This document shows, piece after piece, positions 1 through 64,000 of a DNA stretch of 64,000 nucleotides. The stretch covers positions 186,001-250,000 of the forward strand of contig NZ_VIVR01000001.1 of assembly GCF_007828955.1 (NCBI RefSeq). The letters run 5' to 3'. A program made the translations under genes and the position numbers. Within the stretch, counting starts at the first letter, position 1. Each line of letters starts with the position of its first letter. The notes under the pieces are model-generated. The model did no database searches and had not been told where the DNA came from. It saw nothing but the letters and a program-made list of their open reading frames with translations. The DNA comes from Kitasatospora atroaurantiaca. GTDB taxonomy: Bacteria > Actinomycetota > Actinomycetes > Streptomycetales > Streptomycetaceae.

Positions 1-597
1 GCTCCGGGGATGACCGTGCGCCGAAGGACTCCTGGGGGCCTCGGCTGCGGCGGTCGGGGTCGTGATCACCGGTACCGCAGGCCGAGCGTCCTCACCCGAC
101 GACAGGTCACCGCCTGAACCCTGTCGCAGGGCTCTCTCCGACCGAGCGCTCAGGGGCCCGACGCGTTGTCGGCCTCCGCGACCCTTCCCGCACTCGCCGT
201 GGACCTCGGCCTGACGGCGTGCCCGGACCGCCTGGCCCTGCGCCAGATGGTGAGCACCGAGCCGGGTGACGGTCCCGCTCGGCGATCAGCCAAACCTGCC
301 CGGCACGGGAGCGGGCAGCCCTTGGTGTACATGGCGGGCGTGCGGCGGGGGGTGGACGGTTCGTATGCTTCCGTACGCCCCGGAGGCGCGGTACCGGGCT
401 CCCCCGTCGCCATGCTGCTATGAGAACCGGGTGTCACACAGGGGACGCCACCCGTCGGCGACGCCCCGGCGCATCTCATCGGCGCCGCAGGGAGACAGAT
501 CCGGCCGCTGTAGCGTCCGCCCCCCTGGGGCCGCCGCGTGCCCAGGACCACTCCGACCGGCCCGCCCGACAGTCGCTGACCGCACAGGAGGCACACC
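1..597. other. No confident gene
   Basis: I see no convincing coding region here. Short open frames exist on both strands, but none carries a recognisable motif or a ribosome binding site. One frame near the left edge (about 20-75) is briefly hydrophobic and could be the tail of a gene that starts outside the window, but it cannot be proven. The last 15 bases hold the AGGAGG ribosome binding site of the P450 gene that follows. Confidence 0.4.
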
Positions 598-1950
598 TTG
601 CCGCTCTCACCACCTGTCATCGCGCCCGGGGCGCTGCCGCTGGTCGGCCATGCGGGGCGACTGCTGCGCGACCCGATGGAGTTCTTCACCGCGCAGCGGG
701 GCGTGGGCCCGGTGGTGGGCATCCGCCTCGGTCCGCACACGGCGTACCTGGTCACCGACCCGGAGCTGGTCCGCAGCATGCTGGTGGGCGGGTACCGGGA
801 CTTCGACAAGGGCGGGCTGTTCTTCGACGCGGTCCGGAGCCTGGCGGGGAACGGGCTGGCGACGTGCTCGGCCGGGGACCACGCCCGCCAACGCCCGCTG
901 ATGCAACCGGCGTTCCAGCCGTCGGTGCTGCCTCGCTACACCGCGGTGATGAGCGCCTGCGCGGAGGAGGTCAGCGGTGCGTGGCAGGCGGGCAGCACGC
1001 TGGCGCTCGACCAGGAGATGCGGCGCATCACCGCACTGGTGGCGACCCGCACCCTGGTCACGTCGAAGGAGGGTGCCCAGGCCGCGGCGGAGGTGGAGCG
1101 CGGGCTGCCGCTGCTCCTTCCGGCGCTTCACCGGCGCGTGTTCATTCCCGTCCCCTGGGTGCACCAGGTGCCGACTCCCGGCAATCGGCGCTTCGAACGG
1201 ACCCGGGCCCGGCTGCGCGAGGCCGTGGACCAGGTGGTCACCCAGTACCGGCGCAGCGGTGCGGGCCACGGGGATCTGCTGTCACTGATCATGGAGGCCC
1301 GCAGCGAGGAGGACGGGTCGGGGCTGAGCGATGTCGAGATCCGCGACCAGATCATGTCGGTCCTCCTCGCGGGCATCGAGACCACCGCCAGTCTGCTCTC
1401 CTGGGCACTCCACCTGGTGTCCCGGCATCCCGGGGTCCGCCGGAGACTGGAGACGGAGGTGAAGACGGTGCTGGGCGGAAGGACCGCCGACCACCAGGAC
1501 CTGGTACGGCTGCCCTACTGCAGGTACGTGCTCACCGAGACCATGCGGCTCTACCCGCCGGCCGCCCTGCTGTCGCGGGCCACCACCACCGATGTGGAAC
1601 TGGCCGGGACGCCGATCCCCGCCGGCAGCGACGTGCTCTTCTGCGTGTACGCCCTCCACCGCGATCCGCAGGTCTTCGCGGAGCCCGGGCGCTTCGATCC
1701 GGACCGCTGGCTGCCCGAGCGGGTGACCCCGGTCCAGCGCAAGGGGTTGTTCTCGCTGGGTGCCGGACGGCGCAAGTGCATCGGCGACTCCTTCGGTCTC
1801 ATCGAGGCGACCATTGCGCTGGCCACGATCACGGCCCGCTGGCACCTGCGGCCTGCGGACCGGCGTCCCGTCCGGCCCGTCATGCGGACCACCCTGATGC
1901 CCTCCTCGCTCCGCATGACGCTCGAACCGCGCACGGCCGGTTCTGGCTGA
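598..1950 (+). CDS. Cytochrome P450 monooxygenase
   Basis: A 450-residue haem-thiolate monooxygenase. The TTG start is chosen because AGGAGG lies 6 bases upstream. Seen in the sequence: the I-helix oxygen-binding motif AGIETT near residues 258-263, the K-helix ExxR in ETMR near 313-316, and the haem loop FSLGAGRRKCIG with the cysteine ligand at about residue 394. Length is normal for a soluble bacterial P450. The N-terminal proline-rich start and the overall pattern recall terpene-oxidising P450s such as the PtlI/CYP170 type, but the substrate is inferred only. No ferredoxin, ferredoxin reductase or terpene cyclase lies next to it in the window, so redox partners must be encoded elsewhere, and the cyclase may be outside the left edge. 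Confidence 0.93.
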   Translation: MPLSPPVIAPGALPLVGHAGRLLRDPMEFFTAQRGVGPVVGIRLGPHTAYLVTDPELVRSMLVGGYRDFDKGGLFFDAVRSLAGNGLATCSAGDHARQRPLMQPAFQPSVLPRYTAVMSACAEEVSGAWQAGSTLALDQEMRRITALVATRTLVTSKEGAQAAAEVERGLPLLLPALHRRVFIPVPWVHQVPTPGNRRFERTRARLREAVDQVVTQYRRSGAGHGDLLSLIMEARSEEDGSGLSDVEIRDQIMSVLLAGIETTASLLSWALHLVSRHPGVRRRLETEVKTVLGGRTADHQDLVRLPYCRYVLTETMRLYPPAALLSRATTTDVELAGTPIPAGSDVLFCVYALHRDPQVFAEPGRFDPDRWLPERVTPVQRKGLFSLGAGRRKCIGDSFGLIEATIALATITARWHLRPADRRPVRPVMRTTLMPSSLRMTLEPRTAGSG

Positions 1951-2063
1951 CCTTTCCTCCGCCCTCCTCCGCGTCCGGTTCAGTCATATCCCTCACGCCA
2001 CCGGACGTACTACCGTGGCCGCCCCGGGGCCGTAACCGGCTCCCTGTACACGGGGGGTACGCG

Positions 2064-2885
2064 ATGCGGTGGGTGCTGCTCTTCCTGACCGGTGCGGCGA
2101 CGGCTGCCGCCGCTGGGCTCCTGCGGTGGCCGGCCCGGGCGCGACCGGACAAGGCCGATGACCTGACGGCCTTACAGCTCGCCTGGTTGCGTGGTGGTGC
2201 CCGCGCGTTCACCACCACAGCGGTGGTGGCCCTGTACCTGGACGGGCTGATCGAGAGGGGACCGGACGGCCGCATTCGCCGTACAGGTTCCGAGGGCGTC
2301 CCGGCCGATCCCATCCTGGCGAGCGTCCTGCCCACCTTCGCCACGCCCGTCCGCCTCGAGGACCTGGCACAGCGCGCAGAGGTCCGCACGTCCCTGGGCC
2401 ACGTCCGCTCCGCCGCCCTGGAACGCGGACTGGTCCGAGGTGCCGGCCGGCGCGCCGGCGCTTCCGCGCTCCTGCTGGCAGCGGCATCGGCCGCCGGATT
2501 CGCCCTCGCCGACCTGTCCGTTGTCCTCGCCTGTGCCGCCGTCGCGGGGCTGCTGGCAGGCTCGGCCCGGCTTGCCGGCACAAAGCCCGACGCGCGGCTC
2601 CGACGCCAACTCCTGCGCGAAACCCGCGCCCGGCACCCGCTGCCACCAGAGGGCCTCGAGGCCTCCCGCGCCGCGCCGCAGGACATCGTCCAGGCAGTGG
2701 CCCGGCACGGCCGGCCGGCGCTTGATCTCTTCCTGCCCGGCTGCACGGGCCCGGGAGAACTCCTGTGGCGTCCTCCGGCGAAACACTCCCGGACAACCGA
2801 CAGTTCGGGCGGGCAGAACACGTACTGGCCGGCCGACTCCGGCGGGAGCGGCGACAGCAACGGCAGCCTCGGAAGCGGGTACTAG
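2064..2885 (+). CDS. TIGR04222-type membrane protein
   Basis: A 273-residue protein of unknown function. An N-terminal membrane anchor (about residues 3-20) is followed by a compact soluble region containing LTALQLAWLRGG and a second hydrophobic pair near residues 130-165. The C-terminus is low-complexity Gly/Ser rich. The 'LAWLRGG..A' pattern followed by paired helices is typical of the actinobacterial TIGR04222 membrane family, whose role is not known. The ATG start at 2064 fits the beginning of the hydrophobic segment. The frame is open far upstream, but that part reads as a shadow of the P450 gene. The gene stands alone, on the same strand as the P450, after a gap of about 110 bases. Confidence 0.7.
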   Translation: MRWVLLFLTGAATAAAAGLLRWPARARPDKADDLTALQLAWLRGGARAFTTTAVVALYLDGLIERGPDGRIRRTGSEGVPADPILASVLPTFATPVRLEDLAQRAEVRTSLGHVRSAALERGLVRGAGRRAGASALLLAAASAAGFALADLSVVLACAAVAGLLAGSARLAGTKPDARLRRQLLRETRARHPLPPEGLEASRAAPQDIVQAVARHGRPALDLFLPGCTGPGELLWRPPAKHSRTTDSSGGQNTYWPADSGGSGDSNGSLGSGY

Positions 2886-3010
2886 GGCGTGAATCGGGTT
2901 GTGATGAGGGGAGGTTCGGGTGAGGTGTCATCGCCAGTCGCGAAGCCGATCGGCCTTTCCGGTCGTCACCTGCTCTCGGGGCGCCGGGCCGGCCGGCGGC
3001 GTGAGGGCTG

Positions 3011-3060
3011 AGGTGGGAGTTGACCCTGACACTGTGTGAGGGGGTTGACTGCTCCCACCT
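3011..3060 (+). promoter_or_regulatory. MerR-type promoter/operator inside a larger inverted repeat
   Basis: A near-perfect dyad, CCCTGACAC-T-GTGTGAGGG (3024-3042), lies between TTGACC (3020-3025) and TTGACT (3045-3050). These two boxes are 19 bp apart. An overlong 19-bp spacer carrying a dyad is the hallmark of promoters remodelled by MerR-family activators. The whole site is bracketed by a 9-bp inverted repeat, AGGTGGGAG (3011-3019) and CTCCCACCT (3052-3060). It lies 50 bases before the next gene. No MerR gene is present in the window, so the regulator is unknown. Confidence 0.5.
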
Positions 3061-3111
3061 GCCCGGCAATCCGCCGGCGAAGATCACCTCTGTCTCCACG
3101 AAGGGTTCCTT

Positions 3112-4050
3112 GTGCTCGGCTACGTCGGCTCCGGCCCCTACTGCTACACGAACTCGCTGGCCATGATGCTGGGTGGGGAGTCTCCCTCTACCGCAGTCAT
3201 CGAGACGCTGACGGGCTCACCGTTCGGCGCCCAGCTCATCGGCGGTTCCCTGCCGTTGTTCGATCCCTACGGTTGGCACCCCGAGGTCGGCCTCGACGCC
3301 GCAATCGCCCTGTTGGGCTGGAGCTGTGAGCGCAGCGACGGCGGGACGCCGGCCGAGGCGCTGCAACGGTTGCGGACCGGCTGCTCGCGGGGGCCGGTCC
3401 TGGTCGGGCCGGTGGACATGGGCCTGCTGCTGTATCAGCCCGGCACACCGAACGCCGACGGCGGTGACCACTACGTCGTGGTGCTGGCTGCCGACCAGGA
3501 CAGCATCGAACTCCACGACCCCCACGGTCACCCGTACGCGACCCTGCCCACGCAGGCTTTCCTCTCCGCCTGGGAGGCGAAGGCGATCAGCTACATCGAC
3601 GCCCCGTTCGTGCTGCGGACCGGATTCGTGCGCCGGCGCAGGGTCACTCCTGTCGACGCGTTGAGGCAGTCGCTGCCGGGAGCCGAGCGGTGGCTGGCCG
3701 GCCGTGACGACCTGCCCATGCCGCCCGGCTCACTGGGTGGAGCGGCCGCCGTCGAGACGCTCGCCGACATGGTCGCCCAGGGCGCGCCCCCCGGCATCCG
3801 CACGCTGCTCACCGCGTTCGGCGTCCGCGTGGGAGCACGCCGTCTGAACGACGCGGCGATGTGCCTGGAAGAGCTGGGACTGTCGCGCGCGGCCTCCATC
3901 GCACAGCGCCAGGCCCGGATCCTGGGCAGTCTGCAGTATCCGCTGGTGCACGGCGACGACCAGGCCGCAGCAGCGCAGCTGCGGCAACTCGCCCCCACCT
4001 ATGAGCGGTTGCACACGGCCGTGGGTACGGCACTGGGCAGCGCCTTCTGA
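3112..4050 (+). CDS. BtrH/C39-like cysteine protein
   Basis: A 312-residue protein beginning at a GTG with a weak GAAGGG site. The N-terminal half resembles the BtrH N-terminal/C39 peptidase-like fold. Cys11 sits in PYCYTNSLAMML, His120 in GGDHYVVV and Asp136 in LHDPHGH, giving a plausible Cys-His-Asp triad. BtrH itself transfers an acyl chain from a carrier protein in butirosin biosynthesis, while C39 relatives cut peptide leaders. Which chemistry applies here is not shown by the sequence. The C-terminal half (about 170-312) is helical, without a recognised domain. There is no signal peptide. A MerR-like promoter lies just upstream, so the gene may be inducible. It converges with the esterase gene on the other strand. 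Confidence 0.7.
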   Translation: MLGYVGSGPYCYTNSLAMMLGGESPSTAVIETLTGSPFGAQLIGGSLPLFDPYGWHPEVGLDAAIALLGWSCERSDGGTPAEALQRLRTGCSRGPVLVGPVDMGLLLYQPGTPNADGGDHYVVVLAADQDSIELHDPHGHPYATLPTQAFLSAWEAKAISYIDAPFVLRTGFVRRRRVTPVDALRQSLPGAERWLAGRDDLPMPPGSLGGAAAVETLADMVAQGAPPGIRTLLTAFGVRVGARRLNDAAMCLEELGLSRAASIAQRQARILGSLQYPLVHGDDQAAAAQLRQLAPTYERLHTAVGTALGSAF

Positions 4051-4179
4051 ACGAACGAGGGCCGGCGGGCCGCAGCGTGCCGGGTCAACTGCCGGGTGAG
4101 GGCGCACTGCCGGCGGCAACCGGACTTGTGGCACCGGCCGCAGGGCACGCGGTGAGCCCCGTGTACGCCCGGAACCCGC

Positions 4180-5226
4180 TCATCCGGCAGGTCGGTTCCT
4201 CGTGCCGGACTGCGCGAGGAGCCGCTGGAGCCAGCGGGTACGGGCGTTGCGTGCGTCCTGGCTGAGGGCCGCCTGCGGTGCCAAGCCGTCGAAGCCGTGG
4301 TAGGCACCGGGCCATACATGCAGTTCAGCCTGGCCGCCGGCCTGCCAGATCGCGTTCGCGTAAGCCACGTCCTCGTCCCGGAACATCTCGGCCGACCCGA
4401 CGTCGATGTAGGCCGGGGGGAGGCCGGAGAGGTCCGTGGCGCGGGAGGGGGCCGCGTAGGGCGGCAGGTCCGCAGCACCGTAGCGGTCACCCAGCACTGC
4501 CTTCCACGCGGTCGCGTTGGAGGTGAGGTCCCACACGCCGAGGCCCGTCATCTGATGACTGGAGAAGGTGTTGCCGCGGTCGTCGAGCATCGGGCACAGC
4601 AGAAGTTGCCCCAGTGGCCCGGGACCGCCGCGGTCACGGGCCAGCAGGGCGAGGGCCGCGGCGAGCCCGCCGCCGGCACTCTTCCCTCCGATGATGATGC
4701 GGTCCGCGTCGATGTCCAGTTCGGTCGCGTGCCCGGCCGCCCAGACGAGTCCGGCGTAGCAGTCCTCCAGCGGTCCCGGGTACTGCGTCCGCGGCGCCAA
4801 CCGGTACTCGACCGAGATGACAGCCAGCTCCAGCGGGAGGGCCCACTCGCGAAGAATCCGCGGAAGCACGGACCACGCGTTGCCCATGACCATGGCGCCT
4901 CCGTGCATGTAGTACAGCAGAGGCAGCGGCCCGACGAGCCCGGACGGCCGCGCGCTCACGAGCGTGACGTCCGGTCCGTCCGGCGGTCCCGGTACACAGA
5001 ACTCCGCCACCTCGAAACGGCCATCGGCGCGAAGGTCCTCGGCCGTTGGCCTGGGCCGGGTCGCGGCATCCCGCTCTTGCCGGGCCTCAAGACTGTCCGG
5101 GGTGACCGGCTCCCTTGACTCCTTGCCCAAGGCCGCCAGCACGACGCTCAGTTCGGGGTCGAAGGGGGGCACTGCCTTCGGTGTCGGGATACGACCGGAC
5201 TCGGACGGCGCGCGGCGGACACTCAT
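4180..5226 (-). CDS. Alpha/beta hydrolase, family IV (HSL-like) esterase
   Basis: A 348-residue cytoplasmic esterase. The HGG oxyanion motif lies near residue 107 (YYMHGGAMVMG). The nucleophile elbow is GKSAGG near 181. A catalytic Asp lies in the EMFRDED region near 281 and His in YHGF near 310. This order is that of hormone-sensitive-lipase-like esterases. The ATG at 5226 begins MSVRR; the frame is open further upstream but without a better start. Family members hydrolyse short acyl esters; the natural substrate is unknown. The gene is divergent from the membrane protein at 5509, and the shared spacer holds a perfect 18-bp palindrome that may control either gene. Confidence 0.88.
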   Translation of the reverse strand: MSVRRAPSESGRIPTPKAVPPFDPELSVVLAALGKESREPVTPDSLEARQERDAATRPRPTAEDLRADGRFEVAEFCVPGPPDGPDVTLVSARPSGLVGPLPLLYYMHGGAMVMGNAWSVLPRILREWALPLELAVISVEYRLAPRTQYPGPLEDCYAGLVWAAGHATELDIDADRIIIGGKSAGGGLAAALALLARDRGGPGPLGQLLLCPMLDDRGNTFSSHQMTGLGVWDLTSNATAWKAVLGDRYGAADLPPYAAPSRATDLSGLPPAYIDVGSAEMFRDEDVAYANAIWQAGGQAELHVWPGAYHGFDGLAPQAALSQDARNARTRWLQRLLAQSGTRNRPAG

Positions 5227-5462
5227 GACCCACCCCCCGATCGGACGGCGGGATGCCGCCCGGCATCCCCACCGAAACAGCTCGGCTGTACGCACGTGCA
5301 CCCGGGGAACACTCGCGTGAGACCCATACGGCGTAGCCAATCACACCGCATCCCGAGCGGGCGCGTCAGCACGCAGGCGACCCAGAAGGCGTGACGGCGT
5401 TCAGCGCGAGCGCGTGTGGGCACGGTCGGTTCCGGTACACCGTAGTGCGATTTTCGGAGTCT

Positions 5463-5480
5463 GTCTACAAGCTTGTAGAC
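5463..5480. promoter_or_regulatory. Perfect 18-bp palindrome, probable operator
   Basis: GTCTACAAGCTTGTAGAC is its own reverse complement over all 18 bases. It ends 28 bases before the ATG of the membrane protein at 5509 and is immediately followed by TTGACA (5482-5487), which could be a -35 box. Such a position suits a repressor of the TetR, MarR or GntR type. No regulator gene of these types is adjacent. Confidence 0.6.
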
Positions 5481-5508
5481 GTTGACACGCTGTGCCATCC
5501 TGCCGTCC

Positions 5509-6291
5509 ATGACGACAGCCCAACTCCAACAGAACGCCCCGTCAGCCCCCGTCAGGCAGGCGATGAACAAGGTTCCGGAGGTGACGGCACTGTTCTGGAT
5601 CATCAAGGTGCTGACCACCGGGATGGGTGAGACCGCCTCTGACTTCCTGGCCCACGTGATGGACCCGATGATCGCGGTGGCGCTCGGCGGAGTGGGCTTC
5701 GTGGCCTGCCTGGCGGTGCAGTTCAGTGTCCGCCGGTACGTGGCGTGGGTCTACTGGACCACCGTCGTCATGGTCAGTGTCTTCGGCACCATGGCAGCCG
5801 ACGTGATGCACGTCGGTCTCCACGTGCCGTACCTGGTGGCGACCCCCTTCTTCCTGCTCGCGCTCGCGACGGTCTTCGGCACCTGGTACGCGACGGAGCG
5901 CACGCTCTCCGTCCACAGCATCAACACCCCGCGCCGCGAAGCGTTCTACTGGGCCACCGTGCTCGGCACCTTCGCGCTCGGCACCGCCGTCGGCGACCTG
6001 ACCGCCACCACCTTCGGCCTGGGCTACCTCGCCTCCGGGTTCGCATTCGCCGGACTGATCGCCGTCCCGGCCGTCGCCCACTCCCGGTTCGGGTTCGGCG
6101 CGATCGCGGCCTTCTGGTGGGCGTACGTGCTCACCCGCCCGCTCGGCGCCTCCTTCGCCGACTGGATGGCCGTCCCGCACGCCCGCGGGGGCCTGAACCT
6201 CGGGCTCGGGCCGGTCACGCTGACCTGGACCCTCGTGATCCTTGCCCTGGTCGGCTACCTGGCGACGAGCCGCCGGGACACCGCGGGCTGA
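5509..6291 (+). CDS. COG4705-like multipass membrane protein
   Basis: A 260-residue integral membrane protein with about seven hydrophobic segments from residue 25 onward. Two internal repeats are visible: KVLTTGMGETASDF near the start and VLGTFALGTAVGDL in the middle, which suggests an ancient duplication. This pattern matches the uncharacterised COG4705 membrane-protein family. Members are sometimes linked to metal or acid stress, but the function is not established. The ATG at 5509 has no clear ribosome binding site, so the message may be nearly leaderless. A perfect palindrome and TTGACA box lie just upstream. Confidence 0.75.
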   Translation: MTTAQLQQNAPSAPVRQAMNKVPEVTALFWIIKVLTTGMGETASDFLAHVMDPMIAVALGGVGFVACLAVQFSVRRYVAWVYWTTVVMVSVFGTMAADVMHVGLHVPYLVATPFFLLALATVFGTWYATERTLSVHSINTPRREAFYWATVLGTFALGTAVGDLTATTFGLGYLASGFAFAGLIAVPAVAHSRFGFGAIAAFWWAYVLTRPLGASFADWMAVPHARGGLNLGLGPVTLTWTLVILALVGYLATSRRDTAG

Positions 6292-6464
6292 CGCGAGGTC
6301 ACCCGCCCGCCATTTCTCTCGACGACTGCGGGAGTGGGCAGCGCCGGCGGTAGGTTCCGCCGAGCCGGACGACGGGGCGGACGGGTCGGCGGCGAGTTGC
6401 CGGTAGTGCTGGATCACCGGATCGGCACTTCTGGCGAACAGCGCAAGCCACTCAGTCGGTTGGG

Positions 6465-6553
6465 CGGAGAAGGCAGGATTCGAACCTGCGCGGGCTTGCA
6501 CCCGACCAGAGCCAGAGCCCTGATCCCCGATAAACCACTCCGGGCACCTCTCC
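6465..6553 (-). ncRNA. tRNA-like RNA without an anticodon, copy 1
   Basis: Read on the minus strand, the 89 nt give a 7-bp acceptor stem (GGAGAGG with CTTCTCC, one G-U pair), a D-arm (CCCG, loop GAGTGGTTTAT, CGGG), a hairpin, a long variable arm (GGGTGCAAGCCC) and a standard T-arm (GCAGG TTCGAAT CCTGC). A discriminator G follows. Where the anticodon arm should be there is GATCAGGGC-TCTG-GCTCTGGTC: nine pairs (two of them G-U) closed by a tetraloop, leaving no seven-base anticodon loop. A leader hairpin, CCCGCA (6579-6584) with TGCGGG (6602-6607), has a 17-nt loop. CCA is not followed exactly (GCCCA). The long variable arm and G73 are serine-tRNA traits. Confidence 0.8.
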
Positions 6554-6623
6554 CAACGGAAACAGCCGCGAGCCGCTTCCCGCACCCTGAACCCCGCATC
6601 CTGCGGGCTCCCTGTGCACAGAC

Positions 6624-6669
6624 ATGACTCTCCCTCATCCCCCTGATCGCGCCCTGACACCGCACTGAC
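6624..6669 (-). promoter_or_regulatory. 11-bp phased GTCAG promoter of tRNA-like copy 1
   Basis: On the minus strand two GTCAG units and one ATCAG unit start exactly 11 bp apart (complements at 6665-6669, 6654-6658 and 6643-6647). The last heptamer, ATCAGGG, is followed after 10 bp by GAGTCAT. The other three copies have TAGTCAT at the same place. This is the most diverged of the four promoters. It ends 70 bases before the tRNA-like fold. Confidence 0.7.
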
Positions 6670-6724
6670 CGCAAAACCTCGCCGGGCGGCCGCCCCCATC
6701 CGCCCGATGCGAGCGCAGGAACTT

Positions 6725-6738
6725 TTGAACACGTTCAA
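6725..6738. promoter_or_regulatory. Inverted repeat TTGAAC-N2-GTTCAA, probable TetR-type operator
   Basis: TTGAACACGTTCAA is a 6-bp inverted repeat with a 2-bp centre, 43 bases before the epimerase start. This class of site is commonly bound by TetR-family repressors. No TetR gene is adjacent; the nearest is at 21634 and has different operators. Confidence 0.5.
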
Positions 6739-6780
6739 CTTGTGCGCTAGTCTCATCTCACGCACCAGAGGGGGAGCCTG

Positions 6781-7737
6781 ATGAGGATTGTCATACCCGG
6801 GGGAACCGGGCAGGTGGGCACGATCCTGAACCGCGCGCTGACGGCCGCAGGCCACGAGGTCGTGGTCCTGACCAGACGGCCGGTGCGCGAGCGCGAAGTC
6901 CACTGGGACGGCGAGACCCTGGGCCCCTGGGCCGAGACGATCGACAACAGCGACGTCGTGATCAACCTGGCCGGTCGCAGCGTCAGCTGCCGCTACACCA
7001 CAGCCAACCTGCGGGCCATGATGGACTCGCGTGTGCACTCGACCCAGGTCGTGGGCAAGGCGATCGCAACCGCCGCCCGGCCTCCCCGGGTCTGGCTGCA
7101 GATGAGCACCGCCACCATCTATGCCCACAGCTTCGACGTACCCAACGACGAGGCGACCGGCGTGCTCGGCGGCACCGAGCCAGAGATCCCGGGTTACTGG
7201 GCGTACAGCATCGAGATCGCCAAAGCCTGGGAGCAGGCGCAGGAGCGGGCTGAAACCCCGTACACCCGCAAGGTCGCCCTGCGCTCCGCCATGGTGATGA
7301 GCCCGGATCGCGGCGGCGCCTTCGACGTCCTGCTGCGGCTGGCGCGGTTCGGCCTCGGCGGCCCGGTCGCGGGGGGCCGGCAGTACGTGTCCTGGATCCA
7401 CGACCGCGACTTCGTCCGCGCGGTGGAGTTCCTGGCCGACCGGGACGACATCACCGGGGCGGTGAACCTCTCCGCCCCTGCCGCTCTGCCGCAGCGAGCG
7501 TTCATGCGTACCCTGCGCGCCGCCTGGGGCATCCCGGTGGGTCTGGCCGCGACGAAGTGGATGGCCGAGCTCGGCGCGTTCGCACTGCGCTCGGACACCG
7601 AACTCCTGCTCAAGAGCCGCCGCGTCACCCCTGGCCGCCTACTCGAAGCGGGCTTCACCTTCGACTACTCCGAGTGGCCGGAAGCCGCCGACGACCTCGT
7701 GCGACGCGTACGCGGCAACAGGAGTGAGACCGAGTGA
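6781..7737 (+). CDS. TIGR01777-type NAD(P)-binding epimerase
   Basis: A 318-residue protein with an N-terminal Rossmann motif GGTGQVG at residues 8-14 and the sugar-epimerase-like pattern of the TIGR01777 family (SulA/YfcH-like). The C-terminal region VTPGRLLEAGFTFDY is the typical DUF1731 tail. The reaction is unknown for this family. The ATG start is preceded by GGGGGAG. The promoter region contains a TetR-like inverted repeat, so expression is probably repressed until a ligand appears. The gene is complete and follows tRNA-like copy 1, which is transcribed the other way. Confidence 0.85.
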   Translation: MRIVIPGGTGQVGTILNRALTAAGHEVVVLTRRPVREREVHWDGETLGPWAETIDNSDVVINLAGRSVSCRYTTANLRAMMDSRVHSTQVVGKAIATAARPPRVWLQMSTATIYAHSFDVPNDEATGVLGGTEPEIPGYWAYSIEIAKAWEQAQERAETPYTRKVALRSAMVMSPDRGGAFDVLLRLARFGLGGPVAGGRQYVSWIHDRDFVRAVEFLADRDDITGAVNLSAPAALPQRAFMRTLRAAWGIPVGLAATKWMAELGAFALRSDTELLLKSRRVTPGRLLEAGFTFDYSEWPEAADDLVRRVRGNRSETE

Positions 7738-7762
7738 GCTGCGCCGGCCAGGCCGTGAGAGG

Positions 7763-8096
7763 TCAAGGGACCCGTGCGGTGAGGACAGGCTGGAAGAAGC
7801 CGCTGGTCTCGGGCGACTCCCACGCGGGCTCGATGAACCCCGCCTCAGTGGCCAAGCCGGTCAGTTGCTGCCGGGCAAGGGCCCAGCACGTAGTACGCCG
7901 TACCCTGACGCGCCATTCCTCACCGTCCGGGATCAGCTGGAAGTGCTCCAGGTCGTAGCGTTCGCCGTCGTCATGCCAGTCCCACAGCTGAAAGGTGACG
8001 GTTCGGCCGTTGGGCGTCGGCGAGTTGCGGAGCGGTCGACACCGGACGGGACTGCCGGATCTGGTCATAGAAACGAGCCACCGATTCCTCTTGCAT
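7763..8096 (-). pseudogene. Methyltransferase remnant with internal deletion and frameshift
   Basis: Two pieces of one class I SAM-methyltransferase can be read. From the ATG at 8096 the frame gives MQEESVARFYDQIRQSRPV, a typical N-terminus ('ARFYD') joined directly to a C-terminal motif. After about 27 codons the frame must shift to continue into VTFQLWDWHDDGERYDLEHF and a C-terminus ending VLTARVP. The whole central SAM-binding region, normally about 140 residues, is missing. So the gene has lost its middle and also carries a frameshift. The assignment rests on motif memory of the family ends. It could also be a small unrelated ORF, but the two-frame match makes that unlikely. Confidence 0.6.
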
Positions 8097-8173
8097 TGCG
8101 CTCGGACTACTCAGATTGAACTCGTCTTGTCGTAGGCGCCGATGGTCGTTGATCCCTGCGGTATGACATCGAT

Positions 8174-8340
8174 GTGCGGTGCGCGCAGGGGGCCGGGTTG
8201 ACTGCCCAGGAGCAGCAGCGTCGGCAGCGGGTGCGGCTGGATGCCGCCGAGCGGTTCGAGCGTGGGCCCGAAGTATGCGGCTCAGGTCCCTGTCACGACC
8301 TCAAGCCCCTACAGCACCGGCTGAGAAGGCGGAGCCCTGT
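8174..8340 (+). pseudogene. IS630-type transposase N-terminal fragment
   Basis: From a GTG at 8174 the frame reads GLTAQEQQRRQRVRLDAAERF, which matches the helix-turn-helix start of IS630-family transposases (pattern LT..E...R..VRL.AA..F). After about residue 33 the match moves to another frame (YAAQVPVTTSSPY), and a stop follows. No DDE catalytic region is present. This is a short frameshifted remnant, further evidence that this stretch has been hit by several insertion sequences. Confidence 0.45.
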
Positions 8341-8470
8341 TGTATGTCCGGCTTTAAATCTTATCGGCCGGCCGTGCGCGAGATGGGTATTCGGCAGATG
8401 CGGGCATGTCCAGCGCAGGCTGCACTAATCTCCGCCCGGTATCGACCGCAACCCGGGAGACGACCCCACC

Positions 8471-8992
8471 ATGACCAGGCCACCTCTGCCGCACGACTTC
8501 CAGCGCCCTGTCCCGGCATTCGCCGCCACCAGCGACTCTGTGACAGAAGGCGGCATGCTCCGCCCGCTCCACACTCTTGAAGGCGGCAACCTCTCCCCGC
8601 AGCTGAGTTGGTCGGGCTTTCCCACCGAGACCAAGAGCTTCGCGGTGACCTGCTTCGACCCTGACGCTCCAACAGGGAGCGGTTGGTGGCACTGGGTGCT
8701 CTTCGATCTCCCGGCTGAGGTCACCGGGCTTCCGGCGGGCGCCGGGAGCGGCACCTTCCCGGGCTTGCCTCCCGGCGCGATCCACGGCCGCAACGACTAC
8801 GGGACCAAGGACTTCGGGGGCGCCGCCCCGCCGCCCGGCCACGGCCTGCACCGTTATGTCTTCACCGTGCACGCCCTCAGCGTCGAGAAGCTGGGCCTGA
8901 ACGACGACGCCTCGGCTGCCGCGATCGGCGGCACACTGGGTTTCTTCGCGCTCGGCCGGGCAACCATCTGCGCACTGTACGAGAACCAGTAG
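8471..8992 (+). CDS. YbhB/YbcL-family (PEBP, Raf-kinase-inhibitor-like) protein
   Basis: A 173-residue protein of the phosphatidylethanolamine-binding-protein fold. Visible family motifs are the CFDPDAPTGSGWWHWVLFDLP segment (ligand-pocket loop DPDAP and the HW pair) and the later HGLHRYVFTVHAL strand. Length is typical for bacterial YbhB proteins. It has no signal peptide, so it is probably cytoplasmic. Bacterial members have no firmly established role. The ATG at 8471 follows a purine-rich GGGAGACGACC stretch. The gene is monocistronic and ends before a strong hairpin terminator. Confidence 0.9.
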   Translation: MTRPPLPHDFQRPVPAFAATSDSVTEGGMLRPLHTLEGGNLSPQLSWSGFPTETKSFAVTCFDPDAPTGSGWWHWVLFDLPAEVTGLPAGAGSGTFPGLPPGAIHGRNDYGTKDFGGAAPPPGHGLHRYVFTVHALSVEKLGLNDDASAAAIGGTLGFFALGRATICALYENQ

Positions 8993-9018
8993 AAAAGACC
9001 GGGAGCCCGTGATGGGCT

Positions 9019-9044
9019 GGGCCGGTCCCCCGTATGACCGGCCC
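9019..9044 (+). terminator. Hairpin terminator after the PEBP gene
   Basis: GGGCCGGTC and GACCGGCCC form a 9-bp perfect stem with an 8-nt loop, beginning 27 bases after the stop codon. There is no U tract, as is common in streptomycetes. Confidence 0.7.
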
Positions 9045-9321
9045 CGCACATCCCTGCCTCCGGTCGAGCCCCTCTTGTAGTGGTTGATCCTGGGCGCAAC
9101 CCGCTCCCTCGCACGTCTCGCACCCCGACGTCGTGACGCAGGATCAAGGCTCGTCGGCACCCACAACAAGGTGAGTTCAGGCTGAGTATGTGGGCCGGCG
9201 TGGGCGGGCGAACAGAGATCATGCGAGCCAGGCCGCACGCCTCACCCGGCCACTGACCCGCCCGCCGGAGCCCGAGCCGTCCGCCGGAAACCGCCGACCC
9301 CATGTCGGAGCCGGTCCGTGC
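9045..9321. other. Spacer without a recognised gene
   Basis: No convincing gene. A separated inverted repeat (GATCCTG near 9087 and CAGGATC near 9141) could be an insertion-sequence scar. The frame of the following membrane protein is open through part of this region, but the amino-acid composition there is not membrane-protein-like. Confidence 0.35.
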
Positions 9322-10317
9322 GTGCCCGCCGGGCTACGCTCGCGTTGTCATTGCGGCTCGGGACCGAGGGAGGGCAGGACGGCACGGATCAACCGTGAGC
9401 GCTACCTCAGAACGCTGACGTTCTGGCTGCGCCCGGCTTTCGCACTGCGCGTCGCCAACCGCTTCCAGCGCATCGTGGGTTTCGACCGCTCGATGGCGCT
9501 GTCCTCAAGCGCGCTGACGGCGATGATCCCGGCGGCCATTCTGTGCGGCCTCGTGCTGTCGTCCATCGGGGCCAAGGACGTCGCGGACCACATCATCGAC
9601 CGCTACGACCTCACCGGGGGCGGGGCGGAGTCGGTCATGCTGGTCCTCTCCCAGCCCTCCGAGGCGGGCCTGGGAGTCTTCGGCGTGCTGTTCCTGGTGA
9701 TCTCGATGCTGAGCTTCACCAGGGCAGTGCAGCGACTGTTCGAGCAGACCTGGGAGCTCAAGCCGCTCAGCGTGCGGAACACGCCGAACGGCCTGCGGTG
9801 GGCTCTCGTCCTCGTGGCGTACCTGGCGGTCACGATCCTGATCCATGCCGTCGTCGGCCGGGGCCGCCTCGAGCTGGCGGCGTCCCTGCTCACGGCGCCG
9901 CTCACCGGAGCGTTCCTCGTCTGGGGCGGCTGGATCCTCTCCGCGAAGCGGATCGCCTGGCGGGACCTCGTGCCGTTCGGTGTCATCGCGGCCGTCCTGA
10001 TGACGGTGTACTCGATCGGCCTGACCGTTCTGCTGCCCCACCTCTTCAGCTCCTACGCCACCCGCTACGGCGTGGTGGGCGCGGTCTTCGCGACCCTCAC
10101 CGCACTCTTCTGCGCGATGGTCGTCATCGTCGGGTCGGCGGCAGCCGGACGGGAGGTGCGCGACGAGCTGAACCGCATCGCTCGGGGTGAGCGCCCGCCG
10201 GACGACGAGATCCGCCGCCAATGGGACGACTTGGTCGGCCAGATGCGATCGCGGTGGCTGGTCGCCCGGGAGACGATTCCCCACCGGCACCGGCCGAAGG
10301 GGCCGACCCGACCCTGA
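9322..10317 (+). CDS. YihY/BrkB-like inner-membrane protein
   Basis: An integral membrane protein of about 330 residues with five or six hydrophobic segments, including ALTAMIPAAILCGLVL and VFGVLFLVISMLSF. The segment FTRAVQRLFEQTW is typical of the YihY/virulence-factor BrkB family, followed by a charged cytoplasmic tail. The family is widespread and its transport or envelope role is unsettled. The start is uncertain. I use the GTG at 9322. A GTG at 9190 is also in frame, and the clear similarity begins only near INRERYLRTL (about 9388). The gene appears complete and is followed by the IS3 element about 290 bases downstream. Confidence 0.75.
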   Translation: MPAGLRSRCHCGSGPREGRTARINRERYLRTLTFWLRPAFALRVANRFQRIVGFDRSMALSSSALTAMIPAAILCGLVLSSIGAKDVADHIIDRYDLTGGGAESVMLVLSQPSEAGLGVFGVLFLVISMLSFTRAVQRLFEQTWELKPLSVRNTPNGLRWALVLVAYLAVTILIHAVVGRGRLELAASLLTAPLTGAFLVWGGWILSAKRIAWRDLVPFGVIAAVLMTVYSIGLTVLLPHLFSSYATRYGVVGAVFATLTALFCAMVVIVGSAAAGREVRDELNRIARGERPPDDEIRRQWDDLVGQMRSRWLVARETIPHRHRPKGPTRP

Positions 10318-10660
10318 TCGAGCGACCGGGCCCGGTGCCCGGCTGCGGGGGACGCGCACGGCCCTCGCGGGGCGTTCATGGGCCCGACGTCACCAGTACA
10401 CGGCAGTCCGTTGCCCAGGCCGCCGACACGACTGCAGAGCGTGGGCACGAACAGGTGCAGAGAGCGGGTGATGTGTCGCGCCGACATGCCACACAGCGAC
10501 CGAATCGGGCCGGCTCGCGCGCCGTTGTGAACGACCAGCCATCATTCGGGACATCGATCACGCAGACGAGCATGGCGCAGCCATCCCTCGTCCGCCGACA
10601 ACGCGAGTTCTGAACCGTTCCGGGTTCGGTAGGGACTCGATCATTTGAGAGGATCGAGTC

Positions 10661-10987
10661 ATGGCACGTCCTTCCCAGTACCCGCTTGAGCTGCGCCGTC
10701 GTGCAGTGCGGATGGTCGCCGAGGTGCGGCCCGACTACGACACCGAGTGGGCCGCGATGAAGGCGGTCGCCGCGAAGCTCGGCATCGGCACGACCGAGAC
10801 GCTGCGCAAGTGGGTCCGCCAGGACGAGATCGATGCCGGCACCCGGCCGGGGACGACGACGGAGGAGTCCGCGCAGGTCAAGGCGATGAAGAAGGAGATC
10901 GCCGAACTGAAGCGGGCGAACGAGATCCTGAAGGCGGCGGCGAGTTTCTTCGCGGCCGAGCTCGACCGGCCACACACACGCTCGTAG
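10661..10987 (+). CDS. IS3-family OrfA, HTH protein
   Basis: A 108-residue first reading frame of the IS3 element. It has an N-terminal helix-turn-helix (RRRAVRMVAE to LRKWVRQDE) that binds the terminal repeats, and a C-terminal leucine-zipper-like helix (VKAMKKEIAELKRANEILK) for multimerisation. It overlaps orfB in the -1 frame. In this family a -1 ribosomal frameshift near the end of orfA makes the OrfAB fusion, which is the active transposase. Confidence 0.92.
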   Translation: MARPSQYPLELRRRAVRMVAEVRPDYDTEWAAMKAVAAKLGIGTTETLRKWVRQDEIDAGTRPGTTTEESAQVKAMKKEIAELKRANEILKAAASFFAAELDRPHTRS

Positions 10988-11913
10988 CGTTCATCGACGA
11001 GCACCGGGACCGCTTCGGCGGAGTCGAGCCGATCTGCCGTGTCCTCACCGAGCACGACTGCAAGATCGCCCCGTCCACCTACTACGCCCACCACAAGCGC
11101 CGGCAGGCACCCTCGACCCGCACCGTTCGCGACACCGAGCTGAAGACCCTGATCCAGGAGGCATACGACGCCAACTACCGCGTCTACGGCGCGAGGAAGA
11201 TCTGGCGGCACCTGAACCGCCAGGGCCATGCCGTGGCCCGCTGCACCGTCGAACGGCTGATGCGCGAGCTCGGCATCACCGGCGCCGTCCGAGGAAAGAA
11301 GGTGATCACCACGATCCCGGATCCCTCCGAGCCCAGGGCGCCGGACCTGGTCGACCGCGACTTCGTTGCGTCCGCACCGAACCGCTGCTGGGTCGCCGAC
11401 TTCACCCACGTCGCCACGTTCTGCGGCGTCGTCTACGTCGCCTTCGTCGTGGACACCTTCTCCCGCCGCATCGTCGGCTGGTCCGCCTCGACCACGAAGC
11501 AGACCCGGCTCGTCCTGGACGCCCTGGACATGGGACTGTGGCAACGCGACCGAGACCAACACCCGCCCCTGCCAGGCGAGTTGGTTCATCACTCGGACGC
11601 GGGTTCGCAATATACGTCCTTCACGCTGGCCGAGCACTTGGAGAAGGCCGGCATCGCCGCATCGATCGGATCGGTCGGCGACGCGTACGACAACGCGCTG
11701 ATGGAGTCCACGATCGGCCTGTTCAAAACCGAGGTGATCAAACCGCAGCGACCCTGGCGATCCCTCGCCCAGGTCGAGCTGGCCACCGCCGAATGGACCG
11801 ACTGGTACAACCACACCCGGCTCCACGGTGAGATAGGGCACATCCCGCCCGCCGAATACGAAGCCAACCACTACCTCAGCACCACGAAACCCCAGGTCAC
11901 AACCAACATCTGA
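10981..11913 (+). CDS. IS3-family OrfB, DDE transposase domain
   Basis: This catalytic frame has no start codon of its own near the boundary and is open far upstream in the -1 frame relative to orfA, so it is expressed by programmed frameshifting. The coordinate given is the first codon past the overlap. It holds an HTH_21-like region (NYRVYGARKIWRHL) and an rve integrase core. The DDE residues lie in WVADFTHV, HHSDAGSQYTS and NALMESTIGLFKTE. Length and order are normal, with no lesion. Confidence 0.9.
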   Translation, partial: LVAFIDEHRDRFGGVEPICRVLTEHDCKIAPSTYYAHHKRRQAPSTRTVRDTELKTLIQEAYDANYRVYGARKIWRHLNRQGHAVARCTVERLMRELGITGAVRGKKVITTIPDPSEPRAPDLVDRDFVASAPNRCWVADFTHVATFCGVVYVAFVVDTFSRRIVGWSASTTKQTRLVLDALDMGLWQRDRDQHPPLPGELVHHSDAGSQYTSFTLAEHLEKAGIAASIGSVGDAYDNALMESTIGLFKTEVIKPQRPWRSLAQVELATAEWTDWYNHTRLHGEIGHIPPAEYEANHYLSTTKPQVTTNI

Positions 11914-12120
11914 GGTCTCTACCGAACCCGGAACGGTTCATTCAACCTGAGTAACGGCGTCGGCCGACCGACACAGCCACCTCGCCAGCCCCGTTTACTG
12001 ATCGTTTCAGAGAATGAGGACACCGCGTCGTCCGAGGCACGCGGCCCGTGCCTCGCGCTCCCCGTGTCGGCTGTGAAAATCGCTGTCCGGATGCCGGAAC
12101 ACGGTGATAGACAGTCAGGC

Positions 12121-12918
12121 GTGCAAGAGACTCCGGAGTTCCCCGTTCTGCTTCGCCTGATCGACGAACGGTCGACCGCTTTCCGTGCCGCGGTCGCCTC
12201 CGCGCCCAGCCTCGACGTGCAGGTGCCGACCTGCCCCGACTGGACGCTGTTCGATCTGGTGGAGCACCTGGGTGGGGGAGACCGTTTCTGGGCCGCCATC
12301 GTCAGTGCCGGGCCTGCCGACGCTCCCCTGGCCGAGGCCACCGCTGCGCGCGCCGCCCTGGAAGTGCCGCGGGGGCGTGAGGCCCTGCTGGCCTGGCTGG
12401 CCGCGTCAACGCAGCTGCTGCTGAGCGCCCTGCGCGAGGCAGGGCCGGAGAGCGGTTGCTGGACGTGGTGGCCCGCGTCGCAGTCACCGCAGAACTCCGG
12501 TGGGGTCGCCCGGCACCGGGTCCAGGAGACCGCAGTGCACACCTACGACGCCCAGGTCACCGTGGGCGCCCCGCAGCCGCTGCCGGACGAGGTGGCACTC
12601 GACGGTGTCGACGAGTTCCTGTCCACCTGCTGCGCAACGCCGAGCGCCTGGCCGCACGAGCCCACTGCCTTCGACTTCCACGCCACCGAGGGCCACTCCT
12701 GGCGCCTCACGGTCGACGGCGACGGCGCACGCTCCACCCGTCTCCCCACGCCCGCCACCGCTGCCGACGAGGGCCCGGAAGCGGCCGGCGCCTCCGTCCG
12801 CGGCACGGCCAGTGAGCTGGTCCTCTTCATGTACGACCGTATCCCGGCGGACTCCCTGAAGATCGACGGAGACGCAGGTCTGCTCGACCTGCTCCGCGCC
12901 TGGGAGCCGGAGGAGTAG
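12121..12918 (+). CDS. Mycothiol-dependent maleylpyruvate isomerase-family protein
   Basis: A 265-residue protein of the DinB-like TIGR03083 family. The N-terminal four-helix bundle includes TCPDWTLFDLVEHLG, where the histidine is a metal ligand. The second ligand cluster is RHRVQETAVHTYD. The C-terminal half is the MDMPI-type domain. Known relatives use mycothiol as cofactor or transfer it to electrophiles; the exact substrate is not visible. The GTG at 12121 is chosen because similarity begins at once; an upstream in-frame GTG at 12064 is less likely. The gene is 180 bases after the IS3 element, which may have separated it from its original promoter. Confidence 0.8.
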   Translation: MQETPEFPVLLRLIDERSTAFRAAVASAPSLDVQVPTCPDWTLFDLVEHLGGGDRFWAAIVSAGPADAPLAEATAARAALEVPRGREALLAWLAASTQLLLSALREAGPESGCWTWWPASQSPQNSGGVARHRVQETAVHTYDAQVTVGAPQPLPDEVALDGVDEFLSTCCATPSAWPHEPTAFDFHATEGHSWRLTVDGDGARSTRLPTPATAADEGPEAAGASVRGTASELVLFMYDRIPADSLKIDGDAGLLDLLRAWEPEE

Positions 12919-12953
12919 GACGTGACGATGCGCCACCTCGTCCCCCCGAGGGC

Positions 12954-13106
12954 ATGCCTCCGGCCAACGGCTACAGCCACGTCGTCGTCGCGTCCTGGCC
13001 GCTGATCGCGATCTCCGGCCAGGCCAGCTCACTGGTCCAGGGCAGCGTGCTGGCACCCAGGTTCCGGGTCGAGGTCGACGCCCTGGCCGTGCTCGCCGAG
13101 CCGTAG
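12954..13106 (+). pseudogene. RidA-family remnant with internal deletion
   Basis: An open frame of only 50 codons reads GYSHVVVASWPLIAISGQ, the N-terminal strand of RidA/YjgF proteins, then passes directly into FRVEVDALAVLAEP, the normal C-terminal strand. RidA proteins are about 130 residues. About 70-80 central residues, including the catalytic Arg region, are absent without a frame change. A real, very short protein could be made, but it should not fold as RidA. It repeats the style of damage seen in the methyltransferase remnant at 7763. Confidence 0.6.
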
Positions 13107-13115
13107 GCCGGTTCA

Positions 13116-13153
13116 CCTCTGCCTCTGCCTCTGCCTCTGCCTCTGCCTCTGCC
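13116..13153 (+). repeat. Hexanucleotide repeat (CCTCTG)6
   Basis: Six perfect tandem copies of CCTCTG plus two bases. It sits between the RidA remnant and the interrupted IS5-type remnant. Such a tract may grow or shrink by slippage. Confidence 0.95.
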
Positions 13154-13156
13154 GGC

Positions 13157-13219
13157 CTGGCCGCATGTGCTGCCTGGAGCTGGGGCGGGCGCGGTCGACG
13201 GGTGAGTTACCGCTGGGCT
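13157..13219 (-). pseudogene. IS5-type transposase remnant, 3' part
   Basis: On the minus strand this reads GNSPVDRARPSSRQHM, the conserved 'SPVDRARPGS.QH' block of IS5-like transposases. It continues exactly in frame from the fragment at 15803-15944 when the intervening IS3 element and one copy of the GCT target duplication are removed (restored junction GEHGGEPSGNSPVDRARP). The sequence then loses similarity at the hexanucleotide repeat. Confidence 0.65.
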
Positions 13220-13268
13220 TGATCCGCTTTGACGGACACTCCTGATCAGGGGCTTCGACCCCGGAAGG

Positions 13269-13589
13269 ATGATGTCCATCATGGAGAGCATGGGGAAGAA
13301 GAAGCCGCGCCCTCGCCGCTCGTTCACACCGGAGTTCAAGGCCGAGATCGTCGAGCTGTGCCGACGCGGAGACCGCTCGGTCGGCCAGGTGGCCAAGGAC
13401 TTCGACCTGACCGAGACCGCAGTACGTGACTGGATCAAGCAGGCCGAGGTCGACGCAGGCGAACGCGACGGCTTGACCAGCAACGAGCGCGAGGAACTGG
13501 CCAGGCTGCGGCGGGAGAACCGCCGCCTGCGCGAGGACGTGGACATCCTCCGCCGGGCGACAGCTTTCTTCGCGTCAATGCCAAAGTAG
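13269..13589 (+). CDS. IS3-family OrfA, 3' end replaced by the IS110 insertion
   Basis: A 106-residue OrfA with helix-turn-helix (FTPEFKAEIVELCRRGD to VRDWIKQAE) and a zipper helix (LARLRRENRRLREDVDILRRA). The last codons, after FFAS, come from the IS110 element inserted at TCAA (13575-13578). In the restored element the frame would run on past the insertion point for about 28 more codons. The protein can still be made but cannot be fused to OrfB. Confidence 0.85.
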   Translation: MMSIMESMGKKKPRPRRSFTPEFKAEIVELCRRGDRSVGQVAKDFDLTETAVRDWIKQAEVDAGERDGLTSNEREELARLRRENRRLREDVDILRRATAFFASMPK

Positions 13590-14882
13590 GGGACACCGGC
13601 GCCCGGGTGGTGGCAGAGTGGCAGGACCGGCGGGGTTGGCTCTCTTTTTCGCTGCCCCGTTCACGGTGGCTTGTCCTTGATGTGCCGCCCCGCCGGCCCT
13701 GGCGTCCCCGTGGAGTGGCTTGATAGGAGCGTGCTCTCGGCCCGATTGAGGCGTGCCCCCGCGGCGGACCCGGCACCGGATCCCCGCGCTCCCTGCTGGA
13801 GGCACCTTCATGATCGTGGTCGGCGTCGACGCGCACAAGAAGACCCACACCCTGGTCGCTGTCGACCCGCTCGGACGGCGACTGGACCAGCTCACGATCG
13901 CCGCGACACCCACAGGCCACCAACAAGCATGCGAGTGGATAGGGAAGTTCGGCCAGGTCCTGGTCGCCGTGGAGGACTGCCGACATCTGACCCGACGCTT
14001 CGAGGTCGACCTGCTGAACGCCCGCCACTCCGTCGTCCGCGTGCACACGAGGCTGATGGCCGGCGCCCGCCGCTCCGCCCGCGAGCGCGGCAAATCCGAC
14101 CCGATCGACGCCGAGGCGGTGGCCCGGGTCGCCCTGCGCGAACCCGACCTACCGAAGGCCTGCCTGGACGGCCCGTCCCGCGACACGAAGCTGATCGTCG
14201 ACCACCGCCGCCTCCTGGTTCGCCAGCGGACAGCCGCAGCCAACAAGCTCCGCTGGTTCCTCCACGAGATCGACCCCGAACTGCCCGTCCCCTCACGAGG
14301 CCTTCGCCGCTTGTGCGTCTTCGACACGCTAGAGGCAACTCTCACTGGACGTCCGGGAGTTGTCGTCGAGATCGCCCTCGACATGATCGCCGAGTGTCGA
14401 CGGCTCACCTTGCGGATCAATGCCCTGGAAAGCCGGCTGCGACGTCTGGTGCGCGAGCTCGCGCCCGCTCTGCTGGAGGTGCCAGGCTGTGGGGTGATCG
14501 GCGCCGCCGCGATCCTCGGCGAGACCGCAGGTGCCGCCCGGTTCAAGTCGAAGGACGCGTTCGCGCACTTCAACGGCACCGCACCGATCCCGGTCTGGTC
14601 CTCGAACAAGGTCAGAGTTCGGCTCAACCGCGGCGGCAACCGGACGATCAACAACGCCCTCCACATGGTCGCGGTCACACAGGTTCGCGGCAGCGGCGAG
14701 GGAGCCGCCTACTACGCCAAGCAGATTGCGGCCGGGAAGACCGTCAAAGAGGCTCTCCGCCTGCTCAAACGCCGTATCTCGGACAGGGTCTTCCGGGCCC
14801 TGCTCGCCGACGAGACCGCACGAAGTCGACACGACCAACCTGCCGAAGGGTCAGTCGAGTTGGCTGCTTGACATAGGAGCAT
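13579..14882 (+). mobile_element. IS110-family insertion sequence
   Basis: An element of about 1304 bp inside the IS3 orfA/orfB overlap. TCAA is present at both junctions (13575-13578 and 14883-14886), and one copy restores the IS3 sequence. There are no terminal inverted repeats. The non-coding left end is about 230 bp and the right end only about 11 bp. Long left ends of this kind encode the bridge RNA in IS110-group elements, so a bridge RNA is expected within 13579-13809. Its loops should match the TCAA target surroundings. Confidence 0.85.
13810..14871 (+). CDS. IS110-family DEDD transposase (bridge-RNA-guided recombinase)
   Basis: A 353-residue protein. The ATG at 13810 has GGAGG 8 bases upstream. 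The RuvC-like DEDD domain shows VGVDAHKKTH (first Asp, residue 6), VAVEDCRH (Glu near 57) and SDPIDAEAVARVAL (the Asp pair near 100). A coiled region precedes the C-terminal Tnp_20 domain, with the helix-hairpin-helix-like PGCGVIGAAAILGE and the serine-containing VWSSNK followed by RGGNRTIN. The order and length are normal for an active IS110 enzyme. It acts with an RNA encoded in the left end of its own element. Confidence 0.92.
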   Translation: MIVVGVDAHKKTHTLVAVDPLGRRLDQLTIAATPTGHQQACEWIGKFGQVLVAVEDCRHLTRRFEVDLLNARHSVVRVHTRLMAGARRSARERGKSDPIDAEAVARVALREPDLPKACLDGPSRDTKLIVDHRRLLVRQRTAAANKLRWFLHEIDPELPVPSRGLRRLCVFDTLEATLTGRPGVVVEIALDMIAECRRLTLRINALESRLRRLVRELAPALLEVPGCGVIGAAAILGETAGAARFKSKDAFAHFNGTAPIPVWSSNKVRVRLNRGGNRTINNALHMVAVTQVRGSGEGAAYYAKQIAAGKTVKEALRLLKRRISDRVFRALLADETARSRHDQPAEGSVELAA

Positions 14883-14894
14883 CAAGGAGACCCG

Positions 14895-15767
14895 GTGACG
14901 GTGCACCCGTTCATCGAGGCGGAGAAGCAGAGCGGCCACAACGTCAAACGGGCGTGTGAGCTGCTGAAGGTCTCCCGTGCCGCCTTCTACGCCCGCCGCA
15001 CCGCCATGCCCGGTCCCCGCGCGGTGCGCGACGCGGAGCTGACCGAGAAGATCACCGAGGTCCACCAGACCTCGCGAGGCAGCTACGGATCCCCGCGCGT
15101 CCATGCCGTGCTCCAGCGCGAGGGCGAGCGGTGCGGCCGCCGCCGGATCGCCCGGTTGATGCGCCGATCCGGCCTGCAGGGCCGCCACCGCCGGCGACGA
15201 CAGCGCACCACGATCCCCGATCCGCATGCCGGCACTCGTCCGGACCTGGTCCTGCGAGACTTCCAGCCCGACCCGGCGGCGGTCGACACGCGTTGGTGCG
15301 GCGACATCACCTACATACCGACCCAGGAGGGCTGGCTCTACCTGGCCACCGTCATCGACATCGCCTCGCGCCGCGTCGTCGGTTGGGCCACCGCAGACCA
15401 CCTGCGGACCGAACTGGTCGCCGATGCGCTTCGGGCTGCCTGCCGGACCCGCCGCCCATCCGGTCCGGTGGTGTTCCATTCGGATCGCGGCTGTCAATAT
15501 ACGAGTCGCGAATTCTCCATCCTGGCAAGGGATTTCGATGTCAGATTGTCGGTCGGCCGCACCGGTCAGTGCTGGGACAATGCGCTCGCCGAGTCGTTCT
15601 TCGCCACGCTGAAGCGGGAGTTGCTCGGCGACCGGCCGTGGCCGAGCCGGGCGGTGGCCCGCACCGCGATCTTCGAGTGGATCGAGAGCTGGTACAACAT
15701 ACGCAGGCTGCACAGCAGCCTCGGCTACCGCAGTCCCGCCGAGTACGAGACCGTTCTCGCGGCCTGA
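14895..15767 (+). CDS. IS3-family OrfB, DDE transposase, separated from its OrfA
   Basis: A 290-residue OrfB starting at GTG 14895 (GGAGACCC upstream). It has an HTH_21 part (SRGSYGSPRVHAVLQRE) and an rve core with DDE residues in WCGDITYIPTQ, FHSDRGCQYTS and NALAESFFATLKRE. The reading frame is intact, but the IS110 insertion has cut it from the orfA message. Without frameshift fusion the element should be inactive unless helped by a related copy. Confidence 0.9.
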   Translation: MTVHPFIEAEKQSGHNVKRACELLKVSRAAFYARRTAMPGPRAVRDAELTEKITEVHQTSRGSYGSPRVHAVLQREGERCGRRRIARLMRRSGLQGRHRRRRQRTTIPDPHAGTRPDLVLRDFQPDPAAVDTRWCGDITYIPTQEGWLYLATVIDIASRRVVGWATADHLRTELVADALRAACRTRRPSGPVVFHSDRGCQYTSREFSILARDFDVRLSVGRTGQCWDNALAESFFATLKRELLGDRPWPSRAVARTAIFEWIESWYNIRRLHSSLGYRSPAEYETVLAA

Positions 15768-15802
15768 CCACCACAACAATGGTGTCCGTCAAAGCGGAGC
15801 AA

Positions 15803-15944
15803 GCTCACCGCCATGCTCGCCCCTTTTGTGCGCCCGGACGTGCGACCCGTCCACAGCACAGTCGTTCAGGTCCAGAAGGTCGGCGCCGCGCAACTCGCTC
15901 AGCAGGGCGGCGTGCAGACGTGGCCAGACGCCGGCCCTAAACGA
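15803..15944 (-). pseudogene. IS5-type transposase remnant, 5' part
   Basis: The minus strand reads VWPRLHAALLSELRG and then LNDCAVDGSHVRAHKRGEHGGE. This is the 'DGSHVRA.KRG' block, with the first catalytic Asp, of IS5-like transposases. An in-frame stop precedes it (complement at 15945-15947), so the N-terminal part is lost. The IS3 element is inserted directly after HGGE; the rest continues at 13157-13219. This remnant is the oldest layer of the nest. Confidence 0.7.
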
Positions 15945-16034
15945 TCAGTCAGCGGGGAAGGCATTTTGATGAAGTGTCACCGAGCCCTCGACACCGGCAG
16001 AACACGGCTCGGGCCCAATGCTGATGCTACCGAG

Positions 16035-16123
16035 CGGAGAAGGCAGGATTCGAACCTGCGCGGGCATTCACCCGATCGGGACCGAAGTCCCGGTCCCCGA
16101 TAAACCACTCCGGGCACCTCTCC
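16035..16123 (-). ncRNA. tRNA-like RNA without an anticodon, copy 2
   Basis: It has the same 89-nt architecture as the other copies: 7-bp acceptor, D-arm, 22-nt hairpin, variable arm GGGTGAATGCCC, T-arm and discriminator G. The hairpin is GACCGGGAC-TTCG-GTCCCGATC, closed by the very stable C(UUCG)G loop, with one C-A mismatch. Compared with copy 1, pair 5 changes from A-U to G-C and pair 8 from G-C to A-U, both compensated. The leader hairpin is CGCAC (16139-16143) with GTGCG (16160-16164) and a 16-nt loop. Confidence 0.8.
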
Positions 16124-16198
16124 AAGCAGACCAGTCCGCGCACTACGGAACTGATCCTCGTGCGTTGGACCCCTCCTGCCTGGCTCCTCTGCACACCC

Positions 16199-16244
16199 AT
16201 GACTATTCCTCACCGCCCTGACATCGCACTGACGTGGCACTGAC
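16199..16244 (-). promoter_or_regulatory. 11-bp phased GTCAG promoter of tRNA-like copy 2
   Basis: Three GTCAG units on the minus strand (complements at 16240-16244, 16229-16233 and 16218-16222) repeat every 11 bp. GTCAGGG is followed by 10 bp and then TAGTCAT (complement 16199-16205). It lies 76 bases before the tRNA-like fold. Confidence 0.75.
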
Positions 16245-16537
16245 CGCCCGGCTGCCTTCGACACTCCATTGGATGCCAGCTGCCGAACAAGCCGGCGACG
16301 CCGCCGCGAATCCGACAGAGGCGCCGCTGGGCCCGAACCCGAACGCAGCCCCTCCCCCCACGCCTGAACCGTGCCGCCCGGCGGCCGGGCGCCCCGGCTG
16401 GACGTATCGCCGATTGTGGCCGAGTATCGCGCCGGTTCCCTCGCCGCATGCCCCGTTCTCGGGCGAAATCAGCCGCTTCAGGGAGATCAGGATCTATCGT
16501 TCTGACAGTAGGTCAGCTCACCCTGCCTGGAGGATGT

Positions 16538-17176
16538 GTGAAGGTCGGTCGGATGTTTCTCGCGTTGGTAGCCGGGGCCGGACTGTTGGTCGGCGCCACG
16601 CCCGCGCACGCCGCCGTTCCCGCGGCGCTGGACCAGTGCTCCGCCGAGGACCACCATGGTGACCCACGGCTCGGCCCGGAGCGGCTCCCGATCCTGGGCC
16701 GCGTGGGGCTGGAGCTGATCGGCTACAACCGCACGGGCGGCCAGGACGAGCAGACCTTCCTCTCCCAGTACTACGACAGCCAGGCCGGCTCCTGGCGCTA
16801 TCCCCCGGCCGACGGCTATCTGACCGGCCCCGACGGGCAGCCCGTCAAGCTGAACCAGACGCTGCTACCCGGCCAGGACATCGACCGCTACGGCAGCGAG
16901 TACGGCTCTTTCCTGGCACCCGAGGGCCTGCCCTACGCCAACCGCTCCATCCCGCCGCAGAGCCTGGACAGCACCTCTGCCCCCGCCGGCTGCAACTACC
17001 ACGACTACCAGGTCGTCAAGCCCTTCACCGTCCACGCCGGCCCGATCGCTCCCTGGTTCAACCAACCCGGCCATGGATGGCAGTTCCAACTCGACGCCAC
17101 TCTGGTCCCCGGCGCTCCAGAACGAATCAATGTCGGCTGGCTGGTCACCAACGGCTACCTCAAGCGCCTCGTCTGA
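16538..17176 (+). CDS. Secreted TNT-domain protein (NAD glycohydrolase toxin fold)
   Basis: A 212-residue protein. The GTG at 16538 is preceded by GGAGG. The signal peptide ends with the AHA site near residue 25. The mature part matches the TNT domain of the tuberculosis necrotizing toxin family: ADGYLTGPDGQPV, then LLPGQDIDRYGSEYGSFLAPEG with the conserved 'DRYG...G.F..P' block, and the C-terminal GHGWQFQL strand. TNT hydrolyses NAD. Here the domain is nearly the whole protein and is exported without a carrier domain. No obvious antitoxin (IFT-like) gene is next to it; because the enzyme is secreted, self-protection may not need one. Confidence 0.8.
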   Translation: MKVGRMFLALVAGAGLLVGATPAHAAVPAALDQCSAEDHHGDPRLGPERLPILGRVGLELIGYNRTGGQDEQTFLSQYYDSQAGSWRYPPADGYLTGPDGQPVKLNQTLLPGQDIDRYGSEYGSFLAPEGLPYANRSIPPQSLDSTSAPAGCNYHDYQVVKPFTVHAGPIAPWFNQPGHGWQFQLDATLVPGAPERINVGWLVTNGYLKRLV

Positions 17177-17360
17177 CACCCCGACGCCAAGGCATCCGCC
17201 CCGCCCGAACACACCGGCTCGGCCTCCACTCCCCGTCGCGGTGGAGGTGGATTGTGATCTCGAGCGCGAGGCCGGCGAAGCCGCGGCTCGACGCATCGCG
17301 GTGCGAACCCTGCTCTCGGCGGCGTGGCGCTCCGCACGCGCGCGGTGGGGGCTTGGGTCG

Positions 17361-17476
17361 TTGATGGTTGGGGTAGTCGGTGTAGCCGTGGTGGTCGCCG
17401 CCCGGAACGTGGTGGTGCCGGGCTCGTTGAGGGCAGCATTGGTACGCCGGCGTCACACCAGGTCAGGGTTTGGCGC
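17361..17476 (-). pseudogene. Old-yellow-enzyme C-terminal remnant
   Basis: The minus strand reads APNPDLV, a stop, RRRTNAALNEPGTTTF, and after a frame change GGDHHGYTDYP. This is the C-terminal block of NADH:flavin oxidoreductases of the OYE family ('NPDLV.R...G..LNEP...TFYGG...GYTDYP'). It has one stop and one frameshift, and nothing of the barrel remains. It fills part of the spacer between the TNT gene and the reductase gene. Confidence 0.55.
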
Positions 17477-17529
17477 CCGGCGTACCGCCGCCGCGGTCGG
17501 ACCCTGGCGTACGGCCACCGCGCCCCGGC

Positions 17530-18126
17530 CTACCCCTTGGCGACCGGCCGGTAGACGCACACGTTCACGCCCGTGCCGCTGGTGACCGTGGAGACCAGTT
17601 CGAGCGTGCGCAGCGCACCGTCGTCGGGGAAGATCGTCTTACCGCCGCCGAGGAGCACCGGCATGATCACGAGCCGGAGCTCGTCGACCAGACCCTCGCT
17701 CAGGAGGGCGCGTGCGAGCGTGGGGCTCCCCATGACCAACAGGTCGCCACCGTCGCTCCCGTGCAGCTCCCGGATTCGGGCGACGGCCTCGTCACCGGGG
17801 ATGCGCGTGGTGTTTTCCCAGGTCAGCTCGTCGTCATCCAGCGTCTGCGACACGACGTACTTAGGGATGGCGTTCATCCGGTCGGCGAAAGGATCGCCGG
17901 CCCGCTCGGGCCACGCCGCGGCCATCGTCTGCCACGTCCGACGCCCGAACAGCAGCGCCCCGGCCCCGGTCATCGCATCGTCGAAGGCACCGCCCACCAC
18001 CTCCGGATCGAAGAACGGATGCGACCAACCGCCATGGGCGAAGCCACCATCGGTGTCCTCCTCAGGTCCGCCCGGCGCCTGCACAACCCCGTCCAAACTC
18101 ATGAACTCACTGATAACGATGCGCAC
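17530..18126 (-). CDS. Dihydrofolate-reductase-like (RibD C-terminal) protein
   Basis: A 198-residue protein starting at GTG 18126 (VRIVISEFMSLDGV). It shows the RibD-C/YwjB pattern: an N-terminal strand with SLDGV, then LLFGRRTWQTM, then GDLLVMGSPTLARALL and LRLVIMPVLLGGGK. These proteins share the DHFR fold and bind NADPH. Their reactions are mostly unknown, and they are not the essential folate enzyme. It is monocistronic and complete. A distinct relative lies at 19768, so the window has two. Confidence 0.85.
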   Translation of the reverse strand: MRIVISEFMSLDGVVQAPGGPEEDTDGGFAHGGWSHPFFDPEVVGGAFDDAMTGAGALLFGRRTWQTMAAAWPERAGDPFADRMNAIPKYVVSQTLDDDELTWENTTRIPGDEAVARIRELHGSDGGDLLVMGSPTLARALLSEGLVDELRLVIMPVLLGGGKTIFPDDGALRTLELVSTVTSGTGVNVCVYRPVAKG

Positions 18127-18436
18127 GGGACACGCTCCTCTTCTTCGCCCACGGTGGTGCGGCACATTGCTCGCGCCGCCTGGATGACCATCTCATCGAC
18201 CACTGACAACGCCTCAGGCGATCAGCAAAGGCCGGGGGAAAGACCGGACCCGTTCACGACACTCACCTCAGGCGCGCAACGACCGGACCCGCCACAAACG
18301 AAGCCGGACCCCCCGCGCACCGCGCCTGCCAGGGACCCGGCAACCACCAACCTACTCATCCAGATCGCGCCGCCACCACAGACACACCCACCCACCCACC
18401 ACCCGACCAGGGCGGCCCCCGCCCCTGGGCGTACGG

Positions 18437-18601
18437 ATGCCCGCTGCGCTCTTCGCCTACGCCGGGATCGCCGCCGTGGTCGCCGCCAGCACGCCGAAGG
18501 GCGCACACGGCCGGATCTCCGCGATCTTCGGTGCCGAGATCGCGATCGTCCTCGCCCTCGCGGCCCGAAGCCGTTCGGGCAGCCGTGCTGCCGTCACGTA
18601 G
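18437..18601 (+). CDS. Possible small hydrophobic protein
   Basis: A 54-codon frame, MPAALFAYAGIAAVVAAS then a polar stretch and FGAEIAIVLALAARSRSG, giving two short membrane segments. Codon third positions are GC-rich, but no ribosome binding site is clear. It may be the end of a lost membrane protein. The remainder of 18127-18791 shows no other gene. Confidence 0.25.
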   Translation: MPAALFAYAGIAAVVAASTPKGAHGRISAIFGAEIAIVLALAARSRSGSRAAVT

Positions 18602-18791
18602 CTGCAGTGCCCCGGAAGCCGTCCTGATCCGGTTCCCGTCCAACGCCCATGGGTGTGCGTCAGGCGCCACCGGGTCGCTGCCGCAAACCGCGTGGCCGCC
18701 GGAACGCGAGGTCGCAAACCCGCCGGACTCCTCGTTCGTGCCGGTCGATGATCGTGTCATGTCCCAGGATCTGAAGAGGAGTTGGAGCAGC

Positions 18792-19535
18792 ATGACGGAG
18801 AAGCTCGACGGCAGGGTGGCGCTGGTGACGGGTGGCAGCCGGGGCATCGGCGAGGCTGTGGCCCTGCGGCTGGCCGAGGACGGTGCCGATGTCGCCCTCA
18901 CCTACCGACAGGACGCGGAGCGCGCGGAGGCCGTAGCGGGGAAGATCGAGGCAATGGGCCGCCGTGCCTGGGCCGTCCGGGCCGACGGCGGCGATCCGGC
19001 GCAGGTGCGGGCCGCCGTTGACGGAGTGGTTGCCCATTTCGGCAGGCTCGACATCCTGGTCAACAACGCGGGTGCCGGAGTGCTGGGGCCGATCGGCGCG
19101 CTGTCGCTGGCGGACGTCGACCTGGTCCTGGGCGTCAACGTGCGGGGATCGTTCCTGGCGGCGCAGGCGGCCGCCGGGCACATGGGCCGTGGCGGACGGA
19201 TCGTCACCATCGGCAGCTGTATGGCCGAGCGGGTGGCGTTCCCGGGCGGCAGCCTCTACGCGACCAGCAAGGCGGCGCTGTTCGGCCTGACCAAGGCGCT
19301 CGCCCGTGAACTGGGCCCGCGGGGCATCACCGCCAACCTGGTCAACCCGGGCCCGACCGACACCGAGATGAACCCCGCCGACGGCCCCGCCGGCTCCGCG
19401 CAGGCGGAGCTGACGGCGCTCGGCGCCTTCGGGCAACCCTCCGACATCGCGGCGACGGTGGCGCACCTCGTGGGAGCGGACGGCCGGTACATCACCGGCG
19501 CCGCCATCGCGGTGGACGGCGGCTTCGCCGCCTGA
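18792..19535 (+). CDS. Short-chain dehydrogenase/reductase (SDR)
   Basis: A 247-residue classical SDR. TGGSRGIG, the dinucleotide loop, lies near residues 12-19. NNAG is near 89, the catalytic Ser is in IGSCM and Tyr/Lys are in YATSK. The C-terminal NPGPTDTEM and ITGAAIAVDGGF are typical of 3-oxoacyl-ACP-reductase-like members. The ATG follows AAGAGGAGTTGGAGCAGC. The substrate is unknown. It is monocistronic and followed by a strong terminator. Confidence 0.92.
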   Translation: MTEKLDGRVALVTGGSRGIGEAVALRLAEDGADVALTYRQDAERAEAVAGKIEAMGRRAWAVRADGGDPAQVRAAVDGVVAHFGRLDILVNNAGAGVLGPIGALSLADVDLVLGVNVRGSFLAAQAAAGHMGRGGRIVTIGSCMAERVAFPGGSLYATSKAALFGLTKALARELGPRGITANLVNPGPTDTEMNPADGPAGSAQAELTALGAFGQPSDIAATVAHLVGADGRYITGAAIAVDGGFAA

Positions 19536-19549
19536 GGCGGTGGGCCTGT

Positions 19550-19580
19550 CCGACCCGGGCGCTTGACCCGCCCGGGTCGG
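19550..19580 (+). terminator. Strong hairpin terminator
   Basis: CCGACCCGGGCG and CGCCCGGGTCGG make a 12-bp perfect stem with a 7-nt loop, 15 bases after the SDR stop codon. Confidence 0.85.
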
Positions 19581-19767
19581 CTCACCGATGGCCCGGACGG
19601 CCGTTGAGAACGTACGGGCCGCGGTGCAGTCGTCGCGGGGAGATCCGCGCTCACGTACCCGTCGTGGGACACGCACAGCGCTCCGGTTCGGCCCCGGCCC
19701 TGTCTGCCGCGCCGTGTGATGCCGGGTGCCGGGGGCTATGACCGACGGCGTTCGCGGTCCTGCACCC

Positions 19768-20334
19768 CTATCGGGTGTAAGTGGTGATGGTGAGGCCGGA
19801 GTCGAAGGATCGCGTGACCGTCGGGGCGAATGTCGCCGGGGTGAAGGGGCCGTCGAACAGGGGGATGCCGGAGCCGATGACCATCGGGTGCCGCTTGATG
19901 ATCAGTTCGTCGATCTCCTCGCTGAGGGCGGCGGCCAGTTTGCCGCCTCCGGCCAGCCATATCCCCATGCCGTCCTGCTTCTTGAGCTGGCGCACCAGCG
20001 CGGCGGGGTCGTCGGCGGCGACCGTCACCTCCGGATCGGGGCTGGTCAGTGTGCGGGACACGACGTACTGCTTCAAGTGGGCGTACGGGCTGGTGAGTCC
20101 CACCCGCAGGCCCGGCTCGTAGGTCCCGCGCCCCATGATCACGGTATCGAAACGCTCGGCGGCCCGGTCGGCCACGCCCAGGGGTCCGCGTGCGGGCGTG
20201 GGCATGGTCTCGGGGAAGTCGGCCAGGATCGCCGCGGCGTCCTCGCCCTCGAAGGGGAAGAAGTCGAACTGGCCGTCGGGACCGGCGATGTAGCCGTCAA
20301 GGGTGGCGGCGATGTAGTAGGTCAGCTTGCGCAT
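19768..20334 (-). CDS. Dihydrofolate-reductase-like (RibD C-terminal) protein, second
   Basis: A 188-residue protein. It begins MRKLTYYIAATLDGYIAGPDG and includes FDTVIMGRGTYEPGL, GIWLAGGGKLAAAL and ELIIKRHPMVIGSGIPLF, the usual four blocks of the DHFR-fold RibD-C family. It is more like the YyaP/YwjB subgroup than the protein at 17530. It is probably an NADPH-dependent reductase of unknown substrate. Directly upstream on the same strand is a GNAT remnant and then the VOC-cupin gene, so it could once have been part of that operon. Confidence 0.88.
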   Translation of the reverse strand: MRKLTYYIAATLDGYIAGPDGQFDFFPFEGEDAAAILADFPETMPTPARGPLGVADRAAERFDTVIMGRGTYEPGLRVGLTSPYAHLKQYVVSRTLTSPDPEVTVAADDPAALVRQLKKQDGMGIWLAGGGKLAAALSEEIDELIIKRHPMVIGSGIPLFDGPFTPATFAPTVTRSFDSGLTITTYTR

Positions 20335-20433
20335 GTGGGTGCTCTTCTCGTTGGACAGTCGGACGGCACGGAGGTGGGGTCGGTGTTGGCGCGTACCGGA
20401 CGGAGGAGGCCCCCGGTAGGGGCGGCCGGGCGC

Positions 20434-20507
20434 CTACAGGTTGAGCCGGTACTCGAAGGCGTGTGTGTCGGCAGGTAGCCCAGCGAGTCGTTGACGTGTC
20501 TCATGAA
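20434..20507 (-). pseudogene. GNAT acetyltransferase C-terminal remnant
   Basis: MRHVNDSLGYLPTHT is followed in a shifted frame by AFEYRLNL and a stop. This is the usual C-terminal block of many GNAT N-acetyltransferases ('M..VN..LGY......YEY.L.L'). Only about 25 residues remain. It fills the gap between the two neighbouring minus-strand genes. Confidence 0.45.
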
Positions 20508-20542
20508 CCGGGGTCGTGCGGCGCACCGTCGGGTGCCTGCCG

Positions 20543-21322
20543 TTACCGGGCCCAGGGCAGGACGCGGGTGCCCTCGGTGCCCGGCACCGAGGCGAGGCCG
20601 TCGGAGCGCATGGCGACGTACGCCTCGGCCGCCTGGGGGGCATGAACCTGGCGGACCACATCCGGCGGGAGGACCACGGTCTGGCCGGCCGAGATCTTCT
20701 CGGTACGGCCCTCGCAGGTGATCTCCAGGGTGCCCGCGGTGACCGTCCAGACCTGTTCGCGACTGATGGTGTGTTCGGGGCCGGTGGCACCGGCCTCCAT
20801 CTCGACCGTCCAGGTGCTGAGTTCGGCGCTTCCCCGGCTGGGGGCGGCAAGGCCGGTCATGGTCGCGTTCGGGGAGACGGTGACGTTCTCCGCCGATGGG
20901 GTGATCACGTGCACGGCGGGCTCCTCGTCTTCCGCGGGGCGGCTGAGTGTGGCCCATTCGACCAGCTGGATGACGACTCCGTTCGGGTCGGTCATCTGGA
21001 ACAGTCGCTCGCCCCAAGGCTCTTCGCGCAGCGGCATGGTGATGGGGGCGCCTTCGCCTCGCAGACGTACTTCTTCCGCCTCGATGCCGGTGACCGTCAG
21101 CGCCAGGATCAGGCCGGCCGCTTGCTGGTCGCGCTGCTCGGCAGGGAGAACCTCGATGCCCCGGCGGAGCAGCACGATGTCCACGGCGGCGTCGTCACGG
21201 GTCAGGGAGGCGAAGCCGTCGTCGGCCATGGCCACCCGGTAACCGAGGTGGGTGGTGAGGAAGTCGCGGGAGGCGTCCACGTCGGCGACGGTCAGGGAAA
21301 GGGTGGAGACAGAGACGTTCAC
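20543..21322 (-). CDS. VOC (glyoxalase-like) and cupin fusion protein
   Basis: A 259-residue two-domain protein. Residues 1-125 form a vicinal-oxygen-chelate domain (VSTLSLTVADVDASRDF to FQMTDPNGVVIQLVEW). Residues 140-259 form a small cupin (GATGPEHTISREQVWTVTAGTLEI, where the usual HxH is replaced by PEH, then VVLPPDVVRQVHAP). Separate VOC and cupin proteins are common; the fusion is less usual. The role is unknown, perhaps ligand-sensing or breakdown of a small toxic compound. It lies in a minus-strand unit behind a 49-residue ORF and diverges from a TetR gene, with two matching operators between, so it is very likely the TetR target. Confidence 0.8.
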   Translation of the reverse strand: MNVSVSTLSLTVADVDASRDFLTTHLGYRVAMADDGFASLTRDDAAVDIVLLRRGIEVLPAEQRDQQAAGLILALTVTGIEAEEVRLRGEGAPITMPLREEPWGERLFQMTDPNGVVIQLVEWATLSRPAEDEEPAVHVITPSAENVTVSPNATMTGLAAPSRGSAELSTWTVEMEAGATGPEHTISREQVWTVTAGTLEITCEGRTEKISAGQTVVLPPDVVRQVHAPQAAEAYVAMRSDGLASVPGTEGTRVLPWAR

Positions 21323-21380
21323 GGCGGCCCCTCGGCAGGTGTGTGGTCGTGCGACGGGTGTGAAGCGGGCTGGTCGACTG

Positions 21381-21530
21381 TCAGCAGTTGCGGCGCGGCG
21401 CGTGCCACCGGGTACGGATGACTGCCCTGCGGCGGCCCGTGCGGGGCAGGTCGCGGAGCAGGCGGTGGGCGGCGAGGGTCGGGCCGGTGCCTTGCGCGGC
21501 GGCGAGCTCGGCGGTGTCGAGCTTTCGCAT
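21381..21530 (-). CDS. Small basic protein in the TetR-controlled unit
   Basis: A 49-residue frame (MRKLDTAELAAAQGTGPTL, ending HAPRRNC). It is not recognised. Almost every codon ends in G or C, and the frame starts just downstream of the two operators, with GAGGGAAAGGG before the ATG. It is therefore likely the first gene of the divergent unit that ends with the VOC-cupin gene. It is rich in Arg with no membrane segment. Confidence 0.5.
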   Translation of the reverse strand: MRKLDTAELAAAQGTGPTLAAHRLLRDLPRTGRRRAVIRTRWHAPRRNC

Positions 21531-21557
21531 GCACGATCCCTTTCCCTCAGGCGAACT

Positions 21558-21624
21558 TTACGACGAACGTAATGTTAGGGGCGGCGAACCGAATAGGTCA
21601 AGGATAATTTTGCGACGGATGTAA
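21558..21624. promoter_or_regulatory. Pair of TetR operators
   Basis: TTACGACGAACGTAA (21558-21572) and TTGCGACGGATGTAA (21610-21624) are two 15-bp imperfect palindromes of one consensus, TTRCGACGRAYGTAA, with centres 52 bp apart (about five helical turns). They lie between the divergent small-protein/VOC-cupin unit and the TetR gene. The second ends 9 bases before the TetR start. This fits autorepression plus repression of the divergent unit. Confidence 0.75.
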
Positions 21625-21633
21625 GATTGCCCC

Positions 21634-22275
21634 ATGAGTATCGAGACACCGGGACTCCGCGAGTCCAAGAAGCAGGAGACCAGGCAGCTGATCTCCGACC
21701 ACGCCACCCGGCTCTTCCTCGAGCACGGCTTCGAAGAGACCACCATCGCCGAGATCGCCACCGCGGCCCGGGTGGCCAAGAAGACGGTCACCAACTACTT
21801 CCCACGCAAAGAGGACCTGGCCCTCGACCACCACGAGGAGTTCACCGCGAGCCTCGCCCGCGCCGTCACCGACCGGGCCGACGGCGAGTCGGCGGTCGCC
21901 GCGCTGCGGCGCGAGTTCAACGCTGCGCTCGACGAACGCGACCCCGTCGCGGGCTTCGCCGGCCCCGACTTCGCCCGCATGATCGCCGACAGTCCCACCC
22001 TCACCGCCCGCCTGCGCGACCTCCACGACCAACGGGAAGAAGCCCTCGCCGCCGCACTGGCCGCCGCCTCCCCCGCCGCGACCCCCGCCATCGCCCCCCG
22101 AGCCGCTGCGGCTCTCCTCGCCGCCGCCCACCGCCTACTGTTCCGGCGCATCCAGGAACTCACACTCGCAGGGCACCCCAACGACCGGATCGCCGCCACC
22201 CTCGCCCCTGAGGCGGCCCACGCCTTCGACCTCCTCGACGCCTCACTCAACGCCTCCCCTGACACCGCGCAGTGA
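21634..22275 (+). CDS. TetR-family repressor
   Basis: A 213-residue regulator. The N-terminal helix-turn-helix is complete: LISDHATRLFLEHGFEETTIAEIATAARVAKKTVTNYF at about residues 18-55. The C-terminal ligand domain is alanine-rich and gives no ligand clue. The ATG at 21634 is close to one operator (21610-21624), so the protein probably represses itself. The divergent target unit encodes a VOC-cupin fusion, which suggests response to a small reactive or antibiotic-like ligand. This is inferred. Confidence 0.9.
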   Translation: MSIETPGLRESKKQETRQLISDHATRLFLEHGFEETTIAEIATAARVAKKTVTNYFPRKEDLALDHHEEFTASLARAVTDRADGESAVAALRREFNAALDERDPVAGFAGPDFARMIADSPTLTARLRDLHDQREEALAAALAAASPAATPAIAPRAAAALLAAAHRLLFRRIQELTLAGHPNDRIAATLAPEAAHAFDLLDASLNASPDTAQ

Positions 22276-22329
22276 CCCGGTCCGCGGCCGGAGAACCTGA
22301 ACGCACGACAGGTCTCCTGAGTACCGCCG

Positions 22330-22745
22330 ACGACCAACCATCCGGGCCCGGATCTGCGGGGCCAACTCGCGGATGTCCACCCGCAGGTCCGGCTCCAGGT
22401 GGCGCAGGATGCCCTGGGTCAGGCTCATGTTGGCGGCCAGCTGGTCGACGCCCCCTGTACCGAGAGCATCCAGGAAAGGCCCGCTGAAGCCGGTGACCGC
22501 AGCGAACCGACCGAAGGCCTCGGCGTTGCCGAAGTCCCCCAGACGGCGCCAGACGGTGAACAGGTTGCGCATGTACTCGTCCCGGTGCGGCCACGGCGCG
22601 ACCAGGACCAGGCTGCGCACCAGCTCGGGGCGCGTCGCCGCGACCCCGGCGGCTACGACCGAGCCGAGCGAGAAGCCAACCAGGTCGACCGGCTCGCCGC
22701 CGGCATGCTCGATCACCGCGGCGATCTCCCCGGCGACCGGCAAAC
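22330..22745 (-). pseudogene. Alpha/beta hydrolase fragment, truncated at both ends
   Basis: The readable part covers VDLVGFSLGSVVAAGVAA (nucleophile elbow GFSLGS), LVLVAPWPHRDEY and the cap region to LAPQIRARM. The N-terminal strands with the HG oxyanion motif and the C-terminal Asp and His of the triad are both missing. At the right edge (22750-22770) the sequence turns into CTTAGTACTGCAACGGC, which looks like an insertion-sequence end and may have caused the 5' truncation. Confidence 0.65.
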
Positions 22746-22836
22746 CCAGGCTTAGTACTGCAACGGCTTTTTTCCGTGATGAGGCCTCAGCTCTTGGGCT
22801 ATGGCCCCGTCGTCTTGTCTACGTACACTGACGGCC

Positions 22837-23220
22837 ATGGCATGCCGCATCAGTGAGCTGATCCTCGACTGCGCCGACCCCGAGCGGCTCGCCGCTTTCT
22901 GGAGCAAGGTCCTCGGCTACGTCGAACTCGGCCGGGAGGACGACGGAAGCATCGCGATCGGGCTGCCCGACGCCGGCTTCGGCGGCCCGCAGCCCACCCT
23001 CGTCCTCAGCCCCAGCAGCGACCCGCGGACCGGGAAGCTCCCACTGCACATCGACGTCAACGCCACCGACCGCGACCAGGACGCCGAGTTGGAGCGGCTG
23101 CTCGCTCTCGGCGCCAGGCCCGTCGACGTCGGCCAGACCGGCACCGAGAGCTGGCACGTCCTGGCCGACCCGGAAGGCAACAAATTCTGCCTCCTGCGCA
23201 CCCGGCTCCAGCCCCTCTGA
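22837..23220 (+). CDS. VOC-family (glyoxalase-like) protein
   Basis: A 127-residue single-domain VOC protein. It begins with SELILDCADPERLAAFWSKVLGY and ends WHVLADPEGNKFCLL, the usual first and last blocks. This type belongs to the glyoxalase-like group with a 'DPEGN.FC' ending; bound metal and substrate are unknown. The ATG at 22837 is the natural start; the open frame further upstream is poor. It is monocistronic and converges on the small gene at 23287. Confidence 0.88.
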   Translation: MACRISELILDCADPERLAAFWSKVLGYVELGREDDGSIAIGLPDAGFGGPQPTLVLSPSSDPRTGKLPLHIDVNATDRDQDAELERLLALGARPVDVGQTGTESWHVLADPEGNKFCLLRTRLQPL

Positions 23221-23232
23221 CCACGTGCGTCC

Positions 23233-23253
23233 GGGCGCCGAGCCGCTCGGCCC
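23233..23253. terminator. Hairpin between convergent genes
   Basis: CCGAG and CTCGG with a 3-nt loop, extended by GGG/CCC across a 2-nt bulge. It lies 12 bases after the VOC stop and before the end of the convergent small gene, so it may serve both. Confidence 0.5.
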
Positions 23254-23286
23254 TTCGAGTGAGGCCGGGGGTTTGGCTCGTCGGTG

Positions 23287-23436
23287 TCAGCACTCGAGCT
23301 TGTGCTTGAGTTCCGCCTTGTTCATCGACGAGCGGCCGCGGATGTTGCGGCGGCAGGCCTCCTCGTAGAGCTGATCGTAGGTGGGGCCGTCGGCACCGGA
23401 GTGGGAGCGCTGGCCGCCCCGTTTGCTGAAGGACAT
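23287..23436 (-). CDS. Small Rho-N/SAP-like protein
   Basis: A 49-residue frame from ATG 23436 (MSFSKRGGQRSHSGADGP). The second half, YDQLYEEACRRNIRGRSSM and NKAELKHKL, is a helix-extended-loop-helix of the Rho N-terminal/SAP type ('LY..A....I.GRS.M.K.EL...L'), which often binds nucleic acid. Third positions are GC-rich. It seems complete, and the role is unknown. Small proteins with this motif are common in actinomycetes. Confidence 0.6.
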   Translation of the reverse strand: MSFSKRGGQRSHSGADGPTYDQLYEEACRRNIRGRSSMNKAELKHKLEC

Positions 23437-23612
23437 GTCGCGGGTGGAGGTGCGGCTCACGGTGCGGGCCCAGTACGGTCTTTACCAGCGCCGCGGGGCT
23501 GGCTGGTGCCCTGGAAAAATCTACGGCTGATCGCCGGACCGGGCCAAGGCCCGGCCATCCGTGGCGGGGCCCTCCGGTCCGGCGTTCTGACCTGCACGGG
23601 ACCTCCGGCCGA

Positions 23613-24650
23613 CTACTGCATCAGTGCGGTGTGCGGGTGGTTCGGCGCCCCCGGGCAGGCGTAGATCTGCTGGTTGTAGCCGTCGCCGATGGTGATCATG
23701 GTCGGTCTCGCCGGGTCGGGGTAGTCGGTGTCCATGGAAACGGCGGCCTGATCCTCGTACGGGGTCCAGCTGTGCATGTCCACGTGCCGCTCTTTCGTGG
23801 CAATCGTCAGCATCGGCTCCATCCGGCTGCCGCAGACGCGGCAGTCCTGGGGTGCGGGATCGGTGAAGCTCCAGGGCGCCCAGCCGCCGGCCTTCCAACC
23901 AGGAGCGACGGACAACTCGCGGTCGTAGTACGTGTCCTCCGCCCCATAATCGGCGCTGCCCGGCTTCGCGCCGGTCTTCTGCCGGGCGCTCCACGCCTGG
24001 ACCTGTGCGCGCAGGTCCGGGTCCAGCTCCACAGCCCGGGGGTACTCGGTGATCTGCTCTGGGAAGACCAGGCACGGCTCCGGCAGGTAGTCGTCGTACT
24101 GGATCGCGGGCGGCTGCGGAGGTGCGGTGAGGACATCGCCGACCGCGGCGGCGGACCGCCAGAACAGCTCGGTCCTGGGCATGTTCTCCCCCGGGTGATC
24201 GAAGGCGCACCACAGCACCTGGAGCAGGTCCGCACCTTCGGGCGGGCGCAGGTCGGGCACCTCGTGGACGTACAGCTGGGCCACGGCCAGCAGTGCGACG
24301 GGCCCCTCAGGGCAGGGGCGGCCGGCGTTGATCCGATCCACCACAGCATGTTCCTGCGGACTGTAGGAGCGAGAGCCCTGCGGTCGGTTCCGGGCAGCCG
24401 CCCGGATCTCCCGCAGCAGCCTGACATCCGCCGGGGAGGTCGCCGGCAGCAGGGCCGGCGCCCGGTGCGTGCCCTCGCAGTGCGGCCAGGGTTCGGCGGA
24501 GGGCCACAGCAGCGGCCCGCCGACCGAACTTTCCTGTGGGGACGGCGATCCCGGGCGCGGGTGCAGCCGGGTCGCCGTCCGGGCCAGCGGGGCCAGCCGC
24601 GGGAGGACCACCGCGATGTCGGCCGGCCTCGGTGGGGTTGTGCGGGTCAT
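23613..24650 (-). CDS. DUF1963/YwqG-like protein, possible immunity partner
   Basis: A 345-residue soluble protein. The ATG at 24650 has GGAGG 5 bases upstream; an ATG at 24662 is less well placed. Visible blocks are VGGPLLWPSAEPWPHC near the start, ALLAVAQLYVHEVPDLRPPEG, LLQVLWCAFDHP and, near the end, CRVCGSRMEPMLTIA with a CxxC. The layout (a 'GG.P.WP' start and 'Q' and 'LQ.F' blocks) resembles DUF1963/YwqG proteins. It begins 24 bases after the nuclease-like gene in the same direction. This tight spacing after a secreted toxin-like gene makes an immunity or delivery role possible, but the sequence does not prove it. Confidence 0.65.
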   Translation of the reverse strand: MTRTTPPRPADIAVVLPRLAPLARTATRLHPRPGSPSPQESSVGGPLLWPSAEPWPHCEGTHRAPALLPATSPADVRLLREIRAAARNRPQGSRSYSPQEHAVVDRINAGRPCPEGPVALLAVAQLYVHEVPDLRPPEGADLLQVLWCAFDHPGENMPRTELFWRSAAAVGDVLTAPPQPPAIQYDDYLPEPCLVFPEQITEYPRAVELDPDLRAQVQAWSARQKTGAKPGSADYGAEDTYYDRELSVAPGWKAGGWAPWSFTDPAPQDCRVCGSRMEPMLTIATKERHVDMHSWTPYEDQAAVSMDTDYPDPARPTMITIGDGYNQQIYACPGAPNHPHTALMQ

Positions 24651-24674
24651 GCCGACCTCCATGCGGCACCGGTC

Positions 24675-26477
24675 TCAGTTCCCGAGATTGGGTCCGTTGT
24701 TGTAGGGGACGTTCAGGAGACTTGTCGTGTAGAAGACGGGCCATGACGCACCATTGGGCAGCTGAACCGTGGCGCTCATGTTGACACCCAGCGGGATCGT
24801 GCTGCTGGCGTCCCGGTAGACGGGCGTCACCACGTAGTACACGGCAGCAGCCTCCCCCTCGGGCAGTGCGTCCACCGCCTTCTTGACCATGATTTCGTAC
24901 TGCCTCATGCTGACGTCCTTGGTGTTCATCCCCAGTTGCCAGCACGGAACGAGGTTCGCCCAGTCCTGGGTCCCGCCCCATCCTCCGAAAAGGTTGGCGA
25001 TCAGGTGGCAGCGTGCGAGGCCACCGTTGGGAGCCTGCGTCTGCGCGTCCCGCCAGCCGGTGATGTCGCCGCGGGCATCGGTCCCCTTGCCCAGGTTCTT
25101 CGTCAGACAGGCCTCCGCCGTAGCGGCCCGGGCGCCGGAGGGGCCCGTCGGGTCCGCGATCTTGTTGCGGCGGGCCACGTTCTGGCTGGTGTTGACGATC
25201 CATCCGCCGCCGCTGTCCCTCCTCGGGGACGGCTTGTTGGCCAGGCAGGCGGCTTTGCCTGCAGGAGGGGGCGGCGGGGTCCCGGGGCCGGGATCCGAGG
25301 AGTTCGGCGCCGCCGGGACAGGCTTGAATTCATCGATGATGAGCTTCACGCCGGGCTTGTACGCGACGACCTGACCGCGGCGCGACAGGGCGGTCTTGAA
25401 GACCTCCGGTCCCGGGGCTGCAGTGGCCTCCGGCGCCTGCACCTGCAGTGCCGTGTAGTGCCCGTTGGGCTTGCGGACCAGGCCGTCGTAGGTGGTGGAA
25501 GGGCTGCCGAGCTGCGCCGCCTGTGCGGCGGGGAGCTGCCGGACGGCTTCAGGCGTCAGATACGCCGTGCCCGGCCTCATGTCGACCGTGCTGCCGGTCT
25601 GCTTCGCGTACGCCTTCAGGGCGGAGGCCTGCGGCTGCCTGGACGGGCTGTCGGCAGTGTCGGCACCCTGGCTCGCGGACTGGTCGGTCTGCTGCGGCGG
25701 GCCGGCCGCGTCACCGCCCTGGTTCATCGTCGCCGCCGGGTCCGGCGGATTGTCGGCGAGGCTCTGGATGGCCTGGGCTATCTGCTGGAGCAGCTGCTGG
25801 CCCCGGGACTCCAGCTGCTGCTCCTTGCTCCGGAGCGCGCCGGCCTTCGCGTCCTGTGCCTTGGAGGCGGCGGTGAGCTGGGACTGCCTGGAGCTGAGCT
25901 TGGACCGCTCTGCGTCGAGTTGGGACTGCTCGTTCTGGAGGCTGCTCTTCTCTGCCTGGAGCTGGGCCTGCTCGGCCCTCAGTTCGCTCGCCTCGGCCTC
26001 GTAGGCGTTGGCCGCAGCGGCCTGCGCGGGCAGTTGGAAGGTGTTCGGCTTGCTGTTGTGGGCGTCGATCCTGGCGGACAGGGCCGCCGCGCGCGTGTTG
26101 AAGCTGCCGGTCTTCTGGTCCACGGCAGCGGTCTTGGTGTTGAACGCCGCGGTGTCATTGCGCAAGGCGGCGGCATTCTTGGTGATCTCCTCCGCCTCGG
26201 CGACCACGTCCTTCGCCTGTTGCGCTATCTCGGCTTCCTGTCGGTTGAAGTCCTCGACCTCCTGAGCGAGGGCCGCTGAGGCGGCCTCGATGCCCCCGAA
26301 CGGAACCAGGGGGGCGACGGTGCCCGACTGTGCCAGGACAGCCATGGCACCGGTGGTCGCGCTCGCCCGCGCCCCCGCGCCGACGATCGGTACCAGGACC
26401 GCCACCAGCACCAGGAGGACGAAACGCCGCACGGTTCGCCGGAAGCGAGCGGCCGGCTTGTGCGGGTGCGCGGTCAT
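24675..26477 (-). CDS. Secreted coiled-coil protein with a C-terminal nuclease domain
   Basis: A 600-residue protein. A hydrophobic signal or anchor lies at about residues 15-38. It is followed by about 200 residues of coiled coil (about 60-260; repeating EAEIAQQAKDVVAEAEE and LRAEQAQLQAEKSSLQNEQ) and a Pro/Gln linker. The C-terminal domain (about 430-600) includes GGGWIVNTSQNVARR and GLARCHLIANLFGG with His491 and NLVPCW, the His/Asn pattern of DNA/RNA non-specific endonucleases (Endonuclea_NS_2), here with RCH in place of RGH. The domain order (export signal, stalk, nuclease tip) recalls contact-dependent or polymorphic toxins. It is translationally coupled to the upstream gene (4-base overlap). 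Confidence 0.78.
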   Translation of the reverse strand: MTAHPHKPAARFRRTVRRFVLLVLVAVLVPIVGAGARASATTGAMAVLAQSGTVAPLVPFGGIEAASAALAQEVEDFNRQEAEIAQQAKDVVAEAEEITKNAAALRNDTAAFNTKTAAVDQKTGSFNTRAAALSARIDAHNSKPNTFQLPAQAAAANAYEAEASELRAEQAQLQAEKSSLQNEQSQLDAERSKLSSRQSQLTAASKAQDAKAGALRSKEQQLESRGQQLLQQIAQAIQSLADNPPDPAATMNQGGDAAGPPQQTDQSASQGADTADSPSRQPQASALKAYAKQTGSTVDMRPGTAYLTPEAVRQLPAAQAAQLGSPSTTYDGLVRKPNGHYTALQVQAPEATAAPGPEVFKTALSRRGQVVAYKPGVKLIIDEFKPVPAAPNSSDPGPGTPPPPPAGKAACLANKPSPRRDSGGGWIVNTSQNVARRNKIADPTGPSGARAATAEACLTKNLGKGTDARGDITGWRDAQTQAPNGGLARCHLIANLFGGWGGTQDWANLVPCWQLGMNTKDVSMRQYEIMVKKAVDALPEGEAAAVYYVVTPVYRDASSTIPLGVNMSATVQLPNGASWPVFYTTSLLNVPYNNGPNLGN

Positions 26478-27286
26478 CCGCTCACCTTCCCGGTGAGCGC
26501 GTCGGCGAGCTTCGCGGTGGTCGGCTGGCCGTCGCCCGCCTGGCAGACGGCGACCTGTACGAGACTCGTGCCCTTCACACGTGCCTGGTGGTAGCAGGCC
26601 CACTTCGCGCTGCCGCCCTGTGACGCCGTCCACGCCACGGCGACCGGGGTGGGAGGCTGTGCCGTGTAGGCCCACTTCGAGGTGCGACCTGCCTGGTCGG
26701 TGCGTGTCGAGGACGGGCACTTGGTGAGACCGGCGGTGAGGGTCTGGAAGGCCGTACCGGCCTTCTCGCCGTCCGGGAACACGCCGATGACCTGGTTCAC
26801 GGTGTAGGCGCCCGTGTCCCCGGCGTCCTGGTAGGTCGCCGACAGGAACGCGGTCCACGCCTGCCCGTAGACCGACTGGGTCGTCGGCCCCACCGCCACG
26901 GCGCAGTCCGACGGCGACACCGTCAGCGGGGCGTGGGGCCGGTTCGACCGGGAGCCGGCGACCAGCGTCGTCCCGGCCAGTCGGCTGACGCTGTCAGGGC
27001 TGAGGAGGTCCGCGTCGACCGTACCCGCGGCGATGTGCGGCGGAAGGCCTGTCGGCTGCTGCGGCCAGGCCCACCACCCGACGCCGGCCAGTACGAGGCA
27101 GGGAACGACCGCAGCCAGGAGCAGCCGCCAGTGACGCAGTGCTCGAGCGAGCCGGCGCGTACTCGGACCTTGTGAACGCGAGGGCTGCGGAGTCAGTGCC
27201 TGCTGCAGCGGCCCCGCCCCTGGGGTCTGCGGCCGGCTGGGGGGTGCCGGTGCCGCAGGGTCTGTCTTCCAGTAGTGCTCTGTCAC
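26474..27286 (-). CDS. Membrane-anchored PknH-like sensor-domain protein
   Basis: A 270-residue protein starting at GTG 27286. The N-terminus is cytoplasmic and Pro-rich. One membrane helix (LLLAAVVPCLVLAGVGWWAW) is near residues 55-74. The outer domain matches the PknH-like extracellular sensor family: DADLLSPDSVSRLAGTTL, then SDCAVAVGPTTQSVYG, GVFPDGEKAGTAFQTL and a C-terminal CYHQARVKGTSLVQVAVC, with four cysteines likely forming two disulfides. In mycobacteria this domain is attached to a kinase or a lipoprotein. Here it stands alone as first gene of a three-gene unit with the coiled-coil nuclease, and it overlaps that gene by 4 bases. Confidence 0.8.
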   Translation of the reverse strand: MTEHYWKTDPAAPAPPSRPQTPGAGPLQQALTPQPSRSQGPSTRRLARALRHWRLLLAAVVPCLVLAGVGWWAWPQQPTGLPPHIAAGTVDADLLSPDSVSRLAGTTLVAGSRSNRPHAPLTVSPSDCAVAVGPTTQSVYGQAWTAFLSATYQDAGDTGAYTVNQVIGVFPDGEKAGTAFQTLTAGLTKCPSSTRTDQAGRTSKWAYTAQPPTPVAVAWTASQGGSAKWACYHQARVKGTSLVQVAVCQAGDGQPTTAKLADALTGKVSG

Positions 27287-27370
27287 GCCTTGCTCCTTGT
27301 CGTGGTGTTCCTGCCGGTGCTCTTTGGCGCCCCGAAGCCGCCTTGGGCACGGTGGGTCGGATGTGGGTGG

Positions 27371-27625
27371 TCAGCGGTGGCACGAGGCGCTGAGGAGGAG
27401 CAGCAGGATCGCGGTGGTGATGAAGGTGAGGCAGCCGGTGCCGCCGCCCGGGTACTTGAAGTGGGTCTCGACCCGGCCGCCGGGGGTGCTGGTGCGTCCG
27501 GTGAGGTAGACGTTGGATCCGGTGCAGCTGCCGACATCAGAAGTGGCGGCCCTGATGAGTGATGGTGGCGTTCGTGCTGATCGGAGCACAGGCCAGAGCA
27601 CCGGCCTTATATGACCGGTCGTCAT
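27371..27625 (-). CDS. Possible small exported or tail-anchored protein
   Basis: Up to 84 codons. The later part, GSCTGSNVYLTGRTSTPGG then GTGCLTFITTAILLLLLS, has two cysteines and a C-terminal membrane helix. No good start codon is seen other than ATG 27625, which overlaps the divergent gene at 27559. It may be a small tail-anchored protein heading the nuclease operon or a chance frame. Confidence 0.3.
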   Translation of the reverse strand: MTTGHIRPVLWPVLRSARTPPSLIRAATSDVGSCTGSNVYLTGRTSTPGGRVETHFKYPGGGTGCLTFITTAILLLLLSASCHR

Positions 27626-28065
27626 GTGACCTGACCGTCGCCCTCCAGGACAAGTTCGGCGAGGCCGGCAGGCGGATGCTTGTCGTGGGGGTGAACGGCT
27701 GCACTTCGGTCACGTCTGAGGTGACCGAGTCCGCCCACCCGCCAGAAATCGAACGCTCGCCGATCAATCTCCGGTCGACGGAACGTGCCCGCGCGCTGTC
27801 AGGACCGGTGGACATGCTGATCGCGGTGTGCGGCACCGACAACGGCCACGACGTCTTCTGGCTCCGCAGCCCGGACACCCACCCGAACGAGTGGACCATC
27901 GTGGTGAGCCAGGCTCGTGACCACCACTGGTTTCACTTCGACGGCGGCCTCGCCGCCTTTCTGAGCGCGATCATGTCCGGCCGGAAGCCCGCGCACGTGA
28001 GGAGGCCTGACCCCGGCGAGTACACCAGCCTCAGGCGCGCCCTCCAGCGGCTCAATCACGGCTGA
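27559..28065 (+). CDS. SMI1/KNR4 (SUKH)-like protein, N-terminus uncertain
   Basis: Up to 168 residues. Only the C-terminal part is recognisable: GTDNGHDVFWLRSPDTHPNEW, then IVVSQARDHHWFHFDGGLAAFLSAIM. This is the 'DNG..FW......W.I.........F.GG...FL' ending of SMI1/KNR4-like proteins, many of which are immunity proteins of polymorphic toxins. The N-terminal half has weaker codon bias and no similarity that I can see, so the gene may be 5'-truncated and restarted, with ATG 27814 as the true start. It diverges from the nuclease-type operon, which strengthens an immunity reading. Confidence 0.5.
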   Translation: MMVAFVLIGAQARAPALYDRSSCDLTVALQDKFGEAGRRMLVVGVNGCTSVTSEVTESAHPPEIERSPINLRSTERARALSGPVDMLIAVCGTDNGHDVFWLRSPDTHPNEWTIVVSQARDHHWFHFDGGLAAFLSAIMSGRKPAHVRRPDPGEYTSLRRALQRLNHG

Positions 28066-28124
28066 CAGAGCCCACTCCCTGATCGGATCACGGTGTCCCC
28101 ACCCGCGTTCCCAGGGAGGCAGCG

Positions 28125-29405
28125 ATGCCCCACCGCATGCCCGCCACCGGCAGCACCTCCACGCCGGCCCACCAGGCCCGAGCCCCCCAGGTCCGCCCGG
28201 TGCCTTCCGAGGCCGCGGCCCCCGGCGCCCGGCCGCACCTGCCACCCACCGGATCCCGCACCACGCATCCGGCCCGGCGCAGGTCAGGACGCACCACGAC
28301 GCTCGCCCACCACCTCCTCGTCGTACTCGCCGCCCTGGCCGCCCTCCTCGGAACCGCTGCACCCCCCGCCACAGCCGCCCCCGACACCCCGGACGCCTTC
28401 ACCATCACCGCCGACCTCCACGACGGCATGATCGCCCAATTCGGCTCCGCCTATTACCTCTACGGCACCGCATACGGCTGCGGCTTCACCTGGTCACGCT
28501 CCGGCACACCCTGGTGCGGCTTCGGCGCCGCCCGCGCCGACAGCAGAGAAGGCCCGTACTCCCCTCCCACCCCGCTGTTCAGCCCGACCGACATCGACCC
28601 CTACACCGGGCACGACTACCGATGGCTGTGCGGATCCACCGGACAGGGCTGCTTCAACCCCCGCATGATCCAACGCACCGGCTGGGGCGCCGACGACGGC
28701 GCCTACATCCTCTGGTTCAACGCCCCCAAGGCCATTGCCGACGGCGCCACATCCGCCTATTACGTCATGGGCTGCAACAGCCCCACCGGACCCTGCGGAA
28801 CAACCGCCGGCCCGCCCTACGGCTCAACTCACCGCCCCACCCTCCACCAATGCGCCGGAGCCGACGGCGACTTCACGCTCGCCAACGACCAGACAGGAGC
28901 CGCCGTCCTCTGCACCCTCGCAGGCCCCACCATGTCCCTCGCGATCGAACGCCTCACCGCCTGGGGCTCCGACGGCACCAACACCGGCACCACCAACCTC
29001 GCCAACCTCACCCACGTCGAATCCCCCGGCATCTACCAGGACGCCGCCACCGACACCTGGATCACCACCTACAGCGACCCCAACTGCGGCTACTGCACCG
29101 GCACGGGCACCGGTTACGCCACCGCGCCCGGCCTCCTCGGCCCCTGGACCGCCCCCACCAACCTCGGCATCAACCCCCCGCCCACCGGCCGACGCGACCT
29201 CTCCGCCACCAGCTGCGGCGGACAACCCCGCACCATCTCCCACCTCGACGGGCAACCCTGGCAAGGCATCGACCTCTGGACCGGCACCCTCAACCAGACG
29301 GCCGCCCGCCTCCACTACGAACCACTGCACTACACCCCCACCACCGGCGCCGCCGGTGACGCACAGCCTTGGAAACCCCCCTTCACCCCGTTCACCTGTG
29401 CGTAG
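28125..29405 (+). CDS. Secreted GH43-like five-bladed propeller protein
   Basis: A 426-residue exported protein. The ATG at 28125 has AGGGAGG 8 bases upstream. A long Pro/Arg-rich N-terminus precedes the signal helix (LLVVLAALAALLGTAAPPATA, about 64-84), an unusually long n-region. The mature part starts DAFTITADLHDGMIAQFGSAYYLYGT, the first blade of GH43/GH32-type propellers, with later blades marked by NPRMI, AYILWFNAP, ESPGIYQD and IDLWTGTL. The Asp/Glu of the propeller centre appears present. Substrate is likely a plant or microbial polysaccharide, inferred from the family. It converges with the glycosyltransferase gene. Confidence 0.72.
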   Translation: MPHRMPATGSTSTPAHQARAPQVRPVPSEAAAPGARPHLPPTGSRTTHPARRRSGRTTTLAHHLLVVLAALAALLGTAAPPATAAPDTPDAFTITADLHDGMIAQFGSAYYLYGTAYGCGFTWSRSGTPWCGFGAARADSREGPYSPPTPLFSPTDIDPYTGHDYRWLCGSTGQGCFNPRMIQRTGWGADDGAYILWFNAPKAIADGATSAYYVMGCNSPTGPCGTTAGPPYGSTHRPTLHQCAGADGDFTLANDQTGAAVLCTLAGPTMSLAIERLTAWGSDGTNTGTTNLANLTHVESPGIYQDAATDTWITTYSDPNCGYCTGTGTGYATAPGLLGPWTAPTNLGINPPPTGRRDLSATSCGGQPRTISHLDGQPWQGIDLWTGTLNQTAARLHYEPLHYTPTTGAAGDAQPWKPPFTPFTCA

Positions 29406-29437
29406 AGCTCAGTTCACGCGGACACTGACGGCCTTTC

Positions 29438-30655
29438 TCAGCTGACGGCGTCGAGCAGCAGTTTCGCGGCCACCGTCGCCCCGTCGGTGCGGAACGTGTC
29501 GGCCACGGCCCTCGCTCGTGCGCGGGTCTCGGGGGTCAGGGCCGTCCTGAGCGCGGCCGACAGGGACTCGACGGTCGGGGTCGGACCGTCGTGTGCCGCG
29601 CCGATGCCCAAGTCGGCCACCCGGCCGGCGAAATACGGCTGGTCCGCCCCCTGGGGTACCACCACCTGAGGCGCGCCGGCCCAGGTGGCCGTCGTCGTGG
29701 TGCCCGCCCCGCCGTGGTGCACGACGGCCGCCGCCCGGCGGAACAGTGCCTGATGGTTGACCTCGCCGACGACGAAGCAGTCGTCCTGGTCGTCGATCAG
29801 GGCCAGCTCGGCCCAGCCCCGGGAGACGAGAACGCGGCGGCCCTGCGCGCGGATCGCCTCGATGGCCACCCGGGCGACGTCCTCCGGATCGCGCATGGGG
29901 ATGCTGCCGAAGCCCACGTACACCGGTGGTGTGCCGGCGTCCAGGAACGCCACCAGCTCGGCGGGGAGCGGGCGTTCGTCCGGCAGGACCCACGCGCCGG
30001 TCTGCACCACGTCGAGGCCCGCCGGCTGCTGCCACGGGGCCAGGACCGGGTCCGCGGCCAGCCACGGGTGGTCGGTGAAGACGTGGTCGCGGACGTTGTC
30101 CACCGGCGGCAGGCCGATCGACGCCCGGTGGGTGTTGATCGCCTCGCCGAACACCGCCTGCGCGTCCTGGGCGTCCCGGTCCCACAGCACCCGATTGTCG
30201 GTCACATCCGAAGGGAGCGGCCGGCCCGGCCGCGGGATCGGCGGGTGGTGCGGCGACGGCAGGCTGACCGGCTGGTAACTCGCGTACACGTAGCGGATGC
30301 CCAGCTTCTCGGCGACCGACTTCACGCCGGCCACGGCCGGCACGAGGCCGGTCGCCACCAGCACATCACACCCCTCGGCTGCCTCGGTGACGTTGTCATA
30401 GAACGCGGCGACCAACTCGGCCGCGCGCCGGGGCACGCCTGCCGCCGACGGCGGCGTCTTCCCGGTCACCAACTCGCGCACCGACTGGCCGGTCGGCACC
30501 ATCTCCACGCCGACCCCGGCCAGCCGCTTCGCGAACTCCTCGTCCGGCGGCGCGCACACCCGCACCTCCGCGCCGAGTTCCAGCAACCGCACCGCAAGTC
30601 CCACCAGCGGTTCGATGCCCCCGCGCGAGTCATACCCCGACAACAGCACACGCAT
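29438..30655 (-). CDS. GT1-family (UGT-like) glycosyltransferase
   Basis: A 405-residue GT-B enzyme. The N-terminal acceptor domain starts MRVLLSGYDSRGGIEPLVGLA. The C-terminal nucleotide-sugar domain shows PVYVGFGSIPM, VVGEVNHQALFRRAAAVVHHGGAGTTT (the HHGGAGTT donor motif) and VPQGADQPYFAGRVADLGIG. It is similar in layout to glycopeptide and macrolide glycosyltransferases, including macrolide-inactivating types. No deoxysugar genes are near, so it probably uses a common UDP- or TDP-sugar, perhaps for detoxification. It is monocistronic and complete. Confidence 0.9.
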   Translation of the reverse strand: MRVLLSGYDSRGGIEPLVGLAVRLLELGAEVRVCAPPDEEFAKRLAGVGVEMVPTGQSVRELVTGKTPPSAAGVPRRAAELVAAFYDNVTEAAEGCDVLVATGLVPAVAGVKSVAEKLGIRYVYASYQPVSLPSPHHPPIPRPGRPLPSDVTDNRVLWDRDAQDAQAVFGEAINTHRASIGLPPVDNVRDHVFTDHPWLAADPVLAPWQQPAGLDVVQTGAWVLPDERPLPAELVAFLDAGTPPVYVGFGSIPMRDPEDVARVAIEAIRAQGRRVLVSRGWAELALIDDQDDCFVVGEVNHQALFRRAAAVVHHGGAGTTTTATWAGAPQVVVPQGADQPYFAGRVADLGIGAAHDGPTPTVESLSAALRTALTPETRARARAVADTFRTDGATVAAKLLLDAVS

Positions 30656-31122
30656 TTCGTGACTCTCGTTTCCGTAGGTTCTTGCTCAGGTCGGTGATTC
30701 TGCGGCACGACCCGGGTCTTGCCGCAAGCCCCCCGGTGCGCTATATGTTGAGAGTGGAAAGGCGTGGGTACTCCCCTTTTCCCTTCATCGTCCGCTGTGG
30801 ACGGACAACCTCCTCGCGAAACGGCGGCGCGCAGCGTACCGCGGCACCGTCCACCCTGGGGGTCTCCCATAGGCCTACGGATGCAGCCGAGGAACGAGAA
30901 GTTCTCCACCCTGCGGGTCAGTTGCACGTCCCGTTCGGGTCAAGGAGCTACGGGCAGGTGACGGGGCCGCCGCAAGGCCGGGCCGGGTAAGGGCCGTTCA
31001 GCCGCGTAGGGTGGTCGTGGCCCGATTTCAGATCGTCGCCTTGACGGTGCGCCGCCGGAGCAGGTGTTCGACGCTGCGATGTCAGCCGGCGGCGCCATGG
31101 CCGATTCGGTGGGCAGCAACGG
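30656..31122. other. Spacer with the glycosyltransferase promoter region
   Basis: No gene is supported in this 467-base stretch. Its left end must contain the promoter of the glycosyltransferase. Its right end lies downstream of tRNA-like copy 3. I see no hairpin terminator. Confidence 0.4.
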
Positions 31123-31211
31123 CGGAGAAGGCAGGATTCGAACCTGCGCGGGCTTGCACCCGACCAGGGCCGGAGCCCTGGTCCCCGATAAACCACTCCG
31201 GGCACCTCTCC
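31123..31211 (-). ncRNA. tRNA-like RNA without an anticodon, copy 3
   Basis: The cleanest copy. The acceptor stem, D-arm, variable arm (GGGTGCAAGCCC) and T-arm are as in copy 1. The anticodon arm is replaced by GACCAGGGC-TCCG-GCCCTGGTC, nine Watson-Crick pairs with a UCCG tetraloop. The leader hairpin is CAGCACA (31226-31232) with TGTGCTG (31248-31254) and a 15-nt loop. A second pairing, CCGCGAG with CTCGCGG, interleaves with it in this copy and could form a pseudoknot. The fold ends CTTCTCC-G followed by CCG, with no encoded CCA. Confidence 0.82.
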
Positions 31212-31287
31212 CAGCAGAGCCGGCCCAGCACACCGCGAGCCAACTCCTGTGCTGTGAGGCCTGGTTCTCGCGGCCCCCTGCACACCC

Positions 31288-31333
31288 ATGACTATTCACC
31301 TCCACCCTGACCGGACGCTGACACCCCACTGAC
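31288..31333 (-). promoter_or_regulatory. 11-bp phased GTCAG promoter of tRNA-like copy 3
   Basis: Complements of GTCAG at 31329-31333, 31318-31322 and 31307-31311, exactly 11 bp apart. GTCAGGG is followed by 10 bp and TAGTCAT (complement 31288-31294). It lies 77 bases before the tRNA-like fold. Confidence 0.75.
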
Positions 31334-31565
31334 CCGGCTCCGGACCGGCAGGCGTGGCGCACCACGAAAGCCCCGCCGGCGACCGCAGCGGACGCGAGGG
31401 CACACCTGTGGCCGAACCGTGTTCACCGGCGTGGCTCGGGGATTACACTCGCGGCCTGACGCATGGTCAGACCGGTGCCGGTGAGGCCACCGGTGCGCGG
31501 GGGGACTGCTCCGGGGGGCTGGTGTGGTGCAGGGGTCGGTGCGCGGGGATTCACGGCTCGGCGGT

Positions 31566-34454
31566 ATGCCGACGACCGCCAAGTACGAGGTCGACACGCT
31601 CTTCAAGGACCTGATCGACCAGTTCAGCGGCGCCCGGCTGCCGATGCCGGTCGTCGTGCTGTACGCCGAGGAGGCCGACGCCGGGCTCGACCGGGAGGTC
31701 GAGGACGTGGTGAACGCCGTTCAGGAGGCCCAGGAGAGCGGCAACTTACCCCATCGCGTGGTCGCAGCCCCCGAGGGGGGCGACCCGCACCACAACGCCA
31801 TCGGCATCCTCGACGGGCTCGCCCGCGGCCCGTGGGCCAGGCGGGGACCTTCCTGGTACCGCAGCTACGCCTTCCCCCGCTCACGTCTGGTGGCGGCCGT
31901 CGAGGCCGCCGCCCAGCACGTGGTGGGGACTGCGGGAGACGCAGCCGCTCAGCCGCTGGACGACCTGGTGGAAGCCGCCCTGGCCCGCCTGCGGGACCTG
32001 CACTGGCGGTCGGAGCCGCGTGCCACCCGCGGCGAGCTCCAGCAGACGCTGTCGCCGCTGCTCAACTCGACCACGCTGATCGGCGCGTTCGTGCTGGCCG
32101 GCCTGACCACGCTGCTGACCCAGGCGCACTGGGAGGTCGTGCTCGGCGTGGTGATGGCCTCGTTCCTGCTGCTGACGGTGACCGGCTGGGTCCGCCGCAA
32201 CACCGCGCCGCTGTCCTGGCTGGGGCAGGCCAGCCGCTGGTTCGCCACCACCACCTTCCTCGCCGCCTCCGGCCGCCAGGCCGCCGCCTGGTCCATCTGG
32301 CGGCCCCGGATGTCCTGGGACGTCACCCAGGCGCGCGCCCGGGAGGTGGCCGGCGAGATCATCAAGGCTCGGCTGGACACCACACCGGCGGATGAGAAGG
32401 ACCGGGCCCAGCAGTTCCACCTCCAACTGCGCACGCTTGCCCTGCTGGAGGACCTGCGGTCCGCGCACCGCGCCTGGGCGCCGGACCTGCGGGGCCGAAA
32501 GCGCAGGGTCCCGCCCGTCGTCTTCATGCCCAGGGCGGGCGCGGACAACGGCGGCCTCAAGGTGCTCAGCGCCATCAGTGACGTCCGCAGCCGCCGCAGC
32601 GAGCAGGACCCGCTGCTGGTGCTGGCCGGCGTCGCCCAGGCCGACGTCGCGGCCTGGCTGGAGGCGGAGAGTCCGGGGCCGGCGCCCGTCCACTCGGGCG
32701 GGCCGCGCCGCAACAGCCCGTACGAGACCTGGGTGAGCAATCTGCGGGTGCGGCAGGCGCCGAGTCGTGGCCGCGCGCTGGCCTGGACGCTCCCGGTGCG
32801 GCTCAGCAGGCTGCAGTTGAGTGCCGGGAACACCACCGGTCTCGTCGCCGTTCCCGTGCGGCGCACGCTGTGGTTCCTGTGGTCTCGCTGGACGGTCCTG
32901 CTCGTGCTGGTCCTCGCGGCCGCCGCCGGGCTGCTGCGCACCCAGCAGCTCTCCCATCAGTACTGCGAGGGGCGGCTGTTGGGCTCGAACCACGACGCGG
33001 TCCGGCGGCAGGACCCGGGTGGCACCCGGGAGTGTGTCGGCGTGGCGACCGGCGGTGTCTCCTTCAGTACGGACCACGACGTCCACCTGAGCGGGACGCT
33101 GCCCGGACAGGACACGGACGGGCACCGGGCCGGGGCGGGCATCACGCTCGGCACGCTGGAGGAGGCCATCGCCCGGGAGAACGACCGCGTCTCGGCGCTG
33201 CCCGACGTCCAGTACATCACCGTCGTCTACGCGGGGGCGCTCACCACCGCCGCCGGGCAGGAGACACGGGCGCTCAACAGCCTCAAGGAGCTCGCCGGGG
33301 TGCACCTCGCCCAGCTGCGCAACAACGCGGGCGACCCGTTGAAGATCAAGGTCCTGGTGGCCAACGGCGGCCAGGACATGTACTTCCAGACCGAGATGGT
33401 CGAGCGGATCGTCGGTGTGGCGAGCCGGGACCACTCGATCGCCGGGGTGGTCGGCCTCGGCCGCGACACCACCGACAGCGACACGGCGATCGGCCTGCTC
33501 CAGCGCGCCGGGCTGGCCGTCGTCGACACCACCAACTCCGGCACGGACCTGGCCAAACGGCACGTCAACTACTTCGGGCTGGCCGCGACCGACCAGGAGG
33601 AGGCCGCCGCGCTCCGCAGGATCGTCGACGGACTCGGGCTGCCCGCCTCCGACCGCTGGGCCGCCGTGCTCACCCGGCGGCCCAGTCGCGACGACCAGTA
33701 CAGCGTGGAGCAGGCGAAGTACGGTACCCAGATGCTCCTCGACGCGGGCTTCCAGCTGGCCGGGGGCAGGCCGCTCGAGTACGGCCTGACCAGCAACGGC
33801 GATCCCGACTACGAGGAGGCGCTGCGGGCGAGCTGCCAGTCCGGGCACCGGCTCGCCGTGGTCTACCTGGCCGGCCGCGCGGACGACGTGAACCAGCTGA
33901 TGCGGCGTCTGGCCGCCGACGCGGGCTGCAACCACCCGCTGACGGTGCTGACCGGTGACGACCTGACGAAGGCCCAGTTCCGCACCGGCGCCACCTGGAT
34001 AGCTCCTCAGGCGACGCTGTACTACACGGCGTTGACGGACCCCGCGGTCACCGCCCGTTCCTCGGACCTGGCGGACGCGGCCGCCGCGGAGCTGCGGATC
34101 AGCCCCCAGCCGGCCGGCGGGAACCCGTACGAGGACGACGTCTTCTCGGACGGTGCGGTCGCCCTGGCCTACGACGCGACCGCCGCGCTGCACGCGGGCG
34201 CGGCCAAGGCCGGGGCCTCGCAGGACGGCGGGCTCGCTGCAGTGATGGCCGGTCTGCGGGCGGTCGACATGAAGAACCGGGCCACCGGAACGATCGACTT
34301 CCGGGACACCCGGCCGCTGGCGACCGACACCCAGCCCGGGCACGGCATCAACATCATCCGGGTGGGCAGGGCGGCCGACGGCAGCGTCCGGATCGAACGG
34401 ATCTGCGGACGCCCCGCGGGCGACACCGGGGAGCTGCAGGGCTGCCGGCCGTGA
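31566..34454 (+). CDS. Large membrane protein with an outer type-1 periplasmic-binding domain
   Basis: A protein of about 962 residues. The cytoplasmic N-terminal region begins with a strand and helix pattern (MPVVVLYAEEADAGLDREVEDVV). A paired transmembrane hairpin lies near residues 165-212, then a second cytoplasmic region, and a third helix (TVLLVLVLAAAAGLL) near 440-460. The outer C-terminal part (about 490-960) resembles leucine/ABC-type receptor domains of periplasmic-binding fold type 1: YITVVYAGAL, IAGVVGLGRDTTDSDTAIGLLQRAGLAVVDTTNS and VFSDGAVALAYDATAAL. It looks like a one-piece receptor that joins outer ligand sensing to two inner domains of unknown type. The start may instead be GTG 31524. 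Confidence 0.65.
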   Translation: MPTTAKYEVDTLFKDLIDQFSGARLPMPVVVLYAEEADAGLDREVEDVVNAVQEAQESGNLPHRVVAAPEGGDPHHNAIGILDGLARGPWARRGPSWYRSYAFPRSRLVAAVEAAAQHVVGTAGDAAAQPLDDLVEAALARLRDLHWRSEPRATRGELQQTLSPLLNSTTLIGAFVLAGLTTLLTQAHWEVVLGVVMASFLLLTVTGWVRRNTAPLSWLGQASRWFATTTFLAASGRQAAAWSIWRPRMSWDVTQARAREVAGEIIKARLDTTPADEKDRAQQFHLQLRTLALLEDLRSAHRAWAPDLRGRKRRVPPVVFMPRAGADNGGLKVLSAISDVRSRRSEQDPLLVLAGVAQADVAAWLEAESPGPAPVHSGGPRRNSPYETWVSNLRVRQAPSRGRALAWTLPVRLSRLQLSAGNTTGLVAVPVRRTLWFLWSRWTVLLVLVLAAAAGLLRTQQLSHQYCEGRLLGSNHDAVRRQDPGGTRECVGVATGGVSFSTDHDVHLSGTLPGQDTDGHRAGAGITLGTLEEAIARENDRVSALPDVQYITVVYAGALTTAAGQETRALNSLKELAGVHLAQLRNNAGDPLKIKVLVANGGQDMYFQTEMVERIVGVASRDHSIAGVVGLGRDTTDSDTAIGLLQRAGLAVVDTTNSGTDLAKRHVNYFGLAATDQEEAAALRRIVDGLGLPASDRWAAVLTRRPSRDDQYSVEQAKYGTQMLLDAGFQLAGGRPLEYGLTSNGDPDYEEALRASCQSGHRLAVVYLAGRADDVNQLMRRLAADAGCNHPLTVLTGDDLTKAQFRTGATWIAPQATLYYTALTDPAVTARSSDLADAAAAELRISPQPAGGNPYEDDVFSDGAVALAYDATAALHAGAAKAGASQDGGLAAVMAGLRAVDMKNRATGTIDFRDTRPLATDTQPGHGINIIRVGRAADGSVRIERICGRPAGDTGELQGCRP

Positions 34455-34523
34455 GGGGCGCGGGGCAACCGATCAGGATCGGCTACCCGAGGGGCGCGCC
34501 CGCCGCCTCACCTCCCGGCGGAC

Positions 34524-34550
34524 CTGCCCGGCAGCTCTTCACCCGGGCAG
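34524..34550. promoter_or_regulatory. Inverted repeat before the toxin-antitoxin pair
   Basis: CTGCCCGG (34524-34531) and CCGGGCAG (34543-34550), 8 bp with an 11-nt centre, ending 24 bases before the antitoxin ATG. It could be the autoregulatory operator of the RHH antitoxin or a terminator of the gene before it. Confidence 0.4.
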
Positions 34551-34573
34551 CTATCACCTGCTAGCTTCGGGAT

Positions 34574-34786
34574 ATGGCGAAGACTCAGGTGAACCTGCGG
34601 ATGGACGAGGCCATCGCCGAGATGGCCAGGCACGCGGCCGAGACGCGGCACATGCCCGTCAACGAGTACGTCGCGCAGCTCATCCGGGCCGACAACGACC
34701 AGGTGCGCAAGGTCTTCCTGACAGGGGCGCAGGAGGTGCTGGACACGTACGGCGGTCTGATCGACTCGATCGAGGACGCCGCGTGA
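34574..34786 (+). CDS. RHH-type antitoxin
   Basis: A 70-residue protein with a ribbon-helix-helix start (QVNLRMDEAIAEMARHAAE, about residues 4-22, then MPVNEYVAQLI). The C-terminal tail, QEVLDTYGGLIDSIEDA, is the likely toxin-binding arm. It overlaps the toxin gene by 4 bases (GTGA), the usual layout for a type II toxin-antitoxin operon. By analogy it should repress its own promoter, possibly at the inverted repeat just upstream. Confidence 0.85.
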   Translation: MAKTQVNLRMDEAIAEMARHAAETRHMPVNEYVAQLIRADNDQVRKVFLTGAQEVLDTYGGLIDSIEDAA

Positions 34787-35154
34787 TCCTGCACGTCGAC
34801 CTCTCCTGGATCCTCGACGTCGCCCTGCGGGCGGGCCACGACGACCCGTCACCCGAGGACTACGGCGTGCCCATCGCCGCCGTCGAGCGCCACCGCGCCG
34901 TCCTGGCCGGCGAGGACGTCTACGGCGAGGCGTACGACCGGGCGGCGGCCCTCGCCCACACGCTCGGCCGGCTCCGCTGGCTGGAGCGCTCGAACCTCCA
35001 GGTCGCGGTCGCCGTGGCGCACGGTTACCTCCTCGCCTCCGGCGTCCCGGTCAAGCTCGACGCGGACCGCGTCACCGCGCTGGCGACCGAGCTGACCCGC
35101 CGCGGATCCACCGCCGCCTCGGTCGCCGCCGTCCTGCGCGGCTGGGCCGCCTGA
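34783..35154 (+). CDS. Fic/Doc-like toxin with degenerate active site
   Basis: A 123-residue protein starting at GTG 34783. The helical layout and length match the short Doc-type 'Fic family toxin' partners that follow RHH antitoxins in streptomycetes. The catalytic motif HxFxDGNKR of Doc is not present. At the matching place the sequence is LERSNLQVAVAVAHGYLL, lacking the His, Asp and Lys. So it either uses other residues or has lost kinase/AMPylation activity. A strong terminator follows. Confidence 0.75.
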   Translation: MILHVDLSWILDVALRAGHDDPSPEDYGVPIAAVERHRAVLAGEDVYGEAYDRAAALAHTLGRLRWLERSNLQVAVAVAHGYLLASGVPVKLDADRVTALATELTRRGSTAASVAAVLRGWAA

Positions 35155-35162
35155 TACGCGTG

Positions 35163-35184
35163 CCGGGCCCGGAGACGGGCCCGG
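35163..35184. terminator. Hairpin terminator between convergent genes
   Basis: CCGGGCCCG and CGGGCCCGG form a 9-bp perfect stem with a GAGA tetraloop. It starts 9 bases after the toxin stop and also lies just beyond the convergent secreted-protein gene. Confidence 0.85.
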
Positions 35185-35211
35185 ACCTCGCATCCTCCGG
35201 CAGCGGACCCG

Positions 35212-35658
35212 TCAGGTCGCGGGCGCCGCGGCGACCTTGAGCAGGAGCTTCTTCGCGTCGGCGTTGGCCGGGGGCACGGAACCGATGTCCGACAGGGCCG
35301 TCACCACCACGGCATCGGCGTCCGGGATCCAGTTCACCGTCTTCGACTGGACGACGACCGTCTGGATCTTCGCCGTCCCGTCGCACACGATGGCCGTCGG
35401 CGCCACCCGCGAGGAGCCGAACGCGACGGACGACGTGTCCCCCGGGTCGGTCTGCTCGACCGAGACGTTCATCGAGCGGGCACCGTCCATCACGTCGCAG
35501 GTGTAGCTGACGTCCACCCGTACCCGGCCCGGGAACTTGGCGTCGATGACCGCCGAGCCGATGTCCACCACCGTCACCGCCGACGCCACGGGAACCGCCA
35601 CCAGGCTGCCCACCCCGGCCGTCATGGCGACCACAGCAACCCTGAGAAGACCTCGCAC
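35212..35658 (-). CDS. Secreted protein of unknown function
   Basis: A 148-residue exported protein. I use the GTG at 35658, which has GGAGGA directly upstream; a TTG at 35676 is the alternative. The signal peptide (VAVVAMTAGVGSLVAVPVASA) ends near residue 28. The mature domain is beta-rich (FPGRVRVDVSYTCDVMDG, then VEQTDPGDTSSVAFGSSRV), with two cysteines that could pair, and looks like a small immunoglobulin-like or jelly-roll fold. I do not recognise the family. It is monocistronic. Confidence 0.7.
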   Translation of the reverse strand: MRGLLRVAVVAMTAGVGSLVAVPVASAVTVVDIGSAVIDAKFPGRVRVDVSYTCDVMDGARSMNVSVEQTDPGDTSSVAFGSSRVAPTAIVCDGTAKIQTVVVQSKTVNWIPDADAVVVTALSDIGSVPPANADAKKLLLKVAAAPAT

Positions 35659-35799
35659 ACTTCCTCCAACCGACAAAGGGGACCCTGACCTGCCTCTTCG
35701 GCAGACTCATGACCGACTATCAGACGGCACCCGCCCCACCGCGACCCGACAGCGCCATGCGGTGGGCGAGGGTCCGGGGGGTGATGGCAGGCTGGGTGC

Positions 35800-36807
35800 A
35801 TGCGTCTGTGCTCGCGCCTCCTGGTGGCCCTCCTGCTCGTCCTCGGTCCGACCGCGCTTCCGGCTGCCGCGGCCGACGGCTCGCGCGTGGAGTTCACCAT
35901 GAGCGACCCGCGGATCACCGAGTCCAGCGGCCTGGCCGCGAGCAGCGCGCACCCCGGGGTGTACTGGACGCACAACGACAGCGACGACGGCCCGTACGTC
36001 TACGCGGTGGACTCGCAGGGCCGTACGGTCGCGACCGTCACCCTGCGGGGGGTCAAGCCGCGTGATGTCGAGGCGATAGCGCTCGGTCCGGACAGGCAGC
36101 TCTACCTCGCGGACATCGGCGACAACTTCGACGGGGCGTGGCCGGAGGTCTGGATCTACCGGTTCGACGAGCCGGAGCAGCTGCGCGACCAGACCGTGGA
36201 CGCCGTGCGGTACCGGGTCCGCTACGAGGACGGGCCGCGCAACGCGGAGGCCGTGATGGTCCATCCGGTGACCGGCCGGGTCTACATCGCCAGCAAGCGC
36301 GAGAAGGGCGGCGGCCTCTACCAAGGCCCCGAGACGCTGTCGGAGTCCGGCACCAACACCTTCCGCAAGATCGCCGAGGTTCCCTGGGTCACCGACGGGG
36401 CGTTCTCGCCCGACGGCAGTCGCTTGGTCCTGCGCGGCTACTTCTGGGCCAACGTCTACCGCTGGAAGGACGGACTCCCCCAGCTGCTCGGCCCGTCGAA
36501 CCCGCCGCTCCAGCGGCAGGGCGAGTCGGTGACGTTCTCCTCGGACGGGCGCTCGCTGCTGTTCGGGAGCGAGGGGAAGAGCAGCAGCGTGTGGCGGGTG
36601 CCGCTGCGCGGCGAGCAGCTCCCCGACAACGCGCAGGAGACCGCAACTCCCGTACCCACGAGTAGCAGAGCTCCCGAGGCGGGTGCCGGCGGCAGTGCGG
36701 CGAAGAGCCCGGAGAGCACCAAGCCCGGCAAAGCCGTCACCCTGCTGCTCGTCGTCGCCGGTGTCGCCGTGGTGGCGGGGCTGCGCAAGAAGCGCCGTAC
36801 GGGCTGA
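35800..36807 (+). CDS. Secreted beta-propeller protein with C-terminal membrane anchor
   Basis: A 335-residue protein. The signal peptide ends in ALPAAAA near residue 25. The body has propeller-like repeats: SSGLAASSAHPGVYWTHND, DVEAIALGPDRQLYLADIGDN, NAEAVMVHP and FSPDGSRLVLRGY, ending SVWRVPLRGEQ. The C-terminus has a Ser/Pro linker, a membrane helix (TLLLVVAGVAVVAGL) and KKRR, giving a surface anchor without an LPxTG box. The 'DIGDN' pattern is common in actinobacterial secreted esterase- or SdiA-like propellers of unknown function. It is followed by a hairpin. Confidence 0.78.
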   Translation: MRLCSRLLVALLLVLGPTALPAAAADGSRVEFTMSDPRITESSGLAASSAHPGVYWTHNDSDDGPYVYAVDSQGRTVATVTLRGVKPRDVEAIALGPDRQLYLADIGDNFDGAWPEVWIYRFDEPEQLRDQTVDAVRYRVRYEDGPRNAEAVMVHPVTGRVYIASKREKGGGLYQGPETLSESGTNTFRKIAEVPWVTDGAFSPDGSRLVLRGYFWANVYRWKDGLPQLLGPSNPPLQRQGESVTFSSDGRSLLFGSEGKSSSVWRVPLRGEQLPDNAQETATPVPTSSRAPEAGAGGSAAKSPESTKPGKAVTLLLVVAGVAVVAGLRKKRRTG

Positions 36808-36826
36808 CCAGCGGCTCTTCCCCCGA

Positions 36827-36843
36827 CCCGGCCCACGGCCGGG
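36827..36843 (+). terminator. Hairpin terminator
   Basis: CCCGGCC and GGCCGGG, a 7-bp stem with a CAC loop, 19 bases after the stop codon. Confidence 0.65.
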
Positions 36844-37022
36844 GAGAGGGGGATGGGAGGATTCCCTTTCCGCCCCCCGGTGGCGGACCTCAGCCGTTCG
36901 GCCGCACGCCCATCCCGCGACGGCCTCCAGGGCAACAGGACGAGGTCCGCAGGCCCTGCGCACCCCAGCAAGCCCCGGTGGCGGGCTCCCTCTTCTCCTT
37001 CCCTCCCTCAGGAAGAAGCACC

Positions 37023-37934
37023 ATGCACGTCACCCTCATGTCCACACGCACCCTCGTGGCCCTCAGCGCGGGTGCTCTGCTGCTGACGGGCTGCGGCAGC
37101 GGCACCTCGGCGGCGGCCCGCACCGCCGCCGACCTGCGGGGCAAGCTCCCGCAGCCGATCCGCAACGCCGGAGTCCTCAAGATCGGCTCGGATCTCAACT
37201 ACGCGCCCGTCGACTTCAAGGGCACCGAAGGCGTACCGGACGGTCTCGACCCCAACCTCGCCGCCGCGCTCGGGGCCTACCTCGGCCTGCGTATCGAGTT
37301 CGTCGACATGCCCTTCGAGAAGCTGATCCCGGCCGTCCAGGCGAAGCAGGTCGACCTGGCGATGTCGGCGATCATCGACACCCGCCAGCGCCAGGAAGGC
37401 ACCGACCTCAACGGCAGGCAGGTCAACCCCGGGGTCGACTTCATCGACTACTTCATCACCGGTACGTCGATCCTGGTGCGGAACGGCAACCCCGTGGGCA
37501 TCTCCTCGCTGGACAGCCTCTGCGGGCACACCATCGCCCTGCAGCGGGGCACCATCCAGGACGAGATCGCCACCCGGCAGATCGCCGCCTGCGGGAAGGT
37601 GTCCAAGCCGCTGCAGATCCACCGGCTCGACACCGACGACCAGGCCCTGGCCGAGGTCGCCCTCGGTGTCGCGGTCGCCGACCTGAACGACTACCCGGTG
37701 GCCGAGTACAACACCTCGCCCGCGCGCCGGGGTGACCGGTTCCAGGTGACCGGCGGCCAGTTCCAGACCGGGCCGTACGCGCTCACGCTGAACAAGGAGA
37801 GCACGGCCCTTCGCTACGTCCTCTCCAAGGCGCTGGACCAGCTGATCCGCAACGGCGAGTACGACAAGATCCTCGCCAAGTGGAACGTCCCCTCCGGAGC
37901 GGTCACGAGCGCGCTCGTCAACGGCGGACTGTGA
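37023..37934 (+). CDS. Amino-acid-type ABC solute-binding lipoprotein
   Basis: A 303-residue family 3 solute-binding protein. The lipobox LLLTGCGS puts the lipidated Cys near residue 24. The mature part begins GVLKIGSDLNYAPVDF, has FVDMPFEKLIPAVQAKQVDLAMSAI and ends NGEYDKILAKWNVP, all standard blocks for polar amino-acid binding. The ATG at 37023 has AGGAAG 8 bases upstream. No permease or ATPase gene is adjacent, so it is an orphan binding protein that must work with a transporter encoded elsewhere. It is followed by a strong terminator. Confidence 0.9.
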   Translation: MHVTLMSTRTLVALSAGALLLTGCGSGTSAAARTAADLRGKLPQPIRNAGVLKIGSDLNYAPVDFKGTEGVPDGLDPNLAAALGAYLGLRIEFVDMPFEKLIPAVQAKQVDLAMSAIIDTRQRQEGTDLNGRQVNPGVDFIDYFITGTSILVRNGNPVGISSLDSLCGHTIALQRGTIQDEIATRQIAACGKVSKPLQIHRLDTDDQALAEVALGVAVADLNDYPVAEYNTSPARRGDRFQVTGGQFQTGPYALTLNKESTALRYVLSKALDQLIRNGEYDKILAKWNVPSGAVTSALVNGGL

Positions 37935-37940
37935 CCTGCG

Positions 37941-37972
37941 GCAGCCCGTCGGCCGACCGGCCGACGGGCTGC
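37941..37972 (+). terminator. Strong hairpin terminator
   Basis: GCAGCCCGTCGGCC and GGCCGACGGGCTGC give a 14-bp perfect stem with a 4-nt loop, 6 bases after the stop codon. Confidence 0.92.
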
Positions 37973-38098
37973 GCTCAGGCCGAAATGTCCTTTCTGCCGG
38001 ACGACTTGGGCGTGCAGTCCTCCGCTCGGGCCGAGGGGGAAGTACGCGGGCCACAATGGAGGCAGGGATCCGTCCGGCTCCGGGAGGACGTGGGCACG

Positions 38099-38842
38099 AT
38101 GCCCTACATCTCCGTGAGCGCGTTGAGCCACGAGGGCTTGGTGCGCGAGCACAATGAGGACAGCCTGGTCGTCGGGCCGTGGACGCTGTGCGGCACGGTG
38201 ACCGAGAATCCCCAGACGCTGCTGTTCCCGTTCGGCACGCCCTGTGTGGTGGCGGTGGCCGACGGGCTCGGCGGGCACCCCGGTGGCGAGATCGCGAGCG
38301 CGCTGGTCGCCCGCCGGCTCGCGCTGGTCGGGCCCGGGCTGGACAGTGAGGCGGCCGTCCGGGACGCCCTGGACGCCTGCAACCGGGCGGTGTACGCGGT
38401 CGCCGCAGGTGATCCCGAGCTGACCGCCATGGGCACCACGGTGGCGGGCGTCGTCCTGATGCCGGAGACGGTGCTCGTCTTCAACGTGGGTGACAGCCGC
38501 GTCTACGACGCCTCCGGGGACGGTCTTCGCCGGCTGAGCGTCGACGACAGCCCACCGCCCGCTCCGGGGCACCGCACCACGTCCATCGTCACGCAGACGC
38601 TCGGCGGCTCGGTGCACCCCACCACCATCGAGGCTCACGTCACGGGCTCTGCCCCGGCCACGGGAGCCCGCTACCTCGTCTGCAGCGACGGGCTCACCGA
38701 CCCGGTACCGGACGAGGCTCTGGAGGACGTCCTGTCCGAGCACACGGACGGCCGAGCCGCCTTCGAGCTCTGGAAGGCGGCGATCGAGGCCGGAGGCCCC
38801 GACAACATCACGCTCGCCCTGGTCCGCATCGGCGCGCAGTAG
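38099..38842 (+). CDS. PP2C-type Ser/Thr protein phosphatase
   Basis: A 247-residue PPM phosphatase. Metal-binding motifs are in order: HNEDSLVV near residue 18, VADGLGGHPGGE near 59, VGDSRVYD near 130, SDGLTD near 199 and GGPDNITL near the end. All five Asp ligands appear present, so it should be active. It has no extra sensor or membrane domain. It probably reverses the action of Hanks-type kinases such as the one at 54268. The ATG at 38099 has GGGAGG 11 bases upstream. Confidence 0.92.
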   Translation: MPYISVSALSHEGLVREHNEDSLVVGPWTLCGTVTENPQTLLFPFGTPCVVAVADGLGGHPGGEIASALVARRLALVGPGLDSEAAVRDALDACNRAVYAVAAGDPELTAMGTTVAGVVLMPETVLVFNVGDSRVYDASGDGLRRLSVDDSPPPAPGHRTTSIVTQTLGGSVHPTTIEAHVTGSAPATGARYLVCSDGLTDPVPDEALEDVLSEHTDGRAAFELWKAAIEAGGPDNITLALVRIGAQ

Positions 38843-38938
38843 GGCCCGGACGGCGCGCGCAGGCGTGGTCGCCCGGGCGTACTGTCTACGAGGAATGCGA
38901 CGACGTTACCCTGATCACGGCATCCCCGGAGAGCTCCC

Positions 38939-39562
38939 ATGCGACTGCTCGTCCTCGGCGCGACCGGCCCGACCGGCCGCCTGCTCGTCGGCCAGGCGCT
39001 GGCCGCCGGACACGAGGTGACCGCGCTGGTCCGGAATCCGGCCAGGATGCCTGCGGCCGACCCGCGGCTCACCGTCGTCCAGGGCGATGCCACCCGCGTC
39101 GACGACATCACCGCCGCCGCGCGCGGCGCCGACGCTGTGCTGGTGACACTCGGCTCCGGCAAGTCGATCCACTCCGACATCGCCAGTCGCTCCACGGCCG
39201 CGCTGGTCCCCGCTCTGAAGGCGGTCGGCGTGTCCCGGGTCATCGTCCTGTCCGCCTACGGCGTGGGCAACACTGCCGACGACGCCGGGCTGGTGATGTG
39301 GCTGGCCTACCGGGTCGCGATGAGGAGCCTGTTCGCCGACAAGGCCACGGCGGACGCGGCGCTGCGCGCGAGCGGGCTGGAGTGGACGCTCGTCTACGCC
39401 GTCAGCCTCACCAACGGCCCGCGCACCGGCAGCTACGGCGTGCACTCCCGGCTGAAGTCCCACGGCATGCCGAGGATCAGCCGGGCGGACGTGGCCGAGT
39501 TCATGCTCGCCCAGGTACAGGACACCACCTGGCTCCACCGGACCGCCATCCTCGGCGGCTGA
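38939..39562 (+). CDS. NAD(P)-binding NmrA-like protein (atypical SDR)
   Basis: A 207-residue protein with the GATGPTG dinucleotide motif at residues 8-14, then EVTALVRNPARM and VVQGDATRVDDI, the usual second and third blocks. It lacks the YxxxK pair of active SDRs, so it may sense NAD(P) or act as a quinone-type reductase. The ATG is close to GGAGAG. It is complete; the IS701-like element begins 14 bases after its stop. Confidence 0.88.
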   Translation: MRLLVLGATGPTGRLLVGQALAAGHEVTALVRNPARMPAADPRLTVVQGDATRVDDITAAARGADAVLVTLGSGKSIHSDIASRSTAALVPALKAVGVSRVIVLSAYGVGNTADDAGLVMWLAYRVAMRSLFADKATADAALRASGLEWTLVYAVSLTNGPRTGSYGVHSRLKSHGMPRISRADVAEFMLAQVQDTTWLHRTAILGG

Positions 39563-39586
39563 CTCCCCTGCCTTAGCTTGGCTTTA

Positions 39587-39617
39587 AACCCCACCAAGAT
39601 CATGTCTTGGTGGGGTT
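39587..39617. promoter_or_regulatory. 13-bp perfect hairpin at the left end of the insertion sequence
   Basis: AACCCCACCAAGA and TCTTGGTGGGGTT pair perfectly around a TCATG loop. It lies 84 bases before the transposase start and inside the element. There is no U tract after it. It probably blocks read-through transcription or translation from outside promoters, as left-end hairpins do in other insertion sequences. Confidence 0.7.
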
Positions 39618-39700
39618 CGTCGTTCGCCTGACAGCTGGGCGGCCCTTGGGTGATCGTGTCTTCTCGCTGAAGTCGACAGTCGATCAACCCAAAGGCCGTG

Positions 39701-41131
39701 ATGGACAGTCTGCAAGACGGCGCCGCGCGCGTCGAGGCCCTGGCCGGGTTGTCCCGGTTTCGCCGTGAGCTGTACGAGTGTTTGACGTTGCGGGCGGATG
39801 CCCTGTTCGAGCTCGTGGATGCGGTTCTGTGCGCCACCGGGCCGGTGACGTCCCTGCCGGAACTCTCGCTGGCGGGGGTGCACCGGCGTGGGCACGGAGC
39901 GATGTACGACGCACTGGCCCAGGGGCACATCGACGTGTCCCGCCTGCGGATCGCGCTGGCCGGACTGCGACTGCCGCGCGGGGCGGACGGGCAGCTGTCC
40001 ATCGCCCTGGACGTCACCCCGTGGCCGCGTCCGGACGCTGAGTGTTCACCGGAGCGGTTGCACTGCCACCGACCGTGCCGGTGTGACGGCAGGCGCCAGA
40101 CCGTTCCGGGCTGGCCCTACCAGGTCGCGGCGGCCCTGGGTGGTGGACGCTCCTCGTGGACCGGGCCGCTGGACGCGGTGCGGCTGGGGCCCGGGGACGA
40201 TCCCACCGAGGTCACCGCCACCCAGATCCGCGACCTCATCGCCCGCCTGGAGCAGGCCGGGCAGTGGCGCCCGGGCGATCCGCCGGTCTTGTTCGTCCTG
40301 GACTCGGGCTACGACATCGTGCGCCTGACCTGGATGCTGCGCGAGGAGCCGGTGCGGCTGCTGGGACGCATCCGCGCCGACCGGGTGATGCACGCCCCGG
40401 CCGGCAAGCGCCACGGCTCATGGCCTGGGCGTCAGCCCCGGCACGGAGCGGAGTTCCGTCTGGCACAGGCCGCGACTCACCCGGCACCGGCCCAGGAGTC
40501 GACCGGCGTCCACGACCGCTTCGGCCAGGTCACCGCCCGCTGCTGGGGACACCTGCACCCGAAGCTGGAGCGACGCGGCTCCTGGGCCGACCACGAGGGT
40601 GAACTCCCCATCGTCGAGGGAACATTGCTCCACCTCGCGGTCGAATACCTGCCCGGCAACCGCGACCCCAAGCCGCTATGGCTGTGGCACAGCGACCCCG
40701 ACGCCACCGCACACGACGTCGACCGCCTCTGGCGGATCTTCCTTCGAAGATTCGACATCGAGCACACCTTCCGCTTCCTCAAGCAGACGCTCGGGCTGAC
40801 CCGCCCCCGCCTTCGCACACCCGAACAGGCCGATCGATGGGTGTGGCTGATCCTCGCCGCCTACACGCAACTCCGGCTCGCCCGACCCCTGGCCGAGGAC
40901 CTGCGGCGCCCCTGGGAGAAGCCCCTGGCACCGGATCAGCTCACCCCCGGCCGGGTCCGGCGCGGCTATCCCCGCATCCGGCGGGCCGTGGGCACTCCAG
41001 CCCGCGCGCCGAAAGCATCCCGTCCCGGCCCGGGCCGCCCTAAGGGACGCACATCCGCCCCAGCACCTCGCCACCCGGTCGGGGTGAAACAGCGCAAAGC
41101 GGACATGCCTAGACGCGGCGGGGCCGAGTAG
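39701..41131 (+). CDS. DDE transposase, IS701-like
   Basis: A 476-residue transposase. The DDE candidates are LSIALDVTPWPRP (first Asp), VLFVLDSGYDIVRL (second Asp) and DIEHTFRFLKQTLG (Glu). The C-terminal RPRLRTPEQADRWVWLILAAYTQLRLAR is the usual helix after the catalytic Glu. Four Cys/His near residues 110-130 (LHCHRPCRC) could form a zinc site. The tail is basic and Pro-rich. The reading frame is intact, so the element could be active. Confidence 0.88.
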   Translation: MDSLQDGAARVEALAGLSRFRRELYECLTLRADALFELVDAVLCATGPVTSLPELSLAGVHRRGHGAMYDALAQGHIDVSRLRIALAGLRLPRGADGQLSIALDVTPWPRPDAECSPERLHCHRPCRCDGRRQTVPGWPYQVAAALGGGRSSWTGPLDAVRLGPGDDPTEVTATQIRDLIARLEQAGQWRPGDPPVLFVLDSGYDIVRLTWMLREEPVRLLGRIRADRVMHAPAGKRHGSWPGRQPRHGAEFRLAQAATHPAPAQESTGVHDRFGQVTARCWGHLHPKLERRGSWADHEGELPIVEGTLLHLAVEYLPGNRDPKPLWLWHSDPDATAHDVDRLWRIFLRRFDIEHTFRFLKQTLGLTRPRLRTPEQADRWVWLILAAYTQLRLARPLAEDLRRPWEKPLAPDQLTPGRVRRGYPRIRRAVGTPARAPKASRPGPGRPKGRTSAPAPRHPVGVKQRKADMPRRGGAE

Positions 41132-41175
41132 CAGCCTTAAAGATCAAGCTTAGACCGACCGGTCTTAGTCTGCTC

Positions 41176-43287
41176 TCAGGGGAGGTGCTGCTCGGTCCAG
41201 ATGGTCTTCCCGGTGGGCGTGTGCCGGGTGCCCCAGCGGTCGGTGAACTGGGCGACCAGCATCAGGCCGCGCCCGCCCTCGTCGAAGATCCGGGCCCGGC
41301 GCAGGTGCGGGGCCGTACTGGCGGCGTCGGAGACCTCGCAGATCAGCGTCCGGTCCTTGATCAGGCGCAGCCGGACCGGCGGGCTGCCGTAGCGGATCGC
41401 GTTGGTGACGAGTTCGCTGACCACCAGTTCGGTGACGAAGGCGGCGTCGTCCAGTCCCCAGGCGCCGAGCTGCCGGGAGGCCTGCTTGCGGGCCTCGGCG
41501 ACGTAGGCGGGGTCGGCCGGGATGTCCCAGGTCACCACCTGGTCGGCGCCCAGGGCCCGGGTACGGGCGAGGAGCAGCGCGACGTCGTCGGCGGGATGGT
41601 CGGCGACCAGCGCCTGCAGGACGGCGTCGCACCGCGCTCCGAGCGAGGCGGCGGGGCGTTCGAGGGTACGGCGCAGGGCCGCCACGCCCTCGTCGATGTC
41701 ACGGTCGCGGGACACCACCAGACCGTCGGTGTAGAGGGCGAGCAGGCTGCCTTCGGGCAGTTCGACCTCGGTGGACTCGAAGGCCAGGCCGCCGAGCCCG
41801 AGCGGGGGCCCGGCCGGCAGGTCGATGAGGTCGACGGTGCCGCCGGGGGTGAGGACGGCGGGCGGCAGGTGGCCGGCCCGGGCGAGGGCGCAGCGGCGGG
41901 AGACCGGGTCGTAGATCGCGTACAGGCAGCTCGCGCCGATCTCTCCGGTGCCGTCCCCGGGCGGGGCGGCGTCCGACTCGGCGTTGAGGCTGGAGACCAG
42001 GCCGTCGAGGTGGGCGAGCAGTTCCTCGGGCGGGAGGTCGACGTCGGCGAGCGTGCGGACGGCGGTGCGCAGCCGCCCCATGGTGGCGCTGGCGTGGAGG
42101 CCGTGGCCGAAGACGTCCCCGACGACCAGGGCGACGCGGGTGCCGGACAGCGGGATCACGTCGAACCAGTCGCCGCCGACGCCCGCCTGCGCGCCCGCGG
42201 GCAGGTAGCGGGTGGCGACCTCGACGGCGGGCTGCCTGGGCGCGTGCTGCGGCAGCAGGCTGCGCTGGAGGGTCAGGGCGGTGGTGCGCTCGCGGGTGTA
42301 GCGCCGCGCGTTGTCGAGGCAGATGGCGGCCCGGTTGACGATCTCCCTGGCGATGAGCAGATCGTCCTCGCCGAAGGGCGCGGGCGTGGTCGCGTGCCGG
42401 ATGAGGACGGCGACCCCGAGCGTGGTGCCGCGGGCCTGGACCGGCACCACGATCAGGGAGTGCATCCCGTTCTGGCGGGCCCACTGTGCCCGGGCCGGTT
42501 CCTGGTCCAGCCAGCGGACGACGTCCGGGTCCGTGCTCCGGTAGAGCGCGGCTTCACCGCTGAGGAGGCACCGGGCCGGGGGCGTGAACTCCGGGTACGT
42601 CCCGGACTCGCCGACCCCGACCACCACCTCCGAGTAGCCCGCCTCGGCGGCGCGGTGCGCGGTGCGGCGCAGCCGGATCTCGCCGGTGACCGGGCCGGCG
42701 GACGGTTCCTCGCCGTGGAAGACGCCCTCGAGCAGGTCGACGCCGGTGAAGTCGGCGAAGGCCGGAACGGTGACGTCGGCGAGCTCCTGGGCCGTACGGG
42801 TCACGTCCAGGGTGCTGCCGATGACGGTGCCGGCCTCGTTCAGCAGGGCCAGCCGGTGCCTGGTGAGGTCCTGCTCGGTGAAGTCGCGTACCGCAACGCT
42901 CACGGCGCGCACCCGGTCGGTGGAGTCCTTGAGCGGGGTGAAGGTGATCGCCCAGGAGTGCGGACGGTCCTCGGCCGGGAGTCGGGAGTAGCTCTCGAAG
43001 TACTCCGGCTCACCGGTGGCCGCCGCCTTGCGGATCAGCCGCTCCGATTCGGTGAACGCGGGGCCCTGGATGAAGTCGGTCAGGCGGCGCCCGCGGATGT
43101 CGGCCTCGGAGAGCCCGCTGCCCAGGCTCAACATCCGCTCGTTGATCCGCAGCAGCCGGCCGTGGGCGTCGTAGATCACCAGGGCAGTCGGAGCCTGGTC
43201 GAACGCCCAGCGCATCAGCTCGGCGTCGGTGGCCTCCGGGCTGCCCTCGGGGGCGACTCGGCCCTCAGCGGTACCCGGTTCATCCAT
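41176..43287 (-). CDS. PAS-GAF-SpoIIE-HATPase phosphatase/anti-sigma-type regulator
   Basis: A 703-residue cytoplasmic protein. Domains: PAS at about 25-130 (FDQAPTALVIYDAHGRLLRIN), GAF at about 150-325, PP2C-like SpoIIE at about 345-560 (GGDWFDVIPL, VVGDVFGHG, LYTDGLV and the final DDVALLLART) and an RsbW-type HATPase at about 585-700 (ELVVSELVTNAIRYG, GRGLMLV). One chain holds both the phosphatase and the kinase/anti-sigma module. Such proteins in streptomycetes tune partner-switching of stress sigma factors. No anti-sigma antagonist or sigma gene is next to it. It appears complete and active. Confidence 0.93.
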   Translation of the reverse strand: MDEPGTAEGRVAPEGSPEATDAELMRWAFDQAPTALVIYDAHGRLLRINERMLSLGSGLSEADIRGRRLTDFIQGPAFTESERLIRKAAATGEPEYFESYSRLPAEDRPHSWAITFTPLKDSTDRVRAVSVAVRDFTEQDLTRHRLALLNEAGTVIGSTLDVTRTAQELADVTVPAFADFTGVDLLEGVFHGEEPSAGPVTGEIRLRRTAHRAAEAGYSEVVVGVGESGTYPEFTPPARCLLSGEAALYRSTDPDVVRWLDQEPARAQWARQNGMHSLIVVPVQARGTTLGVAVLIRHATTPAPFGEDDLLIAREIVNRAAICLDNARRYTRERTTALTLQRSLLPQHAPRQPAVEVATRYLPAGAQAGVGGDWFDVIPLSGTRVALVVGDVFGHGLHASATMGRLRTAVRTLADVDLPPEELLAHLDGLVSSLNAESDAAPPGDGTGEIGASCLYAIYDPVSRRCALARAGHLPPAVLTPGGTVDLIDLPAGPPLGLGGLAFESTEVELPEGSLLALYTDGLVVSRDRDIDEGVAALRRTLERPAASLGARCDAVLQALVADHPADDVALLLARTRALGADQVVTWDIPADPAYVAEARKQASRQLGAWGLDDAAFVTELVVSELVTNAIRYGSPPVRLRLIKDRTLICEVSDAASTAPHLRRARIFDEGGRGLMLVAQFTDRWGTRHTPTGKTIWTEQHLP

Positions 43288-43393
43288 GGTCGGTCTCTCC
43301 TGGCGCGCGCCCGGGAGGAGCAGCTACCGACCATCGTCCCGCGATCCCGCCGCATCGACCACCGATCAAGATCAGGAGCGGGACCGGAGCAGC

Positions 43394-43918
43394 TCAGGCG
43401 GGGTGGGTGTCGCTCTCGTGGCGGAGCAGGTGCTCCTTGCGGTCGACACCGCCCGCGTAGCCGGTGAGCGAGCCGTCCGCACCGATCACCCGGTGGCACG
43501 GGCGGACGAGGAGCAGCGGGTTGGCACCGATCGCGCCACCCAGGGCCCGGACCGCTGCCCGCGGAGCCCCGATCTGCTCGGCGAGGCCGCCGTACGTGGT
43601 GGTGGTCCCGTACGGGATGGCGTCCAGTGCCCGCCAGACCCGCTCCTGGAACTCGGTGCCGTGGGTGGTGTAGTCGAGGTCGAAGGTCTGCAGATCACCG
43701 GCGAAGTACGCCCGGATCTGCCGGACGACCTCGGTGAACGCCTCGGGCTCGTGGCGCCACTCCTCCTGCACGACGGCGGCGTTCTTCTGCCCGGTCATCG
43801 ATACCGATGCGAGCGCGACGCCGCCCTTTGCGGACGCCGACTCCTCGCCCACCAGCATCAGAGTGCCCAGCGGGCTGTCGATGGTCCGGTAGAGGGTCGT
43901 GGGGTGTTCCTCGTTCAT
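43394..43918 (-). CDS. Methylated-DNA-protein cysteine S-methyltransferase
   Basis: A 174-residue DNA repair protein that moves the methyl group from O6-methylguanine to its own cysteine. The active-site PCHRV lies near residue 140. FQERVWRALDAIPYGTTTTYGGLA is the helix-turn-helix block and NPLLLVRPCHRVI the catalytic strand. The length matches Ogt. The start is ATG 43918; a GTG at 43930 is possible. No ada or alkA gene is adjacent, so it is probably a stand-alone constitutive enzyme. Confidence 0.93.
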   Translation of the reverse strand: MNEEHPTTLYRTIDSPLGTLMLVGEESASAKGGVALASVSMTGQKNAAVVQEEWRHEPEAFTEVVRQIRAYFAGDLQTFDLDYTTHGTEFQERVWRALDAIPYGTTTTYGGLAEQIGAPRAAVRALGGAIGANPLLLVRPCHRVIGADGSLTGYAGGVDRKEHLLRHESDTHPA

Positions 43919-43990
43919 CACGCTGTCCACTGTGCGGCATGATCCGGCGAGGAACTAGCGGAAAACGGACATGACGATTCGGCGAAGCGG

Positions 43991-45385
43991 CTAGTGGCCG
44001 CGGCCGGAGATGCGGTCGGCGAGGCGGGCGACCGGGTCGGTGCTGGCGGTGCGGCCGGTGAGTTCGCGGCGGTCGGCGCCACGGTAGGCCGCGTAGAGGC
44101 CCTGCACGCCGATCCAGCGGAAGGGCTCGGGCTCCCAGCGGCGTACCCGGTGGCCGACCCACGGCAGGCCGGTCAGCTCGGTGTCGCCGCCCTGGCCCGA
44201 GTCGCGCTGGACCAGGTCGCGCAGCGTACGGGCCGCCAGGTTCGCGGTCGCGACCCCGCTGCCGACGTAGCCGCCGGCCCAGCCGAGTCCGGTGGCGCGG
44301 TCCAGCTCGACGCTCGCGCACCAGTCGCGCGGCACGCCCAGCACCCCCGACCACGCGTGCTCGATGCCCACTCCGGCGGTGGCCGGGAAGAAGCGGACCA
44401 GGATCTCGCGCAGCGCCTCGATGGTCGAGGCCTGGGTGCGGCCGTCGTTGTCGGTGCGCGAGCCGAAGCGGTACGGGACGCCGCGCCCGCCGAGTGCGAT
44501 CCGGCCGTCGGCGGTGCGCTGGGCGTACATGTAGGCGTGGGCCATGTCGCCGAGGGTCTCGCGGCCCTCCCAGCCGATGCCGTCCCAGATCTGCTGGGGC
44601 AGCGGTTCGGTCGCGATCATGGAGGAGTTCATCGGCAGCCAGGTCCGCTTCTGGCCCTTGACCGAGGCCGTGAAGCCCTCCGTGCAGCGCAGCACGTACG
44701 TGGCACGCACCGTCCCGTACGGCGTGACGGCGCGCTGCGGTCTGATCTCGGTCACCGGGGTGGACTCGTGGATCGTCACGCCGAGCGCCTCCACGGCGCT
44801 CGCCAGTCCCTGGAGCAGCTTGACCGGGTGGATCCGGGCGCCGTGCGGGGTCCAGGAGCCGCCGACCGTCCCGGCCACCCGGATCCGCTCCGCCGACTCC
44901 CGGGCGCTCAGCAGCACCCGGTCCTTCTCACCGAAGGCGGCCTCCGCCTCGTGGAACGCCTTCAACCGGGCGAGTTGGGCCGGGGAGTACGCCACCTCCA
45001 GCACGCCGCCCTGGTGGATGTCGGCGTCGATGCCCTCCTCCCCCGCGACGCGCACCACCTCGTCGACGGTCCGGTTCATCGCCTGCTGCAGCGCGACGGC
45101 GGCCTCGTGGCCGTGCAGCGCGGCGTACCGGTCGCGGCCGGCGATGCCGTTGTAGAGCCAGCCGCCGTTGCGTCCTGACGCCCCGTAGCCGCAGAACTTC
45201 TGTTCCAGCACGGTGATCCGCAGGTTCGGCACGGCCTGCTTCAGGTAGTACGCCGTCCACAGGCCCGTGTAGCCGCCGCCGACGATGCACACGTCGGCGG
45301 TCGCGTCGGCGGGCAGCGGCTCGCGCGGCACGGGGATGCCGGTCTGCGCGTACCAGAAGGAGATGCCGCCGTTGACGGTGGTCAT
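43991..45385 (-). CDS. FAD-dependent amine/glycine oxidase-like oxidoreductase
   Basis: A 464-residue DAO-family flavoprotein. The N-terminal Rossmann motif is VCIVGGGYTGLWTAYYL (GGGYTG) near residues 33-40. GASGRNGGWLYNG follows, the substrate-side block common in gamma-glutamylputrescine oxidase (PuuB) and related amine oxidases, and GYVGSGVATANLAARTL is the C-terminal FAD block. The likely substrate is a primary or secondary amine, inferred from the RNGG motif. There is no partner aldehyde dehydrogenase nearby. It is complete and monocistronic. Confidence 0.88.
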   Translation of the reverse strand: MTTVNGGISFWYAQTGIPVPREPLPADATADVCIVGGGYTGLWTAYYLKQAVPNLRITVLEQKFCGYGASGRNGGWLYNGIAGRDRYAALHGHEAAVALQQAMNRTVDEVVRVAGEEGIDADIHQGGVLEVAYSPAQLARLKAFHEAEAAFGEKDRVLLSARESAERIRVAGTVGGSWTPHGARIHPVKLLQGLASAVEALGVTIHESTPVTEIRPQRAVTPYGTVRATYVLRCTEGFTASVKGQKRTWLPMNSSMIATEPLPQQIWDGIGWEGRETLGDMAHAYMYAQRTADGRIALGGRGVPYRFGSRTDNDGRTQASTIEALREILVRFFPATAGVGIEHAWSGVLGVPRDWCASVELDRATGLGWAGGYVGSGVATANLAARTLRDLVQRDSGQGGDTELTGLPWVGHRVRRWEPEPFRWIGVQGLYAAYRGADRRELTGRTASTDPVARLADRISGRGH

Positions 45386-45602
45386 TGGTGCCCCTGTTGT
45401 CCGTGTGACTGCTGCTGCCTGTGAGCGGACGCTACTGCGCGTCGCAGACGAGCGACAACGCCCAACCTGTCAGGATCATGCGCTCGAGGTGGCAGGGATG
45501 TCAGGCGCCCTGGGTCGACCCGGCAGGCGCGGGCCCCGAAGGGTTGACCCTCTGGGGGATGTTGAGGATCGTTGAGGGCTCGGCGAGCGGGGGGGGTGTG
45601 CT

Positions 45603-46862
45603 GTGGCTCGGGGGCGGGGTTGGGCTGCCGTGATGGCGGCGGCTGTCATCGTGTGCTCCGCATGCACGGGCACCCGCCGGGACCAGCGGCAAGGCCGTCA
45701 TCGAGGTCGACGCCCCGAGTGCCCTGGCGGACCAGGCGGTGCATCTGCGGATCACCGGGCTCGCGCCGCACGACGAGATCACCGTCGCTTCCGAGGCGAC
45801 GGACCACCAGGACAAGGCGTGGCAGGCGCAGGCCGTCTTCCGCGCCGACGCTCACGGCGTCGTCGCTCTGGATTCGACGGCACCCGTCTCGGGCTCGTAC
45901 CAGGGCAAGGACGGTATGGGCCTGTTCTGGTCCATGAACCCGGTGTCGGGCGACCCGGACCAGGCCGCCTTCATTCCGGTCAACCCGGAGGTGCGGCCTT
46001 CCTTCGAGGTGACGATCAGCGTCACCTCGCACGGCCGGAAGCTCACCACGCGAACCCTGACCCGCCAGTGGGTGGCCGGCGGGGTCGGTTCGAAGGCGCT
46101 CACCCCGGCTTCGGCCGGAGTGGCCGGTGAACTGTTCCTTCCACCGGCGGGTGCCTCGCGGCACCCGGCGGTGCTGCTGTTCGGCGGCTCCGAGGGAGGG
46201 AACAGCGTGAAGTACACGGCTGCCCTGCTCGCCTCGCACGGCTACCCCGCGCTCGCGCTGGGCTACTTCAACCTTCCGGGGCTGCCCGCCACTCTGCAGA
46301 ACATCCCGCTGGAGTACTTCGCCACCGCCGCACGCGTCCTGGCCGCCCAGCCCGGAGCGGACCCCGCACACGTGATTGCTCTGGGCTACTCGCGGGGCAG
46401 CGAGGCGGCCCTGCTGCTCGGCGAGGACTATCCGGACCTGATCCACGGCGTGGTCGTCTACAGTCCGTCGGTGCAGGTGAACCCCGGTCTCCCGGCCGGG
46501 GGCCGGCCTGGACCAAGGACGGCCGACCGATCGCCGCGGGTTTGATCCCGCTCGACCGCGTCAGCGGCCCGGTCCTCGCCATCGCCGGAGCCGACGACCG
46601 GGTGTGGCCGTCGCCGGGGTGGGCACGACAGCTCAGCGGGGAACTCGACGCCAACCACGACAGCCACCCACACCAGGCCCTGGTCTACCCGGACGCCGGC
46701 CACGGAGTGGGTACCTTCCCCTTCCTCCCCGTAGGAACCCGGTGGCTGAGCCCGAGCACCGGAGCGCTCAAGGACGTCGGGGGCACCCGCGCGGGCAACG
46801 CCGCGGCCCAGGCGGACGGCTGGCCCAGAGTCCTGGCGTTCCTCGCCGGCCCAGCGCAGTGA
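45603..46862 (+). pseudogene. Acyl-CoA thioesterase/BAAT-like lipoprotein gene with two frameshifts
   Basis: Three frames together make one gene. Frame one (from GTG 45603) gives a lipoprotein signal (AAVIVCSACTG). Near 45680 the frame must change to continue with GKAVIEVDAPSALADQAVHLRI, the N-terminal domain of bile-acid-CoA:amino acid N-acyltransferases and acyl-CoA thioesterases. It runs through LLFGGSEGG and the nucleophile elbow GYSRGSEAA to about 46500. A second change in a G/C-rich run (46490-46510) leads to PAWTKDGRPIAAGLIPLDR and the last part, with the Asp and His of the triad (ADDRVW and DAGHGVG). Everything else looks healthy, so the lesions are recent or are sequencing errors in GC-rich runs. 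Confidence 0.8.
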
Positions 46863-46920
46863 TCAGCTCACCTCCGACGCGGTGGACTGGTCAGCTCCCG
46901 AGGGTCGAGGGGCATCAACC

Positions 46921-47571
46921 GTGTCCGATCTCGACAGCCAGGTCGCCTACTGGGACGCCGCCGCCGCGACAAAGACGTTCACCCACCCGGTGCACCTGCC
47001 GTGGTTGGACGACGTCAGCCGGCACGCCGCGATCCTCGACTACGGCTGCGGGTACGCCAGGACGATGGCCGCGCTCGAGCAGCAGGGCTTCGACAGCCTC
47101 GCGGGCGTCGACACCTCGCCGGGGATGATCGCCCGGGCCCGGGCCCTGCACCCCGCCATGCGCTTCGCCGTGCTGGACACGCCGCCGACCCTGGCCGACC
47201 CGGACGCGAGCGTCGACGTGGTCCTGCTCTTCGCGGTGCTCACCTGCATCCCCGGTGATGACGCGCAACGGCAGCTGGTCGGCGAGGTGGGCCGTGTCCT
47301 CAAGCCCGGCGGGCTGCTCTACGTCAGCGACCTGCTGCTGCAGGAGGACGAGCGCAATCGCGACCGCTACGCCCGCTTCGCCGAACACTACGGCAGCTAC
47401 GGCGTGTTCGAGACCAGCGACGGCGCGGTCTGCCGCCACCACCCGAGGGACTGGTTCTCCTCCCTGCTCGCCGGTTTCGACACCGTCGACACCCGGCACA
47501 TCACGGTCGGCACCATGAACGGGCACGAGTCGGCAGGAATCCAGCTCCTGGCTCGCAAGCCGGCGGCGTAG
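46921..47571 (+). CDS. Class I SAM-dependent methyltransferase
   Basis: A 216-residue enzyme starting at GTG 46921. The SAM-binding motif I is ILDYGCGYART near residues 38-48, motif II GVDTSPGMIARA, motif III in DVVLLFAVLTCIP, and then LKPGGLLYVSDLLL. The overall pattern is that of small-molecule methyltransferases (Methyltransf_25/11). The acceptor is not predictable. It follows the disrupted thioesterase gene by about 60 bases on the same strand but needs no functional link. Confidence 0.88.
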   Translation: MSDLDSQVAYWDAAAATKTFTHPVHLPWLDDVSRHAAILDYGCGYARTMAALEQQGFDSLAGVDTSPGMIARARALHPAMRFAVLDTPPTLADPDASVDVVLLFAVLTCIPGDDAQRQLVGEVGRVLKPGGLLYVSDLLLQEDERNRDRYARFAEHYGSYGVFETSDGAVCRHHPRDWFSSLLAGFDTVDTRHITVGTMNGHESAGIQLLARKPAA

Positions 47572-47787
47572 CACGAGGCTTCGGCCGACGGACCGTCACC
47601 GGCACTCCGGGCGTACGGGATTTCGCCCGTAGCTCAGGTGTCCGAGCTCTGTACGGCTCCGCTACTCCGAACGAAGCATCCCCCGGCGCAGCCCCGCGGT
47701 CGGCGGAGTCGCAGAACGTAGCATGGACACGCCACAGCAAGGGGCAGGTCGGCAGGGCCGTCCCGGGCGAGGACCGTGGGGGTGCGC

Positions 47788-50700
47788 ATGGACCCGGTCG
47801 GCACGGGCTGCGAGTTCGGCTCCAGACTGCGGGAGTTGAGGTCCGAACAGCAGCTCTCACTGAGTGACCTCGCCCGGCTGCTCCACTACAGCAAGGGCTA
47901 CCTGAGCAAGATCGAGAACGGCACCAAGCCCGTCACCCCCGACCTCGCGCGCCGATGTGACGAGGCCTTGAACGCGGGCGGCGCGCTGGTGCGGCTGGTC
48001 ACGGTGGCGGAGGGCCGAACCGTGCCCCCTCCCGCTCCCGCGGACCAGGCCCGCGCGGAGAGCCCGTACCCGGGACTGGCGGCCTTCGGCCCCGACGAGG
48101 CCCGGTGGTTCTTCGGGCGGGAGCGGACCACCGCCTCGCTGGTCGACCGGCTGGCGGAGCGGGTCGGCAGCGGAGCACTGGCGCTGATCGCGCCGTCCGG
48201 TGCGGGCAAGTCCTCGCTGCTGATGGCGGGGCTGCTGCCGGCGCTGCGTAGCGGCGCGCTGCCGGTGGCGGGTTCGGCGGACTGGCCCGTCGTGGCCTGC
48301 ACGCCGACCGCGGAGCCGCTGACAGCCCTGCTGAACTCCCTGGCCCCCGCCTTGGGAACGGCCCCTGCCGTCACCGCGCACCAGCTGCGCGACACCCCGG
48401 AAGCCCTGGCCGACGCCCTCAGGCCGGCCGACCCGGCTCAGGACGGCGTGCGGCTGCTCCTGCTGGTGGACCAGTTCGAGGAGACCTTCACCCTCTGCGC
48501 GGACGAGGCCGAACGGCGGTCCTACATCCGCGCCCTCACCGCCCTCTCCACACCGCTGGCGGGCCGTCGGCCGCCGGCGGCGGTGCTGCTCGGCGTGCGG
48601 GCGGACTTCTGCGGGCGCTGTCTCGAACACCCGGAGCTGGCCCCGGTGTTCACCCACGGTTCGCTCGCCCTTCCGCCGATGGGCGGCGCCGAACTGCGCG
48701 CGTCCATCACCCGGCCCGCCGAGGAGGCGGGGCTGGTGCTGGAGCCCGGTCTGGTCGAGCTGCTGCTCCGCGATCTGGGCGGGCCGGACGAACTGCCCGG
48801 TTCCGCCGCCGGGGCGCTGCCGCTGCTCTCCCATGCCCTGCGCGCAACCTGGCAGCAGCGGCAGGGCCGGGTGATGACCGTCGAGGGCTATCTGCACACC
48901 GGCGGCATCCACGGCGCGATCGCCCGGACGGCGGAGGACGTGTTCACCCGGCTCGGTCCCGCCGAGCAGCAGGCGGCCCGTCGGCTGCTGATCCGGCTGG
49001 TCCACCTCCGCGAGGGCGGCGAGGAGACCCGCTCCCGGGCCGAACGCGGCCACCTGCTTCAGCAGTTGCCCGACGACCCGGAAGCCGGAGCGGCGGTCCT
49101 GGACGCGTTCGTCCGGGCCCGGCTGGTCACGGCGGACCGCGAGACGGTGGAGCTCACCCACGAGGCGCTGCTCCGCGCCTGGCCACGGCTGCGGCGCTGG
49201 ATCCAGGTCGACCGTACCGCCCTGCTGGGCCGTCAGCAGTTGGCCGAGGCGGCGGCGGAGTGGGAGCGCGAGCAGCACGACCCGGCGCTGCTCCACCGGG
49301 GGACCAAGCTGGCGACCGCGCGGGAGTGGGTCGAGGACGGCGGACGGCGTGGTGAACTCGGCCCGGCCGAGGCGGCGTTCCTGGACGCGAGCCGCGCCGC
49401 CGAGGAGGCACAGCGCCGTACGGCCGAGCGGCAGGCCCGCCGGCAGCGGCGGCTCCTGCTGACCCTGGCCGTCTTCCTGGTCCTCACCCTCGCCGCCGGC
49501 GGTGTCGCGTACCAGCAGCGGGCCGGTGCCCTGACGCAGCGTCGGGAGGCGCAGTCCCGGGCGATGGCGGCCCGCTCCGCCGCTCTGGCGGTGGGCCGGC
49601 CGGAGGCGGCGATGCTGCTGGCCCGTGCCGCGTTCCGTACCGCACCGACGGTCGAGGCACGCGGCGCCCTGCTGAGCACCCAGGCCCAGCCCTTCCTCGG
49701 GCGGCTGACCGGGCACACGGGCGCCGTGAACGCGGTCGCTTTCAGCCCGGACGGCGGGCTGCTCGCCACGGCGGGTTCGGACGACACCGTCAAGCTCTGG
49801 AACGTCGCCGACCGCACGCTCCTGGTGACCCTGACCGGCCACGGCGGCCGGGTACGGTCGGTGGCGTTCAGCCCGGACGGCGCGACGGCCGCCTCGGCGG
49901 GCTCGGACGGCACGGTCCGCCTGTGGGACGTCGCCGGCCGGCGCCTCGCCGCGACCCTCGCCGGGCACACCGGCCTGGTCCGCGCGGTGGCGTTCAGCCC
50001 GGACGGGCGGAGCCTCGTGTCGGCGAGCGCCGACCGCACCGTCCGGCTCTGGGACGCGACGACTCATCAGAACACCGCCGTGATGACGGGCCACACCGAC
50101 GACATCCTGAGTGTCGCCTTCAGCTCCGACGGACGCACCGTCGCCTCCGGCAGCGCCGACCGCACCCTGCGCCTCTGGGACACCACCACCCACCAGAACA
50201 CCGCCACCCTCACCGGCCACACCGACGACATCCTGGGCGTCGCCTTCAGCCCCGACGGACGGACCATCGCCTCCGGCAGCGCCGACCGCACCCTGCGCCT
50301 CTGGGACACCACCACCCACCAGAACACCAGCACCCTCACCGGCCACACCGACGACATCAACGGCGTGGCCTACACCCCGGACGGGACCACGCTGGCCAGC
50401 GCGAGCGGCGACGGCACCGTCAAGCTCTGGGACGTGGCGAGCAGCCGGATCACCGCCACCCTCGCCGGGCACACCGACTACGTCCAGGGGGTGGCGGTGA
50501 GCAGCCGAGGGCAGCTGGCCACCGCAGGGTTCGACCAGTCCGCGGTGCTCTGGGATCCCGGCATCGCCGCCCTGATCCCCCGTCCGTTCACCGAGGTGTG
50601 GAAGGCCGCGTTCAGCCCGGACGGACGGCTGGTGGCCACGGCCGATGCCGACCATGCGGTCGGGGTGTGGGACGTCGCGCAGCGCCGCCTCCGCCACCGG

Positions 50701-51546
50701 CTCACCGGGCACGAGAGCGCGGTGTTCGGCGTCGCCTTCAGCCCCGACGGGAGCCTGCTCGCCTCGGGGAGCGCCGACCACACGGTGCGGCTCTGGGACG
50801 TCGCGCGGGGCCGGCCGGTCGCCACGCTCACCGGCCATCAGGGCTCGGTCCTCGCCCTGGCCTTCAGTCCGGACGGGCACTGGGTGGCCTCGGCGAGCGA
50901 GGACCGTACGGTGCGGATCTGGGACGTCCGGGAGCAGCGCCTCGCCACCGTCCTCACGGGTCACGCCGACTTCGTCAACAGCGTCGCCTTCAGCCCGGAC
51001 GGACGGACCCTGGCCACCGGAAGCGACGACCTGACGGTACGTCTGTGGGACACCGCCGCACAGCGGCTCACCGCCACCCTCACCGGCCACACCGGCTCCG
51101 TCCGGGGCCTCGCCTTCAACCCCGACGGCCACACCCTCGCCAGCAGCGGCAACGACGGCACCGTACGCCTCTGGGACACCACCGCAGAACGGCTCACCGC
51201 CACCCTCACCGGCCACACCGGCTCCGTCCGGGGCCTCGCCTTCAACCCCGACGGCCACACCCTCGCCAGCAGCGGCAACGACGGCACCGTACGCCTCTGG
51301 GACACCACCGCACAGCGGCTCACCGCCACCCTCACCGGACACACCAGTGCGGTCTGGGGCGTCGCCTTCAGCCCGGACGGGCGGACGCTGGCCAGCAGCG
51401 GGAACGACGGGACCGTACGCCTCTGGGACGCGGACCCCGGCAACCGGGCCGAGGCGGTCTGCCGGCTGGCGGGCAGCACCGACCGGAGCCGCTGGGCGCA
51501 GCTCCTCCCGGATCAGCCGTACGACGCGGGCTGCCCCGGCTCCTGA
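47788..51546 (+). CDS. HTH-STAND NTPase-WD40 repeat protein
   Basis: A protein of about 1252 residues. Residues 10-75 form an XRE-type helix-turn-helix ([27 protein letters not shown]). Residues 90-540 form an nSTAND1 NTPase with FFGRE, Walker [10 protein letters not shown] near 134 and Walker [11 protein letters not shown] near 230. One membrane helix lies at about 555-575. The rest is 14 WD40 repeats of about 42 residues (GH..V..VAFSPDG...AS...D.TVRLWD), enough for two seven-bladed propellers; blade 8 is degenerate. The HTH places the N-terminus in the cytoplasm and the helix would put the propellers outside. Such STAND-WD40 proteins can act as ligand-triggered switches or defence sensors; the role here is inferred. 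ATG 47788 is used; a GTG at 47776 is possible. Confidence 0.9.
50104..51342 (+). repeat. Tandem 126-bp repeats within the WD40 region
   Basis: The WD40 blades are direct repeats with a 126-bp period. Two units, 51064-51189 and 51190-51315, are identical over about 118 bases, and a third begins the same way. A second near-identical pair lies at 50104-50355. Near-identity at silent positions means recent duplication or gene conversion, so blade number may vary between strains. Confidence 0.85.
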
Positions 51547-51729
51547 CGGGGCGTCCGCGCAGGTGGGGCGGGGTTTCCCGGGATGTTTCCCGTTTCCTGT
51601 TGGTACGGGCGACGGCTGCCTCCTGGCATCGCGCCGCCCGGTTGGGAAGGCTCAAGGCATCGGCCCGACCGGTGCGGCGGTGTGGTCCCGCAGCCGGCCG
51701 AGGCACCCCTCGATGAGTGGAGCTCTGCC

Positions 51730-52593
51730 ATGACCTTCCGACTCACGGCGGCTGCGACAACTTTCGCCGCCCTGGCCCTGGCCGCCGGGCCTGCGGTGTC
51801 CGAGGCCCACGCCACCTCGCCCCCGACGACGCTCGCAGCCGCGGACGGCGCATGCGACGTGCCGGCCCCCGGCGCGTCGGCGGCGGCCGAGAGCGCGGTG
51901 CGGACGGCCTGTCAGCAGATCGGCGTCTGGTACACCTGGGGCGGCGGCCACGGCGAGCAGCCGGGCCCGACCTACGGCCACCCCGACGGGGTGGACCCGG
52001 CCAGCGACCACGACGCCGAGCGGTTCGGCTTCGACTGCTCGGGCCTGGTCCGGTACGCCTACGCCCAGGCGGTCGGCCAGGACATCCTCAACGGACCCGC
52101 CTCGAGCCAGTACTACACCGTCCACGCGGCGGAGCGCTTCACCGCCTCCCAGGGCCTGGCTCCGCTGCTGCCGGGCGACCTGCTCGCCTACGGCACGTCC
52201 GACAACCTCCACCACATCGCCCTCTACCTGGGCGGCGGGAAGATGGTGGAGGCCCGCCAGTCCGGCACTCGCATCATGATCAGCGACGTGCGGCTGGGCG
52301 GCGACTACTTCGGCGCGGTGCGGATCAACCCCGGGCCCGTGCAGGGCACCACCTTCCGGACCTGGGGCACCGGCGTGTGGACGCACACCCAGGCCTCGAT
52401 GGAGAGTGCCCGCGTCTACGCCTTCCCCGGGCCGACCACCGTCCGCGTCGGCTGCCAGAAGCACGCGCAGAGCGTGACCGCCGAGGGCTACACCAACGAC
52501 GCCTGGTCGTACCTGCCGGACTACCGGGCGTGGGTCACCAACATCTACCTCCAGGGCGGCGCCTGGCTCGACGGCGTCCCCGCCTGCACCTGA
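51730..52593 (+). CDS. Secreted NlpC/P60-family peptidoglycan hydrolase
   Basis: A 287-residue exported cysteine peptidase. A signal peptide ends near AHA (residue 28). The NlpC/P60 core is QQIGVWYTWGGGHG, then RFGFDCSGLVRYAYAQA (catalytic Cys near residue 103), LLPGDLLAYG and NLHHIALYLGGGKMVEA (catalytic His). The C-terminal part (about 205-287) is an SH3-like domain with two cysteines. It likely cuts peptide cross-links in the cell wall. I looked for a c-di-AMP (ydaO-type) riboswitch upstream and did not find a convincing one. It is followed closely by a second secreted-protein gene. Confidence 0.88.
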   Translation: MTFRLTAAATTFAALALAAGPAVSEAHATSPPTTLAAADGACDVPAPGASAAAESAVRTACQQIGVWYTWGGGHGEQPGPTYGHPDGVDPASDHDAERFGFDCSGLVRYAYAQAVGQDILNGPASSQYYTVHAAERFTASQGLAPLLPGDLLAYGTSDNLHHIALYLGGGKMVEARQSGTRIMISDVRLGGDYFGAVRINPGPVQGTTFRTWGTGVWTHTQASMESARVYAFPGPTTVRVGCQKHAQSVTAEGYTNDAWSYLPDYRAWVTNIYLQGGAWLDGVPACT

Positions 52594-52645
52594 CCGTCCC
52601 TCATCCCCCTTCGTGACCCTTCGTCACCGTTCCAGGAGGATCACC

Positions 52646-53092
52646 ATGTTCAAGCTGCGTACCCTCGCCTCGACCACCGCCGCCCTCGCGCTGGGCGCCG
52701 GCCTGCTGATCGTCGGGCCGGCCGGCCCTGCGCAGGCGTCTGCCGCGGACTGCTCCCACGGCGCCAACGGGTTCGTCGACATCTCCGACAACGCCTCGGG
52801 CACCGTGCAGCGCTCGGTCTCCCACTTCGGCGACACCATCACCCTGCAGTCCGCCGGCGGCCACGGCTTCGCGAAGATCGAGGGCGCCACCACGTCCTCC
52901 GAGAGCGTCTGGATGGACTGGACCCAGGACGGCGGGCGGACCTGGCTGCAGTGCGGCCCGTTCCAGGTCGACAAGGGGAACGGCTCCTCGAAGACCTCGG
53001 CGGCCAAGGCCACCAGCAGCAACTCCGCCTACATGTTCCGCGCCTGCGGGTACACCCAGGACGGTGTGATCACCTGCACCAGCTGGTGGTAG
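52646..53092 (+). CDS. Small secreted protein of unknown function
   Basis: A 148-residue exported protein. AGGAGG lies 6 bases before the ATG. The signal peptide ends at AQASA near residue 32. The mature domain is beta-rich with four cysteines (ADCSHG, LQCGPF, RACGYT, ITCTSW) and a WMDWTQDGGRTWLQC block reminiscent of small lectin-like or spore-coat proteins. I do not recognise a family. It is probably co-transcribed with the NlpC/P60 gene 52 bases upstream. Confidence 0.75.
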   Translation: MFKLRTLASTTAALALGAGLLIVGPAGPAQASAADCSHGANGFVDISDNASGTVQRSVSHFGDTITLQSAGGHGFAKIEGATTSSESVWMDWTQDGGRTWLQCGPFQVDKGNGSSKTSAAKATSSNSAYMFRACGYTQDGVITCTSWW

Positions 53093-53115
53093 ACCTGGCA
53101 GACCGCCCGTGACCA

Positions 53116-53152
53116 CAGGGGTGGCCCCGCTCGCTCCAGAGGGCCACCCCTG
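53116..53152. terminator. Bidirectional hairpin terminator
   Basis: CAGGGGTGGCCC and GGGCCACCCCTG form a 12-bp perfect stem with a 13-nt loop, between two convergent genes. Confidence 0.92.
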
Positions 53153-53160
53153 CGGCCGTC

Positions 53161-54084
53161 CTAGAGGACACCCGCCGCGCGCAGCAGCCACCGGTTGGTC
53201 CTGCCGACCAGGCCGGCCTGGTCGAGCACGCCGATGACCTTGGCGGCCATCTCCCGCCTCGTGGTGTGCCAATAGGGGTTGCGGCGGGCGACCTTGCGGC
53301 CCTCGCGCGGGTCCACGCCGACGGCCGCGTAGAGGCGGGGGTGGATCAGGCGGGTGGTGGAGAAGTAGATGATGACGCCGAGGGTCAGCTGCTCCCAGCA
53401 CCGGCGGACCGGGCCGAGGTGCTTGCGCTGCAACTCCTCGCGGGCGTAGCTGATGTGCCGGGACTCCTCGATCACGTGGATCCGCGACACCTGGCGGGTC
53501 AACGGCTGCAGGGAGTCGTCGTTCATCATCTCCCGCTGGAAGGCGTCCAGGATCTCCTCGACGTACATCGTCCCGCCGAAGGTCTGACTGTGCGTGGAGA
53601 CGGCCTTGAAGATCCGCCCGAGCTCGTGCGCGACCTTTCCGGGGCCGTAGGCCGGCACCCCCATCCAGGAGATCATCCTGGCGAACATCACCGAGTGCCG
53701 GCACTCGTCGGCGATCTCGGTGAGGGCGTACTGCACGTGTGCGGTGGTGGGGTCGCGGTCGAAGGCGTGGCGCAGCAGCATCTGCATCAGGATCTCCTCG
53801 AACCAGATGCCCACGCTGGCGACGCTGGCCACCTCGTGTTTGCTGAGCTCGATCCGCTGGTCCTCCGTCAGGCCGTCCCACAGCGAAGTCCCGTAGAGGG
53901 AGAGGCGCTTCGGCGGTCCGTAGTAGCGGCCCGGCTCCGGACCGGACGACCAGTCGACGTCCTTGAGCGGGTCGAAGGACAGCTTCGCGGAGGAGGCCAG
54001 CAGCCGCTCGGCCGTACGCTGTCGCGCCCGGTCGTGTTCCTCGGCTCCCGGTTCGGTGTGCGGCGTGCGTTCGGTCGTCGTCAT
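53161..54084 (-). CDS. AurF-like diiron oxygenase
   Basis: A 307-residue ferritin-like protein of the p-aminobenzoate N-oxygenase (AurF) family. Iron ligands are visible in four helices: WFEEILMQML, TEIADECRHSVMF (ExxxH-type), YVEEILDAFQRE and HVIEESRHISYAREE. AurF oxidises arylamines to nitro compounds; many relatives have unknown substrates. No polyketide or aminobenzoate genes are nearby, so function as a biosynthetic N-oxygenase is not shown. The start is ATG 54084. The spacer before it has a short AT-rich segment (about 54126-54150) that probably holds the promoter. Confidence 0.88.
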   Translation of the reverse strand: MTTTERTPHTEPGAEEHDRARQRTAERLLASSAKLSFDPLKDVDWSSGPEPGRYYGPPKRLSLYGTSLWDGLTEDQRIELSKHEVASVASVGIWFEEILMQMLLRHAFDRDPTTAHVQYALTEIADECRHSVMFARMISWMGVPAYGPGKVAHELGRIFKAVSTHSQTFGGTMYVEEILDAFQREMMNDDSLQPLTRQVSRIHVIEESRHISYAREELQRKHLGPVRRCWEQLTLGVIIYFSTTRLIHPRLYAAVGVDPREGRKVARRNPYWHTTRREMAAKVIGVLDQAGLVGRTNRWLLRAAGVL

Positions 54085-54267
54085 GAGCAGCTCCCCAGTC
54101 CCGATGTCCCCTCACCCAGAAGCTAGAGAGTATTAGACAGTGCGTCAATAGAGCTGACGGTTGCACGGCCCCGGGCTGGGATAGGGTCGGACCGCCGCCG
54201 CCCTACGCTCCCCCGGGGGTCGCGTGGATGGATGATCGTCGGGGGATCGCTGTGGGGGAACTCCGAG

Positions 54268-55842
54268 GTGCGCACCGAGCTTCCGGAACCGCCTGGCTAC
54301 CGGGTCGTCGAGGTCCTGGGCCAGGGCGGTTTCGCCACCGTCTACCGGGCGCACCAGCTGGCCGTCGGCCGCGAGGTGGCACTCAAGATCGACAGCCGGG
54401 TGCTGTCCGACACCCGTGACCGGCAGCGGTTCCTGCGCGAGGTCACGGCGGCCGGCCAGCTCTCCAGCCACCCCAACGTCGTGGCGCTGTACGACGCGGG
54501 GGTGCTCGCGGACGGCCGGCCGTTCATGGTGCTGGAGCTGTGCCCGAACGGTTCGCTCGCCGACCGGCTGCGTACGTCCGGCCGCCTCCCGGCGACGGAG
54601 GCGCGCGCCATCGGCGTCCGGATAGCCGATGCGCTGGCCGCCGCGCACGCGTCCGGGGTGCTGCACCGCGACGTCAAGCCGGGCAACATCATGATCAACC
54701 GGTACAACAGCGTCGCCCTGACCGACTTCGGCCTTGCCGCCATGCCCCGACCCGGACATGAACTCTCGGTCACCCGTGGCTCGTTGACCCCGGCCTACGC
54801 TCCGCCCGAGGCCTTCCGGATGGCCGACCCGTCCCCGGCCGGGGACGTCTACTCCCTCGCCGCGTCCGTCTACGCCCTGCTCCGCGGCAGACCGCCGCAC
54901 TATCCGGACGACGGCGATCTGAGCCTGGCCGAGCTGATCGTGCGGCACACCCAGCCCGTTCCCGACCTTCCGGGAGTACCGCCGGCGCTCAGCGAGATCC
55001 TGCGGCACGCGATGGCGGCCGATCCGGCCGATCGGATGCCGGACGCCGCGATGCTCCGGGACGCCCTGGACTCCGTCGACCTGGGCACGGTCCCCCTCGC
55101 CGGCCCCTCCCCCGTCCGGCCCGCCGCCGAGGTGCCGCTCCACGCCCGGCCCACGGTCCCTCAGGCGTCCGCCACCGAGCCGGAGATCACGGCTGCGGCC
55201 GAGACCGTCCCGGCCACCATCGGGGGCAGGCGCCGGCGGTTCGCCTTCGTGGGCGTACCCCTACTCGCCCTGGCCTCGGCAGGACTGGCCGTCACCGGCT
55301 TCCTGGCACTCCAGGACAACGACTCCAGCGACGACACCAAAGCTTCCGCCCCCTCCACCTCGTCCTCCCGCCCGGCCGAAACCCGGGGCGGAAGCTCCTC
55401 CGCCGGAGTCGACTTCACCGTGCCGTCGGTCACCGACGGCTGCCCCGCCGCCGACGTGGCCGGGGCCGGCGCCCGCTGCCCGGCCACCGCCGAGTGCTGG
55501 GGCGGCCTGGTCGCCATCAGCGGTCTCGTCACCGTCACCCGGACCGACTGCACGAAGCCCCACTACTGGGAGACCTTCGCCATCGCCCCACTGCCCGCCG
55601 ACCGGATGACGAACAACCAGCACGAGCTGAAGGACCACCCACTCCTTCTCCGCCTCTGCTCAACCGACGTGCTCACCCGCTCGCGGAAGGGCAGCGCACT
55701 CGCCATCCCCCCGGAGAACTGGGAGACCGACTTCATCCCGCCCTCGCCGACCGACTTCGCCAAGGGCGTCCGCGTCTTCCGCTGCGTCGGGAGCGTCTCC
55801 GGTGGCGAGCTCGCCGGCGCGAAGTTCCGCCCGGGAGCCTGA
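54268..55842 (+). CDS. Hanks-type Ser/Thr protein kinase with outer sensor domain
   Basis: A protein of about 524 residues. The GTG at 54268 is chosen because GGGGGAA lies 8 bases upstream; an ATG at 54232 is in frame. Kinase motifs: glycine loop GQGGFATVY, Lys in VALKID, catalytic loop HRDVKPGNIM and DFGLA. A membrane helix (GVPLLALASAGLAVTGFLALQ) near 335-355 leads to a Ser-rich linker and an outer domain with at least five cysteines (GCPAAD, RCPATAECWG, RTDCTKPHYWETF). The domain has 'HYWE.FA'-type septum-formation-like residues, seen in many actinobacterial kinases and sensors. The ligand is unknown. The PP2C at 38099 could oppose it. Confidence 0.9.
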   Translation: MRTELPEPPGYRVVEVLGQGGFATVYRAHQLAVGREVALKIDSRVLSDTRDRQRFLREVTAAGQLSSHPNVVALYDAGVLADGRPFMVLELCPNGSLADRLRTSGRLPATEARAIGVRIADALAAAHASGVLHRDVKPGNIMINRYNSVALTDFGLAAMPRPGHELSVTRGSLTPAYAPPEAFRMADPSPAGDVYSLAASVYALLRGRPPHYPDDGDLSLAELIVRHTQPVPDLPGVPPALSEILRHAMAADPADRMPDAAMLRDALDSVDLGTVPLAGPSPVRPAAEVPLHARPTVPQASATEPEITAAAETVPATIGGRRRRFAFVGVPLLALASAGLAVTGFLALQDNDSSDDTKASAPSTSSSRPAETRGGSSSAGVDFTVPSVTDGCPAADVAGAGARCPATAECWGGLVAISGLVTVTRTDCTKPHYWETFAIAPLPADRMTNNQHELKDHPLLLRLCSTDVLTRSRKGSALAIPPENWETDFIPPSPTDFAKGVRVFRCVGSVSGGELAGAKFRPGA

Positions 55843-55937
55843 TCCGGGCCTCCGGTCGAAATCCCTGACATGGAGTCAGAAGCCGTAAGCGCAACGTATG
55901 GTCGTGCACGGGCGGTGACTACCGGAAGGGGAGAGCC

Positions 55938-57149
55938 ATGCGCGGGGGGACGGTCGCCGTCGTCGGCGGGAGTATCGCGGGCTGCGCGTTCGCGTCGGCG
56001 GCGGCGCGGGGCGGGGCCGACGAGGTCGTCGTACTGGAGCGCACGCCCGGAGGGCTGGAGGACCGGGGTGTGGGGCTGTGCATCCAGAACGACCGGTACG
56101 CGGAGCTGGAGGCCGCCGGCCACCTCGACGGCGGCATCGCCTGGCATCGGCTCACCCGGCGTCGCTGGCTGGTGAAGGACGGGAGCGACCTGGGCCGCCT
56201 GATGTGGGACCAACCGTTCCCGTTCCGGTCCTACCACTGGGGGCTCCTCTGGAGCGCGCTGCGTGAACGCACTCCCGACACGGTCGCGTACCGGCTGGGG
56301 GCCACGGTGGCGGGAGTGACGGCGGAGCCAGGCCGCGCCCGCGTACGGCTGGAGTCCGGGGCCGGCGAGGAGTACGACCTGGTCGTCGGTGCGGACGGGT
56401 ACCGCTCAGTGGTGCGCGACGCCGTCTGCCCCGGGGTACGGCCGCACTACGCCGGGTACGTCTGCTGGCGCGGCAGCTTCCCCGCCGAGCGACTGGAGGC
56501 GCTGGGGCGGCCCGCGGCAGCCTGGTCCGGTACGGACGCCGTCACCGTCGGGTTTCCGGGCGGTCACTGCGTCCTCTACCGCATCCCGGGCCCGGGGTCG
56601 GACGGTCCGGTGGTGAACTGGGTCCTCTTCGCCGCTCCCCCCGACACCGCGCTGGAGCTGGACGACCCGACCAGCGTCCCGCCCGGCGCCGTGACCGACG
56701 AACTCACCCAGCACCTGGGCCTCCTGGCGGAGCAGCACCTCCCGCCGTACTGGGCCGGGGTGATCGCCCTCACCCCGGCCGAGCGGACCTTCGTCCAGCC
56801 CATCTACGACCTCGAGACCCCACGCCGCGCCACGGGCCGCCTGCTGCTCGCCGGTGACGCCGCCACGGTGGTGCGCCCGCACGCGACCAGCGGCGCGGCG
56901 AAGGCCCTGCAGGACGCCCACTCCTTCGAGTCGGCCTGGCAGCAGTCCGACTCCTGGCAGGACCTGCTGGCCGGCTACGAGAGCGCGCGCGGAGACGTCG
57001 GCCGCGCGCTCGTCTCACTGGGCCGCCGCCTCGGCCGGGCCCAGGTGGAACGGACACCGGACTGGACCTCGATGGACACCCGGCTGATGACACCGTGGTG
57101 GGAGCAGCAGCTGGACGGCACAGGCGGCTTCGGCGGACACCCGCTCTGA
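55938..57149 (+). CDS. FAD-dependent aromatic-type monooxygenase
   Basis: A 403-residue class A flavoprotein. VVGGSIAGCAFASAAA (GxGxxG-type) lies near residue 8. YDLVVGADGYRSVVR is the DG motif and LLLAGDAATVVRPHATSGAAKALQDAH the GD motif. This layout is like the 6-hydroxynicotinate/2-polyprenyl-type hydroxylases. The ATG at 55938 follows GGAAGGGGAGAG. The substrate is unknown. It lies 60 bases before the ABC exporter pair on the same strand, so they may be read together, which would fit modification plus export of a small molecule. Confidence 0.9.
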   Translation: MRGGTVAVVGGSIAGCAFASAAARGGADEVVVLERTPGGLEDRGVGLCIQNDRYAELEAAGHLDGGIAWHRLTRRRWLVKDGSDLGRLMWDQPFPFRSYHWGLLWSALRERTPDTVAYRLGATVAGVTAEPGRARVRLESGAGEEYDLVVGADGYRSVVRDAVCPGVRPHYAGYVCWRGSFPAERLEALGRPAAAWSGTDAVTVGFPGGHCVLYRIPGPGSDGPVVNWVLFAAPPDTALELDDPTSVPPGAVTDELTQHLGLLAEQHLPPYWAGVIALTPAERTFVQPIYDLETPRRATGRLLLAGDAATVVRPHATSGAAKALQDAHSFESAWQQSDSWQDLLAGYESARGDVGRALVSLGRRLGRAQVERTPDWTSMDTRLMTPWWEQQLDGTGGFGGHPL

Positions 57150-57209
57150 GTCGTGTCTGACAGCCTCCCGCTGAGCTCCGCGCCGGGAAGCTGCAAGTAT
57201 GGTGCGACG

Positions 57210-58991
57210 GTGCACGATCTGAACGACGGTCCGGGGACGCCGGACATCCGCAGCGCCGCCCGCTATCTGTGCTGGCTGACCGCCAGGCAGAAGCGGCGGG
57301 TGGCCACCGGGGCAGTGCTGAGCATCGTGTGGATGCTCATGCTGACTCTGCAGCCGTACCTGCTGTCCCGCGCCGTCGACGACGGGCTCCGGGCCGGGCG
57401 CCCGCGCACGCTGGTCGGCTGGACCGCCGCCATCCTGGTGGCCGGCCTGCTGAACGCCGGGATCAGCATGCTGCGCCACCGGACCATGACCAGGCTGCGG
57501 ATGGACGCCACCTTCCGCACCGTCCGGGTGGTGATCCGGCAGTCCGTCCGGCTCGGCGCGGCGCTGCCCCGGCTGGTCACCTCCGGCGAGGTGGTCACCA
57601 TCGGTATCGGCGACGTCGGCCAGATCGCCCGGACCCTGACCTTCGTCGGCCCCGGCATCGGCTCGCTGATCGCGATCGGCACGGTCGCCGTCCTGCTGCT
57701 GTCCGTCTCCCCGCTGCTCGCCGCCGTCGTGCTGCTCGGTGTCCCGCTGATGGCGGTACCGGTCGGGCCGCTGCTCGGCCGGCTGCGCGGCGCGGAGACC
57801 CGCTACCGCGAACGGCAGGGCCGGCTCGCCGCCCGGTTCGAGGACATGGTGGGCGGGCTGCGGGTGCTGAACGGCCTGGGCGGCAAGGAGACCTACGCCG
57901 AGCGCTACCGGCACGACTCGCAGGAGCTGCGCGCCGACGGCTACCGGGTCGGCGCCGTGACCAGCTGGCTGCAGTCCTTCGGTGTCGGCCTGCCCACCCT
58001 GTTTCTCGCCGCGGTGACCTGGCCGGCCGCCCGCCTCGCCGCCGCCGGCGACATCACGGTGGGTCAGCTGATCGCGGTCTACGGGTACGTGGCGGTGCTG
58101 GTCTTCCCCGTCCAGTTCCTGGTCGAGAGCGGGCAGGACATCAGCCGCGGCCTGGTCGCCTCCGCCCGGGTGGTCCGTTTCCTGGCGCTGGACCCGGGCA
58201 CCCGCCCGGACGGCGCCGACGCACCCGGCTCGCCCACCGTGCTGCGCGACCCGGACTCCGGTGTCGAGCTGCTCCCCGGCCGGCTGACCGTCCTGGCCTG
58301 CGGCCGGCCGCAGGACGCCGCCGCCGCGGTCGACCGGCTCGGCCGGTTCGCCGCGACCGCCGTCGAGTGGGGCACCGTCCGGCTCGACTCCCTCGCCCTG
58401 TCCGCCGTCCGGGACCGGATCCTGGTCGCGGACAACGAGGCCGCCCTCTTCGCCGGCCCGCTGCGCGAGGTCCTCTCCGGCCGCCACCGGCCCGACGACC
58501 AGGCACTGCTCGCCGCCCTGGAGGCCGCCGCCGCCCTTGACGTCCTGCGAGGACTGCCGGACGGCCTGGACTCCCCGATCGAGGCGGACGGCCGCAACCT
58601 GTCCGGCGGCCAGCGGCAGCGCCTGCGGCTGGCCCGGGCGCTGGCCGCCGACCCCGAGGTGCTGCTCGCCGTCGAACCGACCTCCGCCGTCGACACGCAC
58701 ACCGAGGCCGCGATGGCCGCCGGCCTGCGCCGCGCCCGCGCCGGACGGACCACCCTGGTCACCGGCGTCTCGCCGCTCCTGCTGGACCAGGCCGACACTG
58801 TCCAGTACCTGGTCGACGGCCGGGTCGCCGCCACCGGCCGCCACCGCGACCTGCTCCGCGACCACCCCGGGTACCGCGCCCTGGTCTCCCGCGCCGAGGC
58901 CGAGGACACCGCCCTGCCGACCCCACGCCGCGCCGAGGCCGAGGGCACCGCCGTACCGGCCCCCCACCGCGCCGAGGAGACCGTCCGATGA
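57210..58991 (+). CDS. ABC exporter half with degenerate ATP-binding site (subunit 1)
   Basis: A protein of about 594 residues with six membrane helices (about 20-285) and a C-terminal nucleotide-binding domain. The Walker A place reads [13 protein letters not shown] and lacks GxxGxGKST. Walker B reads [12 protein letters not shown], with Val where Asp belongs. The signature [15 protein letters not shown] is intact. So this half cannot bind ATP by itself but supplies a good signature to its partner. The start is uncertain; GTG 57210 is preceded by TATGGT at leaderless spacing, while GTG 57153 is in frame. It overlaps the next gene by 4 bases. Confidence 0.88.
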
Positions 58992-60715
58992 GCGCCCGCC
59001 TCCCCGTCGCCGGCCCCGCCGCGGTCCGCCGGGCCACCCTGGCGCTGATCCGCCGGGACGTCCGCGGCTTCACCGCCCTGCTCGCCCTCAACGCGCTGGC
59101 CGCCCTCGCCGGGCTGGCCGGCCCGTGGCTGCTCGGCCGGATCATCGACGAGGTTTCGGCCGGCGCCGGCACCCGCACCGTCGACCTGCTGGCGCTCGCC
59201 ATCGTGGCCGGCGCGCTCGCCCAGCTGCTGCTGTCCCGGCAGGCCCGCTACGTCGCCCACCGGTTCGGGGAACGCACCTCGGCGCGGGTCCGCGAGCAGT
59301 TCGCCGACCGCGCCCTGGCCCTGCCCCCGGCGACCGTCGAACGGGCGGGGACCGGCGACCTGACCACGCGCGGCACCACCGATGTCGCCGCCGTCGGCAC
59401 CGCGCTGCGGGACGCCGCCCCGGACGTGTTCGTCGCCCTGGTGCAGATCGTGTTCGTCGTCGGCGCGATCATCGCCGTCCAGCCGCTGCTCGGCGCCTGC
59501 GGGATGGTCGGGATGGCCGGGATCTGGTCCGGCGCCCGCTGGTACCTGCGCCGGGCCCGCTCCGGCTACCTCGACGAGGGCGCCGCCAACTCCGCGCTGG
59601 CCGAGATCCTCGCCGCCACCGCCTCCGGCGCCCGGACGGTCGAGGCGCTCGGCCTGCAGGAGCGCCGGATCGCGACCGGCGAGACCGCCGTCGAGGAGTG
59701 CCGCCGCACCCGCGAGCGGACCCTGTTCCTGCGCAACGTCTTCTTCCCGATCGTCAGCGCCTCCTACACCGTGCTGGTGGTGGTGGTCCTGCTGACCGGC
59801 GGCCTGCTGCACGCGCACGGCATGGTCAGCCTCGGTTCAGCGGTCGCCGCCGCGCTCTTCGTCCGCCAGCTGGAGCCGCCGCTCGACACCATCGTGGTCT
59901 GGATCGACCAGCTGCAGAGCAGCGGCGCCGCCTTCGCCCGGGTCGAAGGGCTGGCCGACGCCCCGCAGACCCCGCCGGCCCGCTCAGCCGAGCCTGTCGA
60001 CGACCGGATCGAGGTGACCGACGTCCGCTACGCCTACGACGGCCGGGACGACGTGCTGCACGGGGTCGGCCTGACGATCCGTCCGGGCGAGCGGCTGGCC
60101 GTGGTCGGCCCGTCCGGCTCGGGCAAGACCACGCTCAGCCGGCTGCTGGCCGGCATGGACGAGCCGCGCACCGGCACGGTGACCGTCGGCGACGTCCCGA
60201 TCGCCGGCCTCGACCCGGACCGGCTGCGGCGCCAGGTCGTCCTGGTCACCCAGGAGCACCACGTCTTCCTCGGCACCCTGCGCGACAACCTGCAGATCGC
60301 CGCGCCGGACGCCGGCGACACCGAACTGCTCGCCGCCCTGGCCGCCGTCGGCTGGTCGCACGAGCTGCCGAACGGCCTGGACACCGAACTGGGCGCCGGC
60401 GGTCACCGGCTGGACGGCGCCCGGGCGCAGCAACTCGCCCTGGCCCGGGTGGTACTGGCCGACCCGCACACGGTGATCCTGGACGAGGCCACCGCGCTTC
60501 TCGACCCGACAGCCGCCCGCCACACCGAACGCGCCCTGGCTGCCGTCCTGAAGGGCCGCACCGTCATCGCGATCGCCCACCGCCTGCACACCGCCCACGA
60601 CGCCGACCGCGTCGCCGTGATGGAGAACGGCCGCCTCACCGAGGTGGGCCCGCACGAGGACCTGGTCGCCAACAACGGCCCCTACGCCGCCCTCTGGCAA
60701 TCGTGGAACCGATAG
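58988..60715 (+). CDS. ABC exporter half with intact Walker motifs (subunit 2)
   Basis: A 575-residue partner of the gene above, starting at ATG 58988 (ATGA overlap). It has six membrane helices and a nucleotide-binding domain. Walker [18 protein letters not shown] and Walker [12 protein letters not shown] are intact, but the signature reads [13 protein letters not shown] instead of LSGGQ. Together the two halves make one working ATP site (Walker A/B here and LSGGQ from subunit 1) and one dead site built from the damaged motifs. The cargo is unknown; the upstream monooxygenase suggests a small metabolite or drug. Confidence 0.92.
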
Positions 60716-60883
60716 GAACCCCGACCAGCGCGGATTCCAGGTCCAGCCCAAGCGATGGGCGATCGAGATCCTCGACGGACGTGCCATGGCCTGATGGAAT
60801 CAAGCCTCCACAGGCCCCCGGAGCGGTTCAGCGTTCCTTTCTGTGGAAGCTGCCGAGAGCGAGCGGAGTGGGAGGGGCGCCGG

Positions 60884-62167
60884 TCATGACCCTGTGTGTG
60901 ACAGGTCCGCGGGTGGCACAGCCGCCCCGCGATGCTTGATGTTGACGGCCGAAGCCTTGGCCAGTGCCACGGGGTTCAAGAAGCGCAGCGGACCGATCAG
61001 GCGGGATGCAAACAGATGCACGTGCCGCGCCACCGACTCATCGCGCGCTGCCGCCGAAAACACCAGCCGCTCCAAGGGGTTGAACGGACGGGCCTTGGCG
61101 AAGTCGACGGCCAGGTACTGGTGACCGCGCAGCCGGCGCCGGTGTGTGCGTGCGTACAGCGCGAGCGACCTGTTGAGGTCGCCCCGACCGGTTGCGGCCG
61201 AGGCGACCGCCTCTGCCAACCACTGCGCGGACTGCAGGGCCCACCCGCACCCCACTCCCCACAGGGGATCGCCGGTCAGGGCGGCGTCGCCGATGAACGC
61301 GACGCCCGGTGCGGTCGGCTTGCGGCTGTGAAGCGGGTAGTTGACAGTGCCGATGATCTTCGTGATGCGCTCGGCGGCGTCGATGGGCGGTGCCTCGGGC
61401 AGGGCGCGGACGAATTCGAAGAAGCTGCCCTCCAGGTCTTCCCGGAATGCGGGCAGCCGTTTCTTGTCCGGGAGCACCGCGATGACCGTCACCCCGTCGT
61501 CGTTCGGGAACGCGTACGCCATGTCGGGTTCGAGGAACCAGGTGTGACCGATCCCGCCGTGCAGCGGAAGGTTGCGGAAGTGCGCGAGATAGCCGAACCG
61601 CGCGTTCTCGTGCAGCCGAGCAGGCACCCCGGCGAACTTCGCCACGGCCGAGTCCTTGCCATCGGCGCCGACCACCAGGCGGGCCCGGATCTCGCGCTCG
61701 CCCTGTGCTGTCGACGCGCGCACCCCAGCGGTTCGCCCGGCTTCCCGGACCAGCCCGGTCACCTGGTGACCGAGGAGCAGATCGACGCCAGGGGTCTTCG
61801 CCGCACGGGACCTGATCAACGGGTCGAGGGTGCTGCGCCGGATGTTGTACGCGTACGGTAGCTCGGGGCCAGCCGGCGCTGCCCTCGGCTCGATCCATCC
61901 CCAACGGGTGTACCAGCGGGCGTCGTTGCGGACGGCTCCCGCCTTCTCGAGAGCGGGGACGAGGCCGAGTTCGTCCAGCACCGGGTAGGCGTTGGCCGTG
62001 ATGGAGTGGGTGCACAGCACCTTGTACGCTTCGGGGTCCGAGCGGCGTTCCAGCAGCGCGACGCGGACACCGCGTCGAGCGAGCAAGATCGCTGCGGCGC
62101 TGCCGGCGAGGCTGGCTCCACTGATGATGACGTCGTAGTCGTATCCCGCGCTCTCAGGCCTGGTCAT
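60884..62167 (-). CDS. FAD-dependent oxidoreductase, geranylgeranyl-reductase-like
   Basis: A 427-residue flavoprotein. VIISGASLAGSAAAILLARRG is the FAD-binding start (GASLAG). RLVVGADGKDSAVAKFAG is the DG motif and GVAFIGDAALTGDPLWGVGCGWALQSA the GD motif with the 'GDPLWGVGCGWA' pattern of geranylgeranyl-reductase and halogenase-like enzymes. No WxWxIP halogenase motif is seen, so it is not a standard tryptophan-type halogenase. The ATG at 62167 has GGGAG 10 bases upstream. It converges with the ABC exporter genes. Confidence 0.85.
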   Translation of the reverse strand: MTRPESAGYDYDVIISGASLAGSAAAILLARRGVRVALLERRSDPEAYKVLCTHSITANAYPVLDELGLVPALEKAGAVRNDARWYTRWGWIEPRAAPAGPELPYAYNIRRSTLDPLIRSRAAKTPGVDLLLGHQVTGLVREAGRTAGVRASTAQGEREIRARLVVGADGKDSAVAKFAGVPARLHENARFGYLAHFRNLPLHGGIGHTWFLEPDMAYAFPNDDGVTVIAVLPDKKRLPAFREDLEGSFFEFVRALPEAPPIDAAERITKIIGTVNYPLHSRKPTAPGVAFIGDAALTGDPLWGVGCGWALQSAQWLAEAVASAATGRGDLNRSLALYARTHRRRLRGHQYLAVDFAKARPFNPLERLVFSAAARDESVARHVHLFASRLIGPLRFLNPVALAKASAVNIKHRGAAVPPADLSHTGS

Positions 62168-62399
62168 GCGCTGATCGCTCCCTTCGGGGTGTGGTGCCGT
62201 TCGTGGGAGTGGTGCAGTGCCAGTGCTGTCAGGAACATGAGCAGTTGTCAAGAGTTGTGGATCGGGTGATGTTTGATCAGGCTGGAACGGCCCCGTCCGT
62301 GCGTTCGACCAGGGCGCCGTTCTCGAACCTCGCGCCGGAGCCGTCAGGACCTGTCCCGACGAAGCCCCGCTGCAGACTCCGCCCTGCCACAACGACCGC

Positions 62400-62585
62400 T
62401 GCTCACGCGCGCGTGACGCAACCGGGCCGCCCTGGCCGTCAGGAAGCGCTGCTCAGGGATGCTGGTGGTACGGGCCGCCGCAGCGCGGTAGTGGACGAGC
62501 GCGGACGGGAGGTCGCCCGCCATCTCCAACGGGTGTGCCCGCACCGCGTGCACGCGGTGGTGACCGACCAGCGGCCCGCCGTCCG
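62400..62585 (-). pseudogene. ECF sigma factor C-terminal remnant
   Basis: The minus strand reads PLVGHHRVHAVRAHPLEMAG, then ALVHYRAAAARTTSIPEQRFL. This is the typical last helix pair of ECF sigma factors of the DUF6596 type ('P...HHR.HAVRAHLLE.AGD...A...Y..AA..T.S.PEQRYL'). The sigma-70 regions 2 and 4 are missing. It begins about 36 bases downstream of tRNA-like copy 4. The rest of 62168-62620 shows no gene. Confidence 0.65.
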
Positions 62586-62620
62586 CCGTCCGCGTCGAGA
62601 CCGTCCTGTTGTTTCCTGGG

Positions 62621-62709
62621 CGGAGAAGGCAGGATTCGAACCTGCGCGGGCTTGCACCCGACCGGAGCCAGAACCCCGGTCCCCGATAAACCACTCCGGG
62701 CACCTCTCC
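62621..62709 (-). ncRNA. tRNA-like RNA without an anticodon, copy 4
   Basis: The same 89-nt fold. The anticodon arm is replaced by GACCGGGGT-TCTG-GCTCCGGTC (nine pairs, two of them G-U). Pair 5 is G-C as in copy 2, against A-U in copies 1 and 3. The variable arm and T-arm equal those of copies 1 and 3. The leader hairpin is the longest of the four: CCTCGCGCAC (62726-62735) with GTGCG-g-CGAGG (62753-62763) and a 17-nt loop. The fold ends CTTCTCC-G followed by CCCA. Confidence 0.82.
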
Positions 62710-62794
62710 CAACGGAACGAACCCCCCTCGCGCACGCTGCGGGCCGTCCCCTGTGCGGCGAGGCCCCGGTTCTCGCTGGCCCCTCCTCACACCC

Positions 62795-62840
62795 ATGACT
62801 ATTCCCCAGAGCCCTGACACCGCACTGACCCGGCGCTGAC
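62795..62840 (-). promoter_or_regulatory. 11-bp phased GTCAG promoter of tRNA-like copy 4
   Basis: Complements of GTCAG at 62836-62840, 62825-62829 and 62814-62818, exactly 11 bp apart. GTCAGGG is followed by 10 bp and TAGTCAT (complement 62795-62801). It lies 86 bases before the tRNA-like fold. It is preceded by the end of the ABC permease gene. Confidence 0.75.
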
Positions 62841-62897
62841 CCCACAGCCCCGCGTGCTGTCCGGGGGGCGCGCGATGCGCGTCCCCCGGAGGCGGGT

Positions 62898-63752
62898 TCA
62901 GACGTCGCGGCGCCGCACCACGATCAGCGCGAGGACGATCGCGACCAGCGGCCACAGCGCGTACACGACCCAGGACCCGGCGATCGTGGCGTAGTGGAAG
63001 CCGTCACCGGGAGCCGGCCCCCAGTTCTGGACCAGGCGCTTCCAGGCGGTGCCGACCATCGCGTGGTTGAGGTCGGCGGACCACCGCCTGCCGGACGAGA
63101 AGAGCAGCGGCAGCATCAGAAGGGTGAAGGCGCAGGTGACCATGCCGGCCGCGCTGTGCCGGATCAGGACGCCGATGCCCAGGCCGATCAGGGCGCAGAC
63201 AGGGGCCAGCAGCGCGGATGCCACCAGGGCCCGGAGCACACCGGGGTGGGTGAACGAGACCCCGGCGTGACGCCCGTTCAGAATGGCCTGGGAGACGGCG
63301 AACGACCCGGTGGCGATGACCGTGCCGAGCACGGTCCAGAGTGCGGTGACGACGGCCGCCTTGGCCAGCACCACCGAGCCGCGGGCGGGGACGGCCACCG
63401 TGGTGGTACAGATCAGACCGCTGCTGTACTCGCTGACGACGGCAAGCGCGCCGATACTGCCGGCAACGAGCATCAGCGTCATGTACCCGGCCGGCGGATA
63501 GGCGTCGAACGGCAGGAACTCCGCGAGCTGCCTGGCGCCCGGGCCGGTGTTCGCGAGGTTGTCGGAGTCCGCCAGCGCCGCCGCCGCGGAGGACCCGATC
63601 ACGAACAGCGTGGTGAGGATGAGCGTCCACTGGGTGGAGCGCAGCGACCGCATCTTGATCCACTCCGAGGCGAGCAGGTCGCTGAAGCGGGCCGGCGGCT
63701 CGGCGACGGGCGCGGCCGAGGGCACGGGAACGCGGGAGGCGAGAGTGGTCAT
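62898..63752 (-). CDS. ABC-2-type transporter permease
   Basis: A 284-residue membrane protein with six hydrophobic segments. It begins with a cytoplasmic stretch and SEWIKMRSLRSTQWTLILTTLFV, the usual first helix of ABC-2-type permeases in streptomycetes ('EW.K..S.RST.W'). VVSEYSSGLICTTTVAVPAR is the conserved loop before the third helix. It is translationally coupled (4-base overlap) to the ATP-binding gene upstream. The pair resembles drug or lipid exporters. The cargo is unknown. Confidence 0.9.
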   Translation of the reverse strand: MTTLASRVPVPSAAPVAEPPARFSDLLASEWIKMRSLRSTQWTLILTTLFVIGSSAAAALADSDNLANTGPGARQLAEFLPFDAYPPAGYMTLMLVAGSIGALAVVSEYSSGLICTTTVAVPARGSVVLAKAAVVTALWTVLGTVIATGSFAVSQAILNGRHAGVSFTHPGVLRALVASALLAPVCALIGLGIGVLIRHSAAGMVTCAFTLLMLPLLFSSGRRWSADLNHAMVGTAWKRLVQNWGPAPGDGFHYATIAGSWVVYALWPLVAIVLALIVVRRRDV

Positions 63753-64000
63753 CGGGCTTCTCCTGCCAGGTATTCGACGCTGTCGGCGGTCAGTTCCATG
63801 AACGCCTCCTCCAGCGAGGCGCTTCGGGTGGTCAGTTCCTGCAGCTGGATCCCGTGCTCGAAGGCGAGCGCTCCGATCCGGTCTGCGGGCAGTCCGGTCA
63901 CGGCGAGCCTCTCCGCTCCCGCCGAGCCCTCCGGTTCGACGGCCGCGCCGGCTGCCGTGAGCAGCGCCGTCAGCTCGGCGGCCTGCGGCGTGCGCACCAG
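63749..64000 (-). CDS. ABC transporter ATP-binding protein, C-terminal part (runs off the window)
   Basis: The last 83 codons of an ATPase subunit. The visible part is the C-terminal accessory domain (VRTPQAAELTALLTAAGAAVE, ending RSASLEEAFMELTADSVEY), which is the standard ending of the DrrA/CcmA-like subunits that pair with ABC-2 permeases. The Walker motifs must lie beyond the right edge. It overlaps the permease gene by 4 bases, so the two form an operon with this gene first. Confidence 0.88.
   Translation of the reverse strand: MVRTPQAAELTALLTAAGAAVEPEGSAGAERLAVTGLPADRIGALAFEHGIQLQELTTRSASLEEAFMELTADSVEYLAGEAR

What the first reader, a model, noticed from the sequence alone, without database searches (positions are those of the whole stretch)
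31123..31211. Four-copy family of tRNA-like RNAs in which a tetraloop hairpin replaces the anticodon arm
Seen directly: four 89-nt minus-strand sequences (6465-6553, 16035-16123, 31123-31211, 62621-62709) share acceptor stem, D-arm, long variable arm, T-arm with TTCGAAT and a discriminator G. In place of the anticodon arm each has 9 + 4 + 9 nt forming a hairpin closed by UUCG, UCCG or UCUG. Hairpin pair 5 is A-U, G-C, A-U, G-C in copies 1-4 and pair 8 is G-C, A-U, G-C, G-C, so base changes are compensated. The structure is selected and the decoding loop is absent. Known: seryl-tRNA synthetase reads the variable arm and G73, not the anticodon. Inference: these RNAs may be charged with serine (or bind EF-Tu or a tRNA enzyme) and serve something other than translation, such as amino-acid donation, a decoy or a regulatory RNA. 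They may be listed by tRNA finders as undetermined or pseudo-tRNAs.
Basis: partly seen in the sequence, partly recalled or inferred. Interest (0 to 1): 0.95.

Follow-up and report, generated by a model that had tools for sequence, protein, structure and literature searches.

The report
Anticodon-less serine tRNA for antibiotic synthesis
The window holds four of this bacterium's ten genes for a serine-tRNA look-alike whose anticodon arm is replaced by a plain hairpin; one of the ten, and many relatives in other species, sit beside genes like those for azoxy antibiotics, so they likely hand serine to an antibiotic-making enzyme instead of the ribosome, which would answer how such enzymes get their charged tRNA.

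Summary
The genome (inferred Kitasatospora) has ten copies: nine in the chromosome arms (four in this window) and one in a cluster resembling those for valanimycin-type azoxy compounds, divergent from a VlmA-like (PF09924) gene, with an extra seryl-tRNA synthetase 11 kb away. In 33 of 33 named-genome azoxy loci with a copy in reach, it lies 193-640 nt from vlmA and divergent; one plasmid locus departs from this. In 249 Streptomycetaceae genomes the RNA and the azoxy marker VlmB occur together in 28, RNA only in 3, VlmB only in 4, neither in 214. Of 13 exact SARP-type triple repeats in the genome, 9 precede tRNA-like genes, 3 lie between other cluster genes, 1 elsewhere. One of 113 folded sequences has a 7-nt loop in the anticodon-arm place. 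Best reading: a dedicated seryl-donor tRNA, probably unable to decode, run by the azoxy regulon. Transcription, charging and use by VlmA are inferred, not shown. Nine literature searches of an open-licence library showed no description.

The parts
6465..6553 (-). tRNA-like RNA, copy 1 (loop UCUG)
16035..16123 (-). tRNA-like RNA, copy 2 (loop UUCG; one C.A mismatch at hairpin pair 3)
31123..31211 (-). tRNA-like RNA, copy 3 (loop UCCG), the finding
62621..62709 (-). tRNA-like RNA, copy 4 (loop UCUG)
6643..6669 (-). SARP-type triple repeat upstream of copy 1 (one mismatch)
   Evidence: (genome 192643-192669)
16218..16244 (-). SARP-type triple repeat GTCAG-N6-GTCAG-N6-GTCAG upstream of copy 2
   Evidence: genome 202218-202244
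31307..31333 (-). SARP-type triple repeat upstream of copy 3
   Evidence: (genome 217307-217333)
31291..31296 (-). -10-like AATAGT, 8 nt after the last GTCAGNN heptamer of copy 3 (predicted)
   Evidence: sequence; position profile of 83 copies
62814..62840 (-). SARP-type triple repeat upstream of copy 4
   Evidence: genome 248814-248840

Best explanation
These are genes for a tRNA-Ser-like RNA with no anticodon arm that is predicted to be charged with serine and to hand it to a VlmA-type transferase for azoxy-compound synthesis, likely bypassing the ribosome. Inferred route: a SARP activator of the azoxy cluster switches on the azoxy operons and the tRNA-like genes, including those scattered in the chromosome arms, through GTCAG direct repeats; the transcript is trimmed and given CCA like a tRNA; SerRS (the cluster's own VlmL-type enzyme where present, otherwise the housekeeping one) charges it by variable arm, acceptor stem and G73; the VlmA-like enzyme moves the seryl group to an alkylhydroxylamine. 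Without a decoding loop the charged RNA should not be consumed by translation, so it can be made in bulk (many copies, tandem arrays). Shown: structure in sequence, conservation, location, co-occurrence, shared promoter motif. Inferred: expression, processing, charging, transfer, regulation.
For: (1) Location: in 33 of 33 named-genome azoxy loci with a copy in reach, vlmA is 193-640 nt away and divergent (one hit per locus measured); the same on plasmid NZ_CP108789.1 in a VlmB cluster and in the own genome. (2) Co-occurrence: 28/3/4/214 in 249 Streptomycetaceae, Fisher p = 2e-29; 9/3/1/57 in 70 congeners, p = 3e-8 (samples overlap); 75 of 80 genomes of VlmB loci carry the RNA (33 locally; 42 of the other 47 elsewhere). 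(3) The four VlmB-only genomes have VlmB at 47-50%, the lowest identities in the list; in the 18 kb fetched for each no SerRS is found, two have only a 42-44% VlmA and two none. (4) Shared operator: 12 of 13 exact motif sites in the genome precede tRNA-like genes or lie between azoxy-cluster genes; in four further positive genomes 33 of 48 merged sites precede tRNA-likes and 4 lie within 20 kb of VlmB. (5) Cluster SerRS lie across a long supported branch from presumed housekeeping SerRS; the own-genome one aligns to solved SerRS over residues 8-419, so the N-terminal arm appears kept. (6) The VlmA-like profile matches alanyl- and lysyl-tRNA-dependent transferases in the PDB. (7) Four ordinary tRNA-Ser genes are present. 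(8) Serine identity is independent of the anticodon (PMC9976931, passages).
Against: No transcript, charging or product evidence. Five of 80 VlmB genomes have no detected copy; four of these loci hold a VlmA and two a SerRS (L201 both). 17 of 50 loci with near-complete VlmA lack a local copy. On plasmid NZ_CP108984.1 the RNA is about 1.5 kb from vlmA and not divergent. Of nine plasmid stretches with a copy, only two hold a VlmA match. Three of 31 RNA-positive Streptomycetaceae lack VlmB: two single divergent copies and G205 (three copies; genome 76% complete; a SARP but no VlmA, VlmB or SerRS in 19 kb). Divergent VlmB alone does not predict absence: G151, G154, G165, G281 and G319 have VlmB at 50-53% and the RNA. 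11 of 48 motif sites in other genomes are unexplained; only 8 of 16 copies in G080 and 6 of 17 in G024 have the exact triple motif. Accessory SerRS also occur without the RNA. The product of this genome's cluster is unknown, and no Streptomyces viridifaciens Vlm protein was compared directly.
Confidence: 0.8

Rival explanations
1. A regulatory or decoy RNA: uncharged or charged, it titrates SerRS, EF-Tu or a tRNA enzyme, or reports serine status to the azoxy cluster, rather than donating serine.
For: SARP-type promoters and dispersed copies fit a trans-acting RNA; tRNAOther of Bacillus cereus was proposed to be a tRNA-like element in a regulatory RNA (PMC3399842, passages).
Against: Acceptor stem and T-arm are each identical in 50 of 52 model hits while the hairpin varies, which puts selection on the end that would carry the amino acid (the model itself favours that). 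The gene is next to the aa-tRNA-using enzyme in 33 of 33 named-genome loci and divergent from it, so not a cis leader there.
Confidence: 0.1
2. A mobile or SINE-like dispersed repeat or pseudo-tRNA family derived from tRNA-Ser, with no function in the azoxy pathway.
For: Up to 17 copies listed in one genome (G024), in arms and on plasmids; orientation is biased within a genome (9 of 9 outward here, 13 of 15 in G024, 8 of 9 in G087, 1 of 10 in G116).
Against: Covariation in the hairpin; 83 of 99 first-in-array copies have at least a double GTCAG repeat within 300 nt upstream, 8 of 99 downstream; present with VlmB in 28 of 31 RNA-positive family genomes.
Confidence: 0.05
3. A decoding tRNA of unusual shape (tRNA-Sec-like, suppressor, or one matured by removal of part of the hairpin).
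For: Best sub-threshold Rfam match is tRNA-Sec; ARAGORN offers anticodons.
Against: The offered anticodons differ between copies; hairpin length varies and loops are 3-5 nt in 109 of 113 folds; four ordinary tRNA-Ser genes are present.
Confidence: 0.03

Closest known systems
Specialised tRNA-Gly isoacceptor of Staphylococcus aureus (peptidoglycan bridges)
   Same: A tRNA set aside for an aa-tRNA transferase rather than translation (PMC4810233, passages).
   Different: That tRNA keeps an anticodon (recalled); here the whole arm is replaced, the amino acid is predicted to be serine, the client is a biosynthetic cluster, and copies share a SARP-type motif.
Valanimycin-type azoxy pathway (VlmA, VlmL, VlmB, VlmH, VlmI)
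   Same: VlmA-like PF09924 enzyme, extra SerRS, VlmB-like and VlmH-like enzymes, SARP.
   Different: Published accounts seen here (passages) speak of seryl-tRNA or tRNA-Ser, suggest the cellular pool for azodyrecin, and call the diversion mechanism unknown; none mentions a cluster-encoded tRNA in those passages.
tmRNA (SsrA)
   Same: A tRNA-like end without an anticodon, aminoacylated (abstract starts of PMC3985003 and PMC2481249).
   Different: tmRNA has an mRNA part and works on the ribosome; here the whole gene is ~90 nt with only a hairpin in that place.
tRNA-Sec and allo-tRNA
   Same: Serine-type long variable arm; closest Rfam model is tRNA-Sec; enzymes that do not bind the anticodon arm (PMC7609411, passages).
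   Different: They have anticodons; here 7-bp acceptor and 5-bp T-stem and no anticodon loop.
tRNAOther of Bacillus cereus
   Same: tRNA-like RNA outside translation (PMC3399842, passages).
   Different: Has a Trp anticodon, lies at a genomic island, only poorly aminoacylated in vitro, made as part of a larger RNA.

Membership tests
Canonical tRNA-Ser | Cloverleaf with 7-bp acceptor, T-arm TTCGAAT, long variable arm, G73 | tested here: met
Canonical tRNA-Ser | 5-bp anticodon stem with 7-nt loop holding a Ser anticodon | tested here: not met
   1 of 113 folded sequences has a 7-nt loop, on an 8-bp stem
Canonical tRNA-Ser | Charged with serine by SerRS | not testable with these tools
   needs biochemistry
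tRNA-Sec (RF01852) | Score over Rfam gathering cut-off | tested here: not met
   27.5-33.3 bits against 47 on the 5 loci given
tRNA (RF00005) | Score over Rfam gathering cut-off | tested here: not met
   none of the 70 own-genome matches lies at a tRNA-like copy
Aliphatic azoxy (valanimycin-type) cluster, own-genome locus around 5.07 Mb | VlmA-like PF09924, VlmH-like, VlmB-like and flavin reductase genes together | tested here: met
   VlmB name from NCBI annotation of relatives 58-77% identical; not compared with S. viridifaciens proteins
Aliphatic azoxy (valanimycin-type) cluster, own-genome locus around 5.07 Mb | Makes an azoxy compound | not testable with these tools
   no product data
SARP regulon | GTCAGSS-type heptamers with 4-bp spacers, 8 bp upstream of -10 (PMC7040171, passages) | tested here: met
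   (83 of 99 first-in-array copies with at least two repeats); two SARP genes in the cluster region
SARP regulon | SARP binding and activation at these sites | not testable with these tools
   needs EMSA or RNA-seq
Dedicated non-proteinogenic tRNA (S. aureus tRNA-Gly kind) | Donor to an aa-tRNA transferase, not used in translation | tested here: inconclusive
   gene next to the transferase gene in 33 of 33 named-genome loci; activity untested
Dedicated non-proteinogenic tRNA (S. aureus tRNA-Gly kind) | Retains an anticodon loop (recalled) | tested here: not met

The most novel reading that the evidence does not exclude
Actinobacteria evolved a biosynthesis-only tRNA: an anticodon-free seryl donor with its own synthetase, its own transferase and its own SARP regulon of dispersed genes, giving antibiotic synthesis a private aminoacyl-tRNA supply physically unable to enter the genetic code.
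Probability: 0.7. Interest if true: 0.95.

Novelty: categorically new. Interest (0 to 1): 0.92.

Why it matters
[quoted passage not shown] A cluster-linked tRNA without anticodon would bear on both and make the question testable with a gene deletion. It would also be a natural charged-tRNA scaffold free of decoding, a marker for mining seryl-type azoxy clusters, and a caution that a tRNA finder gives such genes false anticodons.

Tried and rejected
Rejected: local peculiarity of this window (ten genomic copies, wide family); phage origin (no match in the phage collection); cis-leader of vlmA (33 of 33 divergent); a tRNA of another type in the four VlmB-only loci (ARAGORN finds no tRNA gene in L269-L272; Rfam, run on three of these four, finds no tRNA); a weak 15-bit model match in L201 lies in vlmA coding sequence. 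Replication-fork orientation as a general rule: outward in three same-genus genomes, inward in S. griseofuscus G116, of which I counted the 10 copies visible's list out of 15 matches.

Limits: the regular expressions select on acceptor and T-arm, so invariance there is circular; the 50 of 52 figure comes from hits of a model built on such sequences, includes near-identical tandem copies, and one of the two exceptions is a 27.7-bit ordinary tRNA; in alignment A3, 12 of 36 copies have one G-U in the acceptor. One of the 114 rows is a regex artefact, one 77-nt row folds only its variable arm, and that output was cut. Model R1 may miss divergent forms, and searches over 40 genomes use stricter filters. 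The 57-bit cut in the genus was set by eye: of hits at 43-51 bits the ten fetched (L133-L142) are ordinary tRNAs (nine named tRNA-Ser, one tRNA-Gly); others at that level were not looked at; the two hits at 39-41 bits that I ran through ARAGORN are tRNA-Tyr and tRNA-Cys. Searches are taken as the same draw of 249 because their handles agree; non-matching genomes were not all listed. Gene calls outside annotated records are my own simple caller.

Not in print: searches, 109 of open-licence PMC papers only, mostly seen as listings; passages of eleven papers were read. Subscription papers and preprints are not held, and the 2008 VlmA paper could not be read.

Full report
What is there. The four 89-nt copies lie at the stated places and fold as a tRNA with a long variable arm and a 9-bp, 4-nt hairpin where the anticodon arm should be; copy 2 has one C.A mismatch in that hairpin. 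The genome (7.87 Mb, one contig) has ten copies: four in this window, five near the right end, one at 5.07 Mb. The four normal tRNA-Ser genes (GCU, GGA, CGA, UGA) are present; the tRNA-like is closest to tRNA-Ser(UGA), 66 identities. The genes flanking the window copies (DUF347, epimerase, rve integrase core, TNT domain, glycosyltransferase-like, no family, FAD-binding, weak ABC2 membrane) are not azoxy genes (8 scanned).

Context of the tenth copy. It lies at L045:8740-8833 between a PF09924 gene (L045:7547-8524, minus) and an aldehyde dehydrogenase gene, in a cluster with an acyl-CoA-dehydrogenase-like (VlmH-like) gene, class III aminotransferase, flavin reductase, ferritin-like VlmB-like gene, SARP and fatty acid desaturase, with a SerRS 11 kb and a second SARP about 13 kb on. 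PMC9379638 (passages) mined aliphatic azoxy clusters by VlmA (PF09924) and VlmH and found VlmB/O/R highly conserved and SerRS in some groups. PMC12945691 (passages) describes VlmA as converting isobutylhydroxylamine to its O-seryl ester with Ser-tRNA. A profile of three VlmA-like proteins matches solved alanyl- and lysyl-tRNA-dependent phosphatidylglycerol synthases.

Distribution. A covariance model from 36 copies found copies of 57 bits or more in 12 of 70 same-genus genomes; the ten hits fetched at 43-51 bits are ordinary tRNAs. VlmB-like proteins occur in 10 of the 70; overlap 9, Fisher p = 3e-8. The nine multi-copy genomes all have VlmB; the three without VlmB have one divergent copy each. 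In 249 family genomes (which include the same genus) the table is 28/3/4/214, p = 2e-29. A scan of named genomes with VlmB kept 80 of 179 relatives: 33 loci have the RNA within the roughly 10 kb held on either side, and of the other 47 genomes 42 carry it elsewhere, 75 of 80 in all, including Actinokineospora, Micromonospora, Parafrankia and Microbispora. In these 33 loci vlmA is 193-640 nt away and divergent. 17 of 50 loci with near-complete VlmA have no local copy; in G033 and G080 the copies found lie away from the VlmB locus, so the RNA would have to act in trans. Copies also occur on 11 Streptomyces plasmid records; of nine such stretches fetched, each confirmed by the model, two hold a VlmA match: NZ_CP108789.1, divergent as usual, and NZ_CP108984.1, where vlmA is about 1.5 kb away and not divergent; a third, NZ_CP108116.1, holds SerRS, SARP, PrpD-like and diacylglycerol-kinase-like genes. 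S. griseofuscus pSGRIFU1 carries a copy while an azoxy locus lies on that strain's chromosome.

Structure under selection. Among 113 folded distinct sequences the first hairpin loop after the D-stem is 4 nt in 79, 5 in 17, 3 in 13, 8 in 2, 6 in 1 and 7 in 1. On 36 copies 31 cells are changed on both sides of a pair against 10.9 in shuffles, and 7 of 9 hairpin pairs show such a change; a picked set of 23 hairpins gives 14 against 5.3. Acceptor and T-arm are each identical in 50 of 52 model hits. So the amino-acid end looks fixed and the decoding end is only required to be a hairpin, with the caveats on selection given under Tried and rejected.

Regulation. Each own-genome copy is preceded by GTCAG-type direct repeats at 11-nt period (one repeat ATCAG in copy 1) and a -10-like hexamer 8 nt after the last heptamer. 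PMC7040171 (passages) gives GTCAGSS as the consensus of the SARP PapR2, heptamers with 4-bp spacers, in several SARPs 8 bp upstream of -10, and notes the valanimycin SARP VlmI. In the own genome the exact triple repeat occurs 13 times: 9 before tRNA-like genes (8 dispersed, 1 in the cluster), 3 between other genes of the cluster region, 1 at the end of an unrelated gene; the ninth dispersed copy has one mismatch; the reversed pattern, with up to one mismatch, gives 1. In four more positive genomes 33 of 48 merged sites precede tRNA-like genes, 4 lie within 20 kb of VlmB and 11 elsewhere; four VlmB-negative genomes gave 4, 1, 0 and 0 raw sites; the reversed pattern gave none in the eight. Over 99 first-in-array copies, 83 have at least the double repeat within 300 nt upstream and 8 downstream.

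Synthetase. Cluster SerRS proteins lie across a long supported branch from presumed housekeeping ones, but six accessory SerRS not linked to azoxy clusters lie on the same side, and a few long rows may be misplaced. Accessory SerRS also occur in genomes without the RNA. The own-genome cluster SerRS aligns to solved bacterial SerRS over residues 8-419.

Mechanism. [quoted passage not shown] Every step after the DNA is inference. The open question it addresses is stated in PMC4052509 (passages).

Novelty. No Rfam family matches the window at gathering level; reviews of aa-tRNA-dependent biosynthesis, N-N bond enzymes and non-canonical tRNAs do not mention it in the passages seen; nine literature searches showed no description in their listings, within an open-licence library. 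I rate it categorically new because the known dedicated tRNA of S. aureus keeps its anticodon (recalled) and the known anticodon-less tRNA-like RNA, tmRNA, works on the ribosome.

Noticed in passing
G000 arms; G024, G087, G116: Dispersed copies are co-oriented within a genome: 9 of 9 point to the nearer telomere here, 13 of 15 in G024 (includes terminal-repeat duplicates), 8 of 9 in G087, but 1 of 10 counted in S. griseofuscus G116. Cause unknown.
   Followed up: partly
L045:7382-7531; L046:10040-10186; L081:6633-6782; L083:9388-9537: A 48-49-aa protein with a shared APDD motif is encoded next to the vlmA-like gene in four azoxy clusters; the one tested has no Pfam or NCBIfam match.
   Followed up: partly
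G022:C1:3074297-3074823; G080:C4:7004449-7006921; G141:C1:6958275-6958615: Tandem arrays of the tRNA-like gene (five copies at 109-nt spacing in G022); 13 of 28 later array members have no double GTCAG repeat within 300 nt upstream.
   Followed up: partly
L045, L047, L048, L052 leaders: Cluster-located copies share a leader of the type GTGAACGGC..CGGG..CCGG between promoter and RNA, unlike the arm copies of the own genome.
   Followed up: no
window 16538-17176 +: The gene next to copy 2 encodes a TNT-domain protein (PF14021).
   Followed up: no
window 14895-15767 +: An integrase-core (rve, HTH_21) transposase-like gene lies on the other side of copy 2.
   Followed up: no
L042:4189-6843: An alanine--tRNA ligase gene lies near tRNA-like copies on plasmid NZ_CP109120.1, with no VlmA match in the 16 kb fetched.
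   Followed up: partly
L270:14505-14573, L271:4175-4243: Rfam ASpks antisense RNA model matches over its gathering score in two VlmB-only loci.
   Followed up: no
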